Source: Streptomyces griseus (GTDB lineage: Bacteria; Actinomycetota; Actinomycetes; Nanopelagicales; Nanopelagicaceae). Taken from it: a stretch of 64,000 nt of DNA. Position 1 is the stretch's first letter. Each line of letters opens with the position of its first letter. Both the position numbers and the translations under genes were made by a program. The notes beneath the pieces were generated by a model. It had not been told where the DNA came from. It did not search any database and saw only the letters and a program-made list of their open reading frames with translations. The stretch covers positions 62,001-126,000 of the forward strand of contig CAMBDL010000002.1 in NCBI GenBank assembly GCA_945865365.1, given 5' to 3'. Shown here one piece after another: positions 1 to 64,000 of the stretch.

Positions 1-30
1 GGGCCTAGTCCTCTAAAGCGCCTCCAACTA

Positions 31-45
31 TCAAGGTCGGCTTGA
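31..45. repeat. Short inverted repeat TCAAG-N5-CTTGA
   Basis: Perfect 5-bp inverted repeat with a 5-nt spacer (31-35 and 41-45) in the 5' leader region of the nucleoside-binding-protein gene. No T-tract follows, so it does not look like an intrinsic terminator. It shares the TCAAG/TTGAG theme with the larger dyad at 87-120. It could be a regulator half-site or the end structure of an upstream gene. The rest of 1-149 holds no gene I can support. Confidence 0.25.
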
Positions 46-86
46 GGGTTTCACAGATGTTATCTCAATGACATCGAAAATGTGGT

Positions 87-120
87 CTAGTCCTTGAGTT
101 TTTATAGGCTCAAACACTAG
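87..120. promoter_or_regulatory. Dyad element in the leader of the nucleoside uptake operon
   Basis: CTAGT (87-91) pairs with ACTAG (116-120) and TTGAG (94-98) pairs with CTCAA (109-113). They are separated by a 2x2 internal mismatch and a 10-nt loop. CTAGTCCT at 87-94 repeats an identical 8-mer at 5-12. The dyad lies over a candidate promoter (-35 TTGAGT, -10 TAGGCT), so a repressor operator is one reading and an RNA hairpin another. The structure is seen directly; the function is inference. Confidence 0.35.
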
Positions 121-123
121 GCT
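94..123 (+). promoter_or_regulatory. Candidate promoter of the nucleoside uptake operon
   Basis: TTGAGT (94-99), an 18-nt spacer and TAGGCT (118-123) fit an actinobacterial housekeeping promoter. A transcript starting near 130 would have a leader of about 59 nt carrying the GGAGG site at 180-184. Unlike most promoters in this window it is not positioned for a leaderless mRNA. It overlaps the dyad at 87-120. Confidence 0.35.
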
Positions 124-188
124 CACTATTACACATCAACCTTTTATATGTGCTTTTCAGTACATATCAAAGACCATTTGGAGGAAAA

Positions 189-1244
189 TTGAAGAAGATA
201 TTTCGTCTCGTAGCAGCACTAGCTGCAGCAGCTCTTGCAGTAACTGCATTTGTTGCGCCATCAGCAACAGCAGCATCAAAGGTAAAAGTAGGCCTTGCTT
301 ATGACATCGGTGGACGTGGCGATAAGTCATTCAACGACTCAGCAGCAGCCGGTCTTGATGCAGCAAAGAAGAAGTTTGGCGTTACTGCTAAAGAAGTAAC
401 TGTCACAACTGGTTCAGATTCAGAGCGCACAGACAAGCTTCGCTTGTTGGCAAAGGCTGGATACAACCCAATCATCGCAGTTGGTTTCCTATATGCCGGT
501 CCAATTAAGGCTGTAGCCTCTGACTATCCAAACGTTCAGTTCGGAATCATCGATGATGCATCAGTAGATCTTCTTAACGTAGCTGGTCTTATATTCGCTG
601 AAGAGCAGGGCTCATATCTTGCTGGCGTTGCAGCAGCACTTGCAACAAAGTCAAACAAGGTCGGTTACATTGGTGGAGTTCGTATTCCTCTACTACAGAA
701 GTTTGAAGCAGGCTTCGTTGCTGGTGTTAAGGCAACAAATAAGAAAGCAAAAGTAGATGTCAAGTATGTAACAGAGTTCCCAGATTTCTCTGGCTTCAAT
801 GACCCAGCTAAGGCAAAGGTTATTGCTAAGGGAATGATCGATAAGGGTACAGATGTTATCTACTCAGCTGCCGGCGGTTCAGGTGCTGGTAACTTCGCAG
901 CTGCAACTGATGCAGCTAATGCAGGTATGAAGGTGTGGACTATCGGAGTTGACTCTGATCAGTACCTAACAGCTTCTAAGGCTGAGCAGAAGAATATGCT
1001 TACATCAATGATCAAGCGCGTTGACCGTGCTGTCTACGATGTAATTGCAACAGCAGTTGTAGGTTCATCAGTCAACGACGTTCTAGATGATAAGGCTGGT
1101 ATCTACGGACGCCAGTACAACTTAGCTCTCGGGGGCGTTGGCGTCTCATACTCTGGTGATTACATCACTAAGTACAAGGCCCAAATTGATGCAGCAGCAA
1201 AAGCAATCAAGTCAGGCAAGATTGTGGTTCCAACAAAGCCATAA
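189..1244 (+). CDS. BMP-family nucleoside-binding protein of an ABC importer
   Basis: Extracytoplasmic substrate-binding protein of the basic membrane protein / PnrA family, which captures nucleosides for the importer encoded downstream. I place the start at TTG 189, just behind GGAGG (180-184). An in-frame ATG at 150 would add 13 residues ahead of a clean signal peptide. The N-terminus is Lys-Lys followed by an Ala/Leu/Val-rich segment ending SATAA, a signal-peptidase I type cleavage region. The mature part carries the family hallmarks GRGDKSFND and GSGAGNF. Odd: the protein contains no cysteine, so there is no lipobox, although most Gram-positive homologues are lipoproteins. Codon use is strongly biased (AAG for Lys, GCA for Ala), as in highly expressed genes. 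A strong terminator follows, so this gene is probably expressed above the rest of the operon. Confidence 0.92.
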   Translation: MKKIFRLVAALAAAALAVTAFVAPSATAASKVKVGLAYDIGGRGDKSFNDSAAAGLDAAKKKFGVTAKEVTVTTGSDSERTDKLRLLAKAGYNPIIAVGFLYAGPIKAVASDYPNVQFGIIDDASVDLLNVAGLIFAEEQGSYLAGVAAALATKSNKVGYIGGVRIPLLQKFEAGFVAGVKATNKKAKVDVKYVTEFPDFSGFNDPAKAKVIAKGMIDKGTDVIYSAAGGSGAGNFAAATDAANAGMKVWTIGVDSDQYLTASKAEQKNMLTSMIKRVDRAVYDVIATAVVGSSVNDVLDDKAGIYGRQYNLALGGVGVSYSGDYITKYKAQIDAAAKAIKSGKIVVPTKP

Positions 1245-1263
1245 TCGGCTTTCAGTAGTGGCG

Positions 1264-1315
1264 TTTGGCCCGACAATGGAGTGTAATCTTCACTTGTCGG
1301 GCCAAATGTTTTTTT
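1264..1315 (+). terminator. Intrinsic terminator/attenuator between binding protein and transporter genes
   Basis: A perfect 13-bp stem (1264-1276 with 1294-1306, core TTTGGCCCGACAA) with a 17-nt loop is followed by TGTTTTTTT (1307-1315). This is a textbook rho-independent terminator. It sits inside an obvious operon, between the binding-protein gene and the ATPase gene, so it probably acts as a partial terminator that sets excess binding protein over membrane complex. Confidence 0.88.
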
Positions 1316-1347
1316 AATGGATGTTCTTTACTTAAAGGAGAGTCACA

Positions 1348-2853
1348 GTGTCGGTAGCGGTTGAACTGCGGCACATCTCTAAGCGCTTCCCAGGAGTTAT
1401 TGCTAATAAAGATGTCTCCCTCAGCGTTGAAACTGGCTCGGTTCACGCTCTGGTTGGCGAGAATGGTGCTGGTAAGTCCACTGTTATGAAGATTCTTTAT
1501 GGAATGCAGCGCCCCGATAGTGGGGAAATCTTGGTCAATGGCGAGGAAGTTCATTTTAAAAACCCTAATGATGCAATCGCTGCCAGCATCGGTATGGTGC
1601 ATCAGCACTTTATGCTCGCTGATAATTTTACAGTTTTAGAGAATATTATTTTGGGCTCTGAGCCCACTCACGGAGTAACAATTGATTTTAAGGCCGCCCG
1701 TAAAAAGATTGTGGAGATGGCCGATCAATACGGTCTTGAAATTGACCCAGATGTTTTGGTCGAAGAGCTTGGTGTTGGGCAACGCCAGCGTGTAGAAATC
1801 CTCAAAGTCTTATACCGTGGTGCTCGAATCTTGATTTTTGATGAACCAACTGCAGTATTGGTTCCACAAGAAGTTGATGATCTCTTTACCGCTCTTAAAG
1901 GATTACGCTCCCAAGGAATGGCAATTATTTTTATTTCTCATAAGTTAGATGAAGTCCTACGCGTCGCCGATGATGTTACGGTGGTTCGCCAAGGATCTAC
2001 CGTTGCCGAAGTTAAATCAAAAGATGTAACTGCTCGCCAACTCGCCGAACTTATGGTGGGAAGCGAATTGCCTCAACCAACTACCCATGGAGTTACCCGC
2101 CGCGACCACATCACTTTGTCACTTTCGAATGTAACCATTCCAACTGCTACAGGCGGCCGCGATCTTATTTCAGATATCTGCTTTGACTTACATGCCGGTG
2201 AAGTTATTGGTATTGCAGGCGTTGAAGGAAATGGCCAGGCTGAGTTAGTTGAAGCTATTTTGGGTCTGCGTGACTACACGGGTTCAATCTCATTTAACGG
2301 TGAATCAATTGATCGCGCCAGCGTGGCCGATCGCCATGATTTAGGAATTGGCTTCATTCCAGAGGATCGCCAACGACAAGGGTTAATGATGAATTCGCCA
2401 TTGTGGGAAAACCGTATCCTTGGCCACCAACGGGGTAAACCAGTCATGCGAGGCTTTCTTTTAGATAAGAAATCAACTATCGCTGATACTAAGCGGATCA
2501 TGCACGAGTTTGATGTTCGCGCTCCCGGTCCTGAGACTTTAGCTGCAGCGTTATCTGGTGGAAATCAACAGAAATTTATCGTTGGACGCGAGATGAGTAA
2601 GGCCCCAGCTCTTCTTGTCGCCTCGCACCCAACGCGCGGTGTTGATGTGGGTGCACAAGGCGCTATTTGGGAAGAGTTGCGCAGAGCGCGCGAAAAAGGA
2701 ATGGCAATTGTTCTAATTTCTGCAGATTTAGAAGAGCTGACTGGAATGTCTGATCGGCTTCTAGTCATGTTACGTGGAGTTATCACTGCAGAGATTGATC
2801 CCGCACAAACCTCACCCGAGCAGCTTGGCTCGGCTATGACAGGTGCAGCATGA
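1348..2853 (+). CDS. Nucleoside ABC importer, tandem-domain ATPase
   Basis: Cytoplasmic ATPase with two fused nucleotide-binding domains, as in NupO/YufO and the sugar importers RbsA/MglA. Domain 1 has Walker A GENGAGKST at residues 37-45, the signature LGVGQRQRVEI and Walker B ILIFDEPTA. Domain 2 (from about residue 250) has the degenerate GVEGNGQAEL loop and signature LSGGNQQKF. Its Walker B is changed to ALLVASHPTRG, typical of the non-hydrolysing half in this family. The GTG start is preceded by AAGGAG at 1335-1340. It overlaps the next permease by 4 nt. Assignment to nucleosides rather than sugars rests on the BMP partner and the salvage genes downstream. Confidence 0.93.
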   Translation: MSVAVELRHISKRFPGVIANKDVSLSVETGSVHALVGENGAGKSTVMKILYGMQRPDSGEILVNGEEVHFKNPNDAIAASIGMVHQHFMLADNFTVLENIILGSEPTHGVTIDFKAARKKIVEMADQYGLEIDPDVLVEELGVGQRQRVEILKVLYRGARILIFDEPTAVLVPQEVDDLFTALKGLRSQGMAIIFISHKLDEVLRVADDVTVVRQGSTVAEVKSKDVTARQLAELMVGSELPQPTTHGVTRRDHITLSLSNVTIPTATGGRDLISDICFDLHAGEVIGIAGVEGNGQAELVEAILGLRDYTGSISFNGESIDRASVADRHDLGIGFIPEDRQRQGLMMNSPLWENRILGHQRGKPVMRGFLLDKKSTIADTKRIMHEFDVRAPGPETLAAALSGGNQQKFIVGREMSKAPALLVASHPTRGVDVGAQGAIWEELRRAREKGMAIVLISADLEELTGMSDRLLVMLRGVITAEIDPAQTSPEQLGSAMTGAA

Positions 2854-3953
2854 AGAACTTTAAGCTTTCATCTTTCTTATTAGCTTTAGCGGCACCATGT
2901 GCAGCAGCAGTGGTATCGATTGTTATTTCTAGCTTGGCTGTTCTGGCTACTCATAAGTCGCCCATGGATGCCTATAAGACTATGTGGGAATTTGGTACTG
3001 AGTCTGGCTCCCTTATGCAAATGTTTAATACCGCAACACCTTATTACATAGCTGCAATTGCAATTGCCATCACTTTTCGGGCAGGTTTATTTAACATCGG
3101 CGTGGAGGGCCAACTGCGTTTAGGCGCCCTCTTTGGTGCCTACATTGGTGCCATGTTTGTACTTCCACCTGTTTTGCATGTACTCGTAATCATGATCATT
3201 GCTATGACAATTGGTGGACTATGGGCAGCAATTGCGGGTTACTTAAAGGTTAAGCGTGGTGTTAGTGAAGTTATCTCTACCATTATGTTGAATAGCTTGG
3301 CCGGTGGTCTTTCTTCATACCTGCTAGCTAATTACTTTGTAGAAGAGAGTGCAACATCAAATAACCTTTCTACAAAAACGATTCCAGAGTCGGGGCAAAT
3401 CCCAGATTTAATGCCCTTACTTAACAAGCTGGGCGTTGAAGATCAACCCGGAGGTGGAGTCTACGGAATGCTCTTTTTTGCCATTGTTTTAGGAGTTGTT
3501 TTCTGGTTTGTCATTAATCGCACGCGTTTTGGCTTTGAGCTTCGAGCATCAGGGGCTAATCCAATCGCCGCGCGAGTAAGTGGTGTTAATTCAAAGCGTA
3601 TGACATTTATCGCGCTCGCCGCCTCTGGTGCTATCGCTGGTCTGGCAGGTCTTCCTGCAGTGCTTGGTGAAACTCATGCATTCAATATGGGTTTTCGAAC
3701 AGGCATAGGCTTTTCTGCAATCGCAGTTGCATTGTTAGGTCGAAACAATGCGGTAGGAATGGCGATTAGTGCCTTGCTTTTTGGTTTCTTAGAAGTTAGC
3801 TCTCGCTCCCTAGAGCTCATTGATATCGCTCCCGAGACGTATGTCATTATGCAAGGCTCTATTTTACTCTCATCGGTAATCGCCTATGAAGTAGTTCGCA
3901 GATACAAACTCACTCTGCAAAGTAAAGAGCTTGCAAAGGCGGTTGACGCATGA
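2850..3953 (+). CDS. Nucleoside ABC importer permease 1
   Basis: Multi-spanning membrane permease of the branched-chain/ribose permease superfamily, NupP-like, 367 aa. The first hydrophobic helix spans roughly residues 8-30. The family signature FRAGLFNIGVEGQL lies near residue 75, and the cytoplasmic coupling motif FELRASGANPIAARVSG occurs in the C-terminal half. It overlaps the ATPase gene and the second permease gene by 4 nt each (ATGA), implying translational coupling. It should form a heterodimer with the following permease. Confidence 0.92.
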   Translation: MKNFKLSSFLLALAAPCAAAVVSIVISSLAVLATHKSPMDAYKTMWEFGTESGSLMQMFNTATPYYIAAIAIAITFRAGLFNIGVEGQLRLGALFGAYIGAMFVLPPVLHVLVIMIIAMTIGGLWAAIAGYLKVKRGVSEVISTIMLNSLAGGLSSYLLANYFVEESATSNNLSTKTIPESGQIPDLMPLLNKLGVEDQPGGGVYGMLFFAIVLGVVFWFVINRTRFGFELRASGANPIAARVSGVNSKRMTFIALAASGAIAGLAGLPAVLGETHAFNMGFRTGIGFSAIAVALLGRNNAVGMAISALLFGFLEVSSRSLELIDIAPETYVIMQGSILLSSVIAYEVVRRYKLTLQSKELAKAVDA

Positions 3954-5188
3954 AGATGATTAAAGCTCCGAAGCTATTAGTAAATGCATGTGTAGTTGTC
4001 TTAATTTTATCGATTGTCCGTCAAATTACAGGCGCGACAGATTTAACTAGTGTGGGTACTGCTTCAGCTGCATTACTACTCTCTGTACCAATCGTTTTAG
4101 CCGGACTCGGTGGACTTTTCTCTGAACGCGCAGGTGTTGTAAACATCGGCTTAGAGGGAATGATGATCATGGGTGCGTGGGCCGGAGGAATGATCGGCAC
4201 TCAACATGGCCCCTGGGTCGGCTTACTTGCTGCGGTCTTATTTGGTGCCACTGGCGCTCTCCTTCACGCAATAGCGACAGTTACTTTTGGCGTTGACCAT
4301 GTCGTATCAGGTGTAGCAATTAATATTATTGCTGCTGGGCTTGTGCGATACATGTCTACTATCTTGTATAAGAGCGGCACATGGCTTGGACCATCACAAT
4401 CACCAGATGTAACTTCAATTGGCTTGAATGGTCTGCCTGTATTATCGGGCGGAACCTATTTTGGCTGGAAGAGCCCTGATTTACTTAGCGCTATAGCTGA
4501 AAAACACTGGTTTTTTATCTCCGACTTAGCTGCAATTCTGCGTGGTCTGACGGGGGATCTTTCCTACGTCACACTTATCGCAATTATATTTGTTCCACTC
4601 TCTGTTTTTGTATTGTGGAAGACTTCATTTGGGCTTCGTCTGCGAAGTGCAGGGGAGGCACCGACTGCCGCTGAATCTCTTGGTGTCAATGTCTATGCAA
4701 TGAAGTATGCCGGAGTAATGATTTCAGGAGCACTCGCCGGGCTTGGTGGAGGTTTCTTAGCAATTGTGGCAGCAAATCACTATCAAGAAAATCAAGTGGC
4801 GGGTCGTGGCTACATTGGTCTTGCCGCACTCCTCTTTGGTAATTATCGACCAGGAGGAATTTTGATGGGTGCGGGTCTCTTTGGTTTTGCCGACGCTCTG
4901 CAACTGCGAGACTCAGCATCGATTCACGCTTTAATTCTATTAGTTGTAATAATTTTACTGTTTTTAGTTGTACGAGATCTTCGTAAAGGCAAGTTGCGCA
5001 AAGCGGCCCTAACTCTAGGCTTTGCTGGATTATCACTGTGGTATTTCTTAGCCGTGGATGAACTCCCAGGACAGTTGGTAACAATGACTCCTTACATCAC
5101 AACTCTTCTGGTAATGGCGGTTGCATCGCAACGATTGCGGATGCCTGCCGCCGACGGTATTCCATATCGCCGCGGTGGTTTGCGATGA
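3950..5188 (+). CDS. Nucleoside ABC importer permease 2
   Basis: Second permease, NupQ-like, 412 aa. It has the same signature (SERAGVVNIGLEGMM) and coupling motif FGLRLRSAGEAPTAAESLG as its partner. The C-terminus is longer than usual, with extra hydrophobic segments after residue 320 and a basic tail. It overlaps its neighbours by 4 nt on both sides. The pair plus the ATPase and binding protein make a complete importer. Confidence 0.92.
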   Translation: MKMIKAPKLLVNACVVVLILSIVRQITGATDLTSVGTASAALLLSVPIVLAGLGGLFSERAGVVNIGLEGMMIMGAWAGGMIGTQHGPWVGLLAAVLFGATGALLHAIATVTFGVDHVVSGVAINIIAAGLVRYMSTILYKSGTWLGPSQSPDVTSIGLNGLPVLSGGTYFGWKSPDLLSAIAEKHWFFISDLAAILRGLTGDLSYVTLIAIIFVPLSVFVLWKTSFGLRLRSAGEAPTAAESLGVNVYAMKYAGVMISGALAGLGGGFLAIVAANHYQENQVAGRGYIGLAALLFGNYRPGGILMGAGLFGFADALQLRDSASIHALILLVVIILLFLVVRDLRKGKLRKAALTLGFAGLSLWYFLAVDELPGQLVTMTPYITTLLVMAVASQRLRMPAADGIPYRRGGLR

Positions 5189-5586
5189 GCGAGATCAATT
5201 GGGAACAACTTCGCTCTTCTGCGGTAGCAGCGATGAAAACCGCATATGCTCCTTATTCAAAGTTTCCTGTCGGTGTTGCAGCACTGGTTAGTGATGGACG
5301 AATTGTTTCGGGCTGTAACGTTGAAAATGCTAGTTACGGTTTAGGTCTATGCGCTGAGTGCGGACTCGTTTCAAACCTCATGGCAACTGGTGGAGGACGT
5401 TTAGTTGCCATTCTCTGTGTCGATGGCCAAGGAAACTATTTAGCACCATGTGGTCGATGCAGGCAGTTATTATTCGAGCACGGTGGATCACACGCACTCT
5501 TGATGACCGATGATGGGCCACAAACTATGGCCACTATGTTGCCCTGGGCCTTTGGTCCAGATGATTTAGACCGTAACGAGCGGTAA
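5185..5586 (+). CDS. cdd: Cytidine deaminase
   Basis: Hydrolytic deamination of cytidine and deoxycytidine to uridine and deoxyuridine in the cytosol. Its 133 aa match the small tetrameric class. Zinc ligands and catalytic Glu are visible as C56-A-E58 and P-C89-G-R-C92 (motifs LCAECGL and APCGRCRQ), and the substrate-binding NVENASYG is present. The start ATG overlaps the permease stop by 4 nt, and the stop is immediately followed by the deoA ATG. Deamination feeds deoxyuridine to the next enzyme. Confidence 0.95.
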   Translation: MSEINWEQLRSSAVAAMKTAYAPYSKFPVGVAALVSDGRIVSGCNVENASYGLGLCAECGLVSNLMATGGGRLVAILCVDGQGNYLAPCGRCRQLLFEHGGSHALLMTDDGPQTMATMLPWAFGPDDLDRNER

Positions 5587-6891
5587 ATGTCATCGATAGA
5601 AGCCTTCTCTGCCACTGAAATTATCGCTGCTAAACGGGATCGGCACTCATTAAGTGATCCACAAATCGACTGGATTATTGATGCCTACACACGAGGTGCT
5701 GTAGCTGACGAACAAATGTCAGCGCTATTAATGGCAATTCTGCTCAACGGTATGGAGTCACGTGAAATTTCGCGCTGGACCGATGCGATGATCAACAGCG
5801 GGGAGCGAATGAATTGGTCGGTGTTATCTCGTCCAACCGTTGATAAACACTCAACTGGGGGAGTCGGCGACAAAATTACATTGCCCCTGGCACCATTAGT
5901 TGCAGCATGTGGCGCTGCCGTTCCACAGTTATCAGGTCGAGGCCTTGGACATACGGGCGGAACGTTAGATAAGTTAGAGTCGATTCCAGGATGGCGTGCA
6001 TCGCTATCAAATGATGAGATGCTCAAGGTTTTGCAAGATGTTGGCGCAGTAATTTGTGCAGCAGGAGCTGGCCTAGCACCAGCCGATAAAAAACTCTATG
6101 CATTGCGTGATGTCACTGCAACCGTTGAAGCGATTCCACTGATCGCATCATCAATCATGAGTAAAAAGATTGCCGAAGGTACCAGCGCATTAGTTCTAGA
6201 TGTTAAAACCGGTGCAGGTGCATTTATGAGTGATCCAGCTAAGGCTGCCGAATTAGCTCATGTTATGGTCGGCTTAGGAAAACGTGCTGGCGTAAAGACC
6301 ATAGCGTTAGTTACTGCGATGGATGTTCCACTCGGCTTAACCGCAGGCAATGCTTTGGAAGTTCGCGAATCAGTAGAAGTTCTCAGTGGTGGGGGACCTT
6401 CAGATATAGTTGAACTCACCGTACTACTTGCGCGTGAAATGTTAGAGATTGCAGGAATAAAAACCATCGATCCAGCGCAAGCTCTAAAAAACGGTAAAGC
6501 GATGGATGTATGGCGTCGAATGATTAGTGCGCAAGGCGGGGATCCAGATGCCAAGCTTCCCGTAGCCAAGGAGAATCTCGTTGTTACTGCGCACAGTTCT
6601 GGAACTGTTTTAGCGATGGATGCGATGGCCGTAGGTCTTGGCGCATGGAGACTTGGTGCAGGGCGTACTCGCCAAGGAGAAGCCGTACAGGCAGGTGCGG
6701 GCATTGAAATTCACGCTAAACCAGGTGAAAGTATTAAGGCAGGAGCGCCATTGTTCACGCTGCATACAGATACTCCGGCGGCTTTTGTTCGCGCACAAGA
6801 AGCACTTATTGATAGCGTGACTATTGGTGATTTACCTACCAATGGAAAGATAGATAGATTGCCATTAGTAATTGAACGAATCGTTGACTAA
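5587..6891 (+). CDS. deoA: Thymidine / pyrimidine-nucleoside phosphorylase
   Basis: Phosphorolysis of thymidine or deoxyuridine to free base and 2-deoxyribose-1-phosphate. The 434-aa length is normal. The signature SGRGLGHTGGTLDKLES and the phosphate/substrate motif KHSTGGVGDKITL are intact. The C-terminal pyrimidine nucleoside phosphorylase domain starts around residue 345. The ATG follows the cdd stop with zero spacing. Its product would be used by the mutase and deoC encoded in the neighbouring minus-strand operon. Confidence 0.95.
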   Translation: MSSIEAFSATEIIAAKRDRHSLSDPQIDWIIDAYTRGAVADEQMSALLMAILLNGMESREISRWTDAMINSGERMNWSVLSRPTVDKHSTGGVGDKITLPLAPLVAACGAAVPQLSGRGLGHTGGTLDKLESIPGWRASLSNDEMLKVLQDVGAVICAAGAGLAPADKKLYALRDVTATVEAIPLIASSIMSKKIAEGTSALVLDVKTGAGAFMSDPAKAAELAHVMVGLGKRAGVKTIALVTAMDVPLGLTAGNALEVRESVEVLSGGGPSDIVELTVLLAREMLEIAGIKTIDPAQALKNGKAMDVWRRMISAQGGDPDAKLPVAKENLVVTAHSSGTVLAMDAMAVGLGAWRLGAGRTRQGEAVQAGAGIEIHAKPGESIKAGAPLFTLHTDTPAAFVRAQEALIDSVTIGDLPTNGKIDRLPLVIERIVD

Positions 6892-6903
6892 GGGGCGTTA
6901 ATT

Positions 6904-7998
6904 ATGGCGATGAATAGCACTCCAACGGCAGATCAGATCAAGCGCGTACCTAAGGTTTTATTGCACGATCACTTAGATGGTGGACTTCGCCCTCAAACAA
7001 TTATTGATATTGCCCAAGAGATTGGCTACACGGCTCTACCAACACATAATGCCGATGAGTTAGCAACGTGGTTCCGCGAATCATGTGATTCAGGCTCTCT
7101 AGTTCGATACCTAGAGACGTTTTCTCACACTATTGCAGTGATGCAACGTCGCGAAGATATTGTTCGTGTAGCTCGTGAGTGCGCATTAGATCTTGCACGT
7201 GATGGTGTTGTCTATGCTGAAGTTCGCGGAGCACCAGAGTTATTTACTGAGCAAGGTCTATCTATGTCTGATGTTGTCGAGGCAACTATTGAGGGCTATG
7301 CATTAGGTATGGCCGATGCCGCCACCGAGGGATTTACAATCTCTGTCTTCTCGCTACTTTGTGGAATGCGACAAAACAAGAGATCACAAGAAGTTGCCGA
7401 ACTTGTCGTGAAATACCGTGGCAAAGGTGTCGTTGGTTTTGATATCGCTGGACCTGAAGATGGTTTTCCACCCAGTGATCAAAAAGAGAGCTTTGATTAC
7501 CTACGTAAAGAAGATGCGCACTACACAATTCACGCTGGTGAAGCCTATGGAATCCCATCAATCTGGGAAGCGATTCAAATCTGTGGAGCAGAACGATTGG
7601 GCCACGGCGTACGAATCATCGATGACATAGATTTCTCAGGAGCAGAGCCAAAGTTAGGGCAGTTGGCATCCTATGTACGCGATCGCCGCATTCCATTGGA
7701 GCTGTGTCCAACATCTAATCTGCAGACCGGAGCAGCTAAGAGTTATGCCGAACATCCCATTGGTGTCTTAGCCCGCCTGCGTTTTCGCGTTACTTTAAAT
7801 ACCGATAACCGCCTCATGAGCCAGACGTCTATGAGCTTAGAGATGCGCGAAGCAGTGAAGGCATTTAACTGGGACATAGCAGAGTTACAGCGCATCACCA
7901 TTAATGCGATGAAAAGTGCATTTATCTCTTACCCAGAGCGTTTGAAAATTATCGATGAGATCATTAAACCAGGCTATGCGAAAATTGCCACTGAGTAA
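6904..7998 (+). CDS. add: Adenosine deaminase
   Basis: Zinc-dependent deamination of adenosine and deoxyadenosine to inosine and deoxyinosine. Metal ligands are H21-x-H23 in LLHDHLDGG, the His in YTIHAGEAYG, and the first Asp of LNTDN. The catalytic LGHGVRI segment is present. The usual TDDP is TDNR here, a form I recall from other actinobacterial members. An AAGGGG stretch around the deoA stop can serve as ribosome site; a second in-frame ATG lies two codons downstream. The stop codon overlaps the P450 start by 1 nt. Confidence 0.93.
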   Translation: MAMNSTPTADQIKRVPKVLLHDHLDGGLRPQTIIDIAQEIGYTALPTHNADELATWFRESCDSGSLVRYLETFSHTIAVMQRREDIVRVARECALDLARDGVVYAEVRGAPELFTEQGLSMSDVVEATIEGYALGMADAATEGFTISVFSLLCGMRQNKRSQEVAELVVKYRGKGVVGFDIAGPEDGFPPSDQKESFDYLRKEDAHYTIHAGEAYGIPSIWEAIQICGAERLGHGVRIIDDIDFSGAEPKLGQLASYVRDRRIPLELCPTSNLQTGAAKSYAEHPIGVLARLRFRVTLNTDNRLMSQTSMSLEMREAVKAFNWDIAELQRITINAMKSAFISYPERLKIIDEIIKPGYAKIATE

Positions 7999-9182
7999 TG
8001 ATTGATTTTAACGATTCTGCTTTTGTAGCAGATCCATATTCAGGGTTAGCCGAACTAAGAAGTTTTGGTAAACCCGTTTGGCATGAAGACATGAATATGT
8101 TCTTAGCTGCTGTTCACGGTGATGCCAGCGACGTTTTTAGAAATAAGTCATTGGGGCGAATCTTTATAGACAAAGCTCCAGGGTTTGAATGGGAAACTTT
8201 TAACTGGCTACACTCAGATTCCATTTTGGATAGTGAACCGCCTAAGCACACGCGTTTGCGATCTCTAGTTGCTAAGGCCTTTAACCGCCAAAAGATTGAA
8301 GGCATGCGTCCAGTAATTGAAGGAATTACATTGCAGTTACTTGCTGATATTGATGTGAAAGTGAATGCAAAAGAGAGTTTTGATCTCATTGCAGATTATG
8401 CAGAACCTCTGCCTGTAAAGATTATCGCGCACTTATTAGGCTTTCCAGACTCTGATGAGCATTTGTTGCGTCCTTGGTCACAGGCAATAGTCAAGATGTA
8501 TGAAGTTAATCCATCAGTGCACTACCAACAAGAAGCTCAAGTGGCCGCCGGCGAGTTTGCCTCCTATGTTCGTGATTTAGCCGAACACCGTAAGAAGAAT
8601 CCAGGAAGTGATTTAATTACCGATTTAGCGATGGTCGAGGAAAATGGCGAGAAACTGAACTCCCATGAGTTAGTGGCTACCTGCATTCTTCTTTTGAATG
8701 CCGGCCATGAAGCTAGTGTGAATGCTTTTGGTAATGGAATGGTTGCCGCTCTGCAACGCCCTGATCAAGTGCGGCTGCTGCGCGAAAACCCACGCGCGAT
8801 TACCGCTACCGCCCTTGAGGAGTTCATGCGCTTTGACGCCCCTTTGCAGCTTTTCGAGCGTACGGCAACGAAAGACACCCAGATAGGTGGGGTAGATATT
8901 GCGGCGGGGCAAAAGATTGCCGCTCTCATTGGAGCTGCAAATCGTGACAGTGATGTCTTTGCAGATGCCGACCAGATGGATCTCATGCGAGAGCCTAATC
9001 CGCATATTGGTTTTGGCGCCGGAATCCATTTTTGTATAGGTGCACCGCTTGCCCGATTAGAGATGAGCGTGTCTCTTCCAGCGCTGTGGGAGAAATATCC
9101 ATCGATGGAGTTAGCTAGCGAACCTATTCGCAGAGCCACCTTTGTACTGCGTGGCTATGAAAGCATCTTAATCTCGGCGTGA
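7998..9182 (+). CDS. Cytochrome P450 at the end of the nucleoside operon
   Basis: Soluble class I bacterial cytochrome P450, 394 aa. The haem ligand is C346 in FGAGIHFCIGAPLARLE. The K-helix ExxR (EEFMRF) and the I-helix AGHEASVNAFG are present. The conserved I-helix threonine that delivers protons is replaced by A239, followed by S240. As I recall, P450eryF (CYP107A1) shows the same AxxEAS arrangement and relies on a substrate hydroxyl. The gene is translationally coupled to add by a TAATG overlap, so it belongs to the operon. No ferredoxin or reductase gene is adjacent. The substrate is unknown; a nucleoside-derived or hydroxylated compound is only a guess. Confidence 0.9.
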   Translation: MIDFNDSAFVADPYSGLAELRSFGKPVWHEDMNMFLAAVHGDASDVFRNKSLGRIFIDKAPGFEWETFNWLHSDSILDSEPPKHTRLRSLVAKAFNRQKIEGMRPVIEGITLQLLADIDVKVNAKESFDLIADYAEPLPVKIIAHLLGFPDSDEHLLRPWSQAIVKMYEVNPSVHYQQEAQVAAGEFASYVRDLAEHRKKNPGSDLITDLAMVEENGEKLNSHELVATCILLLNAGHEASVNAFGNGMVAALQRPDQVRLLRENPRAITATALEEFMRFDAPLQLFERTATKDTQIGGVDIAAGQKIAALIGAANRDSDVFADADQMDLMREPNPHIGFGAGIHFCIGAPLARLEMSVSLPALWEKYPSMELASEPIRRATFVLRGYESILISA

Positions 9183-9226
9183 GAAGTGTAGGAAGTATGG
9201 CTAAAAACCATTGAAATAGGTCGGTC

Positions 9227-10069
9227 TTAGAGCCCTATGGGATGCCACACAGTCTTAGCTTCCATGAAGGCAAGAATGCGACCGGGATCATGAGAATTAA
9301 AAGCAAAGATTCGCTTTAGGTTTTCAGCCCCTGAAATTCGAATCTCTGCATGCTTTTTAAATGCTAGTCCAGTTAGGTCTAGACCATCTATATCCATATG
9401 AGATGCCATCCATGGTGCAATTTCATCTTTCTTTCCAGTCAAAATATTAATTACCCCTGCCGGTACATCACTCGTTGCAATCACTTCAGCAAAACTTAGG
9501 GCCGAAAGTGGGGCTTTAGTACTAGCTAACACAACTACCGTATTTCCAGAAACAATAATTGGCGCAATAACATCGATTAATCCCAATAGCGATGGAGTTT
9601 CGGGGGCAATCGCACCAATAACACCCATGCTCTCTGGAATTGTAAAGTTGTAATATGGTCCGGCAACTGGATTGAGTGCACCAGAGAGTGATGAGATTTT
9701 GTCGGCCCAACCTGCGTACCAAACTAAGCGATCGATTGCATCATAGACTTCTTTGTCAGCCTTAACTTTAGTTACACCTGTAACTTCGATAATTTCAGCT
9801 ATAAACTGCGCTCGACGACCCTCTAGCATTTCAGCGAGACGATAAAGAATCTGTCCCTTGTTGTAGGCCGTTGCTTTATTCCACCCATGTTGTGCTGCGC
9901 GAGCGGCTACAACGGCATCCTTTAAATCTTTGCGCGATGCTAAACAAGGGTTAGCGATAAATGCGCCTTTGGCATTCTTAACTTCATATGTACGACCAGA
10001 CTCTGTACGGGGGAAGGCTCCATTAATAAATAGCTTATAAGTCTTTTTGACATCGATGCGATTACTCAT
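9227..10069 (-). CDS. Aldehyde-dehydrogenase-like protein lacking the catalytic domain
   Basis: A 280-aa protein resembling only the N-terminal NAD-binding portion of aldehyde dehydrogenases (about 490 aa normally). The expected PWNFP segment reads APETPS, so the catalytic Asn is missing. The coenzyme Lys (LKPAE in the partner) reads VLASTKAP. The Glu (ELGGK) and Cys (GxxCCAG) motifs are absent. The reading frame is clean with a normal start and stop, and it overlaps the full-length enzyme gene upstream by 8 nt. That argues for a maintained pseudoenzyme or subunit rather than decay. It is the last gene of the minus-strand operon. A structural or regulatory role beside the active ALDH is inference. 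Confidence 0.8.
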   Translation of the reverse strand: MSNRIDVKKTYKLFINGAFPRTESGRTYEVKNAKGAFIANPCLASRKDLKDAVVAARAAQHGWNKATAYNKGQILYRLAEMLEGRRAQFIAEIIEVTGVTKVKADKEVYDAIDRLVWYAGWADKISSLSGALNPVAGPYYNFTIPESMGVIGAIAPETPSLLGLIDVIAPIIVSGNTVVVLASTKAPLSALSFAEVIATSDVPAGVINILTGKKDEIAPWMASHMDIDGLDLTGLAFKKHAEIRISGAENLKRIFAFNSHDPGRILAFMEAKTVWHPIGL

Positions 10070-11513
10070 GACCGACCCCCTTCAAGTAAGCACTTAATCC
10101 ATGTCGTCCACCTTCTCGACCCCAGCCAGATTCTTTGTATCCACCAAATGGTGATGTTGGATCAAACTTATTAAATGTATTTGCCCAGACAACGCCGGCT
10201 CGCAACTGTTGTGTTGCCCAGAGAATTCGTGAGCCCTTCTCACTCCACACCCCAGCAGATAGGCCAAAAGGCGTGTTATTAGCCTTATCGATGGCCTCTT
10301 GTGGGGTTCTAAAAGTCAGAACTGAGAGCACGGGACCAAAGATCTCTTCGCGAGCTATACGGTGGGCTTGAGTAACGCCAGTGAAAATAGTTGGCGCAAA
10401 CCAGAAACCTTTGCTTGGCAGTTCACATGGTGCACTCCAGCGCTGGGCACCTTCGGCGTCACCTGCAGCTGTAAGTTCAACTATCTTGGCAAGTTGTTCT
10501 TTAGAGTTAATCGCACCCACATCGGTGTTTTTATCCAGTGGATCACCGACACGTATCTTTGCCATTCTTACTTTTAACTTCTCTAAAACTTCATCGGCAA
10601 CGTTTTCTTGCAGAATTAATCGAGAGCCCGCACAACAGACATGTCCTTGATTGAAAAAGATTCCATTGACAATACCTTCTACAGCTTCATCGATAGCCGC
10701 ATCTTCAAAGATTATGTTGGCCGCTTTGCCACCAAGCTCTAAAGTCACACTTTTAGATGTTGAAGCAACTGACCGAGCAATTATTTTTCCAACTTCAGTG
10801 GAGCCAGTAAATGCAATCTTATCTATTCCAGGGTGGTTAACTATTAATGCGCCTGTTGATCCATCACCAGTGACAATATTGACAACTCCTGCAGGAAGTT
10901 CGGCCTGTTGGCACACTTCGGCAAATAGCAGTGCGGTCAATGATGTGCTTTCTGCAGGTTTTAATACAACGGTATTTCCGGCGGCAAGTGCAGGTGCAAC
11001 TTTCCAAGCCAACATGAGTAGTGGAAAGTTCCAAGGAATAATCTGACCTGCTACTCCATGTGGCTTAGTAGAAGATCCAAGACCTACAAACTCAAGTTTA
11101 TCGGCCCACCCTGCATGATAGAAAAAATGTGCAGCAGCTAATGGGACATCAACATCACGTGATTCACGGATAGGCTTTCCATTATCTAAAGTCTCGAGCA
11201 CTGCAAACTCACGTGCGCGCTCTTGCATGATTCGTGCGATACGAAATAAGTATTTTCCGCGCTCTTTACCGCTCATTTTCGACCATGTTGTTGTGTAAGC
11301 CTTACGTGCAGCCTTTACAGCGGCATCAACTTCAGCCTTACCGGCTAAGGCGATGTGGCTTAAAACCTCTTCAGTTGCCGGGTTAATGGTGGGGAAGTGT
11401 TTACTGCCTGCCACGAACTTGCCGGCAATAAAGTGGCCGTACTTAGGTTTAATCGAAACGATCGCCCGCGATTCAGGGGCAGGTGCATAATCAAAGCTCA
11501 CAGGAGTCTCCAT
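10062..11513 (-). CDS. NAD(P)-dependent aldehyde dehydrogenase
   Basis: Full-length ALDH, 483 aa, with catalytic C293 (FFNQGHVCCAG), general base E259 (TLELGGK), oxyanion N162 (PWNFP) and coenzyme K185 (VVLKPAE). It lies directly downstream of deoC (TAATG overlap), whose product is acetaldehyde, so oxidation of acetaldehyde to acetate is the likely job. It overlaps the catalytically dead paralogue by 8 nt, suggesting co-translation and perhaps a hetero-oligomer. Confidence 0.92.
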   Translation of the reverse strand: METPVSFDYAPAPESRAIVSIKPKYGHFIAGKFVAGSKHFPTINPATEEVLSHIALAGKAEVDAAVKAARKAYTTTWSKMSGKERGKYLFRIARIMQERAREFAVLETLDNGKPIRESRDVDVPLAAAHFFYHAGWADKLEFVGLGSSTKPHGVAGQIIPWNFPLLMLAWKVAPALAAGNTVVLKPAESTSLTALLFAEVCQQAELPAGVVNIVTGDGSTGALIVNHPGIDKIAFTGSTEVGKIIARSVASTSKSVTLELGGKAANIIFEDAAIDEAVEGIVNGIFFNQGHVCCAGSRLILQENVADEVLEKLKVRMAKIRVGDPLDKNTDVGAINSKEQLAKIVELTAAGDAEGAQRWSAPCELPSKGFWFAPTIFTGVTQAHRIAREEIFGPVLSVLTFRTPQEAIDKANNTPFGLSAGVWSEKGSRILWATQQLRAGVVWANTFNKFDPTSPFGGYKESGWGREGGRHGLSAYLKGVGHE

Positions 11514-12460
11514 TAATCGATCGTTACGTAGGCAGGACTAGCGTAGTAGCCAGTATCCATTTTCATGCGCTGCATGAGTAAATCATTGAGCAAAGCACTA
11601 GCACCAATACGAAAGTGCGATGGCGTGAGCCATTCTGGGCCAGCGGTCTCATTGACCAAGACCAACTGTTTGATGGCATCTTTAGTATTTCTGATCCCAC
11701 CTGCAGGCTTTACTCCGACTCGATGGTGGGTCATAGAGTAAAAATCGCGCACCGCTTCAAGCATTACTAAGACCACAGGGGCTGTTGCAGCGGGAGCAAC
11801 TTTGCCGGTCGACGTCTTAATGAAATCTGCACCCGCGGCCATGGCCAAGAAAGATGCTTTACGAACATTGTCATATGTGACTAGTTCGCCAGTTTCAAAG
11901 ATCACTTTTAAATGAGCACGGGTTCCACACAACTCTTTAATGGCAACAATCTCATTAAAGACATCGATGTAGTGACCACTTAAAAAAGCTCCGCGGTCAA
12001 TAACCATGTCGATCTCAGATGCTCCAGCATCGAGTGCATCGCGTGTATCGCGAATTTTTACTGGCATTGATGCACGTCCAGATGGAAAGGCCGTGGAGAC
12101 TGCGGCAACTCCTACGTGTTGGCCTCCAATTAAATCTAGGTGTTTACGTGCAGCTGCAACCATGTCGTTATAAACACAGACTGCACCAACACTTGGAACC
12201 GTTGCATCTGTTGGATCTGGGCGCACTGCCTTGGTGCATAGCGCCTGTACTTTTCCGACGGTGTCAGCACCTTCTAGCGTTGTTAAATCGACCATCGAAA
12301 TTGCCATATCAATTGCCCAACGCTTGGACGTAGTTTTGATACTTCGTGTTGCCAACATTGCAGCACGTGCATCTGCTCCAACTTGATCTACTCCTGAGAG
12401 CGCGTTCAAGTACTGCTTCAGCGATGCGTCGGTGCCATCTACTAAGCCATAGAAACTCAC
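11513..12460 (-). CDS. deoC: Deoxyribose-phosphate aldolase
   Basis: Cleaves 2-deoxyribose-5-phosphate to glyceraldehyde-3-phosphate and acetaldehyde. The Schiff-base Lys is in FIKTSTGK, and the second Lys region VGVKPAGGIR and EIDMVIDRG are intact. I place the start at GTG 12460, overlapping the mutase stop by 4 nt and preceded by AAAGGAG. A longer in-frame reading to 12547 only adds residues from the mutase gene. The length of 315 aa fits the longer DeoC class of eukaryotes and actinobacteria rather than the short class of about 220 aa. Confidence 0.93.
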   Translation of the reverse strand: MSFYGLVDGTDASLKQYLNALSGVDQVGADARAAMLATRSIKTTSKRWAIDMAISMVDLTTLEGADTVGKVQALCTKAVRPDPTDATVPSVGAVCVYNDMVAAARKHLDLIGGQHVGVAAVSTAFPSGRASMPVKIRDTRDALDAGASEIDMVIDRGAFLSGHYIDVFNEIVAIKELCGTRAHLKVIFETGELVTYDNVRKASFLAMAAGADFIKTSTGKVAPAATAPVVLVMLEAVRDFYSMTHHRVGVKPAGGIRNTKDAIKQLVLVNETAGPEWLTPSHFRIGASALLNDLLMQRMKMDTGYYASPAYVTID

Positions 12461-14067
12461 GACAAGATCTCCTTTAAAGGAGCGCGCAGTTGATCTAGCA
12501 CTACGTGGGCAGCTACGCAATCTTGTGCAACTACTTCGATGTAGCACTTCATCTTGGCCTCAGTGCCACTTGGACGAATAATGATTCGAACATCTCCCTC
12601 AAGCCACAAACGGATCCCATCAGTTGGCGGTAATCCATCTGTCGGCTGTGCCAGATCATCGATTGATACTACATTGCGCCCAGCGATAGATGTGGGGGAA
12701 TTTGTGCGTAGCGACCCCAAAATCTCACCAACTTTAGAGAGATCGGTTAAACGAATCGATATCTGCTCGGTGGCGTGGAAGCCATGGCGCTTCCATACTT
12801 CATCGAGTAAGTCTTGAAGAGTTTTTCCTTGTTCAGCTAAGTCAGTAGCAATCTGTGCCAGTTTTATCGCTGCCGATATGCCATCTTTATCATTGACTGT
12901 CTCTGAATCTACACAGTAGCCAAGGGCTTCTTCATAACCAAAAGTAAGCCCTGGAATTTTTGCCAGCCATTTAAAACCGGTGAGTGTCTCTTTAAACTCC
13001 AACTTATAGTGCTTTGCAATCTTACGTAATATCGATGATGAAACAATTGAGTTAGCAAAAACGCCATGTGAGCTTGTTCGTGCAATAGATTCGCCAAGAA
13101 TTACACCTAACTCATCACCCCGAAGCATGCGCCATCCAGTTATTGGATCTTTAATTGCTGCTGCACAACGATCAGCATCGGGATCATTAGCAATAACTAA
13201 ATCAGCATCAAAGTTTCTAGCGGTTTCTAGGGCTAAATCTATTGCTCCAGGCTCTTCAGGATTGGGAAATGCCACGGTAGGAAAATCAGGGTCGGGCTGT
13301 GCCTGTGCATCAACCAAAATAGGGGATTGAAAACCAGCTTTATGAAATACGCGTAGCAGAGTCTCAGTACCAACCCCATGCATCGCGGTATAAACAATCT
13401 TTAAGTTTCCTGGTTTTGTTGCTATTGCCGCCGAAATATTTATGTACTTGTCAATAATATCTTCATCAAGTATGGTCCATTTTTTGGCGCGAGGTTGGGC
13501 CGCTAGAGATGTAACTGCTGCAATCTTGGCTGCTATAGATTCATCGGTTGGTGAAATAATTTGTGAACCACGATAATTAATCCCATCAGCGGTACCACCT
13601 AAATAAACTTTATATCCATTATCTTGCGGGGGATTATGGCTAGCTGTAACCATAATGCCAACGTCGCATTTCAATTCATTTGTTGCAAATGCCAATACGG
13701 GTGTTGGAAGTGGCCGCGGTAGAACAAAGACTTTCATTCCTGCGCCACTCATAATTTCAGCGGTTTCAAAGGTGAAATCTTCAGAGCCATATCTGGCGTC
13801 ACGGCCAATAACTACTGATGTTAAATTTCGCTCCCTCATATAGGCAACAATTCCTGCTGCAGTTCTGCCAACGACGGCGCGATTCATTCCAGATGGACCA
13901 GGACGCACAGGTCCTCGAAGGCCAGCGGTACCGAACTGCAGAAAACCGGCAAAGGAGCCCTTGAGTTCAACTTCGTTATTGGTATCTAACCAAGCCTGTA
14001 CTTGGGCGGCAGTGTGTGGATCAGGGTCATCAGCGATCCATGCTTGAGCTTCGGTGCGCAGATCCAT
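12457..14067 (-). CDS. Phosphohexomutase-family enzyme, probably acting as phosphopentomutase
   Basis: Alpha-D-phosphohexomutase superfamily, 536 aa. The phosphoserine loop is VTASHNPPQDNGYKVY, the metal loop NDPDADRCA and the phosphate-binding loop RPSGTEAKMKCY. The start is set at ATG 14067, 4 nt after the punA stop; a longer reading to 14169 would run through punA. It sits between a purine nucleoside phosphorylase and deoC, and no deoB is seen. It therefore likely converts (deoxy)ribose-1-P to -5-P, as known for PGM2/PgcA-like members. It is unlike the second mutase at 51828, which belongs to a glycan locus. Confidence 0.88.
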   Translation of the reverse strand: MDLRTEAQAWIADDPDPHTAAQVQAWLDTNNEVELKGSFAGFLQFGTAGLRGPVRPGPSGMNRAVVGRTAAGIVAYMRERNLTSVVIGRDARYGSEDFTFETAEIMSGAGMKVFVLPRPLPTPVLAFATNELKCDVGIMVTASHNPPQDNGYKVYLGGTADGINYRGSQIISPTDESIAAKIAAVTSLAAQPRAKKWTILDEDIIDKYINISAAIATKPGNLKIVYTAMHGVGTETLLRVFHKAGFQSPILVDAQAQPDPDFPTVAFPNPEEPGAIDLALETARNFDADLVIANDPDADRCAAAIKDPITGWRMLRGDELGVILGESIARTSSHGVFANSIVSSSILRKIAKHYKLEFKETLTGFKWLAKIPGLTFGYEEALGYCVDSETVNDKDGISAAIKLAQIATDLAEQGKTLQDLLDEVWKRHGFHATEQISIRLTDLSKVGEILGSLRTNSPTSIAGRNVVSIDDLAQPTDGLPPTDGIRLWLEGDVRIIIRPSGTEAKMKCYIEVVAQDCVAAHVVLDQLRAPLKEILS

Positions 14068-14071
14068 GTAC

Positions 14072-14896
14072 TTAGAATAACTTTGGAATGACTGCTTTGA
14101 GAAGAGCGCCCATGCGATCTGCTGCAGCTTTTCCAGCGGCAATAACCTCTTCATGGTTGAGCTTTTCACCGGTTACACCTGCGGCAGCATTAGTTACTAA
14201 AGAGATTCCTAAAACCTCTGCGCCAAGCGCATGTGCGGCAATTGCTTCAGGGACCGTGGACATTCCTACTAAGTCAGCGCCCATTGTTCGCATCATCAAA
14301 ATCTCTGCTGGAGTCTCATACGTTGGCCCGCGCCAATGAACGTAGACACCTTCTTCAAGGGAAGCATCTTCCTGCTTAACGATCGCGCGAATTCGCTTGC
14401 TATAAAGATCAGTTAAATCAACAAAGGTTGCACCTGATAATGGTGAAACTGCGGTGAGGGAAATATGATCACGAATCAAGACTGGCTGGCCAACTGTGTA
14501 TGCGGTATTTATTCCACCGCATGCATTTGTAAGGATTACAACCTTGGCACCTGCCTTAACTGCAACTCGAACGCTATGCACCACTGGCTCAACGCCTTTA
14601 CCCTCATATAGATGTGTGCGACCAAGAAAGACAAGTGCGCGCAACTTTTTACCATTGCCATTGATCTCATATGAGCGAACTTTTCCAGAGTGACCGACAA
14701 CGGTTGGAGGTAAGAAGCCCGTTAACTCTTCCGCGTTACATTCATAGGCTGGTGTGCCGAGCGCATCAACTGCGCTGACCCAACCAGAGCCCATAACTAG
14801 TGCAACATCGTGGGCGAGGACACCTGTACGTTCAGCTATTTCGGAGGCAGCCAGACTTGCCGCCGCTAATGGATCGGAATAAAGAAGTTCGCTCAT
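14072..14896 (-). CDS. punA: Purine-nucleoside phosphorylase (trimeric class)
   Basis: Phosphorolysis of (deoxy)inosine and (deoxy)guanosine, 274 aa. Recognisable elements are [14 protein letters not shown] (phosphate loop), [21 protein letters not shown] and VTNAAAGV. It overlaps the accA stop by 4 nt (ATGA) and is followed within 4 nt by the mutase. It uses the inosine made by adenosine deaminase from the facing operon. Confidence 0.94.
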
Positions 14897-16611
14897 GCAT
14901 CAATAATGTCACACAGGATGGTGCCACTTGAAACTGTGGTGCCAATGACTGCAGTGAGATTAGTGACGATTCCTGACTTATGAGCCATTAATGGTTGCTC
15001 CATTTTCATAGCTTCAAGCACAATTACTAAATCTCCCACTTCGACGTGAGTGCCTTCTTCTGCAGCGATCTTCACAACAGTTCCCTGCATTGGGCTAGTG
15101 AGCCCCGATGCCCCCGATGCACCACTCATGCTTGCCTTAGCTCGATGTCGCTTTACTAAAGGCTCAGGTGCATGAAGTAAAATTTCAAAACGCTTTCCGT
15201 TCACTTCTGTGATTAGGCGCTCTGGTGCCATGAGCGATTGCAGTGGTGCTGCAGTTGCGATGAATGCAGGTATCTGGTTGACAAATTCATTTTCAATGTA
15301 GCTCGTGTAGATCTTAAAATCCTGGGTATATGCAGGATCTTCAACAATTGCGCGGTGAAAAGGTAGCGCAGTTGCAAGTCCACCAACAGTAAACTCAGCG
15401 AGTGCACGTCGAGCACGTTCAATAGCCTGCTCGCGAGTAGCACCGGTAACGATTAATTTTGCAAGAAGTGAGTCAAAGTTTCCACCAATGGTGTCACCAT
15501 TTTTGAATCCAGCATCTATGCGAACTCCAGGACCTGTTGGAATTACCCATTCAGTAATTCGCCCCGGTGCGGGAAGAAAAGATCTACCAGGATCCTCTCC
15601 ATTAATACGAAACTCAATTGAATGGCCACGGATTACTGGGTCATCAAAACCTAGGTGTTCACCCATAGCGATTCGAAACTGTTCACGTACAAGGTCAATT
15701 CCTGTAACTTCTTCGCTTACTGGATGCTCCACTTGTAAACGAGTGTTCACTTCTAGGAATGAGATAGTTCCATCTGCCCCCACAAGGAATTCACAAGTTC
15801 CAGCGCCGATGTAGCCAGCCTCTTTCATTATTGCTTTACTCGAGCGGTAGAGCTCTTCATTTTGAGCATCAGATAAAAAAGGTGCTGGAGCTTCCTCTAC
15901 TAATTTTTGATGGCGACGTTGTAATGAACAGTCTCGAGTACTCACAACGACGGCGTGTCCATGCATATCCACAAGCACTTGGGTTTCAACATGTCGGGGC
16001 TTATCTAAATAACGCTCAACAAAACACTCACCACGACCAAAGCCTGAAATTGCTTCACGTACTGCAGAGTCAAAGAGTTCAGGTATCTCCTCCATGGTGC
16101 GTGCAACCTTTAATCCACGTCCACCTCCACCATGGGCAGCTTTAATTGCAACGGGGAGTCCATGCTCTTGTGCAAAAGCGGTAACTTCAGCATGCCCAGC
16201 CACTGGATCTTTAGTTCCAGCAACAAGTGGAGCACCAGCTTTTGACGCGATTTTTCTGGCAGAGACTTTATCCCCGAGCGCTCGAATTGCAGAAGGCGGT
16301 GGCCCAATCCATATTAAACCAGCGTCGACGACCGCTTGAGCGAAGTGAGCGTTTTCAGATAAGAAACCATATCCAGGGTGAACAGCGTCGGCTCCAGATT
16401 GCTTGGCTACGTCTATTAGCTTTTCAATATGTAAATAAGTTTGAGCTGCGGTGGTCCCGTGTAAAGAAAAGGCTGAGTCGGCCATGTGCGTGTGAATAGC
16501 ATCTCGGTCTTCATCAGAATATACGGCGACAGACTCCAAGCCATGATCCTTACATGCTCGCATAACGCGAACCGCAATCTCACCACGGTTAGCTATAAGA
16601 ACGCGCTTCAT
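14893..16611 (-). CDS. Acyl-CoA carboxylase alpha subunit (biotin carboxylase + BCCP)
   Basis: Fused biotin carboxylase and biotin carboxyl carrier protein, 572 aa, of actinobacterial acetyl/propionyl-CoA carboxylase. The N-terminal [19 protein letters not shown] is typical. The ATP-grasp glycine loop is HGGGGRGLK, the active-site segment is [14 protein letters not shown], and the C-terminal biotinyl Lys lies in EAMKMEQP. The start is set at ATG 16611, overlapping the maf stop by 4 nt; the in-frame ATG at 16635 lies inside maf. It acts with the beta (17394-18965) and epsilon (17218-17394) subunits. Confidence 0.94.
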
Positions 16612-17210
16612 TGCATCACCTTTACCTCTGGCCACGAATAACCAAGCTGAGCCATAGCTTTACGGATAAATGGCATTGAAATACCCACCACGTTTGTGTA
16701 GTCGCCTTCTATGCTCGGGATAAACGGTGAACTAAAACCATCAAGAGTAAAGCCACCGGCTACATGTAGCGGCTCGCCACTGGCGACATAATCATTAATT
16801 TCATCATCAGTCATTGAATCGAAAGTTACTCTAGTCGTGACAATACTTGAGATTTCACGATCTTTTGTTGTGTCAATTACACAGTGTCCAGTATGCAAAA
16901 GACCAGATTTGCCTTGCACCCGCTTGGCTCGTGCTACTGCAACCTCGGGGGTTCCTGGCTTACCAAGTGACTTACCTTCGAATTCAAAAGTTGAATCGCA
17001 ACCGATAATAATCGCTGGAAAATTTATCTGTTCGCGAACTGTATGAGCTTTAGTGATGGCTAGGGCAATAACCATATCTACCGGTGAAAGTGCATTGAAA
17101 AAATCGGTCTCTTCGTCAACATGGCTCACCACCACCGAAATAGATAAGCCCGCAGACTCAAGTAATCGGCGACGCGATGACGATGCAGAAGCAAGGATAA
17201 TTCTTGGCAT
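16608..17210 (-). CDS. maf: Maf-like nucleoside triphosphate pyrophosphatase
   Basis: House-cleaning nucleotide pyrophosphatase that hydrolyses non-canonical or surplus dNTPs/NTPs, 200 aa. The family N-terminus [17 protein letters not shown], the SHVDEE segment and [11 protein letters not shown] are present. The start is set at ATG 17210, 7 nt after accE; a TTG at 17234 would overlap accE. Its position between carboxylase subunit genes is a layout I recall from other actinobacteria. Confidence 0.92.
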
Positions 17211-17217
17211 TAATAAA

Positions 17218-17394
17218 TTACTTCGTGCGTCCAAAGCGGAAATGGATGTTCAGTGGCTTTCTCAATTGTGGCCGGCCAAATCCAGCCTTACGAATGATTG
17301 GATTCACTTCTTCCCGCTTGTGCAATGACATCGCAACCTCGATTGCTGCTAGTTCATCGGTAGTTGGCGTACCGCTGGTGATTTGATACTTCAT
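17218..17394 (-). CDS. accE: Acyl-CoA carboxylase epsilon subunit (58 aa)
   Basis: Tiny gene found by translating the gap between the beta subunit gene and maf. The peptide starts [19 protein letters not shown] and ends HFRFGRTK. The G-x-P-x-x-x-E-L-A-A-I core is the hallmark of the actinobacterial AccE/PccE epsilon family, which bridges or stimulates alpha and beta subunits. Its ATG overlaps the accD stop by 1 nt (TAATG), and 7 nt separate it from maf. The last third (about residues 32-58) is basic and may be flexible. Short length and low conservation make the family call less certain than the gene itself. Confidence 0.82.
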   Translation of the reverse strand: MKYQITSGTPTTDELAAIEVAMSLHKREEVNPIIRKAGFGRPQLRKPLNIHFRFGRTK

Positions 17395-18965
17395 TAGAGC
17401 GGAATATTTCCATGTTTGCGAGCAGGCAAAGTATCTCGCTTAGTTCGCAAAGTTCTAAAGGCTTTTGTAATGTATGCACGAGATTGATTTGGCTCAATTA
17501 CCGTATCAATTGTTCCTCGTTCAGCGGCAAGATATGGGTTAGCCAGTGATTCGTTGTATTCATTAACGAGTTCAGCTCTCTTAGCGGCAGGATCTTTAGC
17601 TTCACTTAACTCTTTTCGGTAGAGAATATTTACTGCACCTTGAGCGCCCATGACAGCAATCTCAGCGCTTGGCCAGGCAAAGTTAATATCGCTTCCAAGA
17701 TACTTTGAACCCATCACGATAAATGCTCCACCATATGCCTTTCGTGTAATCAAAGTAACTAAAGGCACAGATGCTTCAGCGTAGGCATACAGCAGTTTTG
17801 CTCCGCGGCGAATGATTCCATCCCATTCTTGCTCAGTACCGGGCAAGAATCCGGGTACGTCTACCAAAGTTAAAATTGGAATATTAAACGCATCGCAAAA
17901 ACGTAAGAAACGCGCGGCTTTTTCACTTGAATTAATATCTAAAGTTCCCGCAAGTTGCGAAGGTTGATTAGCAATGATTCCGATTGATTCACCTTCGATG
18001 CGGGCAAAACCTACAACAATATTTGGCGCATAGAGTGCATGTACTTCAAGAAATTCACCTTCATCGACTAAGGCTTGTATGAGAATTTTCATGTCATACG
18101 GTTGATTTGGGCTATCAGGAATTAACGAATCAAGGGCGAGATCGCTCGCTTTTTTCTCTATAGATTCAGTTGGAGGAAGGTGAGGCGAGCTATCCATATT
18201 ATTTGAGGGTAAATATGAAAGCAGCGCTTTTACATAATCAATCGCATCCGCTTCACTTTCAGCCAAGTAGTGAGAGTTTCCAGTTCGAGTGTTGTGAGTG
18301 CGCGCACCACCGAGCTCTTCCATCCCGACTTCTTCACCCGTTACTGTTTTAATAACATCGGGACCAGTAATAAACATGTGTGATGTTTCATTGACCATAA
18401 CCGTAAAATCGGTCAGAGCCGGTGAGTAAGCCGAGCCGCCAGCGCATGGCCCGAGAATCAATGAGATTTGTGGAATTACACCTGAAGAGCGGGTATTTAG
18501 GCGAAAGATTTTTCCGTATCCAGCTAAAGAGGCCACGCCTTCTTGGATTCGTGCACCACCGGAATCATTAATACCGACCAACGGAATTCCACTCTTAAGG
18601 GCAAACTCGGCAATCTTTACAATTTTTTCTGCGTGAACTTCACCGAGGGAGCCACCCATAATCGTAAAATCCTGTGAGTACAAAGCGATAGGTCGGCCAT
18701 CAACTGTGGCAGTTCCGATAACAACGCCATCTCCGTAGGGACGATTTTTTTCCATACCGAACTGAGTTGATCGATGTCTGGCAAACTCATCTATCTCAGT
18801 AAATGAATCTTCATCGACGAGCATTTCAATGCGCTCTCGGGCGGTGTGCTTACCTTTGGCATGTTGCTTTTCAACGGCGCGGGCTGAACCGGCATGGACT
18901 GCCTCTTCAACACGGGCGCGCAGATCTTCGATTTTTCCGGCAGTTGTATGCAGATCACGGCTCAT
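17394..18965 (-). CDS. Acyl-CoA carboxylase beta subunit (carboxyltransferase)
   Basis: Carboxyltransferase, 523 aa, crotonase fold repeated twice. The acyl-CoA oxyanion region [21 protein letters not shown] is typical, and the C-terminal half has the biotin-site motif [15 protein letters not shown] and [10 protein letters not shown]. It is the first gene of a nine-gene minus-strand operon and starts at ATG 18965 with a leaderless-type promoter. Together with accA it makes malonyl- or methylmalonyl-CoA; the acyl specificity cannot be read from the sequence alone. Confidence 0.94.
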
Positions 18966-18977
18966 ACCCCTACGGTA
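18966..18977 (-). promoter_or_regulatory. Leaderless promoter of the accD operon
   Basis: On the minus strand TACCGT (18977-18972) ends 6 nt before the accD ATG, with no room for a ribosome site. The box overlaps the birA -10 box on the other strand by five base pairs, so the two promoters cannot both hold polymerase at once. Confidence 0.6.
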
Positions 18978-18983
18978 CTAGGC
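18971..18983 (+). promoter_or_regulatory. Leaderless promoter of birA
   Basis: TACGGT (18971-18976) ends 7 nt before GTG 18984, which supports that start codon over ATG 18996. The whole 18-nt intergenic region holds both divergent -10 boxes, the shared core being TACGGTA. Confidence 0.6.
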
Positions 18984-19742
18984 GTGGACATAGAAATGCT
19001 AAGAGCGCCGCTAGATAGTCGAGCTATCAATGCCAATTTGACGCAGTACTGGCGAGTAAGCGTGGTCGAACTCACGGCCTCAACACAAAGTGATCTTATT
19101 GATTTAGTTATGCAAGGTCGTGCCGAAGCAGGCGATGCAATAGTTGCAGATTTTCAAAGTGCAGGTCGCGGCCGACTTACCCGAACTTTTGAAGCTCCGC
19201 CTGGCTCTGCTTTGTTATTTTCTTTTTATATTAAACCGTCTCGAGCTAGAAGTGATTGGGGATGGATTCCATTAATTGCAGGTGTCAGCGTTGCACAATC
19301 TTTACCCGGAGTTGACGCACGTGTTAAATGGCCAAATGATATTTTGATAAATGAAAAAAAGGTTTCGGGTTTAATTGCCCAAGTAGTTGATGATGGAATA
19401 GTTATTGGTATTGGAATAAATGTCGGAATGCACGCAAGTGAAATACCAGTACCTCAAGCAACTTCGCTTGCAATTGAAGGCGTTCTTAATATTTCTCGGA
19501 ATGAACTTCTTGCCAAGCTACTCCTTACTTTCGAAAAGAACTTCACTGTGTGGGATGAAGGAAGTGATGAAATCTGCACAGTTTATGGGGATATCAGCGC
19601 AACGCTTGGAAAAAGCGTAGAAGTGCATTATCCCGATGGAAGAGTTGAAGGCGGCACTGCAGTGGCTATCTCGCCCTCGGGCGAGTTGGTTTTAGCCGAT
19701 GGAGTTCATGTTCTAGCCGCAGACATTATTCATCTACGATAA
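18984..19742 (+). CDS. birA: Biotin-[acetyl-CoA-carboxylase] ligase
   Basis: Attaches biotin to the BCCP lysine of AccA encoded across the divergent promoter, 252 aa. It has the ligase segment STQSDLIDLV, the biotin loop GRGRLTRTFEAPPGSAL, and KWPNDILINEKKVSGLI with the catalytic Lys. The C-terminal SH3-like cap includes the segment DGRVEGGTAVAISP. There is no N-terminal winged-helix domain, so it is a monofunctional ligase rather than a repressor. The GTG start is chosen from the -10 spacing. Confidence 0.93.
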   Translation: MDIEMLRAPLDSRAINANLTQYWRVSVVELTASTQSDLIDLVMQGRAEAGDAIVADFQSAGRGRLTRTFEAPPGSALLFSFYIKPSRARSDWGWIPLIAGVSVAQSLPGVDARVKWPNDILINEKKVSGLIAQVVDDGIVIGIGINVGMHASEIPVPQATSLAIEGVLNISRNELLAKLLLTFEKNFTVWDEGSDEICTVYGDISATLGKSVEVHYPDGRVEGGTAVAISPSGELVLADGVHVLAADIIHLR

Positions 19743-19746
19743 TCCA
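19735..19746 (+). promoter_or_regulatory. Candidate leaderless promoter of purK
   Basis: TACGAT (19735-19740) overlaps the end of birA and ends 6 nt before the purK GTG. This would let purK-purE be transcribed independently of birA. There is no ribosome site in front of the GTG. Confidence 0.45.
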
Positions 19747-20859
19747 GTGAGCGATTCTTTTCCAACAGTAGGAATTATTGGCGCAGGCCAATTGGCACGA
19801 ATGTGTGTTGCGCCAGCTCAGGCGCTAGGAGTCAATCTTCTATTGCTAGCAAATAGTTCAGATGACTCAGCGGCTCAAATTACTAAACATGTTGTCGGAG
19901 ATTATAGAGATCTTGAAACTGTTTTAAACTTTGCAAAGAGATGTGATGTCGTCACTTTTGAACATGAACTCATACCTTTAAGTATTATTAAAGCACTAGA
20001 AGCTAAAGGAATAGTTGTTAGGCCGAGTTCTCAATCTTTTATTTACTCGCAAGATAAAGCTGAGATGCGAAATAGATTAGCTAATTTTCCAGCACCGAAA
20101 TCACAGGTTGTCACAAGTGCCGACGGCATTACTGAGTATCCACTAATAGTGAAGGCGATTTCTGGGGGATATGACGGCCGTGGAGTGTGGAAAGTTAACT
20201 CTGAACGCGAGCTAAATGAAATTATCGCGCAATTAGGACGTGTGCTAATCGAAGATTTAGTTGACTTTGAATATGAAATCGCTGTTATGGTTGCACGCTC
20301 ACCTCATGGGCAAGCAACAACGTGGGCGCCAACGCAGACGATTCAAAGAGATGGTATTTGCACAATGACCATTACTCCCGCACCTGCACTGTCAGCAGAA
20401 TTGAGTGAGCAGGCGCAGAAATTAGCTATAGATATTGCACATGAATTAGGCGTTGTCGGAGTCATGGCCGTGGAACTCTTTGTTAAAGATGCCCAATTAT
20501 TTGTTAATGAACTCGCGATGCGACCTCACAATTCAGGTCACTGGACAATTGAAGGATCACATACAAGTCAGTTTGAGCAACACTTACGCGCAGTACTCGA
20601 TCTTCCACTTGGTGAACCATCGATGACGGCTCCAATCGCTGTTATGGGAAACATATTGGGCAAGGATAAATCCGATATGTATAGGCCATACCTACATTTA
20701 ATGGCTCGAAATCCCCGCCTCAAGTTCCATCACTATAAGAAAGAGGCGCGAAAAGGCCGCAAAATAGGCCACGTAAATTTACTAGGTGATGACATCGTAG
20801 AATTAACCCTGGAAGTTCAACATGCCCTTGATTACATGAGCGGAGAAGTCGATGAGTGA
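19747..20859 (+). CDS. purK: N5-carboxyaminoimidazole ribonucleotide synthase
   Basis: ATP-grasp enzyme of de novo purine synthesis converting AIR plus bicarbonate to N5-CAIR, 370 aa. The N-terminal [11 protein letters not shown] dinucleotide-type loop, the ATP-grasp loop [12 protein letters not shown] and the C-terminal [19 protein letters not shown] are diagnostic. The GTG start lies 4 nt after the birA stop. It overlaps purE by 8 nt, the standard pairing. Confidence 0.95.
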
Positions 20860-21358
20860 TGTTGCAATCATTATGGGTTCAGATTCAGATTGGCCCATTA
20901 TGGAAGATGCCGCCAAGGTTTTAGAGGATTTAGGAATTTCTTTCGATGCAGATGTGGTTTCAGCACATCGCATGCCCCTTGAAATGGTTGCGTTCGCACA
21001 AAGTGCACAATCAAAGGGTTACAAAGTAATAATTGCCGGAGCCGGAGGAGCGGCACACCTTCCAGGCATGGTCGCTTCTCTCACTACATTGCCGGTTATC
21101 GGTGTTCCTATTGCTTTAAAAAACCTTGACGGCATGGATGCCTTGTTATCGATTGTTCAAATGCCAGCAGGAATTCCAGTTGCAACCGTAGGTGTTGGTA
21201 ATGCGAAAAATGCAGCGTTACTGGCCGCCCGTATTTTGGGAGTGGCTGATTCTTCAATCAGTAAAAAAGTTAGTGAAGGACTTCAAGAGATTAACGCGCT
21301 AGCTAAATCTAAAGGTGCAAATTTAACCTCACGCAGAAATCAAAAGACTGGTTTCTAG
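20852..21358 (+). CDS. purE: N5-CAIR mutase
   Basis: Rearranges N5-CAIR to CAIR, 168 aa. The class I bacterial motif set is complete: [12 protein letters not shown] at the N-terminus, VSAHRMP with the catalytic His, and [12 protein letters not shown]. It ends in CTAG, shared with the stop codon of the convergent CoA-binding gene. Confidence 0.95.
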
Positions 21359-21717
21359 CTTCTTTTCCTATATTCAATTGCAGGACAACGATTCATGACT
21401 GTCAATAACCCAGCGGCTTGAGCACGAGACACTGCACTTTCATCGATTACATCTAACTGTAGCCACACCGCTTTTGCACCAATTGCTATAGCTTGATCGA
21501 CTATTTTTCCAACAAGTGATGAGTTTACAAAACAATCTACAACATCAACTGGTATGGGAATCTCTTCAAGGCTTTTAAATCCTTTTTGTCCATGTACTTC
21601 TTCGGCACGTGGATACACCGGAATAATCTGATGGCCTTTATCTTGTAATAACTGGGCGACTCCAAATGCCGCACGTTCTGGATTATTTCCAAGACCTACT
21701 ACAGCCCAGGTCTTCAT
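21355..21717 (-). CDS. CoA-binding (YccU-like) protein
   Basis: Small Rossmann-fold protein, 120 aa, of the CoA-binding domain family related to succinyl-CoA synthetase alpha. Seen: [19 protein letters not shown] (nucleotide loop), IPVYPR, and the C-terminal AVWLQLD and NRCPAIEY. The family lacks a defined reaction. Its stop codon interlocks with that of purE (CTAG, 21355-21358). No clear ribosome site precedes ATG 21717. It is probably transcribed from within the 31-nt gap or read through from ugd. Confidence 0.85.
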
Positions 21718-21748
21718 CCCTAGAACTGCATCGATAGTTGCTTCTTCG

Positions 21749-23059
21749 TTAATCTGTGCGCCCTAGTGCGTGGAACTTCCAGCCAGCGTTGCGCCACTTA
21801 TCGCGATCTAACGCATTACGTCCATCAATAACGATCTTGTTCTTAACTAATGGCCCTAGAACCGATGGATCTAACTCACGATACTCGCGCCACTCGGTTA
21901 AGTGCAGAATTAAATCTGCAGCTTTTACGCAATCGGTAACGCTCTCTGAGTATTGAAGACTTGGGAAACGCTTACGGGCCGGCTCAATACCTTTAGGGTC
22001 ATGAACAACAACAGTTGCACCTGCAGCTTGCAGCTGAGCAGAGATATCTAGCGCTGGGGAGTCACGAACATCATCACTATCAGGTTTGAAAGTCGCGCCG
22101 AGTATGGCGATTTTGTATTGAGTTAAATCTTCAGATAACTCACTACGCACAACATCGATTACACGTTGACGAGCTCGAAGATTAATCGCATCGATTTCGC
22201 GAAGAAATTCCAGAGCCTGCTTAGCGCCAAGCTCTTCAGCGCGAGCCATGAAGGCGCGGATATCTTTTGGCAAACAGCCACCGCCGAAACCGATACCAGC
22301 TTGTAAGAATCGGTTACCGATACGTGGGTCATAACCGATAGCTTTTGCAAGCACCGTAACATCTCCACCGGCGGCTTCGCACACTTCAGCCATTGCATTG
22401 ATGAAAGAGATCTTTGTCGCAAGAAAAGAGTTAGCTGCAACTTTGACAAGTTCTGCGGTAGGAAGATCTGCGCGAATCCAGGGAGTGCCCAGAGCAATAA
22501 TCGGTTCGTAGACTTCTTTTAAAATCTCTTCGGCGCGATCATTTGCCACACCAACAACAAGCCGGTTTGGTGTCAAAGTATCTTCAACTGCAAATCCTTC
22601 GCGCAAAAACTCGGGGTTCCACGCTAAATCTGCTTGAGGTGCAGATTGGGCAAGTTCACTTCGTAGTGATTGTGCAGTGCCAACTGGAACTGTTGACTTA
22701 CCAACAACTAATGCCCCTTCTTTTAAGTAGGGTGCGATTGCAGCTACTGCAGCTTTTACATAAGTTAGATCGGCGGCTAACCCATCTTTAATCTGTGGGG
22801 TACCGACACACACAAAGTGCACATCGGCATCTGCTACGGCTGAGAAATCTGTTGTAAATGAAAGCCGACCAGTCTTCATCTCTTGGGCAAGCAATGTATC
22901 TAAGCCAGGCTCATAAAACGGAAGCTCACCGCGAGAGAGCATGGCAACTTTGTCAGGATCGGTATCGACACCAATAACCCTAAAACCAAGGGATGACATA
23001 CATGCCGCATGAGTTGCACCGAGGTATCCGCAGCCAACAACCGAGAGTATTAAATCCAT
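21749..23059 (-). CDS. UDP-glucose 6-dehydrogenase
   Basis: Two-step NAD-dependent oxidation of UDP-glucose to UDP-glucuronate for cell-surface glycans, 436 aa. N-terminal Rossmann loop VVGCGYLGATHAA, central KSTVPVGT, catalytic Cys in GFGGGCLPKDI, and C-terminal UDP-binding domain with ATFKPDSDDVRDSP. The Rossmann loop GCGYLG resembles the usual GxGYVG. It clusters with an LCP ligase and a glycan exporter, supporting a role in supplying a uronic-acid sugar donor. Confidence 0.93.
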   Translation of the reverse strand: MDLILSVVGCGYLGATHAACMSSLGFRVIGVDTDPDKVAMLSRGELPFYEPGLDTLLAQEMKTGRLSFTTDFSAVADADVHFVCVGTPQIKDGLAADLTYVKAAVAAIAPYLKEGALVVGKSTVPVGTAQSLRSELAQSAPQADLAWNPEFLREGFAVEDTLTPNRLVVGVANDRAEEILKEVYEPIIALGTPWIRADLPTAELVKVAANSFLATKISFINAMAEVCEAAGGDVTVLAKAIGYDPRIGNRFLQAGIGFGGGCLPKDIRAFMARAEELGAKQALEFLREIDAINLRARQRVIDVVRSELSEDLTQYKIAILGATFKPDSDDVRDSPALDISAQLQAAGATVVVHDPKGIEPARKRFPSLQYSESVTDCVKAADLILHLTEWREYRELDPSVLGPLVKNKIVIDGRNALDRDKWRNAGWKFHALGRTD

Positions 23060-23072
23060 AGCGGTGAGTTTA
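23060..23072 (-). promoter_or_regulatory. Leaderless promoter of ugd
   Basis: TAAACT (23072-23067, minus strand) ends 7 nt before ATG 23059. The box overlaps the stop codon of the upstream LCP gene. It would uncouple ugd from that gene. Confidence 0.5.
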
Positions 23073-24185
23073 CTTCAGTGCGCCACAAGGGTTTTCATCG
23101 GCGGTACGAGTCTTGAACTTATCAATCACAAGTGGGGTTGCTGAAGCACTCGATGATGCCGATGGCGAAGGCGTTACTTCATCAACCAGGGGTAAATCTT
23201 CGCGCAATCGATTAAAGAGATCAGGTGCTAATACCTTGTCCCATATGACCACAGATCCCAATCCAGGCACACGTGCATTTGCATTACCTAGTGGAATGGT
23301 CAGAGTTCGTACCTTGCTTGCCGAAAGATTTTTGAGCTGTTTAGCTAAAGTTATTAAGTCGCTGCGATTGAGTTGTGTGTCAGTTTGCACAGTTGCGATT
23401 GCTGCATTAAAGAAGTTCACTAATTTAATTGGATTGAGAAGAACTCCTGTACTAGTAACTTTTCGCAAAACCGCACTCATGAACTGCTGCTGACGCTGCA
23501 TACGACCAAGATCACCCATGCCATCGAAGTCACGTGTACGAACATATTTAAGCGCTTCCACGCCACCGAGGGTATGAACGCCAGCACTCAGTATCAAGTG
23601 ACTATTTGGATCATTGATATCTCTTTTCGTGCACACTTGAACTCCACCTAGCGCATCGACCATTCCAGCAAAGCCCGCAAAACCAATTTCAATATAGTGA
23701 TCAATGCGAATGCCAGTTTCCTGTTCAATGGTTTGAATTAATAAAGGTGCACCGCCCCAGGCATAAGCCGAGTTTATTTTCCCCTTGGCAGCTCCCACGG
23801 TTCGATCTTTATACAGAGAAGATTGGTGAATAGGAATCGTGACAAGTGAGTCACGAGGAATTGAAATGATCGTTGCTTTGTCGCGGGATTTACTTATGTG
23901 CACCAAAAGCATCGTGTCAGAACGAGCACCAGCAGCGCTTTTCGTTGTTCCAACACGCAAGAGCTTAGACTGTTCTTTAGTGAGTCCAGCGCGCGTATCT
24001 GAACCGACAAGTAGATAGTTAAGTGCAGTATTTGGTTTATCAGGGCGCTTGGAGAGTGAGCCAAAAACATCGATTCGATTAATGGCACTACTTACTTGGC
24101 CAAGGCCTAGCCAAGATATCGCTGAAATCGCGACGACGGCGATAGACAGTGATGTAATAATTCGAATAGGTCGCGTCGCTTTCAC
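23070..24185 (-). CDS. LytR-CpsA-Psr (LCP) family glycopolymer ligase
   Basis: Membrane-anchored phosphotransferase that attaches glycopolymers to peptidoglycan outside the membrane, 371 aa. One TM helix lies at about residues 8-30. The LCP domain follows with NYLLVGSDTRAG, GARSDTMLLVH, SIPRDSLVTIP and YVRTRDFDGMGDLGRMQRQQ, including the Asp/Arg residues that bind polyprenyl phosphate. A Ser-rich tail of about 30 residues ends the protein. The GTG start at 24185 fits a leaderless promoter. No LytR_C domain is present. Confidence 0.92.
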   Translation of the reverse strand: MKATRPIRIITSLSIAVVAISAISWLGLGQVSSAINRIDVFGSLSKRPDKPNTALNYLLVGSDTRAGLTKEQSKLLRVGTTKSAAGARSDTMLLVHISKSRDKATIISIPRDSLVTIPIHQSSLYKDRTVGAAKGKINSAYAWGGAPLLIQTIEQETGIRIDHYIEIGFAGFAGMVDALGGVQVCTKRDINDPNSHLILSAGVHTLGGVEALKYVRTRDFDGMGDLGRMQRQQQFMSAVLRKVTSTGVLLNPIKLVNFFNAAIATVQTDTQLNRSDLITLAKQLKNLSASKVRTLTIPLGNANARVPGLGSVVIWDKVLAPDLFNRLREDLPLVDEVTPSPSASSSASATPLVIDKFKTRTADENPCGALK

Positions 24186-24197
24186 AGGCGAAGACTA
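24186..24197 (-). promoter_or_regulatory. Leaderless promoter of the LCP gene
   Basis: TAGTCT (24197-24192, minus strand) ends 6 nt before GTG 24185. The divergent GT2 gene starts 36 nt away. Confidence 0.5.
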
Positions 24198-24206
24198 CTT
24201 CAGCGA

Positions 24207-24221
24207 TACGGTGGTGGGGTT
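24207..24221 (+). promoter_or_regulatory. Candidate promoter of the glycan synthesis/export operon
   Basis: TACGGT (24207-24212) lies 9 nt before ATG 24222, slightly further than in the clear leaderless cases. The transcript would carry at most two or three leader bases. Confidence 0.35.
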
Positions 24222-25232
24222 ATGACGACATCAGCAAATGGGTTATTTGGCTCACCGAGGCGAGAAATCTCGGTCATCTTGCCTGTTCTCAATGAAGCCA
24301 AGTATTTAGAGTCGGCTGTGAATGCGATTTTGAGTTCAGATTTTGATGGCGCACTTGAGGTCATTCTGGCGATTGGTCCATCCAGCGATGGGACCGAGGG
24401 AGTTGCTAGAGGACTCTCTGACAAGGATTCCCGCGTTGTAGTAGTTCCTAATCCAAGTGGCCGCACAGCCGCAGGTTTGAATATCGCAGTTGCCAAATCG
24501 CGCTATGACATTGTTGCGCGGGTTGATGGACATGCGCAGATTCCCAATAATTATTTATCGCTAGCTTTGGAAATTCTCAGCCAGACAGGTGCGCTCAACG
24601 TTGGCGGTGTAATGGCGGCCGTTGGTGAAAGTATTTTTGAACGCGCAGTTGCACGCGCAATGCGAAGTCCCTTAGGTGTTGGAGCGTCTCGCTTTCATAC
24701 CGGTGGTTTGGCGGGAGCAGTGGATACGGTCTATTTAGGAGTATTTAGAAAAGAGGCACTAATCTCAGTAGGCGGATTTGATGAACGTTTTACTCGCGCA
24801 CAAGATTGGGAACTAAATTACCGTTTACGTGCTGCAGGCGGTGTCGTTTATTTTGATCCACGTTTAGTCGTTACATATAGACCGCGTTCGACCGTCAAAG
24901 CATTAGCAAAACAATACTTCGAATATGGGCGTTGGCGGCGTGTGGTCTCTCGCCGCCATGAAGGAACAATTAACTACAGATATTTAGCTCCTCCATTTAC
25001 GGTACTAGCCACGCTTACATCGCTAGTTATTGGGCTAAATTTCGGTACGATTTTTCTAGTACCTGCACTTATTTATGGCTTATTTATTCTGATTGCATCT
25101 TTTAAAATCTCAAAATCTATAAGCGAATTTGTTGCAATGCCCCTTATTCTTCTGACCATGCATTTTTCCTGGGGGACTGGCTTTCTTACTTCACCGAAGT
25201 CACTTGTTCCTGAGGTAGCCTTACGACCGTGA
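24222..25232 (+). CDS. Family 2 glycosyltransferase with C-terminal membrane segments
   Basis: GT-A fold glycosyltransferase, 336 aa, resembling succinoglycan-type ExoA enzymes. Seen: ISVILPVLNEAKYLES at the N-terminus, VARVDGHAQIP (the DxD-like metal site), FDERFTRAQDWELNYRLR (catalytic ED/RxxRW region) and YFEYGRWRR. Two hydrophobic segments occupy about residues 255-320. It is followed by a permease that overlaps by 4 nt. It likely builds a lipid-linked surface glycan exported by the next two genes. Confidence 0.9.
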   Translation: MTTSANGLFGSPRREISVILPVLNEAKYLESAVNAILSSDFDGALEVILAIGPSSDGTEGVARGLSDKDSRVVVVPNPSGRTAAGLNIAVAKSRYDIVARVDGHAQIPNNYLSLALEILSQTGALNVGGVMAAVGESIFERAVARAMRSPLGVGASRFHTGGLAGAVDTVYLGVFRKEALISVGGFDERFTRAQDWELNYRLRAAGGVVYFDPRLVVTYRPRSTVKALAKQYFEYGRWRRVVSRRHEGTINYRYLAPPFTVLATLTSLVIGLNFGTIFLVPALIYGLFILIASFKISKSISEFVAMPLILLTMHFSWGTGFLTSPKSLVPEVALRP

Positions 25233-26056
25233 GCGCCCCCCTGCAGGTATACGAGCCCTTCCGGGCTGGCCTGCCACCTCTTGGACGCTATTGGAAATCA
25301 CTATGGTCCCGACGTACTTTTATCGCTGAATACTCGCGTTCAGAGCTTCGGGAGCAACACTTTGATTCAGTCTTTGGGCAGATGTGGTTAGTACTCAACC
25401 CATTACTTCTTTCGGCCGTGTATTACCTATTAATTGTGATCATTCAAGGAACATCAGATAGCACGCGTTATGTCCATCTAACGTCGACACTTTTCCTATT
25501 TTACTTACTTTCCAACTCATTAACCGGAGGGGTTAAATCTATCACCGCCGGTCAGCGTTTAATTTTAAATACTGCCTTCCCACGAATAATGTTACCCATC
25601 TCTGCGGTAGTCATTGCGCTCTTCAAATTTTTTCCGACGTTAGTTGTTTTTGTCGTAATTCGTATAGTTGTTGGGCTGCCATTTGCTTGGGAGATGTTAT
25701 GGGCAATTCCCATACTGGCAATCGCTATTCTCTTGGCCCTTGGACTAGCAATCACAATCTCATGTATTAATGTTTATTTTCGTGACATTGCAAGTTTTTT
25801 GCCATATCTGACCAGAACTCTTTTGTATTTATCCCCAATTCTCTATGAAGCATCAGCGCTCAAAGACAACATACGTTCTCTAGAAGCATTCAACCCACTT
25901 TTCCCATTGTTAGATAGTTGGTCTCGTGCATTAGTGCATGGTCAAACCCCACAAGCAGGTAGCATGTGGCAGTCCTTAGCATGGGCACTTGGAATATTTA
26001 TTATCGGTTCATACTTTTTCTTATCAAGGGAGCGTGAATTTGCCGTCCGTCTCTAA
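25229..26056 (+). CDS. ABC-2 type polysaccharide export permease (Wzm/TagG-like)
   Basis: Membrane component of a glycan flippase, 275 aa. About six hydrophobic segments are visible, preceded by a cytoplasmic amphipathic stretch containing RRTFIAEYSRSELREQ, the typical ABC-2 N-terminus for polysaccharide exporters. The GTG start overlaps the glycosyltransferase stop by 4 nt. The ATPase follows. Undecaprenyl-linked glycan export is inferred from the family and neighbours. Confidence 0.9.
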   Translation: MSAPLQVYEPFRAGLPPLGRYWKSLWSRRTFIAEYSRSELREQHFDSVFGQMWLVLNPLLLSAVYYLLIVIIQGTSDSTRYVHLTSTLFLFYLLSNSLTGGVKSITAGQRLILNTAFPRIMLPISAVVIALFKFFPTLVVFVVIRIVVGLPFAWEMLWAIPILAIAILLALGLAITISCINVYFRDIASFLPYLTRTLLYLSPILYEASALKDNIRSLEAFNPLFPLLDSWSRALVHGQTPQAGSMWQSLAWALGIFIIGSYFFLSREREFAVRL

Positions 26057-26063
26057 TCCACAC

Positions 26064-26837
26064 ATGACCAATGAGATTGCGGTATCAGTCCGTGGTGTTG
26101 GTCTTACATATACAACTGCAATCGATCGCAGACCAACGTTAAAGGCACGGGCTAAAGCCCTAGGCCGTGGAGGAAAACAAACTCGAACCATACGAGCTTT
26201 GGATAATGTTGATTTAGATGTGGAGTACGGGCAAGTCTTGGGTGTAATCGGTACTAACGGTGCAGGTAAATCAACACTCATGCGCACAATCGCCGGAATT
26301 TTGCCGCCGTCCCAGGGAAAAATTGAAGTCTATGGAAGCCTCAGCACACTACTTGCTTTAGGCGTTGGGTTTAATCCATCGATGTCGGGGCGAGACAATG
26401 TATTACTTGGTGGCTTAGCTGCCGGAATGAGCCGAGAAGAGATTGAGGGAAACTTCGCAGAGATAGCTGAGTTCTCTGAACTTGGAGATGCCATAGATGC
26501 TCCCATGCGTACATACTCTTCTGGAATGTTTGCCCGCTTAGCATTTTCAGTAGCAGCTACTGTCCGCCCAGATATTTTGATTATTGATGAAGCATTAAGC
26601 ACGGGTGATGCAAAATTCAAAGAGAAATCTTTGAATCGCATTAAAGAGTTAAGAAGCGATGATCGAGCACTTATTTTAGTGAGCCATGCAATGGCAACGT
26701 TGCGCGAAGTTTGTAACGATGTCGTATGGATTCACAAGGGCAAAATTATTCAACGTGGAGAACCTACGCTAGTTATTGCCGCATACCAAGAGTTTTTACA
26801 GGTCGGAAAGAGCGCAGCCATCGATGAGGATGTTTAA
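26064..26837 (+). CDS. Polysaccharide export ATPase (Wzt/TagH-like)
   Basis: ATPase partner of the Wzm-like permease, about 257 aa. Walker A is IGTNGAGKST, then the family-typical LLALGVGFNPSMSGRDN, signature YSSGMFARLAFS and Walker B DILIIDEALSTGD. There is no C-terminal glycan-binding domain of O-antigen Wzt, so it is the short type. The start is uncertain: ATG 26064 is chosen, 7 nt after the permease stop. GTG 26034 would overlap that gene and has AAGGGAG too close in front of it. Confidence 0.88.
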   Translation: MTNEIAVSVRGVGLTYTTAIDRRPTLKARAKALGRGGKQTRTIRALDNVDLDVEYGQVLGVIGTNGAGKSTLMRTIAGILPPSQGKIEVYGSLSTLLALGVGFNPSMSGRDNVLLGGLAAGMSREEIEGNFAEIAEFSELGDAIDAPMRTYSSGMFARLAFSVAATVRPDILIIDEALSTGDAKFKEKSLNRIKELRSDDRALILVSHAMATLREVCNDVVWIHKGKIIQRGEPTLVIAAYQEFLQVGKSAAIDEDV

Positions 26838-28056
26838 GAGTACATTTTTTGCGTTGCTGTTAACTTTTTCTTTTGCAGCAAGTGCATTTGGTGATGCACC
26901 AGTTTCATTTTATTTTCATGGTTCTGGTTACGGACATGGTGTTGGTCTAAGTCAGATGGGTGCCAGGTCGATGGCGCTAGTAGGTCAGAATTCAGAGCAA
27001 ATTCTTAAATACTATTATAAAGATATTGCAATTGAAAAGTTCGATGATTCGAAGATTCTGCGTATAAATATAGGGCACTTACTTTCTACTGCAAAGTTGT
27101 CAACAATAACAAAAGAGTTACCTTTGCAAATCTCACAGGGAGATCTATTTGATCAAAGTGACGTATCTACGCTTACTCAAGCAGATTCCATAACTTTCTC
27201 AATTATTGGATCGACCGTAAGTCCTCGAGTAAGTCTTGGAAAAACAGTGCAAGTGCTCCCTAGAAATAAGGTTTTCACAGTTCGCTGGAGCGGAACTAGA
27301 TATTTAGAAGGCCCAGAGGCTGTAATTGCACTTGCTCACTCAGGCTTAACTCATAAGTATCGTTATGGGCAGATGCAAGTAAAGGCTGTAAAAACCCCGT
27401 TAGGTTACCGACTAGAGATCACAAACTCAGTACGTCTTGCCGATGAGTACTTGTGGGGAGTCAGTGAGATGCCTTCCTCATGGCCAGCTGCGGCATTAGA
27501 GGCCCAAGCAATTGCATCACGAACATACGCCTTCAGTAAGGCAGGTGTGTATAGAAGTACGTGTGATTGTGATTTATATGGCGAGATCTCTGATCAAAGA
27601 TTTTTAGGTTATGCAAAAGAGATTGAAAAGAAGTATGGAGTGTTGTGGAAAGAGACAGTTACTCGTACTTCCGGTTTAGTAATTACTCACAACGCTAAAC
27701 CCATTACTGCATACTTCTTCTCATCTTCTGGCGGTAAGACAGAGTTGGCAATTAATGCATGGGGAAGCGCTAGGGGTTACACCCAGATTGTTGATGATCC
27801 AGGCTCGCTCGACATAACGCTAAATCCCCGCTTCGTTGCCTGGGATCGAGAAGTAACGCAAAGCGTTGTTGCGGCAGCTTTTCTCTTACCTGATGTTGTA
27901 ACTCTAGATATCTTAAGTATTAATGAGAGTGGCACTGTCGCTCAAATCCAAGCAACATCAAGCAATGGAACTCAAGTGAGATTGCGCGGTGAAACGTTTA
28001 GGAGTCGAACTAAGATTCCATCGGCCTGGTTTGATTTAGTTAGCGTGCAGAATTGA
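26824..28056 (+). CDS. SpoIID/LytB domain protein, secreted
   Basis: Secreted protein of about 410 aa with a SpoIID/LytB domain, a fold known for peptidoglycan stem-less glycan cleavage in sporulation and as an amidase enhancer. The start MRMFKSTFFALLLTF gives a signal peptide ending SAFGDA. The domain carries YGHGVGLSQMGARSMA near the N-terminus and EYLWGVSEMPSSWP plus EAQAIASRTYAFSK in the middle. It overlaps the Wzt-like gene by 14 nt. In this non-sporulating type of bacterium its role is likely cell-wall remodelling, perhaps where glycans are attached. The 3' end overlaps convergent dapD by 21 nt. Confidence 0.88.
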   Translation: MRMFKSTFFALLLTFSFAASAFGDAPVSFYFHGSGYGHGVGLSQMGARSMALVGQNSEQILKYYYKDIAIEKFDDSKILRINIGHLLSTAKLSTITKELPLQISQGDLFDQSDVSTLTQADSITFSIIGSTVSPRVSLGKTVQVLPRNKVFTVRWSGTRYLEGPEAVIALAHSGLTHKYRYGQMQVKAVKTPLGYRLEITNSVRLADEYLWGVSEMPSSWPAAALEAQAIASRTYAFSKAGVYRSTCDCDLYGEISDQRFLGYAKEIEKKYGVLWKETVTRTSGLVITHNAKPITAYFFSSSGGKTELAINAWGSARGYTQIVDDPGSLDITLNPRFVAWDREVTQSVVAAAFLLPDVVTLDILSINESGTVAQIQATSSNGTQVRLRGETFRSRTKIPSAWFDLVSVQN

Positions 28057-28953
28057 ATTAAGCCCACCCCATGTACCAGTGCGGCTTACTATCTCAAGTG
28101 CTCCATCAAGTGAGTTACGACGGAATAAAATATTATTGGCACCTGACAACGTTGATGCCTTAACGATTGTGCCATCAGGAAGACGGATTTTTGAAGCAGC
28201 AGTTATGTAAGTTCCAGCTTCAATAATGCAGTTATCTCCAAGGGAGATTCCGCAACCAGAGTTAGCGCCGAGTAGCGACTTTTCACCGATTGAAATAACT
28301 TCTTTTCCGCCACCACTTAAAGTTCCCATGATTGATGCACCACCGCCAACATCGGTTCCATCGCCAACAACAACACCAGCAGATATGCGTCCTTCAACCA
28401 TCGATGCGCCTAGGGTTCCAGCGTTAAAGTTAACAAAACCTTCGTGCATGACGGTAGTTCCAGCGGCAAGGTGTGCTCCTAAGCGAACACGATCTGCATC
28501 GGCAATTCGAACTCCGTTCGGGACAACATAATCAACCATTCGAGGGAACTTATCTACCGAGAAAACTGTGATATGCCCATGAATTGCTCTTAGTCGAACA
28601 CGTGTAAGCTCAAAATCTTCTACTGCGCAAGGGCCAACTGAGGTCCAAACAACGTTGCTGAGTAATCCAAAAACGCCATCAAGTGATGCACCGTGTGGCT
28701 TAATCAAACGGTGTGAGAGTAGATGCAGGCGAAGATAAGCATCGAGTGCTGATGTCGGGGCAGTGGAGAGTTCTATCTCTATGCTCACTAACTCGCGGCT
28801 CACGCCTCGCGCAGTATCAGCACCGACAAGTGCGCTCAGGCCCTGTGGAACTTCTGGGGAAAGTGCGCCGAGAGTGGGATGTGGAAACCAGGCATCGAGA
28901 AGTTTTCCATGTGCATACGTTGCAATTGCATGGCCGGAAGCGATTGTCGTCAT
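28036..28953 (-). CDS. dapD: Tetrahydrodipicolinate N-succinyltransferase (actinobacterial type)
   Basis: Succinylates tetrahydrodipicolinate in the lysine / meso-diaminopimelate pathway, 305 aa. The C-terminal half shows left-handed beta-helix hexapeptide repeats (for example VVGDGTDVGGGASIMGTLSG). The N-terminal region differs from E. coli DapD and matches the longer actinobacterial class. Its pathway partner dapC lies at 44519. Leaderless start at ATG 28953, divergent from the LOG gene. Confidence 0.92.
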   Translation of the reverse strand: MTTIASGHAIATYAHGKLLDAWFPHPTLGALSPEVPQGLSALVGADTARGVSRELVSIEIELSTAPTSALDAYLRLHLLSHRLIKPHGASLDGVFGLLSNVVWTSVGPCAVEDFELTRVRLRAIHGHITVFSVDKFPRMVDYVVPNGVRIADADRVRLGAHLAAGTTVMHEGFVNFNAGTLGASMVEGRISAGVVVGDGTDVGGGASIMGTLSGGGKEVISIGEKSLLGANSGCGISLGDNCIIEAGTYITAASKIRLPDGTIVKASTLSGANNILFRRNSLDGALEIVSRTGTWGGLNSILHAN

Positions 28954-28965
28954 GGGCTAAGCCTA
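28954..28965 (-). promoter_or_regulatory. Leaderless promoter of dapD
   Basis: TAGGCT (28965-28960, minus strand) ends 6 nt before the dapD ATG. It shares a 30-nt intergenic region with the oppositely directed LOG promoter. Confidence 0.6.
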
Positions 28966-28970
28966 ACCCC

Positions 28971-28983
28971 TATCCTTGCAGGC
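28971..28983 (+). promoter_or_regulatory. Leaderless promoter of the LOG-family gene
   Basis: TATCCT (28971-28976) ends 7 nt before ATG 28984. This supports that start over an in-frame extension to 28879, which would run through dapD. Confidence 0.6.
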
Positions 28984-29517
28984 ATGCGTATCGGTGTTTT
29001 TTGCTCCTCATCAGCGACTATCGACCCTAAATATGTTGAACTCGCCTACCAACTTGGCGAGGGAATTGGCCTTAAATCCTGGGAGCTCATTACTGGGGGC
29101 GGCCATATTTCAATGATGGGTGCCATCTCTCGTGGTGCACGAGCAGTTGGAGGCAGAACTGTAGGTGTGATTCCACAAGCACTAGTCGATATTGAGTTTG
29201 CCGATCACGACAATGAAGAGTTACACATTGTTGAAACAATGGGCGAGCGCAAAGCGATGATTACAGATATCTCAGATGCCTTTATCACTTTGCCAGGTGG
29301 CGCCGGAACCTTAGAAGAGTTTTTTGAAATCTGGGTTGGACGTTATTTAAAGTTTCATACTAAGCCGATAGTCATCCTCGATCCATTTGGAGTTTATGAC
29401 CCACTGCTTGAATTGTTTATTCACCTTGAGAGTGAAAACTTTATTAAGCCAGGAATGCGAGAGTTGATTACTTGGACAACAAATGTTAACGATGCGCTTG
29501 AGGCTTGCAAAAAATGA
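28984..29517 (+). CDS. LOG-family protein (TIGR00730), putative nucleoside-5'-monophosphate phosphoribohydrolase
   Basis: Rossmann-fold protein, 177 aa, of the Lonely Guy / YvdD family that releases bases (cytokinins in plants) from nucleoside monophosphates. The N-terminus is MRIGVFCSSSATIDPKY, followed by the GGG site and the catalytic PGGAGTLEEFFE motif. In actinobacteria it is usually found near dapD, as here. It overlaps the SRPBCC gene by 4 nt. Physiological substrate unknown. Confidence 0.9.
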   Translation: MRIGVFCSSSATIDPKYVELAYQLGEGIGLKSWELITGGGHISMMGAISRGARAVGGRTVGVIPQALVDIEFADHDNEELHIVETMGERKAMITDISDAFITLPGGAGTLEEFFEIWVGRYLKFHTKPIVILDPFGVYDPLLELFIHLESENFIKPGMRELITWTTNVNDALEACKK

Positions 29518-29963
29518 GAAGTAACCACATTGCAATATCAATTGTGATTGATGCACCTATCCAGAAAGTGTGGGATTCCCTCGCCGATTGGGAGCGACAA
29601 GGTGAATGGATGTTGGCAACAAAAATCTGGGTTACCTCTGAGATAAGAGTTGGAGTTGGAACGCAGATTCAAGCACTGACTGGTTTTGGAAAACTTGGAA
29701 TTCTTGATGTAATGCGAGTAACAGAGTGGAACCCACCAGTGAGTGCCGATGTTGTTCACACTGGATCGGTTATAAAGGGGACGGGGCGATTTGAATTAAT
29801 CTCAATGAGCCCCTCTCAAACGCGCTTTAATTGGTCAGAAGAGATACTCGCTCCGCGCTTGATCTTCTTACTAATCTGGCCAGGGATCTATTCGGGAGTT
29901 CGTATCTCCCTTTTTAGGTTTGCTCAAACATTCCGTCACATCACAGGTGAGCCGAAGGCGTAG
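29514..29963 (+). CDS. SRPBCC-fold protein
   Basis: Helix-grip (START-like, polyketide cyclase/dehydrase) protein, 149 aa. Typical opening: ISIVIDAPIQKVWDSLADWERQGEWM, with the conserved DAP..VW pattern. A hydrophobic C-terminal stretch (LIFLLIWPGIYSGVRI) is present. The start is set at ATG 29514, overlapping the LOG stop (ATGA). It likely binds a small hydrophobic ligand; nothing in the sequence identifies which. Confidence 0.8.
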   Translation: MRSNHIAISIVIDAPIQKVWDSLADWERQGEWMLATKIWVTSEIRVGVGTQIQALTGFGKLGILDVMRVTEWNPPVSADVVHTGSVIKGTGRFELISMSPSQTRFNWSEEILAPRLIFLLIWPGIYSGVRISLFRFAQTFRHITGEPKA

Positions 29964-29973
29964 GTATTGCCAG

Positions 29974-29985
29974 TAACCTTGGGGT
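29974..29985 (+). promoter_or_regulatory. Leaderless promoter of the sigma-4-like gene
   Basis: TAACCT (29974-29979) ends 6 nt before ATG 29986. No ribosome site is present. Confidence 0.6.
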
Positions 29986-30177
29986 ATGAGCGAATCTGCG
30001 ACACTGGCTGAGGTATTAGCCTCGTTGCCAGATGAGGAGCGCTTCATTCTGACCATGCACTACCTGCGACAGATGTCGCCACTGCAGATCTCTCAGCTGC
30101 TGTCGGTGCCAGAGCAGGCAGTTGAAGGCGTTATTAGCTCTGGAAAGGCGCGGCTGAGCCAGATTTTGGGGCTTTAA
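29986..30177 (+). CDS. Solitary sigma-factor region 4-like mini-protein (63 aa)
   Basis: The entire protein corresponds to a sigma-70 region 4 helix-turn-helix: SLPDEERFILTMHYL, QMSPLQISQLLSVPEQAVEG, SGKARLSQILG. No region 2 or 3 precedes it, and the stretch upstream is the unrelated SRPBCC gene, so it is not a broken sigma factor in this sequence. A free region 4 could bind -35 DNA, the beta-flap of RNA polymerase or an anti-sigma factor. It may be a small transcription modulator. It has its own leaderless promoter and lies just upstream of DUF3117. Confidence 0.78.
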   Translation: MSESATLAEVLASLPDEERFILTMHYLRQMSPLQISQLLSVPEQAVEGVISSGKARLSQILGL

Positions 30178-30181
30178 AGCC
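30170..30181. repeat. 12-bp palindrome GGCTTTAAAGCC around a stop codon
   Basis: A perfect 12-bp palindrome spans the stop codon of the sigma-4-like gene. It is followed by a second small hairpin, GGAAA (30183-30187) with TTTCC (30193-30197). No T-tract follows either. They may slow or stabilise transcript ends before the DUF3117 leader; no function is demonstrated. Confidence 0.3.
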
Positions 30182-30264
30182 AGGAAAGCCGATTTCCCAC
30201 ACACCTGCACTTTGCGAGATACTTCTCCTCTTACCCCTTACACATCGCACAAAGGAGTCTTCCC

Positions 30265-30444
30265 ATGGCAGCCATGAAACCCCGAACTGGTGATGGTCCT
30301 ATGGAGGTCACAAAAGAGGCTCGCTCCCTTGTCATGCGAATTCCACTTGAAGGTGGTGGGCGCTTGGTCGTAGAGCTCAATGCAGAGGAAGCAAATAATC
30401 TCAGCGCCGCACTTCATGCCGCGGTCGCTTTAGTTAAGAAGTAA
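30265..30444 (+). CDS. DUF3117 family protein (59 aa)
   Basis: Small gene found by reading the gap before pepA. The product opens MAAMKPRTGDGPMEVTKEA and continues VMRIPLEGGGRLVVEL, which I recognise as the highly conserved actinobacterial DUF3117 family (the size class of mycobacterial Rv1211). AAAGGAG at 30251-30257 sits 7 nt before ATG 30265, so unlike its neighbours it is translated with a conventional leader of up to about 80 nt. The function of the family is unknown; the near-invariant N-terminus implies an essential binding surface. Confidence 0.9.
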   Translation: MAAMKPRTGDGPMEVTKEARSLVMRIPLEGGGRLVVELNAEEANNLSAALHAAVALVKK

Positions 30445-30458
30445 AGCAGTCAGGGCGT

Positions 30459-30471
30459 TAGCCTTCTTCGC
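30459..30471 (+). promoter_or_regulatory. Leaderless promoter of pepA
   Basis: TAGCCT (30459-30464) ends 7 nt before ATG 30472, within the 27-nt gap after DUF3117. Confidence 0.55.
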
Positions 30472-31962
30472 ATGTCATCCATACTCTACGGCGCTTTAGT
30501 AGACCTAACCCAAGCCATAAAAGCCGATTCCATCGCGCTTGGTTATATAAAAAATGATGCCGGTGAGTTTTCTTTTCAAGCCCCCGGAAATCTCATCACT
30601 GAGATTGAAAAACATTTTGATCTCAATTTAGTTGATGAACTCTCCTTCTTTTCTCCAAGCGGCAAGAGCGGTGAGCTATTCGAAATTCCAGTGAGCGCAA
30701 AAGATGCCACAACAGATCGTTTGTATTTAACATCCCTAGGCGATGCTTCAACTCCTGCTCACAGAGTCGCTGCAACTACGATCGCTCGAAAAGTACGCGG
30801 GAAAAAAGTAACAGTCTATTCAGCGTGCGCTGTCAATAAACGCGATGTTCGCGAGCACGCCATCTCATTAACAATGGGTGCATATTTATGGAGTCTGAAA
30901 AGTGGCAAGCCTGCCGATGTTCCAATTTTTTACGTTGCAACACATGATGAAGGGACGGTAAATGCTGCTATCACTATTTCGAAAGCGGTTGCGCGTGCTC
31001 GCAATTTGGTTCATACGCCTTCTAATATTAAAACTCCTGCGTGGATGGCTGCACAAGCCAAAGAGTTTGCCAAAGGAAGTGATTTAAAAGTAAGAGTTCT
31101 TGCAGGAAAGGAGTTAAAAGATTTTGGTGGCCTGTGTGCAGTAGGAAATTCATCGCCTCACCCAGGACCGCGCTTTATTGAGGTTTCTTATTTACCTAAA
31201 GCCAAAAAAGCTTCCCATGGTGCTCTTCCGCACGTTGTCTTGGTAGGCAAGGGGATTACCTTTGATACAGGTGGAATCAATCTAAAAAGACCATACGATC
31301 TGATGATTCCAATGAAGTCAGATATGGCAGGTGCGGCGGCAATCCTTGCAACACTCACAGCTTTAGAAGAGTTGCAACCACATGTTCGCGTTACAGCACT
31401 CATGATGTGCGCAGAAAACGCTATCTCTGGCACCGCTCAACGCCCCAGTGATGTTATCTCTCACTATGGAGGCACCACGGTAGAGGTTATCGACACTGAT
31501 GCTGAGGGCCGATTAGTACTTGCCGATGGTCTTGCTTACGCCGATATTAATTTAGATCCAGATTATTTAGTAGACATTGCAACATTGACTTCTTCGGCAA
31601 CTCTTGGCCTAGGCCGTCAGTACGCAGCTATGTATACGCGTGATGACACACTTGCTAAGCAACTCTCGAAAGCTGGAGCAGAATCTGGTGACCGCGTTTG
31701 GCATATGCCGTTGATCGATGATTATAAAACTGCACTTGCAAGTGACATTGCTGATTTCAATCACCATGCCAAAAAGGGAGCGTTCTCTGCTGGTTCAGTA
31801 ACGGCAGCTTTGTTCTTAGAACACTTTGCAGGTAACCGTCGCTGGGTGCACTTAGATATCGCCGGCACGGGGCGTAGCGAAGTTGATGCTGGTGAAAATC
31901 CAAAAGGTGGAACTGGTTTTGGTGTTCGCTTGCTCACTGAATGGATCATGAATCTCACATGA
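30472..31962 (+). CDS. pepA: Leucyl aminopeptidase (M17)
   Basis: Cytosolic di-zinc aminopeptidase, 496 aa. The C-terminal catalytic domain has VGKGITFDTGG, PMKSDMAGAAA and the invariant DTDAEGRLVLADGL carrying metal ligands and the catalytic Arg. The N-terminal M17 domain is more variable. It overlaps the O-methyltransferase gene by 4 nt. Role: peptide recycling for amino acids. Confidence 0.94.
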   Translation: MSSILYGALVDLTQAIKADSIALGYIKNDAGEFSFQAPGNLITEIEKHFDLNLVDELSFFSPSGKSGELFEIPVSAKDATTDRLYLTSLGDASTPAHRVAATTIARKVRGKKVTVYSACAVNKRDVREHAISLTMGAYLWSLKSGKPADVPIFYVATHDEGTVNAAITISKAVARARNLVHTPSNIKTPAWMAAQAKEFAKGSDLKVRVLAGKELKDFGGLCAVGNSSPHPGPRFIEVSYLPKAKKASHGALPHVVLVGKGITFDTGGINLKRPYDLMIPMKSDMAGAAAILATLTALEELQPHVRVTALMMCAENAISGTAQRPSDVISHYGGTTVEVIDTDAEGRLVLADGLAYADINLDPDYLVDIATLTSSATLGLGRQYAAMYTRDDTLAKQLSKAGAESGDRVWHMPLIDDYKTALASDIADFNHHAKKGAFSAGSVTAALFLEHFAGNRRWVHLDIAGTGRSEVDAGENPKGGTGFGVRLLTEWIMNLT

Positions 31963-32585
31963 AAATAGATCCACATGCATTCGCTGAAAATTTTATACCT
32001 GAAGACCACTTTAAGTCACAGGCTCGCGCACGTGGAGTTGAAGTTGGAGCAGTAGATGTAACTCCAGGTGCAGGTGCTTACTTGCGTCATTTAGCATTTA
32101 CACTTTCGGCACAAGCTGTTGTTGAGGTCGGAACGGGCTCAGGTGTCGGCAGTTTATGGTTACTCGATGGAATGTTGACAAGTGGAACGTTAACTTCAAT
32201 TGATGATGAGATGGAACACACCCAAATTGCCAAGTTAGCATTTGCAGATGCTGACGTTGCGCAGACTCGTTATCGCTTGATTACAAACTCGGTTTTAGAT
32301 GTCATCTCAAAGCTTACAGATCGCGCTTATGATCTAGTTGTTTTGCGCCATAATCCGGAGGATTTAGCCTTTGTTATTAGTGAAGCACACCGTATTTTGA
32401 GAAGTGGGGGTGCCCTCGTTATAGATAACTACTTTGGGGGCTCAAAGGTCAATGATCCAGCCCAGCGCGATCCTAAGACAGTTGCGCTGCGAGATGCTGG
32501 GAAAATCATTAAAAATGACACAGAGCATTGGGTGAGTACCTTGATTTCATCTGGTGATGGTTTGTTAGTTGCGACTAAGCTGTAG
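31959..32585 (+). CDS. O-methyltransferase family 3 protein
   Basis: SAM-dependent methyltransferase, 208 aa, of the catechol-O-methyltransferase-like family. Motif I is VVEVGTGSGVGSLWLLDGM, followed by the acidic LTSIDDEMEH and YDLVVL/GGALVIDNYFGG. The start is set at ATG 31959, overlapping the pepA stop (ATGA). It matches the neighbour of sigE in mycobacteria (Rv1220c), but sigE and rseA are missing and htrA follows directly. Substrate unknown. Confidence 0.87.
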   Translation: MKIDPHAFAENFIPEDHFKSQARARGVEVGAVDVTPGAGAYLRHLAFTLSAQAVVEVGTGSGVGSLWLLDGMLTSGTLTSIDDEMEHTQIAKLAFADADVAQTRYRLITNSVLDVISKLTDRAYDLVVLRHNPEDLAFVISEAHRILRSGGALVIDNYFGGSKVNDPAQRDPKTVALRDAGKIIKNDTEHWVSTLISSGDGLLVATKL

Positions 32586-32597
32586 CAGAATGAAACT
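32586..32597 (+). promoter_or_regulatory. Weak candidate leaderless promoter of htrA
   Basis: CAGAAT (32586-32591) ends 6 nt before ATG 32598. It keeps the A2 and T6 positions of a -10 box but has C at position 1. Readthrough from the methyltransferase gene is the alternative. Confidence 0.3.
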
Positions 32598-33719
32598 ATG
32601 ATTTTTCCAAGAGCAAAGAAGTCAGAGTTGGCACCAGCATGGTGGGAGATTAATAGTGCTCCAAAAAACTCTAAGGGAACTATCGTTTTAGTCGCTGTTC
32701 TTGCCGGAACTCTTGGTGGAATTCTTGGAGTTAATGCAACGGGCTCGCCATTGTTTAATGGTGCAAATCTAGTCTCGTCCTCTAGCACTATTGAAAGAGC
32801 ACCAGATTCAGTTGCTGGAATCGCTAAAAGAGTTCTGCCATCTGTTGTCTCAATTACAACTAGATCAACTGAAGGCAGTGGAACTGGTTCAGGATTTGTC
32901 ATTGATAGTGATGGATATATTTTGACAAATAACCACGTTATTGCAGATGTAGCAGAAAATACTGGAACAATTCGCGTCGCACTAAGCAATGGAGATGTAT
33001 ACAACGGAACAATTCTTGGACGCGACTCTTCATATGATTTAGCTGTTTTAAAAATTAATGCAAAAAATCTACCAGCTCTACAATTCGGCGATAGCGACAA
33101 AATCGCTGTAGGAGATCCAGTCATTGCTATTGGTTCGCCTCTTGGATTATCGGGAACAGTCACGCTAGGAATTATTAGTGCCAAAGATCGTCCGGTAACA
33201 GCAGGTGACTCGGCAACTGATAGTTCATTTATTAATGCACTGCAGACTGATGCAGCAATTAATCCTGGAAATTCAGGTGGTCCCTTAGTTGATGCAACAG
33301 GTGCAGTTATCGGAGTAAATTCAGCGATAGCCTCACTTGGAACTTCGTCCCAAACAGGTTCCATCGGTCTTGGTTTTGCTATTCCAATAAATCAAGCAAG
33401 GAAGACTGCAGATCAACTGATTAAATCTGGCAAGGCCACATATCCAGTAATAGGAGTGGCTTTGGATATGAACTATGACCGCCTTGGAGCCCTTATTGCG
33501 ACAACGAGTTCGGCAGTTATGGCGGGTGGCCCGGCCGATAAAGCAGGGCTAAGACCAGGTGATGTCATAGTCAAGTTTGAGAACCGTGAAATAAATACAC
33601 CTGAGGAGTTAATCGTTGCAGTGCGCGCGCAAAGCGTGGGCGACCGGGTAAAGCTTATTTATCTGCGCAAGGGTAAGGAATTGAGCGCAACCCTGACCTT
33701 AATCGCTGCGAAAAATTAA
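32598..33719 (+). CDS. HtrA/DegP-type membrane-anchored serine protease
   Basis: Envelope quality-control protease, 373 aa. One N-terminal TM helix lies at about residues 28-50, after a short cytoplasmic tail. The trypsin-like domain has the triad H113 (TNNHVIA), D147 (SYDLAVLKI) and S226 (NPGNSGGPLV). One C-terminal PDZ domain (about residues 280-370) includes GPADKAGLRPGDVIVKF. In mycobacteria the equivalent gene sits in the sigE-rseA-htrA-tatB cluster; only htrA-tatB remain here. Confidence 0.94.
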   Translation: MIFPRAKKSELAPAWWEINSAPKNSKGTIVLVAVLAGTLGGILGVNATGSPLFNGANLVSSSSTIERAPDSVAGIAKRVLPSVVSITTRSTEGSGTGSGFVIDSDGYILTNNHVIADVAENTGTIRVALSNGDVYNGTILGRDSSYDLAVLKINAKNLPALQFGDSDKIAVGDPVIAIGSPLGLSGTVTLGIISAKDRPVTAGDSATDSSFINALQTDAAINPGNSGGPLVDATGAVIGVNSAIASLGTSSQTGSIGLGFAIPINQARKTADQLIKSGKATYPVIGVALDMNYDRLGALIATTSSAVMAGGPADKAGLRPGDVIVKFENREINTPEELIVAVRAQSVGDRVKLIYLRKGKELSATLTLIAAKN

Positions 33720-33733
33720 AGAGCAGTGGCAGG

Positions 33734-33745
33734 TAGGCTTACCTT
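33734..33745 (+). promoter_or_regulatory. Leaderless promoter of tatB-mrp
   Basis: TAGGCT (33734-33739) ends 6 nt before ATG 33746. Confidence 0.55.
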
Positions 33746-34051
33746 ATGTTCTTTGATATCGGTGCTGGTGAGCTATTAGGGCTTGCACTGTTGGCAATGC
33801 TTTTAGTTGGACCAGAGCGTCTACCTAAAGTTGCCGTTGAAGCAGCTAAATGGGTCAAGAAGATTCGTAATTTATCGCAGATCGCAACCGCTGAATTAAA
33901 AGAGAATTTAGGACCAGGTTTTGAAAACTTACAACCTAAGGATTTGCACCCCAAAACTTTTGTGAAGAAGCAGTTAGCCGATCTTATGGAGGAGCAACCA
34001 GTTGCAAAACCTAAGCGCCCTGAAGCGCGAATCGATCCTGATTTAATATGA
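33746..34051 (+). CDS. tatB: Twin-arginine translocase subunit TatB
   Basis: Sec-independent translocase component, 101 aa. The single N-terminal TM helix with the FFDIGAGELLGLALLAML start, the conserved Glu and the hinge VGPERLPK are followed by an amphipathic helix and a variable charged tail. No tatA or tatC is in the window. It overlaps mrp by 4 nt. Confidence 0.9.
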   Translation: MFFDIGAGELLGLALLAMLLVGPERLPKVAVEAAKWVKKIRNLSQIATAELKENLGPGFENLQPKDLHPKTFVKKQLADLMEEQPVAKPKRPEARIDPDLI

Positions 34052-35169
34052 GTTTAATTGATCAATTAGCGCAAGCGCTTACTTCTGTACAAGATCCCGA
34101 ACTTCATCGTTCTATCACTGATTTGGGAATGGTTGAAGATCTCACTGAAATCAATGGAGATGTTTCGGTACAGATTCTTCTAACTATTTCTGGTTGTCCC
34201 ATGCAAGATCGACTACGCAGCGATATCACAACCACGCTGGCAAAAATAGTTGGAGTGAAATCTGTGCAGTTAACTTTTGGTGTAATGAATCAAGAGCAGC
34301 GCGATAATGTGAAGAAGATAATGCGCAATGGTCGTGAAAAATTTATTCCATTTGCCCAACCAGACTCACTCACCCGAGTAATCGGAATCGCCTCTGGTAA
34401 AGGTGGCGTTGGAAAATCTTCGGTTACGGTCAATCTTGCAGTCGCTGCAGCAGCTAAAGGTCTGCGCGTAGGAATCTTGGATGCCGATGTTTACGGACAT
34501 TCAATTCCACGCCTGATGGGTTTGATGGGCCAACGACCAACAGCTATTGATCAAATGTTTATTCCACTTGAATCTTATGGGGTAAAGACTGTATCGATGG
34601 AGATGTTTAAGCCTGAGCGCAGCGATGCGGTGGCATATCGTGGCCCACTTTTGCATCGAGTACTCGAGCAGTTGTTATCTGATGCTTATTGGGGCGATTT
34701 AGACTTACTACTCATCGATTTACCACCAGGAACTGGAGATCTTGCAATCTCGCTCGGCCAGTTGATTCCAACATCTGAAATCTTAGTTGTCACAACTCCG
34801 CAGATTGCTGCCGCTGAAGTTGCCGAACGCGCAGGTCGAATTGCGCACCAGATTCATCAGCAGGTGATTGGTGTCGTTGAAAATATGTCTGAATACACCG
34901 ATGCTGCAACGGGTCAAATGGTTTCACTTTTTGGAAATGGTGGAGGCGAGGAAACTGCTAAGCGACTTTCAACACTTGTAGGCAACGATGTTCCGCTACT
35001 TGGGAAAATTCCATTTAGCGTCGACCTTCGCATGGGTGGCGATCAAGGCATTCCCGTAGTTATTGCAGCTCCAGAATCGGCTAGCGCGCTGGCTTTAACG
35101 CACATTACAGAAAGATTAATAAAGCGTAATAAATCTTTACTTGGAGTCCGCCTGGGGATTGCTACGTAA
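34048..35169 (+). CDS. mrp: Mrp/NBP35-type P-loop iron-sulfur carrier
   Basis: Iron-sulfur cluster carrier/assembly ATPase, 373 aa. The N-terminal MIP18 (DUF59) domain covers about residues 1-90, with ISGCPMQDRLR. The deviant Walker A SGKGGVGKSS lies near residue 117, followed by ILDADVYGHSIPRLMG and LLIDLPPGTGD. The CxxC cluster ligands of canonical Nbp35 in the C-terminal part are not obvious here. Its 3' end overlaps convergent DUF1003 by 33 nt. Confidence 0.92.
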   Translation: MSLIDQLAQALTSVQDPELHRSITDLGMVEDLTEINGDVSVQILLTISGCPMQDRLRSDITTTLAKIVGVKSVQLTFGVMNQEQRDNVKKIMRNGREKFIPFAQPDSLTRVIGIASGKGGVGKSSVTVNLAVAAAAKGLRVGILDADVYGHSIPRLMGLMGQRPTAIDQMFIPLESYGVKTVSMEMFKPERSDAVAYRGPLLHRVLEQLLSDAYWGDLDLLLIDLPPGTGDLAISLGQLIPTSEILVVTTPQIAAAEVAERAGRIAHQIHQQVIGVVENMSEYTDAATGQMVSLFGNGGGEETAKRLSTLVGNDVPLLGKIPFSVDLRMGGDQGIPVVIAAPESASALALTHITERLIKRNKSLLGVRLGIAT

Positions 35170-35637
35170 CTGCGCAACTACTTCTTTAGCAATATCTGAG
35201 AGTTCACTGCGTACAAAATCTCGAGTTGCAACTTCACCTAATGAGATTCGTAGCGATGCAATTTCACGAGTTAAATATTCGGCATCGGCGATGCTGCGCT
35301 CATTTCTAGCACGGTCTTCGTTGAGTTGAATTCGGTCTCTATCTGCTTGACGATTCTGGGCAAGCAAAATCAGTGGTGCCGCATACGATGCTTGGAGTGA
35401 AAGAATCAAGGTTAAGAAGATAAATGGAAAATCATCAAAGCGCAGGTCTCGTGGAGCCAGTGCGTTCCACACAACCCATGAGAGCACAAAGACGCTCATG
35501 TACACCAAAAAGCGCGCTGTTCCTAAGAATCGCGCAAAGCGCTCAGACATGCGACCAAAAGTCTCTGAATCAATGTTGGGGCGAAGCGAACGCCGAGTTT
35601 CGCGTGGAGTATCTAGACCAAATGCACGTGCCATCAC
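35137..35637 (-). CDS. DUF1003 membrane protein
   Basis: Membrane protein of 166 aa. The family core FLVYMSVFVLSWVVWNAL (TM1) and DFPFIFLTLILSLQASYAAP (TM2) is followed by LILLAQNRQADRDR and a soluble helical tail. The TAG stop of the upstream MgtE-N gene overlaps the GTG start by 1 nt; an ATG lies one codon later. DUF1003 members commonly pair with this MgtE-N/CBS protein in actinobacteria, suggesting joint action, perhaps in metal handling. That function is unproven. Confidence 0.88.
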   Translation of the reverse strand: MMARAFGLDTPRETRRSLRPNIDSETFGRMSERFARFLGTARFLVYMSVFVLSWVVWNALAPRDLRFDDFPFIFLTLILSLQASYAAPLILLAQNRQADRDRIQLNEDRARNERSIADAEYLTREIASLRISLGEVATRDFVRSELSDIAKEVVAQLRSNPQADSK

Positions 35638-36908
35638 TACGCCTCCTTGTAAGCAACAGGCGATTTCTCGCGGTGATCATGACGCCAGTTTTCCGGCAAT
35701 AAGTGATCCAAAACATCATCGACGGTAATTGCACCTAATAAGCGTTCATTGGCATCAATCACTGGTAATGAGAGCATGTTGTAGCTCGCAAGATGTGAAG
35801 AAACCTCATGCAGAGTTGCATCTGGCTTCACACCTTTAGAGTCAGTGTCAACAATGGAGCCAAGCAGAGTTGAAGGTGGTTCACGTAATAAACGTTGGTA
35901 ATGAACCGTACCTATAAAACGCCCAGTTGGGGTTTCAAGGGGTTGGCGACAGATAAAAATTTGGGAGGCAAGTGCAGGAGAGATCTCTTTTTGCCGAACG
36001 GCAGCTAGTGCATCGGCAACAGAATAATCGGCGCTCATAACAATTGGCTCGGTAGTCATCATTCCGCCAGCTGAATAATCTTCATAGTTCATCAGACGCA
36101 AAACATCTTCAGCATCTTCTGGCTCCATCAACTCTAAAAGTGCTTCGGCGCGCTCTTGCCCAATTTCTCGCAATAAATCTGCGGCATCATCTGGATCCAT
36201 TTCACCCAGAACATCGGCAGCTCGCTCTCCTTCAAGGGCTTGAAGAAGTGCAACGCGATCGTCTTCATCCATTTCCTCTAATACATCTGCAAGGCGTTCA
36301 TCATCTAATGCTCCAGCAATTTCTACACGACGCTTAGCTGGCAGATCTTGGAGCACGGTAGCTAAATCTGCCGCACGCAAATTTGAAAGCGTTGAAAGCA
36401 AGTTTGTGACACCTTGGTTTTGTTCGGTGTGGGCAAAGCCAACTACTTCTTCCCAAGCAACCGTTGAAGTTGCCCCTTTACGGCGAAGACCCCGACCGGG
36501 GCGCATAATATGAACTCGATTAATCAACCAATCACCGGTGCGATTTTGTTCCATACCCATATCTTCGACAATTACTCTTTCACCAGATGCGATATGCGTA
36601 ATTAAACGATCGAGCATGTCACCTAGGACTAAAACTTCACCAGGGCGGGTTTCGTAACGGCGCATATTCAATAGACCAGTAATCACAACTGCGCCGCTCT
36701 CAATCGAGGTGACTCGAGTTATGGGAACAAAGACTCGACGACGAAGTGGAACTTCTACGACTAAACCAAGAACACGAGGAGGTAAGTTATTAGTACGAAG
36801 GGTCGCCACAGCATCTCGCACCTTTCCTACTGGATCACCATTTGGGTCAAATACCGCGGTGCCTGCAAGACGGGCGAGAAATACTCGGTTTAAGAGATTG
36901 CCGCTCAT
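35637..36908 (-). CDS. MgtE N-domain / CBS-pair protein without transporter domain
   Basis: Soluble protein, 423 aa, with three parts: an N-terminal PRC-barrel-like region (about 1-80, AGTAVFDPNGDPVGKVRDAV), an MgtE intracellular N superhelix (about 170-280, with repeated ADLLREIGQERAEALLELM-type helices), and two CBS domains (about 285-410). The five-helix Mg2+ channel of MgtE is absent and there is no hydrophobic segment. It may therefore act as a magnesium or adenylate sensor for another membrane protein such as DUF1003. Leaderless start at ATG 36908. Confidence 0.87.
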   Translation of the reverse strand: MSGNLLNRVFLARLAGTAVFDPNGDPVGKVRDAVATLRTNNLPPRVLGLVVEVPLRRRVFVPITRVTSIESGAVVITGLLNMRRYETRPGEVLVLGDMLDRLITHIASGERVIVEDMGMEQNRTGDWLINRVHIMRPGRGLRRKGATSTVAWEEVVGFAHTEQNQGVTNLLSTLSNLRAADLATVLQDLPAKRRVEIAGALDDERLADVLEEMDEDDRVALLQALEGERAADVLGEMDPDDAADLLREIGQERAEALLELMEPEDAEDVLRLMNYEDYSAGGMMTTEPIVMSADYSVADALAAVRQKEISPALASQIFICRQPLETPTGRFIGTVHYQRLLREPPSTLLGSIVDTDSKGVKPDATLHEVSSHLASYNMLSLPVIDANERLLGAITVDDVLDHLLPENWRHDHREKSPVAYKEA

Positions 36909-36920
36909 GGGTTAAGGGTA
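36909..36920 (-). promoter_or_regulatory. Leaderless promoter of the MgtE-N/CBS gene
   Basis: TACCCT (36920-36915, minus strand) ends 6 nt before ATG 36908. It shares the base pairs 36919-36920 with the opposing eamA -10 box. Confidence 0.6.
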
Positions 36921-36930
36921 CCTTTACCTC
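36919..36930 (+). promoter_or_regulatory. Leaderless promoter of the EamA transporter operon
   Basis: TACCTT (36919-36924) ends 6 nt before ATG 36931. The intergenic region is only 22 nt and is centred on GGTACC, giving two mirrored promoters with overlapping -10 boxes. Confidence 0.6.
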
Positions 36931-37854
36931 ATGGGTGCAGGAGAACAATTGCAGGGCGGTTATCACAATCGCGATAGTCATACGGCCATTCCTGCTCGAC
37001 CCGATCTGATTCGCTTGGGTATTGGAATAATAGGAATCGGTACATCTGGTCCACTTATTGCAATGAGCACGATGCCAATCACAACATTAATTTTCTGGAG
37101 AAATTTAGGAGGGGCGATATTAACTCTGCCCTTTGCGCTCAGACATCGTGCTCATCGCGAAGGAGTCACGTGGGCGATTATCGCAGGAGTCGTTCTAGCA
37201 GTTCACTTTATGGGCTTCTTTCTTGCTATGCGCTGGACAACTGTTGCTGCTGGTACTGCTCTTGTCGCATTACAACCGATTTTTGCTGCACTCTTTGTGA
37301 AATTGAGTGGTGGTCATATTCCATCATCGGTGTGGCTAGGAATGATTGTTAGTTTTACAGGTGTACTACTCATCTCAGGCGTTGATCTTACTATTTCGTT
37401 TCAAGCATTTCTTGGAGACATCGCTGCACTGCTCTCTGCAGCCTTAGCTGCCTTATACATGATGGCGGGTTCAAGAGCGCAGCGAACGTTAGAGACAACC
37501 ACCTATACGACTATTTGTTATTTTGTATGTGCAGTAACAGTACTCCCAGTGGCTGTTATTTCAGGAGTACCTCTGTTTCATTTCACGGCACGTGAGTGGT
37601 GGATTCTTCTCGGGCTTATTGTGGGTGCTCAGATTCTTGGTCATACAATGTTTAATTCAGCCTTAAAACGAGTGTCACCAGCGATTGTCTCGCTCATTAT
37701 ATTTTTTGAAGTTCCGGTGAGTTCAATTCTTGCGGTATGGTGGATTGGTCAGAAGCCACCGCTTGGAATTCTTCCGGGAATAGCCCTCATTTTAATCGGT
37801 TGTGTTTTAGTAGTTACACGCAGTCGTTCCAACCAAGTTGAAATTACACCATGA
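36931..37854 (+). CDS. EamA/DMT-family transporter
   Basis: Drug/metabolite transporter superfamily, 307 aa. About ten hydrophobic helices form two EamA repeats, the first starting near LGIGIIGIGTSGPLIAMST and the second near FLGDIAALLSAALAALYMM. A hydrophilic N-terminal extension of about 28 residues precedes helix 1. Substrate unknown; exporters of amino acids or metabolites are common in the family. It overlaps the PHP gene by 4 nt. Confidence 0.9.
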   Translation: MGAGEQLQGGYHNRDSHTAIPARPDLIRLGIGIIGIGTSGPLIAMSTMPITTLIFWRNLGGAILTLPFALRHRAHREGVTWAIIAGVVLAVHFMGFFLAMRWTTVAAGTALVALQPIFAALFVKLSGGHIPSSVWLGMIVSFTGVLLISGVDLTISFQAFLGDIAALLSAALAALYMMAGSRAQRTLETTTYTTICYFVCAVTVLPVAVISGVPLFHFTAREWWILLGLIVGAQILGHTMFNSALKRVSPAIVSLIIFFEVPVSSILAVWWIGQKPPLGILPGIALILIGCVLVVTRSRSNQVEITP

Positions 37855-38696
37855 TCGATTTACATACGCACACAAATAAAAGCGACGGTACTGATTCACC
37901 GCGGCAACTTATCAATAAGGCTATTTCTTTAGGAATGAGTGTTATTGGAGTGACTGATCACGACACGACTTCTGGATGGGCTGAAGCAACGGAGAGCTTA
38001 AGAGGCACACTCAGCTTGGCATTGGGTAGCGAGATCTCTTGCTTAACTGAGGATGGAATGAGTGTTCACATGCTTGGTTTGCTCTTTGATGGCGGGCACG
38101 CAGCGATGCAAGTGATGCTTGAAGAAACACGTGATGGACGACTTCCACGCATGCGAAAAATGATTGAGAAAATGCGCCATGCGGGTATAGATATTTCAAT
38201 GGAGGATGTTTATAAAGCACTTCCCAACGGTGCAACGCTGGGCCGTCCTCATCTGGCCGATGCTCTTGTCAACAAAGGAATCATTGAATCTCGAGATGAA
38301 GCATTTCAGGGCATGCTCAATAATGGTTCAGAGTTCTATGTCTCTCATGCCGCGCCTACACCCGAGGATGCGATTCGAATGATTAGAAGCGCTGGGGGAG
38401 TAGCAGTAATCGCGCACCCATTTGCTTCGCTAAGAGGAAAAACGCTGGGGGTATCAGATTTCAAAAGCTTAGTAGATGCTGGATTAAATGGTATTGAAGT
38501 CGACCATCGTGATCAGAACCCGGATGAGCGAGCAATGTTGCGTGGAGTTGCGCAGGATCTTGATTTAGTAATAACAGGTGCCAGCGATTACCATGGCAAC
38601 GGTAAACTTAACTCATTGGGTGAGTATGGGACTAGCCCAGACCAATGGGAAAGACTTGAATCCCAATCAAATTCCCGAAGGGTAGTCAGAGCATGA
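37851..38696 (+). CDS. PHP-domain phosphoesterase (RNase AM / TrpH-like)
   Basis: Metal-dependent phosphoesterase, 281 aa, of the PHP superfamily related to E. coli YciV/TrpH, which acts on 3',5'-nucleoside bisphosphates and RNA 5' ends. Metal ligands appear as DLHTHTNKSDGTDSP (motif 1), VTDHDTT (motif 2), the His in VIAHPFA, and TGASDYHG at the C-terminus. It overlaps both neighbours by 4 nt. Confidence 0.88.
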   Translation: MIDLHTHTNKSDGTDSPRQLINKAISLGMSVIGVTDHDTTSGWAEATESLRGTLSLALGSEISCLTEDGMSVHMLGLLFDGGHAAMQVMLEETRDGRLPRMRKMIEKMRHAGIDISMEDVYKALPNGATLGRPHLADALVNKGIIESRDEAFQGMLNNGSEFYVSHAAPTPEDAIRMIRSAGGVAVIAHPFASLRGKTLGVSDFKSLVDAGLNGIEVDHRDQNPDERAMLRGVAQDLDLVITGASDYHGNGKLNSLGEYGTSPDQWERLESQSNSRRVVRA

Positions 38697-39313
38697 AAGT
38701 TGTTCACATCAGTGCACTCACATTTGCGATTCAATCCTTCGTCACTCTCTTCGTCATTATGGACCCACCAGGTGCCACTCCAATTTTCTTGGCCCTTGTA
38801 GCCGATAAACCTGCACGTGAGCGCCGCATGCTTGCCTTAAAAGCTGCATCGGTTTCATTCTTTGTTATTACGCTCTTTGCATTATTTGGTCGATTTATCT
38901 TGAGTTACTTAAATGTTTCTATGGCAGCCCTTCAAGCTGCTGGGGCGTTTTTACTTCTGCTTATTTCGCTGGATCTTTTAACCGGCGGCAAAGGTGGTGG
39001 TAGAAACGAGAGTGGGGATGCAAATATTGCATTGGTGCCACTCGGTACTCCTCTATTAGCTGGCCCAGGAGCAATCGTTGCAACGATGATATTTGTTCAG
39101 CAGGCTGATAATGCATCCATGGTGATTGGTTTAGTCGGCGCAATTGTTGCGGTCCATGTAGCAATTGCAGGCGTGTTGATGGCATCGACATCAATCTTGA
39201 AAGTCATCAAAGAGTCGGGCGTCACTCTAGTTGCTCGCATCGCCGGATTATTGCTCGCCGCCATTGCCGTACAGATGCTCGTTGATGCAATTCGAATTTT
39301 TGTTGCTTCTTAG
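38693..39313 (+). CDS. MarC-family integral membrane protein
   Basis: UPF0056/MarC family, 206 aa, with about six TM helices. Recognisable features are FVIMDPPGATPIFLAL in helix 1, PLGTPLLAGPGAI in the middle and RIAGLLLAAIAVQMLVDAI at the end. Function of the family is not established. The TAG stop interlocks with the stop of the convergent helicase gene (39310-39313). Confidence 0.9.
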   Translation: MKVVHISALTFAIQSFVTLFVIMDPPGATPIFLALVADKPARERRMLALKAASVSFFVITLFALFGRFILSYLNVSMAALQAAGAFLLLLISLDLLTGGKGGGRNESGDANIALVPLGTPLLAGPGAIVATMIFVQQADNASMVIGLVGAIVAVHVAIAGVLMASTSILKVIKESGVTLVARIAGLLLAAIAVQMLVDAIRIFVAS

Positions 39314-40650
39314 CTCTCTTTAAACTTTTTAGTCCTAGTTCTTGTGCGCTCACTCTTTTCTTTAGGAGTAGGTGCCTTAGCTGGGGCGGATTTTACAGGC
39401 GTTTTGCTTTCTACTCTTACAACAGGTTTTGCCTTAGTCATACGACCAGTAGAACCAGTGGGAATATCGAGAACTTCGTATAAATGCGGAGATGATGAAT
39501 AAGTCTCTTCTGGCTCGGCTAAACCGAGATCTAACGTTTGGTTAATCATCTTCCACCGTGCAAGTTCATCCCAATCAACAAAAGTAACTGCAATACCATC
39601 GGCTCCTGCACGTGCAGTGCGACCAATACGGTGAACATAAGTCTTCTCATCTTCAGGACATTGGTAGTTGATAACGTGTGTAATTCCCTCGATATCAATG
39701 CCGCGTGCAGCAACGTCGGTTGCTACTAGTACATCTGATTTTCCACCCTTGAAGTCACCTAAAGCTTTTTCACGTGCACCTTGACCTAAATCACCATGGA
39801 TTGTGGCGGCGCGGAAGCCACGCTCAATTAGATCATCGGCAGTTTTTTGACATGTTCGCTTAGTGCGACAAAAAACAATGGTTGGTCCACGACCATCGGC
39901 CTGCAAAATTCGGGCCAACATTTCAATTTTATCCATGGCATGTGCGCGCAAGACGTGCTGCTTAATACGAGTGACAACTGCACCTTCGTCTTCACTATCT
40001 TGTGTACGAATATGAATAGGTTGATTCATAAAGCGGCGCGCAAGGGCGATGATGTCGCCAGGCATTGTTGCCGAAAAGAGCATCGTCTGCGCTCTATTGG
40101 GAGTGTTAGCTAAAATCTTTTCAACATCAGGTAAGAATCCAAGATCCAACATCTCATCAGCCTCATCTAGCACTAGGCGAGAGACCTCTTTTAACTTGAG
40201 TTGACCTTGACGTGATAAATCTAAAAGACGCCCAGGTGTTCCAACAACAATTTCTACCCCAGCATGCAGAGCTTCAATCTGTGGCTCAAATGCACGGCCC
40301 CCATAAACAGCTAACGTTCTGATTCCGCGATTGGTAGCTAACTCGTCAATGTCTCGCGTGACTTGCGTACACAGTTCACGTGTTGGAACAACGATTAATA
40401 CCTGAGGCATTCCTTTATTTGAAAACTCTGCCCACTCTGCATCATTCGGAGCAATTACGCGCTCAATAACTGGAATTCCAAAAGCTAAAGTTTTGCCAGT
40501 ACCAGTCTTTGCTTGGCCAATGACATCACCATCACTGAGGGCAATTGGTAGCACCATTTCTTGAATCGCAAAAGGTGCAATAAAACCATGCGCATGAAGA
40601 GCTTCAATCGTTTCGGGACGAAGTGGAAGATCGGCGAAAGTATTTGCCAC
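39310..40650 (-). CDS. DEAD-box RNA helicase (RhlE/CshA-like)
   Basis: ATP-dependent RNA helicase, 446 aa. Visible motifs: Q motif PFAIQEMVLP, I AKTGTGKT, Ia PTRELCTQV, Ib TPGRLL, II LDEADEM, III SATMP, V TDVAARGID, VI HRIGRTARAG. A basic Lys/Arg/Thr-rich tail of about 50 residues follows and probably binds RNA. The start is set at GTG 40650, 1 nt after the DUF3107 stop; a longer frame to 40728 lies inside DUF3107. Confidence 0.93.
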   Translation of the reverse strand: MANTFADLPLRPETIEALHAHGFIAPFAIQEMVLPIALSDGDVIGQAKTGTGKTLAFGIPVIERVIAPNDAEWAEFSNKGMPQVLIVVPTRELCTQVTRDIDELATNRGIRTLAVYGGRAFEPQIEALHAGVEIVVGTPGRLLDLSRQGQLKLKEVSRLVLDEADEMLDLGFLPDVEKILANTPNRAQTMLFSATMPGDIIALARRFMNQPIHIRTQDSEDEGAVVTRIKQHVLRAHAMDKIEMLARILQADGRGPTIVFCRTKRTCQKTADDLIERGFRAATIHGDLGQGAREKALGDFKGGKSDVLVATDVAARGIDIEGITHVINYQCPEDEKTYVHRIGRTARAGADGIAVTFVDWDELARWKMINQTLDLGLAEPEETYSSSPHLYEVLDIPTGSTGRMTKAKPVVRVESKTPVKSAPAKAPTPKEKSERTRTRTKKFKES

Positions 40651-40651
40651 G

Positions 40652-40909
40652 TTATGCAGCGCCGAAACCGACGCGACGAGATGCGGCTTCGCCGACCTCG
40701 ACATAGCCGATTTTGTCTGCTGGAACAATTATTTCATGACCGCGAATATCGGTTAACGTCAATGGCTTACCAGATGCAAGTGCATCGGCAACTGCGCTCT
40801 TGATTTCGGCGGCAGTTTGAGCGCTCTCGAAAAAGAGGTCAGAGGCAACACGTGCTACAGCGATTCTGACCTCTGATTTTACAGCGGAGTCGGTTTTCTT
40901 TGTACTCAT
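40652..40909 (-). CDS. DUF3107 family protein
   Basis: Small actinobacterial protein of 85 aa. The core VRIAVARVASDLFFESAQTA and the C-terminal VPADKIGYVEVGEAASRRVGFG match DUF3107 (mycobacterial TB9.4, Rv3208A). The start at ATG 40909 is supported by the -10 spacing. It lies between TetR and the helicase, as in mycobacteria. Function unknown. Confidence 0.88.
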   Translation of the reverse strand: MSTKKTDSAVKSEVRIAVARVASDLFFESAQTAAEIKSAVADALASGKPLTLTDIRGHEIIVPADKIGYVEVGEAASRRVGFGAA

Positions 40910-40922
40910 AGTGCTAATCCTA
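40910..40922 (-). promoter_or_regulatory. Leaderless promoter of DUF3107-helicase
   Basis: TAGGAT (40922-40917, minus strand) ends 7 nt before ATG 40909, in the 20-nt gap after tetR. Confidence 0.55.
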
Positions 40923-40929
40923 TCGGCCT

Positions 40930-41541
40930 TTAATTGCGTGGGAAACCTGAAATACCTCTCCACATGAGGTTATTAACGAGCTCTACTGCTTGCTCGCGGG
41001 TCAATGTGCTATCTCGATCCAGCCAGTGACGTGCCGTAACTTGCGCATATCCGATCATTCCTACGCCAAGGAGCATTGAAGCCTCTTTTGGAAGTCCTGT
41101 ATCTATGGAAATGACGGCACTAGCTGCAGCCGCGCAGTCATATGTCATTCGGTTGAGGCGCTCTCGCACTGACGGTTCAACGCTCATGTCACTTTCAAAA
41201 AGTAATCTGAAAGCTTCACCCTCTTTTTCAATAAAAGTAAAATATGCATTTACTGTTGCATGAACGCGATTTGCATTATCTGGTGTGGATGCAATTGCTT
41301 TTTGGATCTCAAAGACCAGCGAATCGATGTGTAAATCTAAAACCGCTAAATAGAGATCGAGTTTTGATGGAAAGTGTTGATAAAGAACTGGCTTACTGAC
41401 ATTTGCGCGATCGGCAATTTCATCCATTGCCGCCGAGTGGTATCCAGCAGCAGTGAAGACTTCCAAGGCAGCCGATAAAAGTAGCGCTCGACGCTCATCG
41501 CGAGGAAGACGAGCCTTGTTTGAAGTGTCTGCGGTAGTCAT
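40930..41541 (-). CDS. TetR-family transcriptional regulator
   Basis: TetR regulator, 203 aa. The N-terminal HTH is seen as ALEVFTAAGYHSAAMDEIADRANVSKPVLYQHFPSKLDLYL (residues about 26-66). The C-terminal ligand domain is helical. It corresponds in position to Rv3208 of mycobacteria, beside DUF3107 and MoeZ. No obvious palindromic operator is seen in the 31-nt divergent gap. Ligand unknown. Confidence 0.92.
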   Translation of the reverse strand: MTTADTSNKARLPRDERRALLLSAALEVFTAAGYHSAAMDEIADRANVSKPVLYQHFPSKLDLYLAVLDLHIDSLVFEIQKAIASTPDNANRVHATVNAYFTFIEKEGEAFRLLFESDMSVEPSVRERLNRMTYDCAAAASAVISIDTGLPKEASMLLGVGMIGYAQVTARHWLDRDSTLTREQAVELVNNLMWRGISGFPRN

Positions 41542-41554
41542 TGGAGGAATCGTA
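41542..41554 (-). promoter_or_regulatory. Leaderless promoter of tetR
   Basis: TACGAT (41554-41549, minus strand) ends 7 nt before ATG 41541. The divergent moeZ gene has no equally clear box in the same gap. Confidence 0.5.
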
Positions 41555-41572
41555 CGGCAGAATCACTCTTCT

Positions 41573-42724
41573 ATGGAAATCCCGCCACTTGTTGAACAAG
41601 GTAGCGTGCTGAGCGCCGAAGAATCGCGTCGCTATAGCCGCCACTTAACGCTGCCGGATATTTCAACAATTGGCCAAGAACGGCTTAAAAAATCCAAAGT
41701 CTTATGTGTTGGTGCCGGCGGCTTGGGCTCGCCCATATTGATGTATTTAGCTGCAGCAGGAGTCGGCACGCTAGGGGTTGTTGATTTTGACGTTGTAGAT
41801 GAAACCAATCTTCAACGTCAGATTCTTCATGGTCAAAGCGATATTGGTAAGAGCAAAGCGGTAAGTGCGCGCGAGACAATTCTTGAGATTAATTCATTCA
41901 TCAATGTTGTTGTGCATGATGTTGAATTGAGCAATATAAACGCATTAGAAATTCTTGGGCAGTATGACTTAATAATCGATGGAACTGATAATTTTGCAAC
42001 AAGGTATTTAATTAACGATGCTGCAGTACTTTTGGGCAAACCATATGTGTGGGGCTCAATTTATCGTTTTGATGGTCAAGCCTCTGTTTTTTGGGCCGAC
42101 CACGGTCCGTGCTATAGGTGCCTGCATCCACAGCCAGCCCTTGATGTTGCAAGTTGCGCAGAGGCAGGGGTTCTTGGCGTGCTGTGTGCAACGATTGGTG
42201 CGATACAAGCAACAGAGGCCATAAAGATTATTACGGGAATTGGAACTGCACTCATAGGAAATCTAATGATGTATAACGCGTTAGATATGAGTTTTGAGAA
42301 GATTGAAATCAAGAAAGATCCGCAGTGTGTCCTGTGTAGTGCAAGCCCACGACAACATAGCTTGCTAGATGATTATGAAGCATTCTGTGCAAGCCCAACT
42401 GACGATGAGATTTCAGTTGGTGAGCTCAAGGAGCGCATGGAGCAAGGCGGAGGTTTTCTTCTGGTGGATGTTCGAGAGCCGTATGAGTTTGAATTAGTGC
42501 GAATTCCAGGTTCGATTTTAATGCCCTTGGCTGGCTTCTTTGATGCAAGCGCATTTGCATACCTTCCGATAGATAAAGAGATTATTCTGTACTGCAAAGT
42601 TGGAATACGCTCAGCCACTGCTTTAAAGATTCTCAAGTCAAGAGGTCATGTCAGAGTTAGACATGTTGATGGAGGAGTAGCTGCGTGGGTTGAAAATTTC
42701 GAACCAGAATTAAGGATGTACTAA
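41573..42724 (+). CDS. moeZ: MoeZ-type adenylyltransferase/sulfurtransferase (ThiF + rhodanese)
   Basis: Activates ubiquitin-like sulfur carriers (MoaD, ThiS or CysO type) by adenylation and transfers sulfur, 383 aa. ThiF/E1 domain: VLCVGAGGLGSPILMYLAAAG, DFDVVDETNLQRQ, zinc cysteines CYRC and CVLC. The C-terminal rhodanese domain (about 285-383) has the active Cys in YCKVGIRS. The start is set at ATG 41573; an in-frame ATG at 41453 lies inside tetR. Its stop overlaps the next start by 1 nt. Confidence 0.92.
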   Translation: MEIPPLVEQGSVLSAEESRRYSRHLTLPDISTIGQERLKKSKVLCVGAGGLGSPILMYLAAAGVGTLGVVDFDVVDETNLQRQILHGQSDIGKSKAVSARETILEINSFINVVVHDVELSNINALEILGQYDLIIDGTDNFATRYLINDAAVLLGKPYVWGSIYRFDGQASVFWADHGPCYRCLHPQPALDVASCAEAGVLGVLCATIGAIQATEAIKIITGIGTALIGNLMMYNALDMSFEKIEIKKDPQCVLCSASPRQHSLLDDYEAFCASPTDDEISVGELKERMEQGGGFLLVDVREPYEFELVRIPGSILMPLAGFFDASAFAYLPIDKEIILYCKVGIRSATALKILKSRGHVRVRHVDGGVAAWVENFEPELRMY

Positions 42725-43578
42725 TGCAGAGCTCATATGCGGATTATCGAATTCTCCTCGTTCATGCACACCCCGATGATGAGACGATTAACAACGGTGC
42801 AACCATGGCGCTTTATGCCGATCTCGGAGCTCACATCACTTTAGTAACATGTACGCGTGGCGAAGAAGGAGAAATTCTGCTTCCTGGCTTGTCACATCTA
42901 GCTAGCAATCAGGACGATCAGCTTGGTGCACACCGTGAGATAGAACTTAAGGCAGCTATGAAAGCGCTCGGAATAAATGATTATCGATTCCTAGCTCATT
43001 ACCGAGACAGCGGCATGATGGGTGCACCACAAAATGATCGACCTGATGTATTTTGGCAAGTCGATGTTGATGTTGCGGCAGCTCAACTTGTTCACATAAT
43101 CGATGAAGTAAAACCACATATTTTGATTACCTATGATGAAATTGGTGGCTATGGGCACCCTGACCATATCCAAGCGCATCGTGTTGCAATGAGAGCTAGC
43201 GAACTTTCAACATGGCAGATTCAAAAAATCTATTGGAACACGATTCCCAAGTCGGTAATTGCCACAGGAATGGCTGCCATGAAAGAGATCGGTTCAGATT
43301 TCTTTGGTACTGACAATATTGATGATGTTCCATTTGCTAAAGATGATTCATTTGTTACAACACTAATTGATGGAAATGATTATGTAGATCAGAAAATGTT
43401 AGCGATGAAGGCACATGAAACTCAGATTGCGTTAGACGGCCCATTTTTTGCCCTCTCAAATAATTTGGGTCTTCAAGTCTGGGGACATGAGTACTACACG
43501 CTTATGAAAGGTATCAAAGCCGCCCCATTTGATGAACACGGTAGAGAAAGCGATTTAACTTCAGGGATAGTTCTTTAA
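42724..43578 (+). CDS. PIG-L family deacetylase, MshB-like
   Basis: Zinc-dependent N-acetylglucosamine deacetylase, 284 aa. The zinc motif AHPDDE (about residues 15-20) and the second site GYGHPDH are intact. Size and neighbours (small membrane protein, ferredoxin, DapC, as around mycobacterial mshB Rv1170) favour MshB, which deacetylates GlcNAc-inositol in mycothiol synthesis. mshA, mshC and mshD are not in this window, so the mycothiol role is inference. Confidence 0.88.
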   Translation: MQSSYADYRILLVHAHPDDETINNGATMALYADLGAHITLVTCTRGEEGEILLPGLSHLASNQDDQLGAHREIELKAAMKALGINDYRFLAHYRDSGMMGAPQNDRPDVFWQVDVDVAAAQLVHIIDEVKPHILITYDEIGGYGHPDHIQAHRVAMRASELSTWQIQKIYWNTIPKSVIATGMAAMKEIGSDFFGTDNIDDVPFAKDDSFVTTLIDGNDYVDQKMLAMKAHETQIALDGPFFALSNNLGLQVWGHEYYTLMKGIKAAPFDEHGRESDLTSGIVL

Positions 43579-43890
43579 ATGAAATACGTGTATTCACTCT
43601 TAATTGGTGGGGCGTTAGGACTTGGCTCTGTCTTTATCCATTCATCATTTGTACCTTATGGATTAGTGCTCAGTTTGGCATCAACCGTTGCTGGTATTTG
43701 GAGCATTGGCCGTATGTGGGGCGGCAGAACTTACAAATCACTTGCCGCGATTGCGTGGCTCTTTGTCATAGTGCGTGCAGGATTTCCAGGAATTGGACAG
43801 GAGTTCTTAATTGAGGGAACAGCCATAGGAGTCTCACTTTTAAACTTAGGCGTTCTATGTCTAGTACTAGCAGTCCTTCTCCCGGCTTGA
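43579..43890 (+). CDS. Small four-helix membrane protein downstream of mshB-like gene
   Basis: Hydrophobic protein, 103 aa, with about four TM helices, starting directly after the mshB-like stop. I recall a membrane protein of similar size in this position in other actinobacteria (such as Rv1171). There are no catalytic motifs. Function unknown. Confidence 0.78.
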   Translation: MKYVYSLLIGGALGLGSVFIHSSFVPYGLVLSLASTVAGIWSIGRMWGGRTYKSLAAIAWLFVIVRAGFPGIGQEFLIEGTAIGVSLLNLGVLCLVLAVLLPA

Positions 43891-43900
43891 ATTTTCCACT

Positions 43901-44101
43901 TTATGTTTTCGCAATAACTAGCCGCCAGATAAAAATCTCACTGTGTGAGAACTCAAGTAACTCACCATGTCGGTTTCGTAAGGAAGTCGTGCTCTCAAGA
44001 ACCCCTACGAGGTCGCGAAATCCGCCGCCTTCATCATGTAAGCGAATAGTGACACGCCTACCAATCAGGGCTTCAAACTGACTAGCAAGATCGTGTGACA
44101 T
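43901..44101 (-). CDS. Solitary 66-aa SH3/Sm-like domain protein
   Basis: A 66-aa protein with ALIGRRVTIRLHDEGGGFRD, LVGVLESTTSL and a terminal IFIWRLVIAKT. The pattern resembles the N-terminal beta-barrel domain that in larger actinobacteria precedes a GNAT acetyltransferase encoded near mshB. Here it stands alone, with a clean stop 10 nt from the convergent membrane-protein gene. A leaderless promoter fits its ATG at 44101. A likely remnant that has become an independent small protein; the homology is from memory of pattern only. Confidence 0.65.
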   Translation of the reverse strand: MSHDLASQFEALIGRRVTIRLHDEGGGFRDLVGVLESTTSLRNRHGELLEFSHSEIFIWRLVIAKT

Positions 44102-44113
44102 GGCTCAACGATA
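44102..44113 (-). promoter_or_regulatory. Leaderless promoter of the 66-aa gene
   Basis: TATCGT (44113-44108, minus strand) ends 6 nt before ATG 44101. The good spacing supports the gene being real. Confidence 0.5.
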
Positions 44114-44128
44114 AACCTAAGCTCTAAT

Positions 44129-44153
44129 ATCGCGCGCAGTGGCGCTATGCGAT
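44129..44153. promoter_or_regulatory. Inverted repeat abutting the ferredoxin promoter
   Basis: ATCGC (44129-44133) pairs with GCGAT (44149-44153) and GCGC (44134-44137) with GCGC (44142-44145), with loop AGTG and a 3-nt bulge. It ends one base before the TAGAAT box of the ferredoxin gene and lies between two divergent genes. It could be an operator (for example for a redox or iron regulator) or a structured element. Function not shown. Confidence 0.35.
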
Positions 44154-44159
44154 TAGAAT
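44154..44159 (+). promoter_or_regulatory. Candidate -10 box of the ferredoxin gene
   Basis: TAGAAT (44154-44159) matches the -10 consensus well. The transcript would have a leader of about 25 nt with GGAGG at 44180-44184. No good -35 is visible, since the dyad at 44129-44153 occupies that region. Confidence 0.45.
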
Positions 44160-44191
44160 CAACCCATTCCTATGAGTGTGGAGGCACCTGC

Positions 44192-44512
44192 GTGACGTAC
44201 ATAATTGCCGAGCCATGTATCGATGTTAAGGACAAGTCATGCATCGCTGAGTGTCCCGTGGACTGCATATATGAAGGCGGTCGCATGTTGTATATCCAGC
44301 CTGATGAGTGTGTCGACTGTGGCGCTTGCGAGCCAGTGTGCCCAGTAGAGGCAATTTATTATGAAGATGATGTTCCAACGAAATGGGTTGAGTTCGGCAA
44401 AGTCAATACTGAGTTCTTTGTAGAGATCGGTTCACCGGGTGGAGCTGCAAAAATGGGTCCAACTAATACCGATCACGCTTCTATAACCGCCATGCCTCCA
44501 AAGAGCGAGTAA
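44192..44512 (+). CDS. fdxA: Seven-iron ferredoxin
   Basis: Electron carrier of 106 aa with one [3Fe-4S] and one [4Fe-4S] cluster, typical of FdxA/FdxC in actinobacteria. Cysteine motifs are KSCIAECPVDCIYEG and CVDCGACEPVCPVEAIYYE. The start is set at GTG 44192 (peptide MTYIIAEPCID) with GGAGG 7 nt upstream; an in-frame ATG at 44147 would add unrelated residues. It could serve the P450 at 7998, but there is no linkage. DapC follows. Confidence 0.93.
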   Translation: MTYIIAEPCIDVKDKSCIAECPVDCIYEGGRMLYIQPDECVDCGACEPVCPVEAIYYEDDVPTKWVEFGKVNTEFFVEIGSPGGAAKMGPTNTDHASITAMPPKSE

Positions 44513-44518
44513 TACTCC

Positions 44519-45583
44519 TTGCGCTCGCAGCTCCCTGATTTTCCTTGGGATGCATTGGCCCCATTTGGCGACATTGCGCGCTCGCATCCAGATGGAATTA
44601 TTGATCTATCGCAAGGCACTCCAGTTGACCCGACACCTGATTTTATCCAAGCGGCCTTGAGGGATGCATCAAATTCACCCAGTTATCCGTTAACGGCAGG
44701 GACACCAGAGCTGCGTGCAGCGATTTCATTATGGGCACGTGAGCGACTCGGTGCCACTGGAGGTTTCGATGTGTTGCCTGTTATTGGCTCCAAAGAGCTT
44801 GTTGCATGGCTTCCTACAATTCTAGAAGCCAAAAAAGTTTTGATTCCAGAGATTGCCTACCCCACCTATCACGTAGGGGCTTTGATTGCGCGGGCAGAGT
44901 CAATCCCAGTTGGCATCGATCCATCTAACTGGCCAGCTGCAGATATTGCTTGGCTTAACTCGCCATCAAATCCAACTGGTCGTGTGCACAGCGTGGATGA
45001 AGTTAACGCTTGTATTGATTGGGCGCGCAATTCGCGATCCACGTTGGCTTCGGATGAGTGCTATTTAGAGTTTGATCACACAGCTACCTCTATTTCTGTG
45101 CTTTCACAAACAAATGGAGATAACGCGAATATTTTAGCTATTCATTCACTCTCAAAGCGTTCATCAATGGCTGGCTATAGAGCAGCCTTTATGATTGGTG
45201 ATTCACTATTGATTTCACGAATTCGCGAGTTTAGAAAACATGCTGGAATGATTGTGCCTCTTCCGGTTCAAAGAGCGATGATAGTCGCGCTATCTGATAA
45301 CGAGCATGTAGCTATTCAGCGCGCACGATATAACGCACGTCGAGATTTATTACGCCCAGCACTTGAGGCCGTCGGTTTTAGAGTGGAGTTCAGTAATTCA
45401 GGTCTTTATATCTGGTGTACGCGCGATGAAGATGCGTGGACAAGTGTTGAGTGGTTGGCTCACAGAGGAATTCTTGCTACGCCTGGAAGTTTTTATGGAG
45501 AAAAAGGGGCGCAGCATATTCGCATCGCCTTGACTGCAACGGATGCACATATAAAAGCCGCCGTTTTGCGCTTAGAGGCTTAA
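44519..45583 (+). CDS. dapC: Succinyldiaminopimelate transaminase
   Basis: PLP-dependent class I aminotransferase, 354 aa, making N-succinyl-LL-diaminopimelate in the pathway that includes DapD (28036). The PLP lysine is in HSLSKRSSMAGYR. The substrate-binding NSPSNPTGRVH and SDECYLEF and the C-terminal IRIALTATD are visible. The start appears to be TTG 44519, 6 nt after the ferredoxin stop. The ferredoxin-dapC order matches mycobacteria (fdxC-Rv1178). Confidence 0.9.
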   Translation: MRSQLPDFPWDALAPFGDIARSHPDGIIDLSQGTPVDPTPDFIQAALRDASNSPSYPLTAGTPELRAAISLWARERLGATGGFDVLPVIGSKELVAWLPTILEAKKVLIPEIAYPTYHVGALIARAESIPVGIDPSNWPAADIAWLNSPSNPTGRVHSVDEVNACIDWARNSRSTLASDECYLEFDHTATSISVLSQTNGDNANILAIHSLSKRSSMAGYRAAFMIGDSLLISRIREFRKHAGMIVPLPVQRAMIVALSDNEHVAIQRARYNARRDLLRPALEAVGFRVEFSNSGLYIWCTRDEDAWTSVEWLAHRGILATPGSFYGEKGAQHIRIALTATDAHIKAAVLRLEA

Positions 45584-45585
45584 GA

Positions 45586-46593
45586 ATGAGTGTTGGAATT
45601 CTGCTAGTAGGAGGCCTCGGTACCCGCTTAATGCCATTAACTAAAAACACCCCCAAACCTATGCTCAGTGTTGCTGGTTTGCCAGTGACTGAACACCAAC
45701 TTGCAAAGGCGCGCAATGCCGGAATTACAACTCTAGTGCTTGCAACTTCATACCTGTCTGAACTCTTTATTCCATACTTCGGTGATGGTTCTCGATGGGG
45801 AATGAAACTAATTTATGCTGTGGAAAAAGAGCCTTTGGGAACGGGAGGAGCAATTGCTCATGCCGCTCAACTGCTTGATACGGATGAATCAATCGTAGTT
45901 TTCAACGGTGATGTTTTAAGCTCTCATAATTTAAGTGAACAAATTCGACAACATCAAGATAATAATGCCGATGTAACTTTACATTTAACTTCAGTCAGTG
46001 ATGCGCGTGCCTATGGATGTGTTCCAACTGATGCAGATGGTCGAGTAACAGCATTCTTAGAAAAAATGGAAAACCCAATTACTAATACAATTAATGCAGG
46101 CTGCTATGTCTTTAATCCGGAGATTATTGCCGCATTTCCACAGAATAAAATTATTAGTATTGAGCGCGAAATTTTCCCACAAATGATTTCTAACCATGGA
46201 AGATTATTTGGATATATAGATGATTCATATTGGTTAGACATCGGTACACCAAGGGCTTTGCTTAAAGGCTCGGCCGATCTTGTATGTGGCCGCGCAGATT
46301 CCAGCGCACTATCTATGGCTCACGTTGCACTTCATGCAGACAACAAACTCATAATGAAAAACGCCGTTGTTGATGAAACGGCCTTAATCGATTTGGGCTC
46401 TAGCATTGGGGCCGACGTAGTGGTTGGTGCTAGGGCGCATATCTCGGCATCAATTATTGACAATGGGGCACGCATCGGTGCGGGGGCTATCATCAGTGAC
46501 TCTTTTATTACATCTGGCGCAGATATTGCAGAAAACACCATAATCTCGGCCTCATTTGTCACTATTGATGAGATTCTTCCCATACCAGCCTAA
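45586..46593 (+). CDS. Sugar-1-phosphate nucleotidyltransferase
   Basis: NDP-sugar pyrophosphorylase, 335 aa. The N-terminal nucleotidyltransferase domain has GILLVGGLGTRLMPLTKNTPKPM, VFNGDVLS and YWLDIGTPRA. The C-terminal left-handed beta-helix tail (about 255-330) has hexapeptide repeats such as IGADVVVGARAHIS. Mannose-1-P guanylyltransferase is likely, since whiB, phosphomannomutase and glycosyltransferase genes follow as in the mycobacterial manB-whiB2-manA region. The start at ATG 45586 follows the dapC stop by 2 nt. Confidence 0.88.
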   Translation: MSVGILLVGGLGTRLMPLTKNTPKPMLSVAGLPVTEHQLAKARNAGITTLVLATSYLSELFIPYFGDGSRWGMKLIYAVEKEPLGTGGAIAHAAQLLDTDESIVVFNGDVLSSHNLSEQIRQHQDNNADVTLHLTSVSDARAYGCVPTDADGRVTAFLEKMENPITNTINAGCYVFNPEIIAAFPQNKIISIEREIFPQMISNHGRLFGYIDDSYWLDIGTPRALLKGSADLVCGRADSSALSMAHVALHADNKLIMKNAVVDETALIDLGSSIGADVVVGARAHISASIIDNGARIGAGAIISDSFITSGADIAENTIISASFVTIDEILPIPA

Positions 46594-46631
46594 TTTCATC
46601 TTAATTAGCTGCCAGATAGCGCTGATTTAAC

Positions 46632-46660
46632 TTGACATATTCGACTTACACGCGTGTAAT
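46632..46660 (+). promoter_or_regulatory. Promoter of whiB with overlapping palindrome
   Basis: TTGACA (46632-46637), an exact 17-nt spacer and TGTAAT (46655-46660) make the strongest -35/-10 pair in the window. The transcript would have a leader of about 55 nt with AAGGAG at 46708-46713 and an extra GGGAGGAG upstream near 46689. The -10 is covered by a 14-bp palindrome. Confidence 0.75.
46646..46659. promoter_or_regulatory. 14-bp perfect palindrome TTACACGCGTGTAA over the whiB -10 (candidate operator)
   Basis: The palindrome spans the end of the spacer and five bases of the -10 box, so a bound dimer would block polymerase. Its half-sites TTACAC/GTGTAA resemble those of the developmental repressor BldD, a known regulator of whiB-type genes in Streptomyces. 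The centre is one base wider here (14 instead of 13), so the match is not exact. Confidence 0.55.
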
Positions 46661-46720
46661 TCATTCTTAAGTAAGTCTTTTCCACGAGGGAGGAGACACA
46701 AAGACCTAAGGAGAATCGGT

Positions 46721-47020
46721 ATGCCGATCCGACCTGAAGCCACGAACTCCCCGAGCCCCACAACTGGCCCTAAAATCACCCTAGCCAATGGAGAGAATGT
46801 TGAACTCTCTTGGCAAGAGCGCTCCTTATGCGCTCAAACCGACCCTGAAGCATTTTTCCCAGAAAAAGGTGGATCTACGCGCGAGGCAAAGCGTGTCTGT
46901 CTTTCATGCGATGTTCGTTCTGAGTGTTTGGAATATGCGCTCGCACACGACGAGCGTTTTGGCATCTGGGGCGGACTCTCAGAGCGCGAACGCCGTCGCC
47001 TCAAGCGTCGCACTGCCTAA
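46721..47020 (+). CDS. WhiB-family iron-sulfur transcription factor (WhiB2/WhmD type)
   Basis: Small [4Fe-4S] regulator, 99 aa. Four cluster cysteines: C37, C60, C63 and C69 (SLCAQ, RVCLSC, SECLEY), then the G-I-W-G-G turn (81-85) and a basic C-terminal tail (RERRRLKRR) for DNA contact. Position between mannosyl-nucleotide and glycosyltransferase genes matches whiB2, linked to septation. It has a strong promoter with a palindromic operator and a good ribosome site. Confidence 0.93.
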   Translation: MPIRPEATNSPSPTTGPKITLANGENVELSWQERSLCAQTDPEAFFPEKGGSTREAKRVCLSCDVRSECLEYALAHDERFGIWGGLSERERRRLKRRTA

Positions 47021-47047
47021 AACTCTTAGCTTAAGCGGGTTAGAACT

Positions 47048-50000
47048 ATGGCTGCACAAGCGGCATTAGATTCATATCGCGTTACTGCGATCATCGTTAG
47101 TCATGACGGTGAATTATGGTTACCGGAAACCGTTGCAGCGTTAGCATCACAAACGCGACCTATTGATCATGTAATTGCCGTTGACACCGCATCGAAAGAT
47201 GCATCTAAACAACTTTTAAAATCTGCACACATTCCTACCATTCATGCCGAACGAGATTGTGGATTTGGCGAAGCCGTTTCTTTAGCAGTTGATTCAATAA
47301 AGCATCACGGCGAAGACAAAAGTGAATGGATTTGGCTAATTCATGATGACAGCGCACCGGCTTCAACGGCATTGGAGTTTTTACTTGAGTGCATAAAGGA
47401 TCGACCACAAGTTGCTATGGTCGGACCAAAACTTCTTGGCTGGCACGACCGTACACACTTGTTAGAAGCAGGAATAAGTATTGCTGGTAATGGAGCACGC
47501 TGGAGCGGATTAGAACCCCTTGAATACGATCAAGGTCAACATGATGGAATTCATGAAGTACTCGCGGTAAGTACAGCTGGTGCATTAATTCGCCGAGATA
47601 TTTTTGAAGAGATAGGTAGATTTGATTTAAATCTTGCACTTTTTCGCGACGATATTGATTTTGGCTGGCGGGCAAGAGTGGCAGGCCATTCAGTTTTAGT
47701 TACTACAAAAGCCATTGCTTTTCACGCGCAAGCATCGGCCACCGAAAGACGCGTTGTAGATGTTGCCGGCGCTTTTTTGCATCGTCCCTTATTACTCGAT
47801 CGCCGTAACGCGGCTTATGTCTTACTTGCAAACTCGTCATGGTGGATGATTCCGTGGCTGGCGGTTCAACTATTGAGCTCAGCACTAGCCCGTTCTATAG
47901 GATATTTATTAGCAAAACTTCCAGGTTATGCCAGCGATGAATTACTTGCTGTGGCTTCTCTAATTATTCGACCAAGTTTAATTTATAAGGCTCGTAAAGC
48001 AAGAAAAGCCAAACGCTTTATTTCCGCTCGAATTATCTCAGCCTTCATTCCACCTCGTTGGTCACAACTTCGCTTAGGCACTTCGCGCTTAGTTGAGCGA
48101 GCAAGAATTCTTTTACTGCCAAGCAGTGATGAAGCATCAAAATCAACTCTAGATTCAGATGAAGATGAAGACTTATTAGTGCCCACAAAGAATTATCAGT
48201 GGTTTGGTGTTTTTCGAAAGCCACAGGTCCTTGGTTTTCTAGTCTTAGGAATATTTACTCTTTTATCTTCTCGAAATAGATTAGGATCTTTAATCGGAGG
48301 GGCTCTACCTGCCTCACCTGACGGTGCTCGAGATTTATGGCGTGCCTATTTTGAATCTTGGCATCAAGTTGGAATGGGAAGCTCTAATGCTTCACCGCCT
48401 TGGATTGCACTATTGGCGATAGGTGCAACTCTCTTACTTGGCAAAGCTGGACTATTGATCACGCTTATATTCCTATGTGCTCCGTTGTTGATGATGTGGT
48501 CAATCTTTAACTTATTAAAGCGTTTCACCACTAATAACTGGATCAGCGTACCTATCGGCTTTTTGTATGCGATATCGCCAGTGGCCATTGCAGCGATTAA
48601 CTCAGGTCGATTGGGCACTGTAATTGTTCTCATAATTGCTCCACAGGTACCGCTACTACTGTGGAATTGGAAGTTAATAGAGTTGCACAGGTGGAGACGG
48701 GTGTTTGGAACATCAACTCTTTTTGCGGTTCTGTATGCCTTCACATTAGTTGGTTTCGTCATTACTTTTTTTGCCGCCGCAGTTGCAGTCTTTTTTGATT
48801 ATCAAAGTTTCAGAGTCAGTCAGAACAAATCTCTCTTCTTAGAGCGAGTTTATAAGCGATTAACTCTTGTTTTTCTCCCACTACTTTTAACCGCACCATA
48901 TTCCCTTGAAGCTTTCATCTACCCTTCTAGATTCTTAGCTGAACCCGGAATCAGTACCGCTGGAGGACACACAAACCTTGTGCTTTTGGCCAATCCCGGG
49001 GGAGTTGGGGCGATGCCTTGGTGGATTATTAGCCCAGTATTTCTCATTTTGATTGTTTCACTCTTCTCATCTGGTTCAGCACGAAGAATTTCTCAATATG
49101 GAGTCGGATTTCTTTCGGCAGCTATTTTCTTTTCTGCATTTTCAATTTCCGTACATGGAAACTCAGCAAGCTCGCGAGTCTGGGTGGGAAGCTTTCTAGT
49201 TTGCGCAACAATCTCTGCAGCCACTGCCGGTGTCGAAATTCTTGATCGTCTTCGGGTTGTCCTTATTTCTAGCAATATTAATTTCAGGCATATATTAGCT
49301 GGGCTCTTATTAATAGCAACGTCGCTTTATTCAATTATGACTTTAAGTTGGTCAATCAGCGCTGGTGCAAGCTCTCCTGTGCAAAGTAATAGTCCAACAG
49401 TGATGCCAGCCTTTTTAAACGTTGAATATGAAACAAAGATATTAGTTGTACGTGAAATAGGTGCTGACGGATCGAAAGCTGTTCAATATTACATTTCGAG
49501 AGGGGCTGATATCGAGTTAGGAGAGCCAGATGTTGCACCACGCCAAATCCCAGCACTGGTTGATGCAGCTCAGTCCCTGATAGACGGAACCGGAAATAAG
49601 AGCAGCACAGTATTAGCGCACTATGGAATCAAATATGTTTTCGTGAAGTCACCTTTTGATCCAAATGTCATTCAAACTATCGATGGGTTGGGTGGTTTTA
49701 CCCGTGCATCGGCAACAACAGCAGGAGTAGTGTGGAAAGTAAGTGGAGTAATCGGACGTCTTGTATTTACCGCCCCCAATGGTGTTCAGCAAGTACTTGA
49801 GGCTGGCGAAGTCGGATCGCGCACGACCGTTCCATCGGCGGGTACGGTCACAGTTACTGAAGCCTATGATCGCTCTTGGCAGATTGTAGAGAATGGCTAT
49901 CGACTCCCACGCACGATGAGTGATCTTGGATTGCCAATATTCACCGCCACTGAAGCCGGTGAAATCTCCTTGATTCACGATGGCACTATCCGCCGTGCCT

Positions 50001-50098
50001 GGTTATCACTAAGTGTAATTCTCTGGGCCGTAGTAATAATTCTTGCGCTACCTGCTGGCCGTCGTAAACGTGAGATCTCCGAAAAGGAGTTAGCATGA
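47048..50098 (+). CDS. Large membrane glycosyltransferase (GT2 + polytopic C-terminal region)
   Basis: A 1016-aa protein. The N-terminal GT2 domain (about 1-300) has ITAIIVSHDGELWLPE, WIWLIHDDSAP (DxD-like) and LFRDDIDFGWRARVAG. A linker with an acidic patch near residue 375 leads to roughly ten or more TM helices (about 390-800). A C-terminal extracytoplasmic beta-rich region follows, then a last TM helix near the end. I recall this architecture next to whiB and DUF5719 in other actinobacteria. It probably makes a cell-envelope glycan; donor and acceptor are unknown. Confidence 0.88.
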   Translation: MAAQAALDSYRVTAIIVSHDGELWLPETVAALASQTRPIDHVIAVDTASKDASKQLLKSAHIPTIHAERDCGFGEAVSLAVDSIKHHGEDKSEWIWLIHDDSAPASTALEFLLECIKDRPQVAMVGPKLLGWHDRTHLLEAGISIAGNGARWSGLEPLEYDQGQHDGIHEVLAVSTAGALIRRDIFEEIGRFDLNLALFRDDIDFGWRARVAGHSVLVTTKAIAFHAQASATERRVVDVAGAFLHRPLLLDRRNAAYVLLANSSWWMIPWLAVQLLSSALARSIGYLLAKLPGYASDELLAVASLIIRPSLIYKARKARKAKRFISARIISAFIPPRWSQLRLGTSRLVERARILLLPSSDEASKSTLDSDEDEDLLVPTKNYQWFGVFRKPQVLGFLVLGIFTLLSSRNRLGSLIGGALPASPDGARDLWRAYFESWHQVGMGSSNASPPWIALLAIGATLLLGKAGLLITLIFLCAPLLMMWSIFNLLKRFTTNNWISVPIGFLYAISPVAIAAINSGRLGTVIVLIIAPQVPLLLWNWKLIELHRWRRVFGTSTLFAVLYAFTLVGFVITFFAAAVAVFFDYQSFRVSQNKSLFLERVYKRLTLVFLPLLLTAPYSLEAFIYPSRFLAEPGISTAGGHTNLVLLANPGGVGAMPWWIISPVFLILIVSLFSSGSARRISQYGVGFLSAAIFFSAFSISVHGNSASSRVWVGSFLVCATISAATAGVEILDRLRVVLISSNINFRHILAGLLLIATSLYSIMTLSWSISAGASSPVQSNSPTVMPAFLNVEYETKILVVREIGADGSKAVQYYISRGADIELGEPDVAPRQIPALVDAAQSLIDGTGNKSSTVLAHYGIKYVFVKSPFDPNVIQTIDGLGGFTRASATTAGVVWKVSGVIGRLVFTAPNGVQQVLEAGEVGSRTTVPSAGTVTVTEAYDRSWQIVENGYRLPRTMSDLGLPIFTATEAGEISLIHDGTIRRAWLSLSVILWAVVIILALPAGRRKREISEKELA

Positions 50099-51405
50099 AA
50101 TCTAGAAACTCCTTTATCAGTATAGGAATTCTTGCGCTAGCTTTTCTTATGGCTACGGTTTTAGGTGCGACCGTCACATCTAAAGGTTATTCCGAGACCT
50201 ATCCTGCAGTCGTTTGCCCTCCGACATTACCGGGGCTTTCATCTTCGATATCTCTAACATCAAAGAAAACGCAGTATCAACGTTTATCAAATAGAAGCAG
50301 TCGTACAAATGCTTTTAACACTCTTCGTTACTCAGTTATGAAGGATCCGTTACTAATCACCTCTGAGGGTGCTACACCAGTTGATTGGCAGAGTCGTTCA
50401 GGCAGTTGGGCAGGCGGAGTGATTTGTGCAGGCCCAGCAACTTCACAGTGGTTTGTCGGTGGACGCTCAGATGTAACATCGCGAGGTCGTTTAATTGTGG
50501 TCAATAGCGGTCTCAGTAATGCAGTTGTAGATGTGCAGGCTTTTTCAGAAAACGGAAAACAGGCAATAAAATCCTTCAATATTAAATCTAAAAATTTTGC
50601 AATACTCTCACTCGATACATTGGCAACTGGTGATCGAAACTTAGTCGTTCATGTCACGCCTCGCTCAGGGCGCATAAATGCATTTATGATTGATGAACAA
50701 GGATCTGGATTAAGAGCACTCGGCGGAGATTTAGTGAATCCCATCATCGCAGCTAACAAAAAATTAATAATTCCAGCGATTCCGAATCAAAGAATTAAAG
50801 GAGTTAAAAAGTCAGCTAGTTCTCATAAGCTACGTATTATGACAACATCAGAAAATGGAGCTAGTTTTACGGCTGAGGTTCTTTCTTCAGATGGACGCTT
50901 TGTTCCAGTTGGTCTGAGTTCGCGTGCGCTGACAGCGGGCACAGTGATGGAAGTTTCATTGGCACCCAAGATCGTTTCAAGTAGCTTTGCACTTCGGATA
51001 ACTAGTGACCAACCAATCGTTGCAGCCGTGTCATCGACAGTTAGTGTCGGTTCGCGCAAGGATTTTGTATGGAGTACGCCAGTAACTGCGCTTGAGCCGA
51101 TGAAAATTGGAATTACTGGCCTTTCACCACTGATAGTTTTTGCTGGCGACTCAATCAACGTCAAGCTCGAAGTAATGTTGATAAATGGGAAAACCATTCA
51201 TACCACGGTTAAAGGAGGCGATATTGCTACATGGCGTGCCCCACAGTCAGCTAGATCTCTCACGATTCTCAAGGCAAGCAAAGAGAGCTATGCAGGGGCT
51301 TTAGTACTCTCAGTCAACGGTTATGGATATATTCCAATTACGCCAGGTAGTTCACTCACGCGAGTTCAGATTCCACATTCAAACATTCGCGTTCTAAATC
51401 CCTGA
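50095..51405 (+). CDS. DUF5719 family secreted/anchored protein
   Basis: Protein of 436 aa. An N-terminal hydrophobic helix (about 6-27) serves as signal anchor, and the rest is an extracytoplasmic beta-rich domain. Recognised as DUF5719 by position after the large glycosyltransferase and by segments such as SQWFVGGRSDVTSRGRLIV. It overlaps the glycosyltransferase by 4 nt, implying a functional pair. Function unknown. Confidence 0.82.
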   Translation: MKSRNSFISIGILALAFLMATVLGATVTSKGYSETYPAVVCPPTLPGLSSSISLTSKKTQYQRLSNRSSRTNAFNTLRYSVMKDPLLITSEGATPVDWQSRSGSWAGGVICAGPATSQWFVGGRSDVTSRGRLIVVNSGLSNAVVDVQAFSENGKQAIKSFNIKSKNFAILSLDTLATGDRNLVVHVTPRSGRINAFMIDEQGSGLRALGGDLVNPIIAANKKLIIPAIPNQRIKGVKKSASSHKLRIMTTSENGASFTAEVLSSDGRFVPVGLSSRALTAGTVMEVSLAPKIVSSSFALRITSDQPIVAAVSSTVSVGSRKDFVWSTPVTALEPMKIGITGLSPLIVFAGDSINVKLEVMLINGKTIHTTVKGGDIATWRAPQSARSLTILKASKESYAGALVLSVNGYGYIPITPGSSLTRVQIPHSNIRVLNP

Positions 51406-51434
51406 GAATCCCCAAAAAAGTGATGCAATCCCAC

Positions 51435-51447
51435 TAATCTTCTTTGT
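51435..51447 (+). promoter_or_regulatory. Leaderless promoter of DUF3499 gene
   Basis: TAATCT (51435-51440) ends 7 nt before ATG 51448. Confidence 0.55.
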
Positions 51448-51819
51448 ATGAGTTCAAAGACAAAGTTAGGGCGCGGCTGTTCTCGTGTGGGCTGCCGCTC
51501 ACACGCAACCATGACTTTGACATATGTCTACGCTGAGTCAACCGCCGTCGTCGGGCCATTAGCAACATTTAGTGAACCGCATGCATATGACTTATGTGTG
51601 ATGCATGGTGAAAGATTAAAAGTTCCCCATGGATGGAGTGTCATTAAACAAGAGCTATCTTTACATGAGCAAGGTCCATCAGAAGATGACTTGATGGCGA
51701 TAGCAGATGCAGTACGAGAAGTAGCGCTGATAGAAAGTCCAGATGAAGTGAAATCAGTCAGTGAGAGTCAACAGTCGCAGGTTGGTCGTCGCGGCCACCT
51801 TCGTGCAATCCCTTCTTAA
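51448..51819 (+). CDS. DUF3499 family protein
   Basis: Cytosolic protein of 123 aa. The family start GRGCSRVGCRSHATMTLTYVY and YDLCVMHGERLKVPHGW place Cys, Cys and Cys/His pairs as a probable zinc site (C11, C16, C51, H54 approximately). It lies between DUF5719 and phosphomannomutase as in other actinobacteria. Function unknown. Confidence 0.88.
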   Translation: MSSKTKLGRGCSRVGCRSHATMTLTYVYAESTAVVGPLATFSEPHAYDLCVMHGERLKVPHGWSVIKQELSLHEQGPSEDDLMAIADAVREVALIESPDEVKSVSESQQSQVGRRGHLRAIPS

Positions 51820-51827
51820 AATTAAAG
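51817..51827 (+). promoter_or_regulatory. Candidate leaderless promoter of the phosphomannomutase gene
   Basis: TAAAAT (51817-51822) overlaps the DUF3499 stop and ends 5 nt before ATG 51828. The spacing is one base tighter than elsewhere. Confidence 0.4.
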
Positions 51828-53186
51828 ATGAATTCAATTCCGCAGATTTTTAAAGCCTACGATATTCGTGGACTTGTTGACTTAGAGATCACACCCGATT
51901 TTACTTTTGCAACCGGTCTTGCCTTTGCGCGCTTCTTGCAACAAGTTCGTGAGCCTGGCACCATAGTTATTGGTGAAGATATGCGTCCTTCATCTCCCGA
52001 TTTAGCTGCTGCATTTTCTGCCGGCATTACATCACAAGGAATGGACGTGATACGGATAGGACTTGCATCCACGGATATGTTGTATTTTGCTTCGGGCACT
52101 TTAGGACTTCCGGGTGCAATGTTTACTGCGAGCCATAATCCTGCTAATTACAATGGAATCAAGTTGTGTTTGAGTAGTGCGCGACCTATAGGCAAGGAGT
52201 CTGGCCTCCTGACAATTGAAAACTTTGTTCGAGCCGGATCTCCTTTAGAGATTCGTTCAGTAGGAGTTGAAAGTAACCGTGACATGCTAGAGGAATATGT
52301 GGATTACTTACTTTCGTTAGTCGAGCTCTCACATATTCGCCGGCTCAAGATTGTAGTTGATGCTGGAAATGGAATGGCGGGCCATACAGCGCCTGCGATC
52401 TTTGCTCGCCTCAACTGCGAATTAATTCCGATGTATTTTGAATTAGATGGCAGCTTTCCAAATCATGAGGCTAACCCCATAGAAGTATCAAATTTACTTG
52501 ATCTACAGAGAGTGGTTAAAGAAAAGAAAGCAGACCTGGGCTTAGCCTTCGATGGAGATGCAGACCGTTGTTTCATTATTGATGAAAATGGAAAGGCGGT
52601 TAATCCCTCAGACCTAACCGCATTGATTGCACATCGAGAACTTATTAAACATCCAGGGTCAACAATTATTTATAACCTCATCTCATCAAGAGCGGTACTA
52701 GAAACTATTGAGGAAAATAATGGGGTAGGACTGCGTAGTCGAGTAGGACACTCCTATATTAAAAAATTGATGGCCGATAGCGGAGCAATATTTGGTGGTG
52801 AGCACTCCGGCCATTTCTATTTTGACGAATTTTGGCGTGCAGATTCAGGGGCACTGGCAGCATTACATGCCATTGCAGCCTTAGGCATGAGCAAGCAACC
52901 AATGTCAGAAATCCTTAAGCCATATCAGCGATATGTGATGAGCGGGGAGATAAATTCTAAAGTCGAGGATGCCGAAGCGGTTACGACATTGATTGAAAAA
53001 ACTTTCACTTCTAAGCCTGGGGTCACCTCCGATCATTTAGATGGCCTGACAATCAATGGGGATACATGGTGGTTTAACCTTCGCCTCTCAAACACAGAGC
53101 CTTTACTGCGCTTGAATGTTGAGGCTAGGACTACGGCAGATATGCAGGCTTTGCGCGATGAAGTTTTGGGGCTTATTAGGGGCTAG
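51828..53186 (+). CDS. Phosphomannomutase / phosphoglucomutase
   Basis: Interconverts mannose-6-P and mannose-1-P (or the glucose forms), 452 aa. Phosphoserine loop MFTASHNPANYNGIKLC, metal loop AFDGDADRCF, sugar loop FGGEHSGHFYF and C-terminal phosphate loop LSNTEPLLRLN. It supplies mannose-1-P for the nucleotidyltransferase at 45586. The manA and SIS-domain genes that often follow are not present. Confidence 0.93.
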   Translation: MNSIPQIFKAYDIRGLVDLEITPDFTFATGLAFARFLQQVREPGTIVIGEDMRPSSPDLAAAFSAGITSQGMDVIRIGLASTDMLYFASGTLGLPGAMFTASHNPANYNGIKLCLSSARPIGKESGLLTIENFVRAGSPLEIRSVGVESNRDMLEEYVDYLLSLVELSHIRRLKIVVDAGNGMAGHTAPAIFARLNCELIPMYFELDGSFPNHEANPIEVSNLLDLQRVVKEKKADLGLAFDGDADRCFIIDENGKAVNPSDLTALIAHRELIKHPGSTIIYNLISSRAVLETIEENNGVGLRSRVGHSYIKKLMADSGAIFGGEHSGHFYFDEFWRADSGALAALHAIAALGMSKQPMSEILKPYQRYVMSGEINSKVEDAEAVTTLIEKTFTSKPGVTSDHLDGLTINGDTWWFNLRLSNTEPLLRLNVEARTTADMQALRDEVLGLIRG

Positions 53187-53239
53187 AAGCCAGCTTCAAC
53201 TTCTCACTTTGCGACTGCGGGCAGTAACCTAAGCCCCTA
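53177..53239 (+). other. Possible structured segment between pmm and sahH
   Basis: TAGGGGCT (53177-53184) is perfectly complementary to AGCCCCTA (53232-53239). Two small hairpins lie between: GAAG-CCAG-CTTC (53186-53197) and ACTG-CGGG-CAGT (53214-53224). The arrangement resembles a closed multi-branch RNA, but a candidate promoter lies inside it. It could instead be a transcript-end structure for pmm. I do not see the conserved core of the SAH riboswitch. Confidence 0.3.
53201..53230 (+). promoter_or_regulatory. Candidate promoter of sahH
   Basis: TTCTCA (53201-53206), an 18-nt spacer and TAACCT (53225-53230). The leader would be about 29 nt and include AAAGGAG at 53249-53255, 7-10 nt before the GTG. 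The sahH-mtrA-mtrB genes appear to form one unit from here. Confidence 0.4.
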
Positions 53240-53265
53240 CAGGATTTCACTCAAAGGAGCTTTTC

Positions 53266-54552
53266 GTGAACGTACCAGTTACAGCAACTCTTCCGCGCCA
53301 TGACATTGCCGATGCCTCACTTGCATCACAAGGTCGTAAGCGAATCGAGTGGGCAGAGCGCAATATGCCCGTCCTTGCTCAGATACGTGAACGCTTTGAA
53401 AAATCCCAACCATTTGTCGGTGTTCGCATTGCAGCATGTATGCATGTAACTACTGAGACCGCCAATCTCATGAGAGTTTTGAAGGCGGGCGGGGCTGAAA
53501 TTGCACTCTGTGCATCTAACCCACTGTCAACACAAGACGACACTGCCGCTGCACTTGTGCATGAATATGGAATCAGCGTATTCGCACGCAACGCAGTTGA
53601 TCGCGATGGATACTACGTACACATCAATGCAGCACTAGATATCGAACCGCATCAAGTGTTCGATGATGGTTGTGACTTAGTAAATACTCTTCATACAACA
53701 CGCAAAGAGTTAATCCCAAATATTTCTGGTGGTTGCGAAGAAACAACTACTGGAGTTATTCGTCTTAATCAAATGGCAAAAGATGGAGCGCTTCAGTTCC
53801 CAATGATTGCCGTGAACGACACTGATACCAAGCATATGTTTGATAATCGCTATGGAACAGGCCAATCAACACTTGATGCAGTTTTTCGTTCAACTAACTT
53901 CCTACTCGCAGGCAGGATCCTTGTAGTTGCTGGTTTTGGGTACTGCGGAAAAGGTGTTGCAGAGCGCGCTAAAGGAATGGGCGCAGATGTAATTATCACC
54001 GAGATTGATCCAACTAAAGCACTAGATGCAATGATGCAAGGCTTCCGAGTTATGCCAATGCTTGAGGCTGCCAAAGTAGGCGATGTATTCATTACAGTCA
54101 CTGGTAACCGTGATGTTCTGCGCGATGAGCACTTTGCAGTCATGAAGGATGGCGCAATTATGGCCAACTCAGGTCACTTTGATATTGAAATCGACGTTGC
54201 ATGGCTAGAACAGAATGCAAAGACCAAGAATGTAAAAATGCGTCACCAAACCGATGAATACGTGCTCGCAGATGGCCGCCGACTACTACTTTTGGCCGAA
54301 GGACGTCTCGTAAACTTAGGTGCAGCTGAAGGCCATCCAGCTTCAGTAATGGATATGTCATTTTCAGATCAAGCCTTAACCGCTGAATACTTAGTTAAAG
54401 AGGCGAAGAATCTAAAGCCTGGTGTTCATGATGTTCCTACCTACATCGACAAGGAAGTAGCCAGCCTTAAGCTCATGAGCATGGGTGGGCGAATCGATGT
54501 TCTCACACCTGCCCAAGATATGTATTTGAACTCTTGGGAGCACGGTAGCTAA
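53266..54552 (+). CDS. ahcY: Adenosylhomocysteinase
   Basis: Hydrolyses S-adenosylhomocysteine to adenosine and homocysteine, 428 aa. The NAD loop is [20 protein letters not shown]. Substrate motifs [13 protein letters not shown] and [18 protein letters not shown] (catalytic Lys and Asp) and C-terminal [15 protein letters not shown] are intact. It lacks the extra insertion of the mycobacterial enzyme (about 495 aa). The GTG start follows AAAGGAG. Its stop overlaps the mtrA ATG by 1 nt. Confidence 0.95.
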
Positions 54553-55238
54553 TGACTTTGGTTATGGTCGTTGATGACGACCAAGACCTCTCTGAAATGC
54601 TCGGTATAGTTTTAACCGGAGCAGGTATTGATGTTGATCTTGTTAGTCGTGGAGATGAAGTTCTAGAGGTTTTTCGAAGTAATCCTCCCGATTTAGTCTT
54701 ACTAGATGTCATGCTTCCAGGCTTAGATGGAATTGAAGTATGCAGATTAATTCGTGCTGAATCGATGGTGCCAATAATTATGCTGAGCGCTAAAGGTGAC
54801 ACATATGATGTTGTAAGGGGTCTAGAAGCTGGCGCCGACGACTATATGGTCAAGCCCTTCAAGCATCCTTCTGAGTTAGTTGCACGAATTCGTACACGTT
54901 TACGTCGAACTAACTCCGATATTTCTGGACTTCTAACTATTAGTGACCTAGCTATTGATATTCAAGCGCATCAAGTACTACGAGCAGGAAAGCAGATTTT
55001 CTTAACACGATTAGAGTTTGATTTGTTGGTTGCCCTAGCCAAAGAACCCGGTCGAGTATTTTCTCGCGATGCTTTGCTGACCGAAGTGTGGGGATACCGA
55101 CATTCAACAGATACGCGGTTAGTTAACGTCCATATACAACGTCTTCGAGCCAAGATAGAACATGATGCAGAGCATCCAGAGATTGTCGTAACTATACGAG
55201 GTGTTGGATATAAAGCTGGAGTAATGGGCGGTTCCTGA
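54552..55238 (+). CDS. mtrA: Response regulator MtrA
   Basis: OmpR/PhoB-type response regulator, 228 aa. Receiver domain: acidic VVDDDQDLSE, phosphoacceptor D52 in LVLLDVMLPG, switch LSAKGD and KPF. The C-terminal winged helix includes TRLEFDLLVALAKEPGRVFSR and VNVHIQRLRAKIE. It is paired with mtrB and preceded by sahH as in other actinobacteria, without the usual tmk between. It controls cell-wall and division genes in studied species. Confidence 0.94.
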   Translation: MTLVMVVDDDQDLSEMLGIVLTGAGIDVDLVSRGDEVLEVFRSNPPDLVLLDVMLPGLDGIEVCRLIRAESMVPIIMLSAKGDTYDVVRGLEAGADDYMVKPFKHPSELVARIRTRLRRTNSDISGLLTISDLAIDIQAHQVLRAGKQIFLTRLEFDLLVALAKEPGRVFSRDALLTEVWGYRHSTDTRLVNVHIQRLRAKIEHDAEHPEIVVTIRGVGYKAGVMGGS

Positions 55239-55240
55239 CG

Positions 55241-56791
55241 ATGAACCGGGTTACCACCACCATCAGGAATTCGCTTGCATTCAAGGTCGTTTTTTCAACG
55301 CTGGCACTTTCTCTAGCAGTTATTTATATCGCTGGTTCGGCTCTCAATTCGCAGTTGGCAAGCGGTATTAAACAAGTAAACCTCGATTCCGCACTCATCG
55401 AAGCGCGATCAACCATTTTTAGTGCCCAATATCGTTTTGTTTTAGCGCAAAGTCAGAGTAATACTGAAGTTAAAAAAGTCGTAGATGATGTGATTAGCTC
55501 TGCTACAACATTAATGTCAAATGAGAATGCATATGAAGTAGTTTTTCTGAAAAGACCTGATAATACGAGCCGGGTGATGTATGAGGAGTCTTCAAATGGG
55601 GTCGATATTGCTTCAGTACCAAGTGATTTGCGAGAGAGTGTACGCAAGAGTGAAACCTTAGAGTGGCGTTATATTCGTGTTAATTACTTGGGTGGGGAAG
55701 ATATCCCTGGCTTAGCTATTGGGCAAAAAGTATATATTCCTAATGCTGGCAACTATGAGATGTATATTCTCTTCTCTTTGACAAATCAAAATGCGACTCT
55801 CACATTGATTCAAAATTACTTGTTTTTGACAGGCCTATTCTTAGTTTTACTCATAGCCTTTATAACCTGGCTAGTAGTTCGTCAAGTAGTTAAGCCAGTG
55901 CGGGAAGCGGCAAGGATTGCAACAGAGTTTACTGCAGGTGACTTTAGGCAAAGAATGAATGTGGAATCGCAAGATGAAATTTCAACTCTGGGAAATGCTT
56001 TTAATGAAATGGCCGAGTCTCTTGAAAAACAGATTGCGCGCCTAGAAAACCTATCTCGAGTCCAGCAACGCTTTGTTTCTGATGTGTCTCATGAACTTCG
56101 TACTCCATTAACAACACTTAGAATGGCATCAGAGGTTATCAACTCATTTGGAGAGAGTTTTGATCCTATTTTGGCAAGAAGCAGCGAACTTATGGTCGCT
56201 CAGCTTGATCGCTTTGAAGGCTTACTAGAAGACTTACTTGAAATTAGCCGTTTCGATGCAGAGGTCGCGATTCTTGAACCAATCGATTTTGACATAGTGA
56301 GCTTAATAAATCGTTGTGCCGGAGATCTTGAATGGGTCGCTAAGGAGCGCTCAACAGATCTGCGGATTTATAGCATTGTAGAAGTTGTAATAGTAACTGC
56401 GGATATTCGTCGAGTTGAGCGTATTTTGCGTAACTTATTTACAAATGCAATTGAGCACGCTGAAGAAAAACCAATCTCAATCACAATTGTGGCAAACGAG
56501 AATGATGTAGCTATCGGTGTTCGTGATTTTGGAGTCGGGATTGATCAAAGCACACTTCCCCTAGTCTTTGATCGCTTTTGGCGAGCCGATCCTTCACGTG
56601 CGCGGGCTCGAGGGGGCACAGGTCTCGGCCTTTCAATTGCACTCGAAGATGCTCGACTCCATAACGGAGAACTTGATGCGTGGGGCTATCCAGGAAAAGG
56701 TGCTCATTTTGTTTTGACTCTACCTCGCCATGCTGGGCAGGAGATTAATTCTAGATTGATTAAGCCTACCCCCGATGATCACCACGAATAG
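55241..56791 (+). CDS. mtrB: Sensor histidine kinase MtrB
   Basis: Membrane sensor kinase, 516 aa. TM1 at about residues 12-32, an extracytoplasmic domain, TM2 at about 188-212, a HAMP linker, the HisKA site H284 in DVSHELRTPLTTLRM, and a HATPase domain with NLFTNAIEHAEE, VRDFGVGID and GGTGLGLSIALEDA. It starts 2 nt after mtrA. In most actinobacteria the lipoprotein gene lpqB follows; here comF follows. Confidence 0.93.
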   Translation: MNRVTTTIRNSLAFKVVFSTLALSLAVIYIAGSALNSQLASGIKQVNLDSALIEARSTIFSAQYRFVLAQSQSNTEVKKVVDDVISSATTLMSNENAYEVVFLKRPDNTSRVMYEESSNGVDIASVPSDLRESVRKSETLEWRYIRVNYLGGEDIPGLAIGQKVYIPNAGNYEMYILFSLTNQNATLTLIQNYLFLTGLFLVLLIAFITWLVVRQVVKPVREAARIATEFTAGDFRQRMNVESQDEISTLGNAFNEMAESLEKQIARLENLSRVQQRFVSDVSHELRTPLTTLRMASEVINSFGESFDPILARSSELMVAQLDRFEGLLEDLLEISRFDAEVAILEPIDFDIVSLINRCAGDLEWVAKERSTDLRIYSIVEVVIVTADIRRVERILRNLFTNAIEHAEEKPISITIVANENDVAIGVRDFGVGIDQSTLPLVFDRFWRADPSRARARGGTGLGLSIALEDARLHNGELDAWGYPGKGAHFVLTLPRHAGQEINSRLIKPTPDDHHE

Positions 56792-56827
56792 TTTCCACAA
56801 GCTACTTTAATAAAAAATATCTAGGCG

Positions 56828-56839
56828 TATCGTATCTAG
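56828..56839 (+). promoter_or_regulatory. Leaderless promoter of comF
   Basis: TATCGT (56828-56833) ends 6 nt before ATG 56840. TATCTAG occurs twice around it (56818-56824 and 56833-56839), a 15-nt-period direct repeat that could be a regulator site or chance. Confidence 0.5.
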
Positions 56840-57475
56840 ATGCGTGCTTTACATGAACTTGGTCAGCTGATTTTTCCTACTCGTTGCTTTGGATGTAATG
56901 AAATTGGTTTATCAATTTGTTCACTCTGTCGCAGCGAATGGCATCCGCATTATTATCTGACCCATGTTGCTTCACTGAAGGTTCATTCAGCAATTCTCTA
57001 TTCACCCACTGCAAGTAAAATACTTGTAGCAGCAAAAGAGAATGGCATTAGAGGCGCTGATAATCTGATTATAAAGGCGATCATTCATGTTTTGGAGAAA
57101 GCAGACTTTGCAGATTTTAATATCGCCTTAGTACCAATTCCATCCTCGGTTATGGCTAAACGACGACGTGGCCGTGCTTTCATAGTTGACATTGTGGATC
57201 AGATAGCTCAACAAACATCACTTCCAATCATCAACGCCCTTGAATTAGTTCGACCTGTTCGAGATCAGAGTGGGTTGCACATTCTGGAGCGGTCAAAGAA
57301 TATGAGCCGAGCAATGCGCCTACGGCCAGGTGTCATCCCTAGGGCCGACCTGCTCCTCATCGATGATGTGGTAACCACGGGGGCGACTCTGCATGAGGCG
57401 GCTCGAGCCCTGCGCGCAGCTGGCGCTCACGTTATTGGCTCAGTTACCGCTTGCGTGGCCCAACCTCTACGATAG
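56840..57475 (+). CDS. ComF-family phosphoribosyltransferase-like protein
   Basis: ComF/GntX family, 211 aa. The N-terminal zinc site C-F-G-C and C-S-L-C (residues about 14-31) is followed by a PRTase domain with [20 protein letters not shown], the PRPP-binding motif. In competent bacteria ComF supports DNA uptake; in actinobacteria its role is unclear. It lies between mtrB and secA. Confidence 0.9.
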
Positions 57476-57513
57476 GGGCCACAAGCTCGATGCTTATCGA
57501 AAGGTTTGAGGCG

Positions 57514-60186
57514 ATGCCAGCGTTTTTAGACAAGATCATGCGTGCCGGTGAAGGTCGACTCCTTCGTGAGCTCAGCAAGGTCGTTGATGCCGTCAATGCC
57601 CAAGAGGCCCGTATGAGCACACTCTCAGATGCGCAGTTACGTGAACAGACCAGCGTGTTCCAGGCTCGATTCGCTGGCGGGGAGTCACTCGATTCACTTC
57701 TACCCGATGCCTATGCCGTGGTCCGTGAAGCGGCGAAGCGCACACTTGGTCAGCGCCACTATGACGTTCAAATTATGGGCGGAGCCGCTCTGCACCGAGG
57801 AAATATTGCAGAAATGCGCACAGGTGAGGGCAAGACTTTAGTTGCAACACTGCCATCCTATTTAAATGCCTTAGCTGGACGCGGAGTGCACGTTGTTACA
57901 ACAAATGATTATTTAGCAGAGCGCGACAGTGAATGGATGGGCCGTATTCATCGATTCTTGGGTCTGAAGGTTGGCGTGATTCTTGCCAATATGACCCCCG
58001 CCGAACGTCGTGAAGCATATGCCGCCGATATAACGTATGGAACAAATAACGAATTTGGTTTTGACTACCTGCGTGACAACATGGCCTGGTCGCTCGAAGA
58101 GTGCGTTCAACGTGATCACTTTTTCGCAGTAGTGGATGAAGTTGACTCTATTTTAATCGACGAAGCACGTACTCCTTTGATTATTAGTGGACCTGCCGAT
58201 AAGGCAACGAAATGGTACGTAGAATTTGCTAACCATGTTGGAAAACTACAACGAGATGTTCACTACGAAGTAGATGAGAAAAAGAAGACAGTCGGAATTC
58301 TCGAAGAAGGTGTAACTAAGGTCGAAGAGTTATTGCAGATAGGCAATCTTTATGAGGCTGCCAATACTCCAATGATTGGTTATCTCAATAATGCGGTGCG
58401 CGCTAAAGAGCTTTTCAAGCGAGATAAAGATTACGTTGTCATGAATGGCGAACTATTAATTGTTGATGAGCACACAGGTCGTATGTTGGCAGGACGACGA
58501 TATAGCGAGGGCTTACATCAAGCGCTCGAAGCAAAAGAACGTATTGAAATTAAAGATGAAAATCAAACTCTTGCAACTATCACTTTACAGAACTACTTCC
58601 GCCTTTATAGCAAACTATGTGGTATGACCGGTACAGCTATGACTGAGGCCTCAGAGTTCCATCAGATTTATAAGCTCGGTGTTGTACCAATTCCAACTAA
58701 TCGCGAAATGGTGCGTATAGATGGCGCTGACTTGGTCTATAAAACCGAAGTAGGAAAGTTTCTTGCTGTGACTCACGATATTGTAGAAAAGCATCGCAAG
58801 GGCCAACCAGTTCTAGTCGGTACTGTGAGCGTTGAGAAATCTGAGGAGTTATCAGCGTTCTTGAAAAAATCTGGCGTTGCGCATGAAGTTTTGAATGCGA
58901 AGCACCACGAACGTGAAGCCGCAATTATCGCTCGCGCCGGAGTGAAAGGCGCAGTCACTGTTGCTACAAACATGGCAGGTCGCGGTACTGACATTATGTT
59001 GGGCGGCAACCCAGAGTTCATGGCCGACTTTGAGCTTCAGCGCCGTGGTATTTCTCCAGTTGATAATGCCGAAGCCTACGAGGTTGCTTGGCCAGAAGAG
59101 ATTACACGGCAAAAAGCTGCAGTAGCAAAAGGTCATGAAGAGGTTGTAGCCCTAGGTGGGTTGTATGTTCTTGGAACCGAGCGACATGAATCTCGACGGA
59201 TTGATAATCAGTTACGTGGTCGCTCTGGTCGACAAGGCGATCCTGGCGAATCACGTTTTTATCTTTCATTGCAAGATGAACTAATGCGTCGTTTTAACTC
59301 CGGAATGGTTGAACGCTTTTTAACTGCTGCTGGAATTCCTGAAGATGCACCTATCGAATCAAAGATGGTCAGTAACGCCATTCGTTCTGCTCAGACCCAA
59401 GTTGAAGCACAGAACTTTGAAATGCGTAAAAACGTTTTAAAGTATGACGATGTTATGAATAGACAACGTCAGGTTGTCTACGGGGAGCGTCGCATGGTGC
59501 TAGAGGGCGAAGACATTAAGGATCAGGTTGCACTATTTGTTGGTGAAACCCTAGAAGCATATGTGGTTGCAGCTACCTCAGATGGCTACGCCGAAGAGTG
59601 GGATTTTGATACCTTATGGAGTGCGATAAAGACGATTTATCCAATTTCATTTACTGTTGAAGAGTTGATTGCACAGGTTGGTTCACGAAGTGCACTTGAT
59701 GCAGATTACATAACGGCTCGTATTGTAGAAGACTGCCAAAATGCTTATGCGCATCGTGAAGAGACTCTTGGTACAGAAGTTATGCGCGAACTAGAAAGAA
59801 AAATTCTTTTATCTGTACTTGACCGTAAATGGCGTGAGCATTTATACGAGATGGATTACTTACAAGAGGGTATTGGGCTTCGAGCAATGGCACAGCGTGA
59901 TCCATTAGTAGAGTATCAACGTGAAGGCTATGACTTATTTGCTGCGATGATGGATGGGATTAAAGAAGAGATTGCAGCATTCCTATTTAATATTGAAGTT
60001 ACAGTTGAAAGCTCAAGTAACCAAGTCAGCGGTGCTGGCTTAGAGGCCAAGCCACTCCCAACCACAGGTTTGCAGTACACGGCTGCCGATGAAAACGGAG
60101 TCAAGACAACGGGTGAAGTCTCTAGAAATGCACCGTGTCCATGTGGATCTGGCAAGAAGTTCAAGCGCTGCCACGGCGCCACTTAA
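57514..60186 (+). CDS. secA: Preprotein translocase ATPase SecA
   Basis: Motor of Sec export, 890 aa. The start is set at ATG 57514 giving [20 protein letters not shown], the usual SecA opening; ATG 57490 is an alternative. Walker A is [14 protein letters not shown]-type [19 protein letters not shown], and motif [22 protein letters not shown]. The C-terminal zinc-binding tail [14 protein letters not shown] recruits SecB-like partners or ribosomes. The hpf gene that usually precedes it in actinobacteria is absent. Its stop interlocks with that of the convergent gene (TTAA, 60183-60186). Confidence 0.96.
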
Positions 60187-60710
60187 AGCAAAGTTAGAGC
60201 TGTACAGAGCCAGCGATTATCGACGCCTTCAAATCTAAGGATTAGGCATTTCAATCGTTCGCCAAATCGAACCGTAACGGTTGTTTCGCATACTCCATCC
60301 ACTGGTTCACTGATGTGGATTTTTCTAATCTTTCCAACCTCTTTCTGGCTTCCAGATTGAGTGACTAGCTCTGAAAAAATATGATGATGGCACTGCTTGG
60401 CAAGTTGAGACGGTTGTCTGCGCCCTGCGAGTATCTCTAAAACATTGCGAGCAAAGTTAAAGTTCCACTCATTTAACTCTGGTAAGTCCTTGGCAGAGGT
60501 TGGCTCAGGGGCAAAATCAGGATCAAATTCATCATTAAAACTGCTAGGAACAAGGTAGAGCTTAGGCTTTTTATCTACGCAGACTTCCTCGCGTGGGCGA
60601 AAAATCTCCAAAATTGGATGCAGCCAATCTTCATTTTCATCGCTAGAGATTGGCGCCAAGTTAATTGAGGTAAAACTAGGGAGTTCATGAAAAATTGGGT
60701 TAGTAGTCAT
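60183..60710 (-). CDS. Rv3235-like (DUF6459) protein
   Basis: Protein of 175 aa. An unconserved acidic N-terminal half is followed by a compact C-terminal domain with [24 protein letters not shown] and [26 protein letters not shown], the pattern of the actinobacterial Rv3235 family found next to secA. The start is set at ATG 60710. Function unknown; a SecA- or cell-division-related role is only suggested by position. Confidence 0.78.
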
Positions 60711-60749
60711 GTGAGTTAGATTTACCTGAAAGTCAGCTCCATGCCTCAA

Positions 60750-60832
60750 CTAGATTGTTGAAACTCACTCCGCCAAAAGTATGAGTGTGGATAAAGTAGA
60801 TATAGGAATCTAACCACGCCTTTAGTTAGGGC
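60750..60832. other. Divergent intergenic region
   Basis: AT-rich gap between two divergent genes. It contains TCAAC-N6-GTTGA (60746-60761) and CACTC/GAGTG (60766-60770, 60783-60787) inverted repeats and several TA-rich -10-like boxes, none with convincing spacing. TTTAGT (60821-60826) ends 6 nt before the SAF ATG, a weak leaderless candidate. Confidence 0.3.
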
Positions 60833-61432
60833 ATGGTAAATAAAAAGCATCCCACACGCTCTCGAATCTCTTTAGCAGTTACTCTCATTATCGCCTCCTT
60901 TCTCTCAGCTTTCCTCCTTGCCAGTTTTTCTAATCGGGGAAGTGAGTATTGGGTAGTTACACATGATGTATCTGCCGGGCACCAGTTAGTTGTTGGAGAT
61001 CTAGAATCTAGCCATGTAGATCTCGCCACCAGCGCAGGTCTCTATATTCCAGTTAAGGAAAGCCCACTCGGCAAAGTCGCTACTGCCAAGTTCTTAGCCG
61101 GGCAATTGCTAAGCCGGGTTAACATCACTAGTAGCAACAGGCACAATGCAACGAGCGCAGTTCCAATTAGCATCCGAGCAACTGATGTTGCTGCTGGAAT
61201 TGTTGAAGGCGAACAGGTAGATATTTACTGGGTTATTGATAGTCAGAATGGCGAATTTCCTACCGAGCCTGTGATGATTTTGGGAGGCATTACGTTGCTG
61301 AGTTTAGATACCAAAAGTAAGAACTTTGGAACCGATGCTTCACTGACAGTGGCTGTCGAGGAGACTCAAGTGCTGCACTTATTACAAGCGACAACACATG
61401 GTCGATTAGTTGTGGTGCGCGCAGATGTCTAA
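60833..61432 (+). CDS. SAF-domain (CpaB/RcpC-like) membrane-anchored protein
   Basis: Protein of 199 aa with an N-terminal TM helix (about 11-31). A SAF domain follows, with WVVTHDVSAGHQLVVGDLES and AGQLLSRVNI, and then a second beta-rich part containing VAAGIVEGEQVDIYWV. This is the architecture of CpaB/RcpC of Flp pilus systems, which bind glycans or lipids outside the membrane. It overlaps the CpaE-like gene by 8 nt. No pilin, secretin, TadA or TadB/C genes are nearby. Confidence 0.82.
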   Translation: MVNKKHPTRSRISLAVTLIIASFLSAFLLASFSNRGSEYWVVTHDVSAGHQLVVGDLESSHVDLATSAGLYIPVKESPLGKVATAKFLAGQLLSRVNITSSNRHNATSAVPISIRATDVAAGIVEGEQVDIYWVIDSQNGEFPTEPVMILGGITLLSLDTKSKNFGTDASLTVAVEETQVLHLLQATTHGRLVVVRADV

Positions 61433-62525
61433 TGTCGAGCTCCCAACGGTCATAACTGCAATTTCTGACCCCGAAATAGAGGGGTTTATAGCAGGCGCAC
61501 TCTTTGCACAAGGGTGGAGTGTTATTTTCCGAGCAATTGATTGTGATTCATTAGAAAATTACACACGTACATATCTTGAAAATACAGCATCAGCACTTCT
61601 CATCTATTCGCCAGATCTATCTGGGTTAAGTCCAGAACGGCTAGAGTCAATTAGTCGAATGGCCAAATCAGTCGTGGGTTTCGCTCGTGAACCGCAGAAA
61701 ATTAGTGGATATTTAGACATACACGCTGTACCTGTCACAACAACTGATTTAGTAAGTCTTGTCCGTGGATTTGTTCGAGCTCCAATGATTCGGCAAAACA
61801 CTCAACTGTCACACCACAGTCGGCGTGCTCATGTTTTAGCAGTTGGCTCTGCAGGAAGCGGTACGGGGTGTACGACACTCGCACTCAATCTTGCAATGGA
61901 GCTCAGTGTCCTTGAAAAATCAACCTTATTAATCGATGCCAATTTTCGTGCACCCTCAGTGGCTGCTTTATTGGCAATTAGACACGTACAGAGTGATGCC
62001 GGTTGGAGAACACTTGCCCCAGGGCTCTGTGTTGCAGAGATTTCACAGAATCAAGCCTTATCCATTGATTCCTACATGGAGCGTGCAACAACTAGCTTTG
62101 ACAACATCATCATAGATTTGGGATCGATATCTGGACTTTCTCATCGCCTCACTGATCGACGCTGGACATCGACAATGACAACGTGGAGCTGTGATCAAGG
62201 TGATGAGATGATGATTGTCGCGCGTGGAGATTTATTGGGGATTCATCGTCTTGAACAAGTTGTCTCACTATTAGGTATGACCTCAATTCGTAGCAATATT
62301 AGTTTCACACTTAATATGCGTTCTCAAGGACGAAAAGGGGAAGAGGAGGAGGCAAAATTCCTATCAATCACCACACCACTTCGCCCAACTTCGGTTCGTG
62401 TAATTAATCGCGATCTGCGCGCTGCCGCTGCTGCGCAAGCTGAGAAAGCCACGTTTATAGAGGTCAATGACCGCTCTGCATTGAGAAAATCTATTGCCAA
62501 AATAGCTAGCGAAATGAATACATAA
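61425..62525 (+). CDS. CpaE/TadZ-like MinD-family protein with altered P-loop
   Basis: MinD/ParA superfamily protein, 366 aa. An N-terminal receiver-like region (about 1-120) is followed by a P-loop domain with VGSAGSGTGCTTLALNLA. The signature lysine before the Thr pair reads Cys, as in atypical TadZ/CpaE proteins. LLIDANFRAPS and IIIDLGSISG (Walker B) remain. It may bind nucleotide weakly or not hydrolyse it. It is partnered with the SAF protein. Related to the Soj/ParA-like gene near secA/pdtaS in mycobacteria (Rv3213c), from memory. Confidence 0.8.
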   Translation: MSNVELPTVITAISDPEIEGFIAGALFAQGWSVIFRAIDCDSLENYTRTYLENTASALLIYSPDLSGLSPERLESISRMAKSVVGFAREPQKISGYLDIHAVPVTTTDLVSLVRGFVRAPMIRQNTQLSHHSRRAHVLAVGSAGSGTGCTTLALNLAMELSVLEKSTLLIDANFRAPSVAALLAIRHVQSDAGWRTLAPGLCVAEISQNQALSIDSYMERATTSFDNIIIDLGSISGLSHRLTDRRWTSTMTTWSCDQGDEMMIVARGDLLGIHRLEQVVSLLGMTSIRSNISFTLNMRSQGRKGEEEEAKFLSITTPLRPTSVRVINRDLRAAAAAQAEKATFIEVNDRSALRKSIAKIASEMNT

Positions 62526-62532
62526 ACTCCCT

Positions 62533-62544
62533 TACTATTAGCCA
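62533..62544 (+). promoter_or_regulatory. Leaderless promoter of the DUF6912-pdtaS unit
   Basis: TACTAT (62533-62538) ends 6 nt before ATG 62545. Confidence 0.55.
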
Positions 62545-62931
62545 ATGCGAACCTATCTGGCCATCAGCCATAGTGCACTAGAGAGCTTTATCTCCGTTCT
62601 CAGTATGCAGGTAGGCACGCTCTTTGCTCCTACAAGTGATTTTCTTATTGACAATGATGACTGTGATTCAGAGGAGTTAGAGTATTTGCTATCAGTTGCA
62701 GCTGGCGAAAAAGCACTCGAGCTACGCCACTCCGATTCCGCACCCGGTTTAGTTCTAGCAATAGAGATTGATTACAATCAAATAGACCAAGAGAATGCCG
62801 ACTCAGTCTCTCTAAATTCACCAGTTCGCTGGGATCAAGTGCAGTGTGCGCTCCTTGCATATGAAGACGAGGATGAATTAACCTGGTTTGCGACTCAAGA
62901 AATAGCCGATGAGTTAGCTGGTTGGAAGTAA
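62545..62931 (+). CDS. DUF6912 family protein
   Basis: Acidic cytosolic protein, 128 aa. The beginning MRTYLAISHSALESFISVL and the end DELTWFATQEIADEL match the actinobacterial DUF6912 pattern (RVYLPLT... and LLWYATQE). It is shorter than the roughly 160-aa relatives I recall, with the middle acidic linker reduced. It is followed 2 nt later by pdtaS. Function unknown. Confidence 0.7.
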   Translation: MRTYLAISHSALESFISVLSMQVGTLFAPTSDFLIDNDDCDSEELEYLLSVAAGEKALELRHSDSAPGLVLAIEIDYNQIDQENADSVSLNSPVRWDQVQCALLAYEDEDELTWFATQEIADELAGWK

Positions 62932-62933
62932 CG

Positions 62934-64000
62934 ATGCCACAGTTTGACATTCTTCTTAGTGGGCGTAGTTCTGTAACTATTGATCAAGCCCATCGGCTGC
63001 GTGAATTAGTCGCCGACTGGCAACTCTTATCAGACTTATCATTTGCCGATTTAATATTATGGGTTCCAATTAGAAGAGATATAAAACTTTGGCCTACTGG
63101 CCATGTAGCTGTCGCTCACATTCGTCCAACAACAGCAGCTACGGTTTTTGCACATGATGTCATTGGTAATGAAGTAAGTTGGGGGAGTCACCCAACTTTA
63201 GATGAGGCTTTATCAAGTGGTGAAATTGGTAGTAGTTCAGAGCCTGAAAAACTTGGCGAGATTATGGTCAAAGAAGAGACGATTCCAGTTCTATTTGATG
63301 GGCAGGTTATTGCAGTTATTTCTCGACACAGAAACGCTGAACTTATGCGTTCACCAAGCAGTCTTGAACTTAACTATCGAGAGATTGCAAAGAATTTATA
63401 CCAAATGGTTTCTCAAGGTTCCTTTCCATACACAGGGGCAGGTTCAATCTTTGAACCGCTACCTCGCGTTGGTGATGGATTAATTCGTTTGGATGTAAAT
63501 GGTGTTATTTCATACGCTAGTCCTAATGCACGCTCGGCCTTTAGTCGTATGGGATGGAAGCAGGAGATTGAGAATAATAAGTTGGGAGACATTGCCGAAG
63601 CGGTGATAAAGAGTTCTCCCGATGCGCACGAAGAGGGAATCCGTACACGTCTTAATGGCAGAGTTTTACGAAGGGTAGAGATCGATAATCAAGGTACAAC
63701 TATTGATTTGCTTATATTGCCATTACTGCACGGAGCTGATCGAGTCGGTGCCATTGTTTTATTACAGAATGTCACTGAACTACGTAGGCGAGATCGTGAA
63801 CTAGTAACTAAAGATGCAACCATTCGTGAGATTCATCATCGAGTCAAGAATAATTTACAGACCGTTTCAGCGCTACTCAGGTTGCAGGCTCGACGAATTG
63901 AAGATCCAGGTGCTGCTTCGGCACTTAATGAAGCGGTCCGTCGCATTGCATCGATTGCTTTAGTTCACGAAACACTATCGAGTAGTACTGAAAATACTGT
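62934..64000 (+). CDS. pdtaS: Sensor histidine kinase PdtaS-like, partial (cut by window end)
   Basis: The first 355 codons of a soluble sensor kinase. The N-terminal GAF-like domain contains LRELVADWQLLSDLSFADL. A PAS-like domain follows (GDGLIRLDVNGVISYASPN). The HisKA_2 phosphoacceptor region is IREIHHRVKNNLQTVSALL, then IASIALVHETLS. These closely match mycobacterial PdtaS (Rv3220c), partner of the RNA-binding antiterminator PdtaR. The ATPase domain lies beyond the window. A long stop-free stretch in another frame (63202-63483) is a shadow. Confidence 0.92.
   Translation, partial: MPQFDILLSGRSSVTIDQAHRLRELVADWQLLSDLSFADLILWVPIRRDIKLWPTGHVAVAHIRPTTAATVFAHDVIGNEVSWGSHPTLDEALSSGEIGSSSEPEKLGEIMVKEETIPVLFDGQVIAVISRHRNAELMRSPSSLELNYREIAKNLYQMVSQGSFPYTGAGSIFEPLPRVGDGLIRLDVNGVISYASPNARSAFSRMGWKQEIENNKLGDIAEAVIKSSPDAHEEGIRTRLNGRVLRRVEIDNQGTTIDLLILPLLHGADRVGAIVLLQNVTELRRRDRELVTKDATIREIHHRVKNNLQTVSALLRLQARRIEDPGAASALNEAVRRIASIALVHETLSSSTENT

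Follow-up and report, generated by a model that had tools for sequence, protein, structure and literature searches.

A symmetric −10 core between accD and birA as a probable bidirectional promoter for two predicted leaderless transcripts in a Planktophila-type actinobacterium

The 18 nt that separate the divergent genes accD and birA probably act as a single bidirectional promoter, judging from sequence and its conservation, and would give rise to two leaderless mRNAs at low occupancy and largely independently of each other. RNA polymerase carrying the main sigma factor would bind the pseudo-symmetric heptamer TACGGTA in either orientation. One orientation would yield a leftward leaderless mRNA, accD-(small ORF)-maf-accA3, starting at approximately 18965, and the other a rightward leaderless birA mRNA starting at approximately 18984. 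The locus lies in a 64-kb window (the whole stretch of DNA that was analyzed), which is part of a 1.41-Mb, 26-contig genome of Candidatus Planktophila type (acI actinobacteria). Candidatus Planktophila, a group of freshwater acI actinobacteria, is among the genome's named close relatives. Coordinates of the features discussed are collected in Table 1.

Table 1. Features of the accD-birA locus, in positions of the 64-kb window
Feature	Positions	Strand	Description or basis
accD-birA intergenic region, whole proposed bidirectional promoter	18966..18983	.	exactly 18 nt, ACCCC TACGGTA CTAGGC
Shared symmetric −10 core TACGGTA (TANNNTA)	18971..18977	.	letters and conservation
birA −10 box TACGGT	18971..18976	+	hexamer start at −13 from GTG
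accD −10 box TACCGT	18972..18977	-	hexamer start at −12 from ATG
birA, biotin protein ligase, 252 aa	18984..19742	+	predicted leaderless start GTG at 18984
accD, acyl-CoA carboxylase carboxyltransferase, 523 aa	17394..18965	-	predicted leaderless start ATG at 18965
58-aa ORF between accD and maf	17218..17394	-	possible AccE-type small subunit, by position only
maf-like gene of the accD operon	16608..17234	-	ORF listing and family scan
Biotin carboxylase with biotin carrier domain (accA3-type)	14893..16635	-	PF00364 at residues 512-577
Tentative −35 position for birA: accD codons 4-8, with little synonymous change	18942..18956	+	
Tentative −35 position for accD: birA codons 4-6, with little third-position change	18995..19001	-	

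The two genes were identified by family matches to TIGR00121 and PF03099 (BirA) and to PF01039 (AccD). Their start codons occupy 18963-18965 (CAT, with accD on the minus strand) and 18984-18986 (GTG, birA). The fused biotin carboxylase/biotin carrier protein (accA3-type) is the expected substrate of BirA, and a Pfam scan of the 58-aa ORF yielded no match. Since the genome encodes the biotin transporter BioY and has no bioB above the curated cut-off, the organism probably imports biotin. Two other starts were considered for birA. The longer frame beginning with an ATG at 18894, inside accD, was rejected in favor of 18984, to which both the conserved box and the conserved variation in start codon point. 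An internal start at codon 5 (18996) was set aside because the start codon there is not conserved.

The initial annotation placed an accD box (18977-18972) and a birA box (18971-18976) within the same 7 bp, and the letters confirm this. TACGGTA fits TANNNT when read from either strand, and the −10 base pairs are common to both promoters. Each box was also said to be correctly spaced from its start codon, which holds, since the offsets of −12 (accD) and −13 (birA) are the genome-wide leaderless −10 peaks. We took genes and starts from a simple codon model and counted TANNNT upstream of candidate ATG/GTG codons. The motif was found in 9.1% (at −12) and 4.7% (at −13) of candidate RTG starts, compared with approximately 1.1% elsewhere upstream. 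These peaks are the signature of widespread leaderless transcription, as in M. tuberculosis (PMC3898074). Both accD and birA have TANNNT 6–7 nt before RTG, and there is no spaced Shine-Dalgarno sequence upstream of either gene in the 18-nt gap. With both predicted transcripts leaderless, the promoter would be the entire intergenic region.

The bare motif proves little, as CAY-N5-TANNNTA-N6-RTG is expected 0.48 times in the 64-kb window and was found once; what makes it significant is that it lies between two real genes and is conserved. By the genome's own −10 matrix, the two hexamers are below average (ranked at the 30th and 13th percentile among its leaderless boxes), and no sigma-70-type −35/−10 pair was called in the accD-birA region, which together suggest that occupancy is probably low. 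No −35 motif is visible genome-wide.

The same geometry (a shared TANNNTA and a 19-nt distance between start codons) was present in 61/61 testable Planktophila loci, in 73/73 testable named loci (a set overlapping those 61), and in 14/14 loci of the sister genus g3. The relatives are mostly metagenome assemblies, and kinship between sequences was partly corrected by the use of parsimony counts. By this measure, T18971, A18972, T18976, and A18977 showed no changes in 96 distinct sequences, compared with a mean of 31 and a minimum of 9 changes per site at 60 fourfold sites of accD. T18971 is required only by the birA box and A18977 only by the accD box. Because each of these direction-specific bases is without change, both directions look selected. 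Throughout the 96 sequences, the birA start codon varied only among GTG, ATG, and TTG, at one fixed place.

The accD-birA geometry appears again in genera g4, g9, and g12 and partly in g6, g15, and g7. In g10 and parts of g6, g15, and g7, the birA start is shifted and the accD box retained. Three of the g7 loci have a displaced birA start and no longer carry the birA-only T, with the accD box kept. At other loci, the birA-only T is retained and birA starts downstream, with a purine-rich stretch before some of these starts. Five loci (L097, L105, L110, L116, and L122) have lost the leaderless birA start and kept the TANNNTA core, with the start codon downstream, in some behind a purine-rich stretch; they may represent natural transitions, at a single promoter, from leaderless to leadered translation. 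Separately, a search for accD in family f1 gave no match in g2 and g16 (genomes of ~1.0–1.3 Mb) at a strict cut-off, and it is possible that this carboxylase has been lost or replaced there.

Outside the Nanopelagicaceae, the accD/birA pair is usually retained, but the gap is longer (mostly ~50–400 bp in birA/accD5 pairs) and the promoters are mostly separate. There, birA usually has a leaderless box, mostly one that is not common to accD, and two loci of family f28 have an interlocked 24–25 bp form of the arrangement. Conservation in relatives, proposed initially as a check, is seen within Planktophila and g3, where the geometry is identical. The mostly separate promoters and longer gaps found outside the family indicate that accD and birA can function as a pair without a common promoter.

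The accD/birA core appears to be a clean example of an already known class, the bidirectional bacterial promoters with a symmetric −10 (Warman et al. 2021, as cited in PMC10268837; Warman et al. 2026, PMC12825309). Such promoters have divergent starts 7–25 bp apart, typically 18. As in that class, the accD/birA −10 is pseudo-symmetric, would serve both strands, and would need no separate regulator. Start codons and box offsets place its predicted divergent start sites 18–19 bp apart, against the published favorite of 18 bp. It departs from the published promoters in that its starts are predicted, neither of its transcripts is expected to have a leader, and an entire genus shares the arrangement.

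Actinobacterial leaderless promoters are described as having a TANNNT −10, no detectable −35 motif, and RTG at the 5′ end (PMC3898074, PMC4633059). Closely juxtaposed divergent promoters are reported to be common in M. tuberculosis (Cortes et al. 2013, PMC3898074; Shell et al. 2015, PMC4633059). Similarly, accD and birA have a TANNNT −10 and no detectable −35, with RTG at the predicted 5′ end; however, the two features that those papers describe apart would here be combined, as two leaderless promoters on one core. The genes and their divergent order are the same as in M. tuberculosis Rv3279c/Rv3280 (birA/accD5). Searching the literature for Planktophila leaderless genes gave no results.

Leaderless boxes were present on both sides in 39/158 divergent pairs of this genome, compared with 0–1 at control offsets, in a scan that used gene starts from a simple model and a widened start search. 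Start-codon separations among the close pairs were 18–19 (four pairs, accD/birA included), 23–24 (four pairs, interlocked), and then at least 26, and the first two classes agree with the published preferred distances of 18 and 23 bp (PMC12825309). Judged by sequence, the other three pairs at 18–19 look like endonuclease III/CRP-family regulator, phosphoesterase-like/mobA-like, and MFS transporter/ABC-transporter ATPase. Conservation in the genus extends to the first two of these, both of which have a TANNNTA core, and the mobA-like pair is conserved in all loci where the phosphoesterase neighbor is present. The existence of shared-core pairs elsewhere in the genome makes accD/birA one of several, and the arrangement is not special to biotin genes.

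Two compact pairs can be described individually. The endonuclease III/CRP-family pair at G000:C5:89620-89639 (L316; relatives L317-L345) has a doubly leaderless shared −10, TAAAGTA or TAAACTA. Its geometry is kept in most loci of the genus, with slightly longer or shorter spacing in some. The window has a second compact divergent pair at positions 36906-36933 (G000:C2:98906-98933), where a gene for an MgtE_N/CBS/PRC-domain protein (minus strand) and one for an EamA transporter (plus strand) have start codons 23 nt apart, and their two leaderless −10 boxes are interlocked via a common TA (CATGGGTTAAGGGTACCTTTACCTCATG).

The initial annotation described the accD and birA promoters as opposite, fully overlapping, and free of any regulator, and this description finds good support in the geometry, the genome-wide leaderless statistics, the conservation, and the lack of a dispersed operator. 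It also proposed a built-in see-saw. In such a switch, polymerase occupying the core in one direction would measurably reduce output in the other, and transcripts of the accD operon and birA would be anticorrelated at physiological levels. The evidence does not support this, and we consider it unlikely. The two sites are physically exclusive, and exclusion of polymerase at the core is certain if both directions are used, but exclusion is not the same as interference. Five promoters of this kind have been tested in E. coli: basal activity was too low for competition at all of them, and the opposite transcript was repressed only after a strong increase in one direction (PMC12825309). Both accD/birA boxes are weak by the genome's own −10 matrix. 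The adjacent M. tuberculosis genes birA and accD5 are both listed as SigH-dependent, with increases of 6.4 for Rv3279c and 2.1 for Rv3280 (PMC4803200), a comparison that covers the induction list. There is also no obvious benefit in the ligase dropping while its substrate rises, and such pairs are not peculiar to biotin genes.

The E. coli basal activities, the hexamer percentiles, and the same-direction increases in M. tuberculosis count against a see-saw, and co-variation or near-independence is more likely. By analogy with published symmetric −10 promoters and their low basal activity, weak or no coupling would be the default expectation. Under the bidirectional promoter that we favor, both transcripts would most likely be made at low occupancy and largely independently. 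Common local conditions (sigma factor, DNA melting, supercoiling) would tend to make them move together, and measurable competition would arise only once one direction became strong.

It is improbable that only one direction is a real promoter, with the other gene transcribed from another site and its box arising simply because TANNNT is nearly symmetric. By itself, a TANNNTA motif between start codons is not unusual, and the genera that keep the accD box while the birA start shifts downstream would fit such a reading. However, it does not account for the invariance of both direction-specific bases in the 96 sequences or for the leaderless distance of both start codons throughout Planktophila, and the gap is too short for a Shine-Dalgarno leader of either gene.

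Conservation extends past the four key bases to G18974, C18978, and mostly CTAG at 18978-18981, which the −10 model alone does not explain. Most Planktophila sequences and several genera retain this CTAG, including at loci with a displaced birA start. The reach of conservation beyond the −10, to GTAC and CTAG, might suit an operator at which a regulator represses or activates both genes, but we regard this as very improbable: of the three exact copies of TACGGTACTAG in the genome, the two besides this one lie within coding sequence; BirA had no match to an N-terminal DNA-binding domain in the family scan; the same geometry occurs in other genera with a different interior (TACCGTACCTC); and no RNA element was found in Rfam at the accD-birA locus. 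Third-position change is also low in accD codons 4–8 and birA codons 4–6, each at the −35 place of the opposite gene. This might tentatively reflect −35 contacts or, alternatively, translation-start constraints.

As to the origin of the bidirectional promoter, a leaderless birA promoter is common in the class, and it probably became common to accD during genome compaction in the Nanopelagicaceae. A broader proposal, which we regard as doubtful, is that shared cores are selectively kept in streamlined actinobacteria as a general device tying the output of functionally linked divergent genes, in this case biotin ligase and the operon for its substrate, with direction possibly set by the first nucleotide. 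That nucleotide is A for accD and mostly G for birA, and if it sets direction, the accD/birA ratio could be sensitive to the ATP/GTP balance.

The accD-birA region would be an unusually compact and deeply conserved natural bidirectional promoter for two mRNAs that are both predicted to be leaderless, with two start codons, two predicted start sites, and one −10 packed into 24 bp. It illustrates how genome streamlining can fuse two promoters. The family offers natural variants in which one accD/birA direction is altered, and the locus would be well suited to testing whether competition between polymerases has an effect at natural promoter strength.
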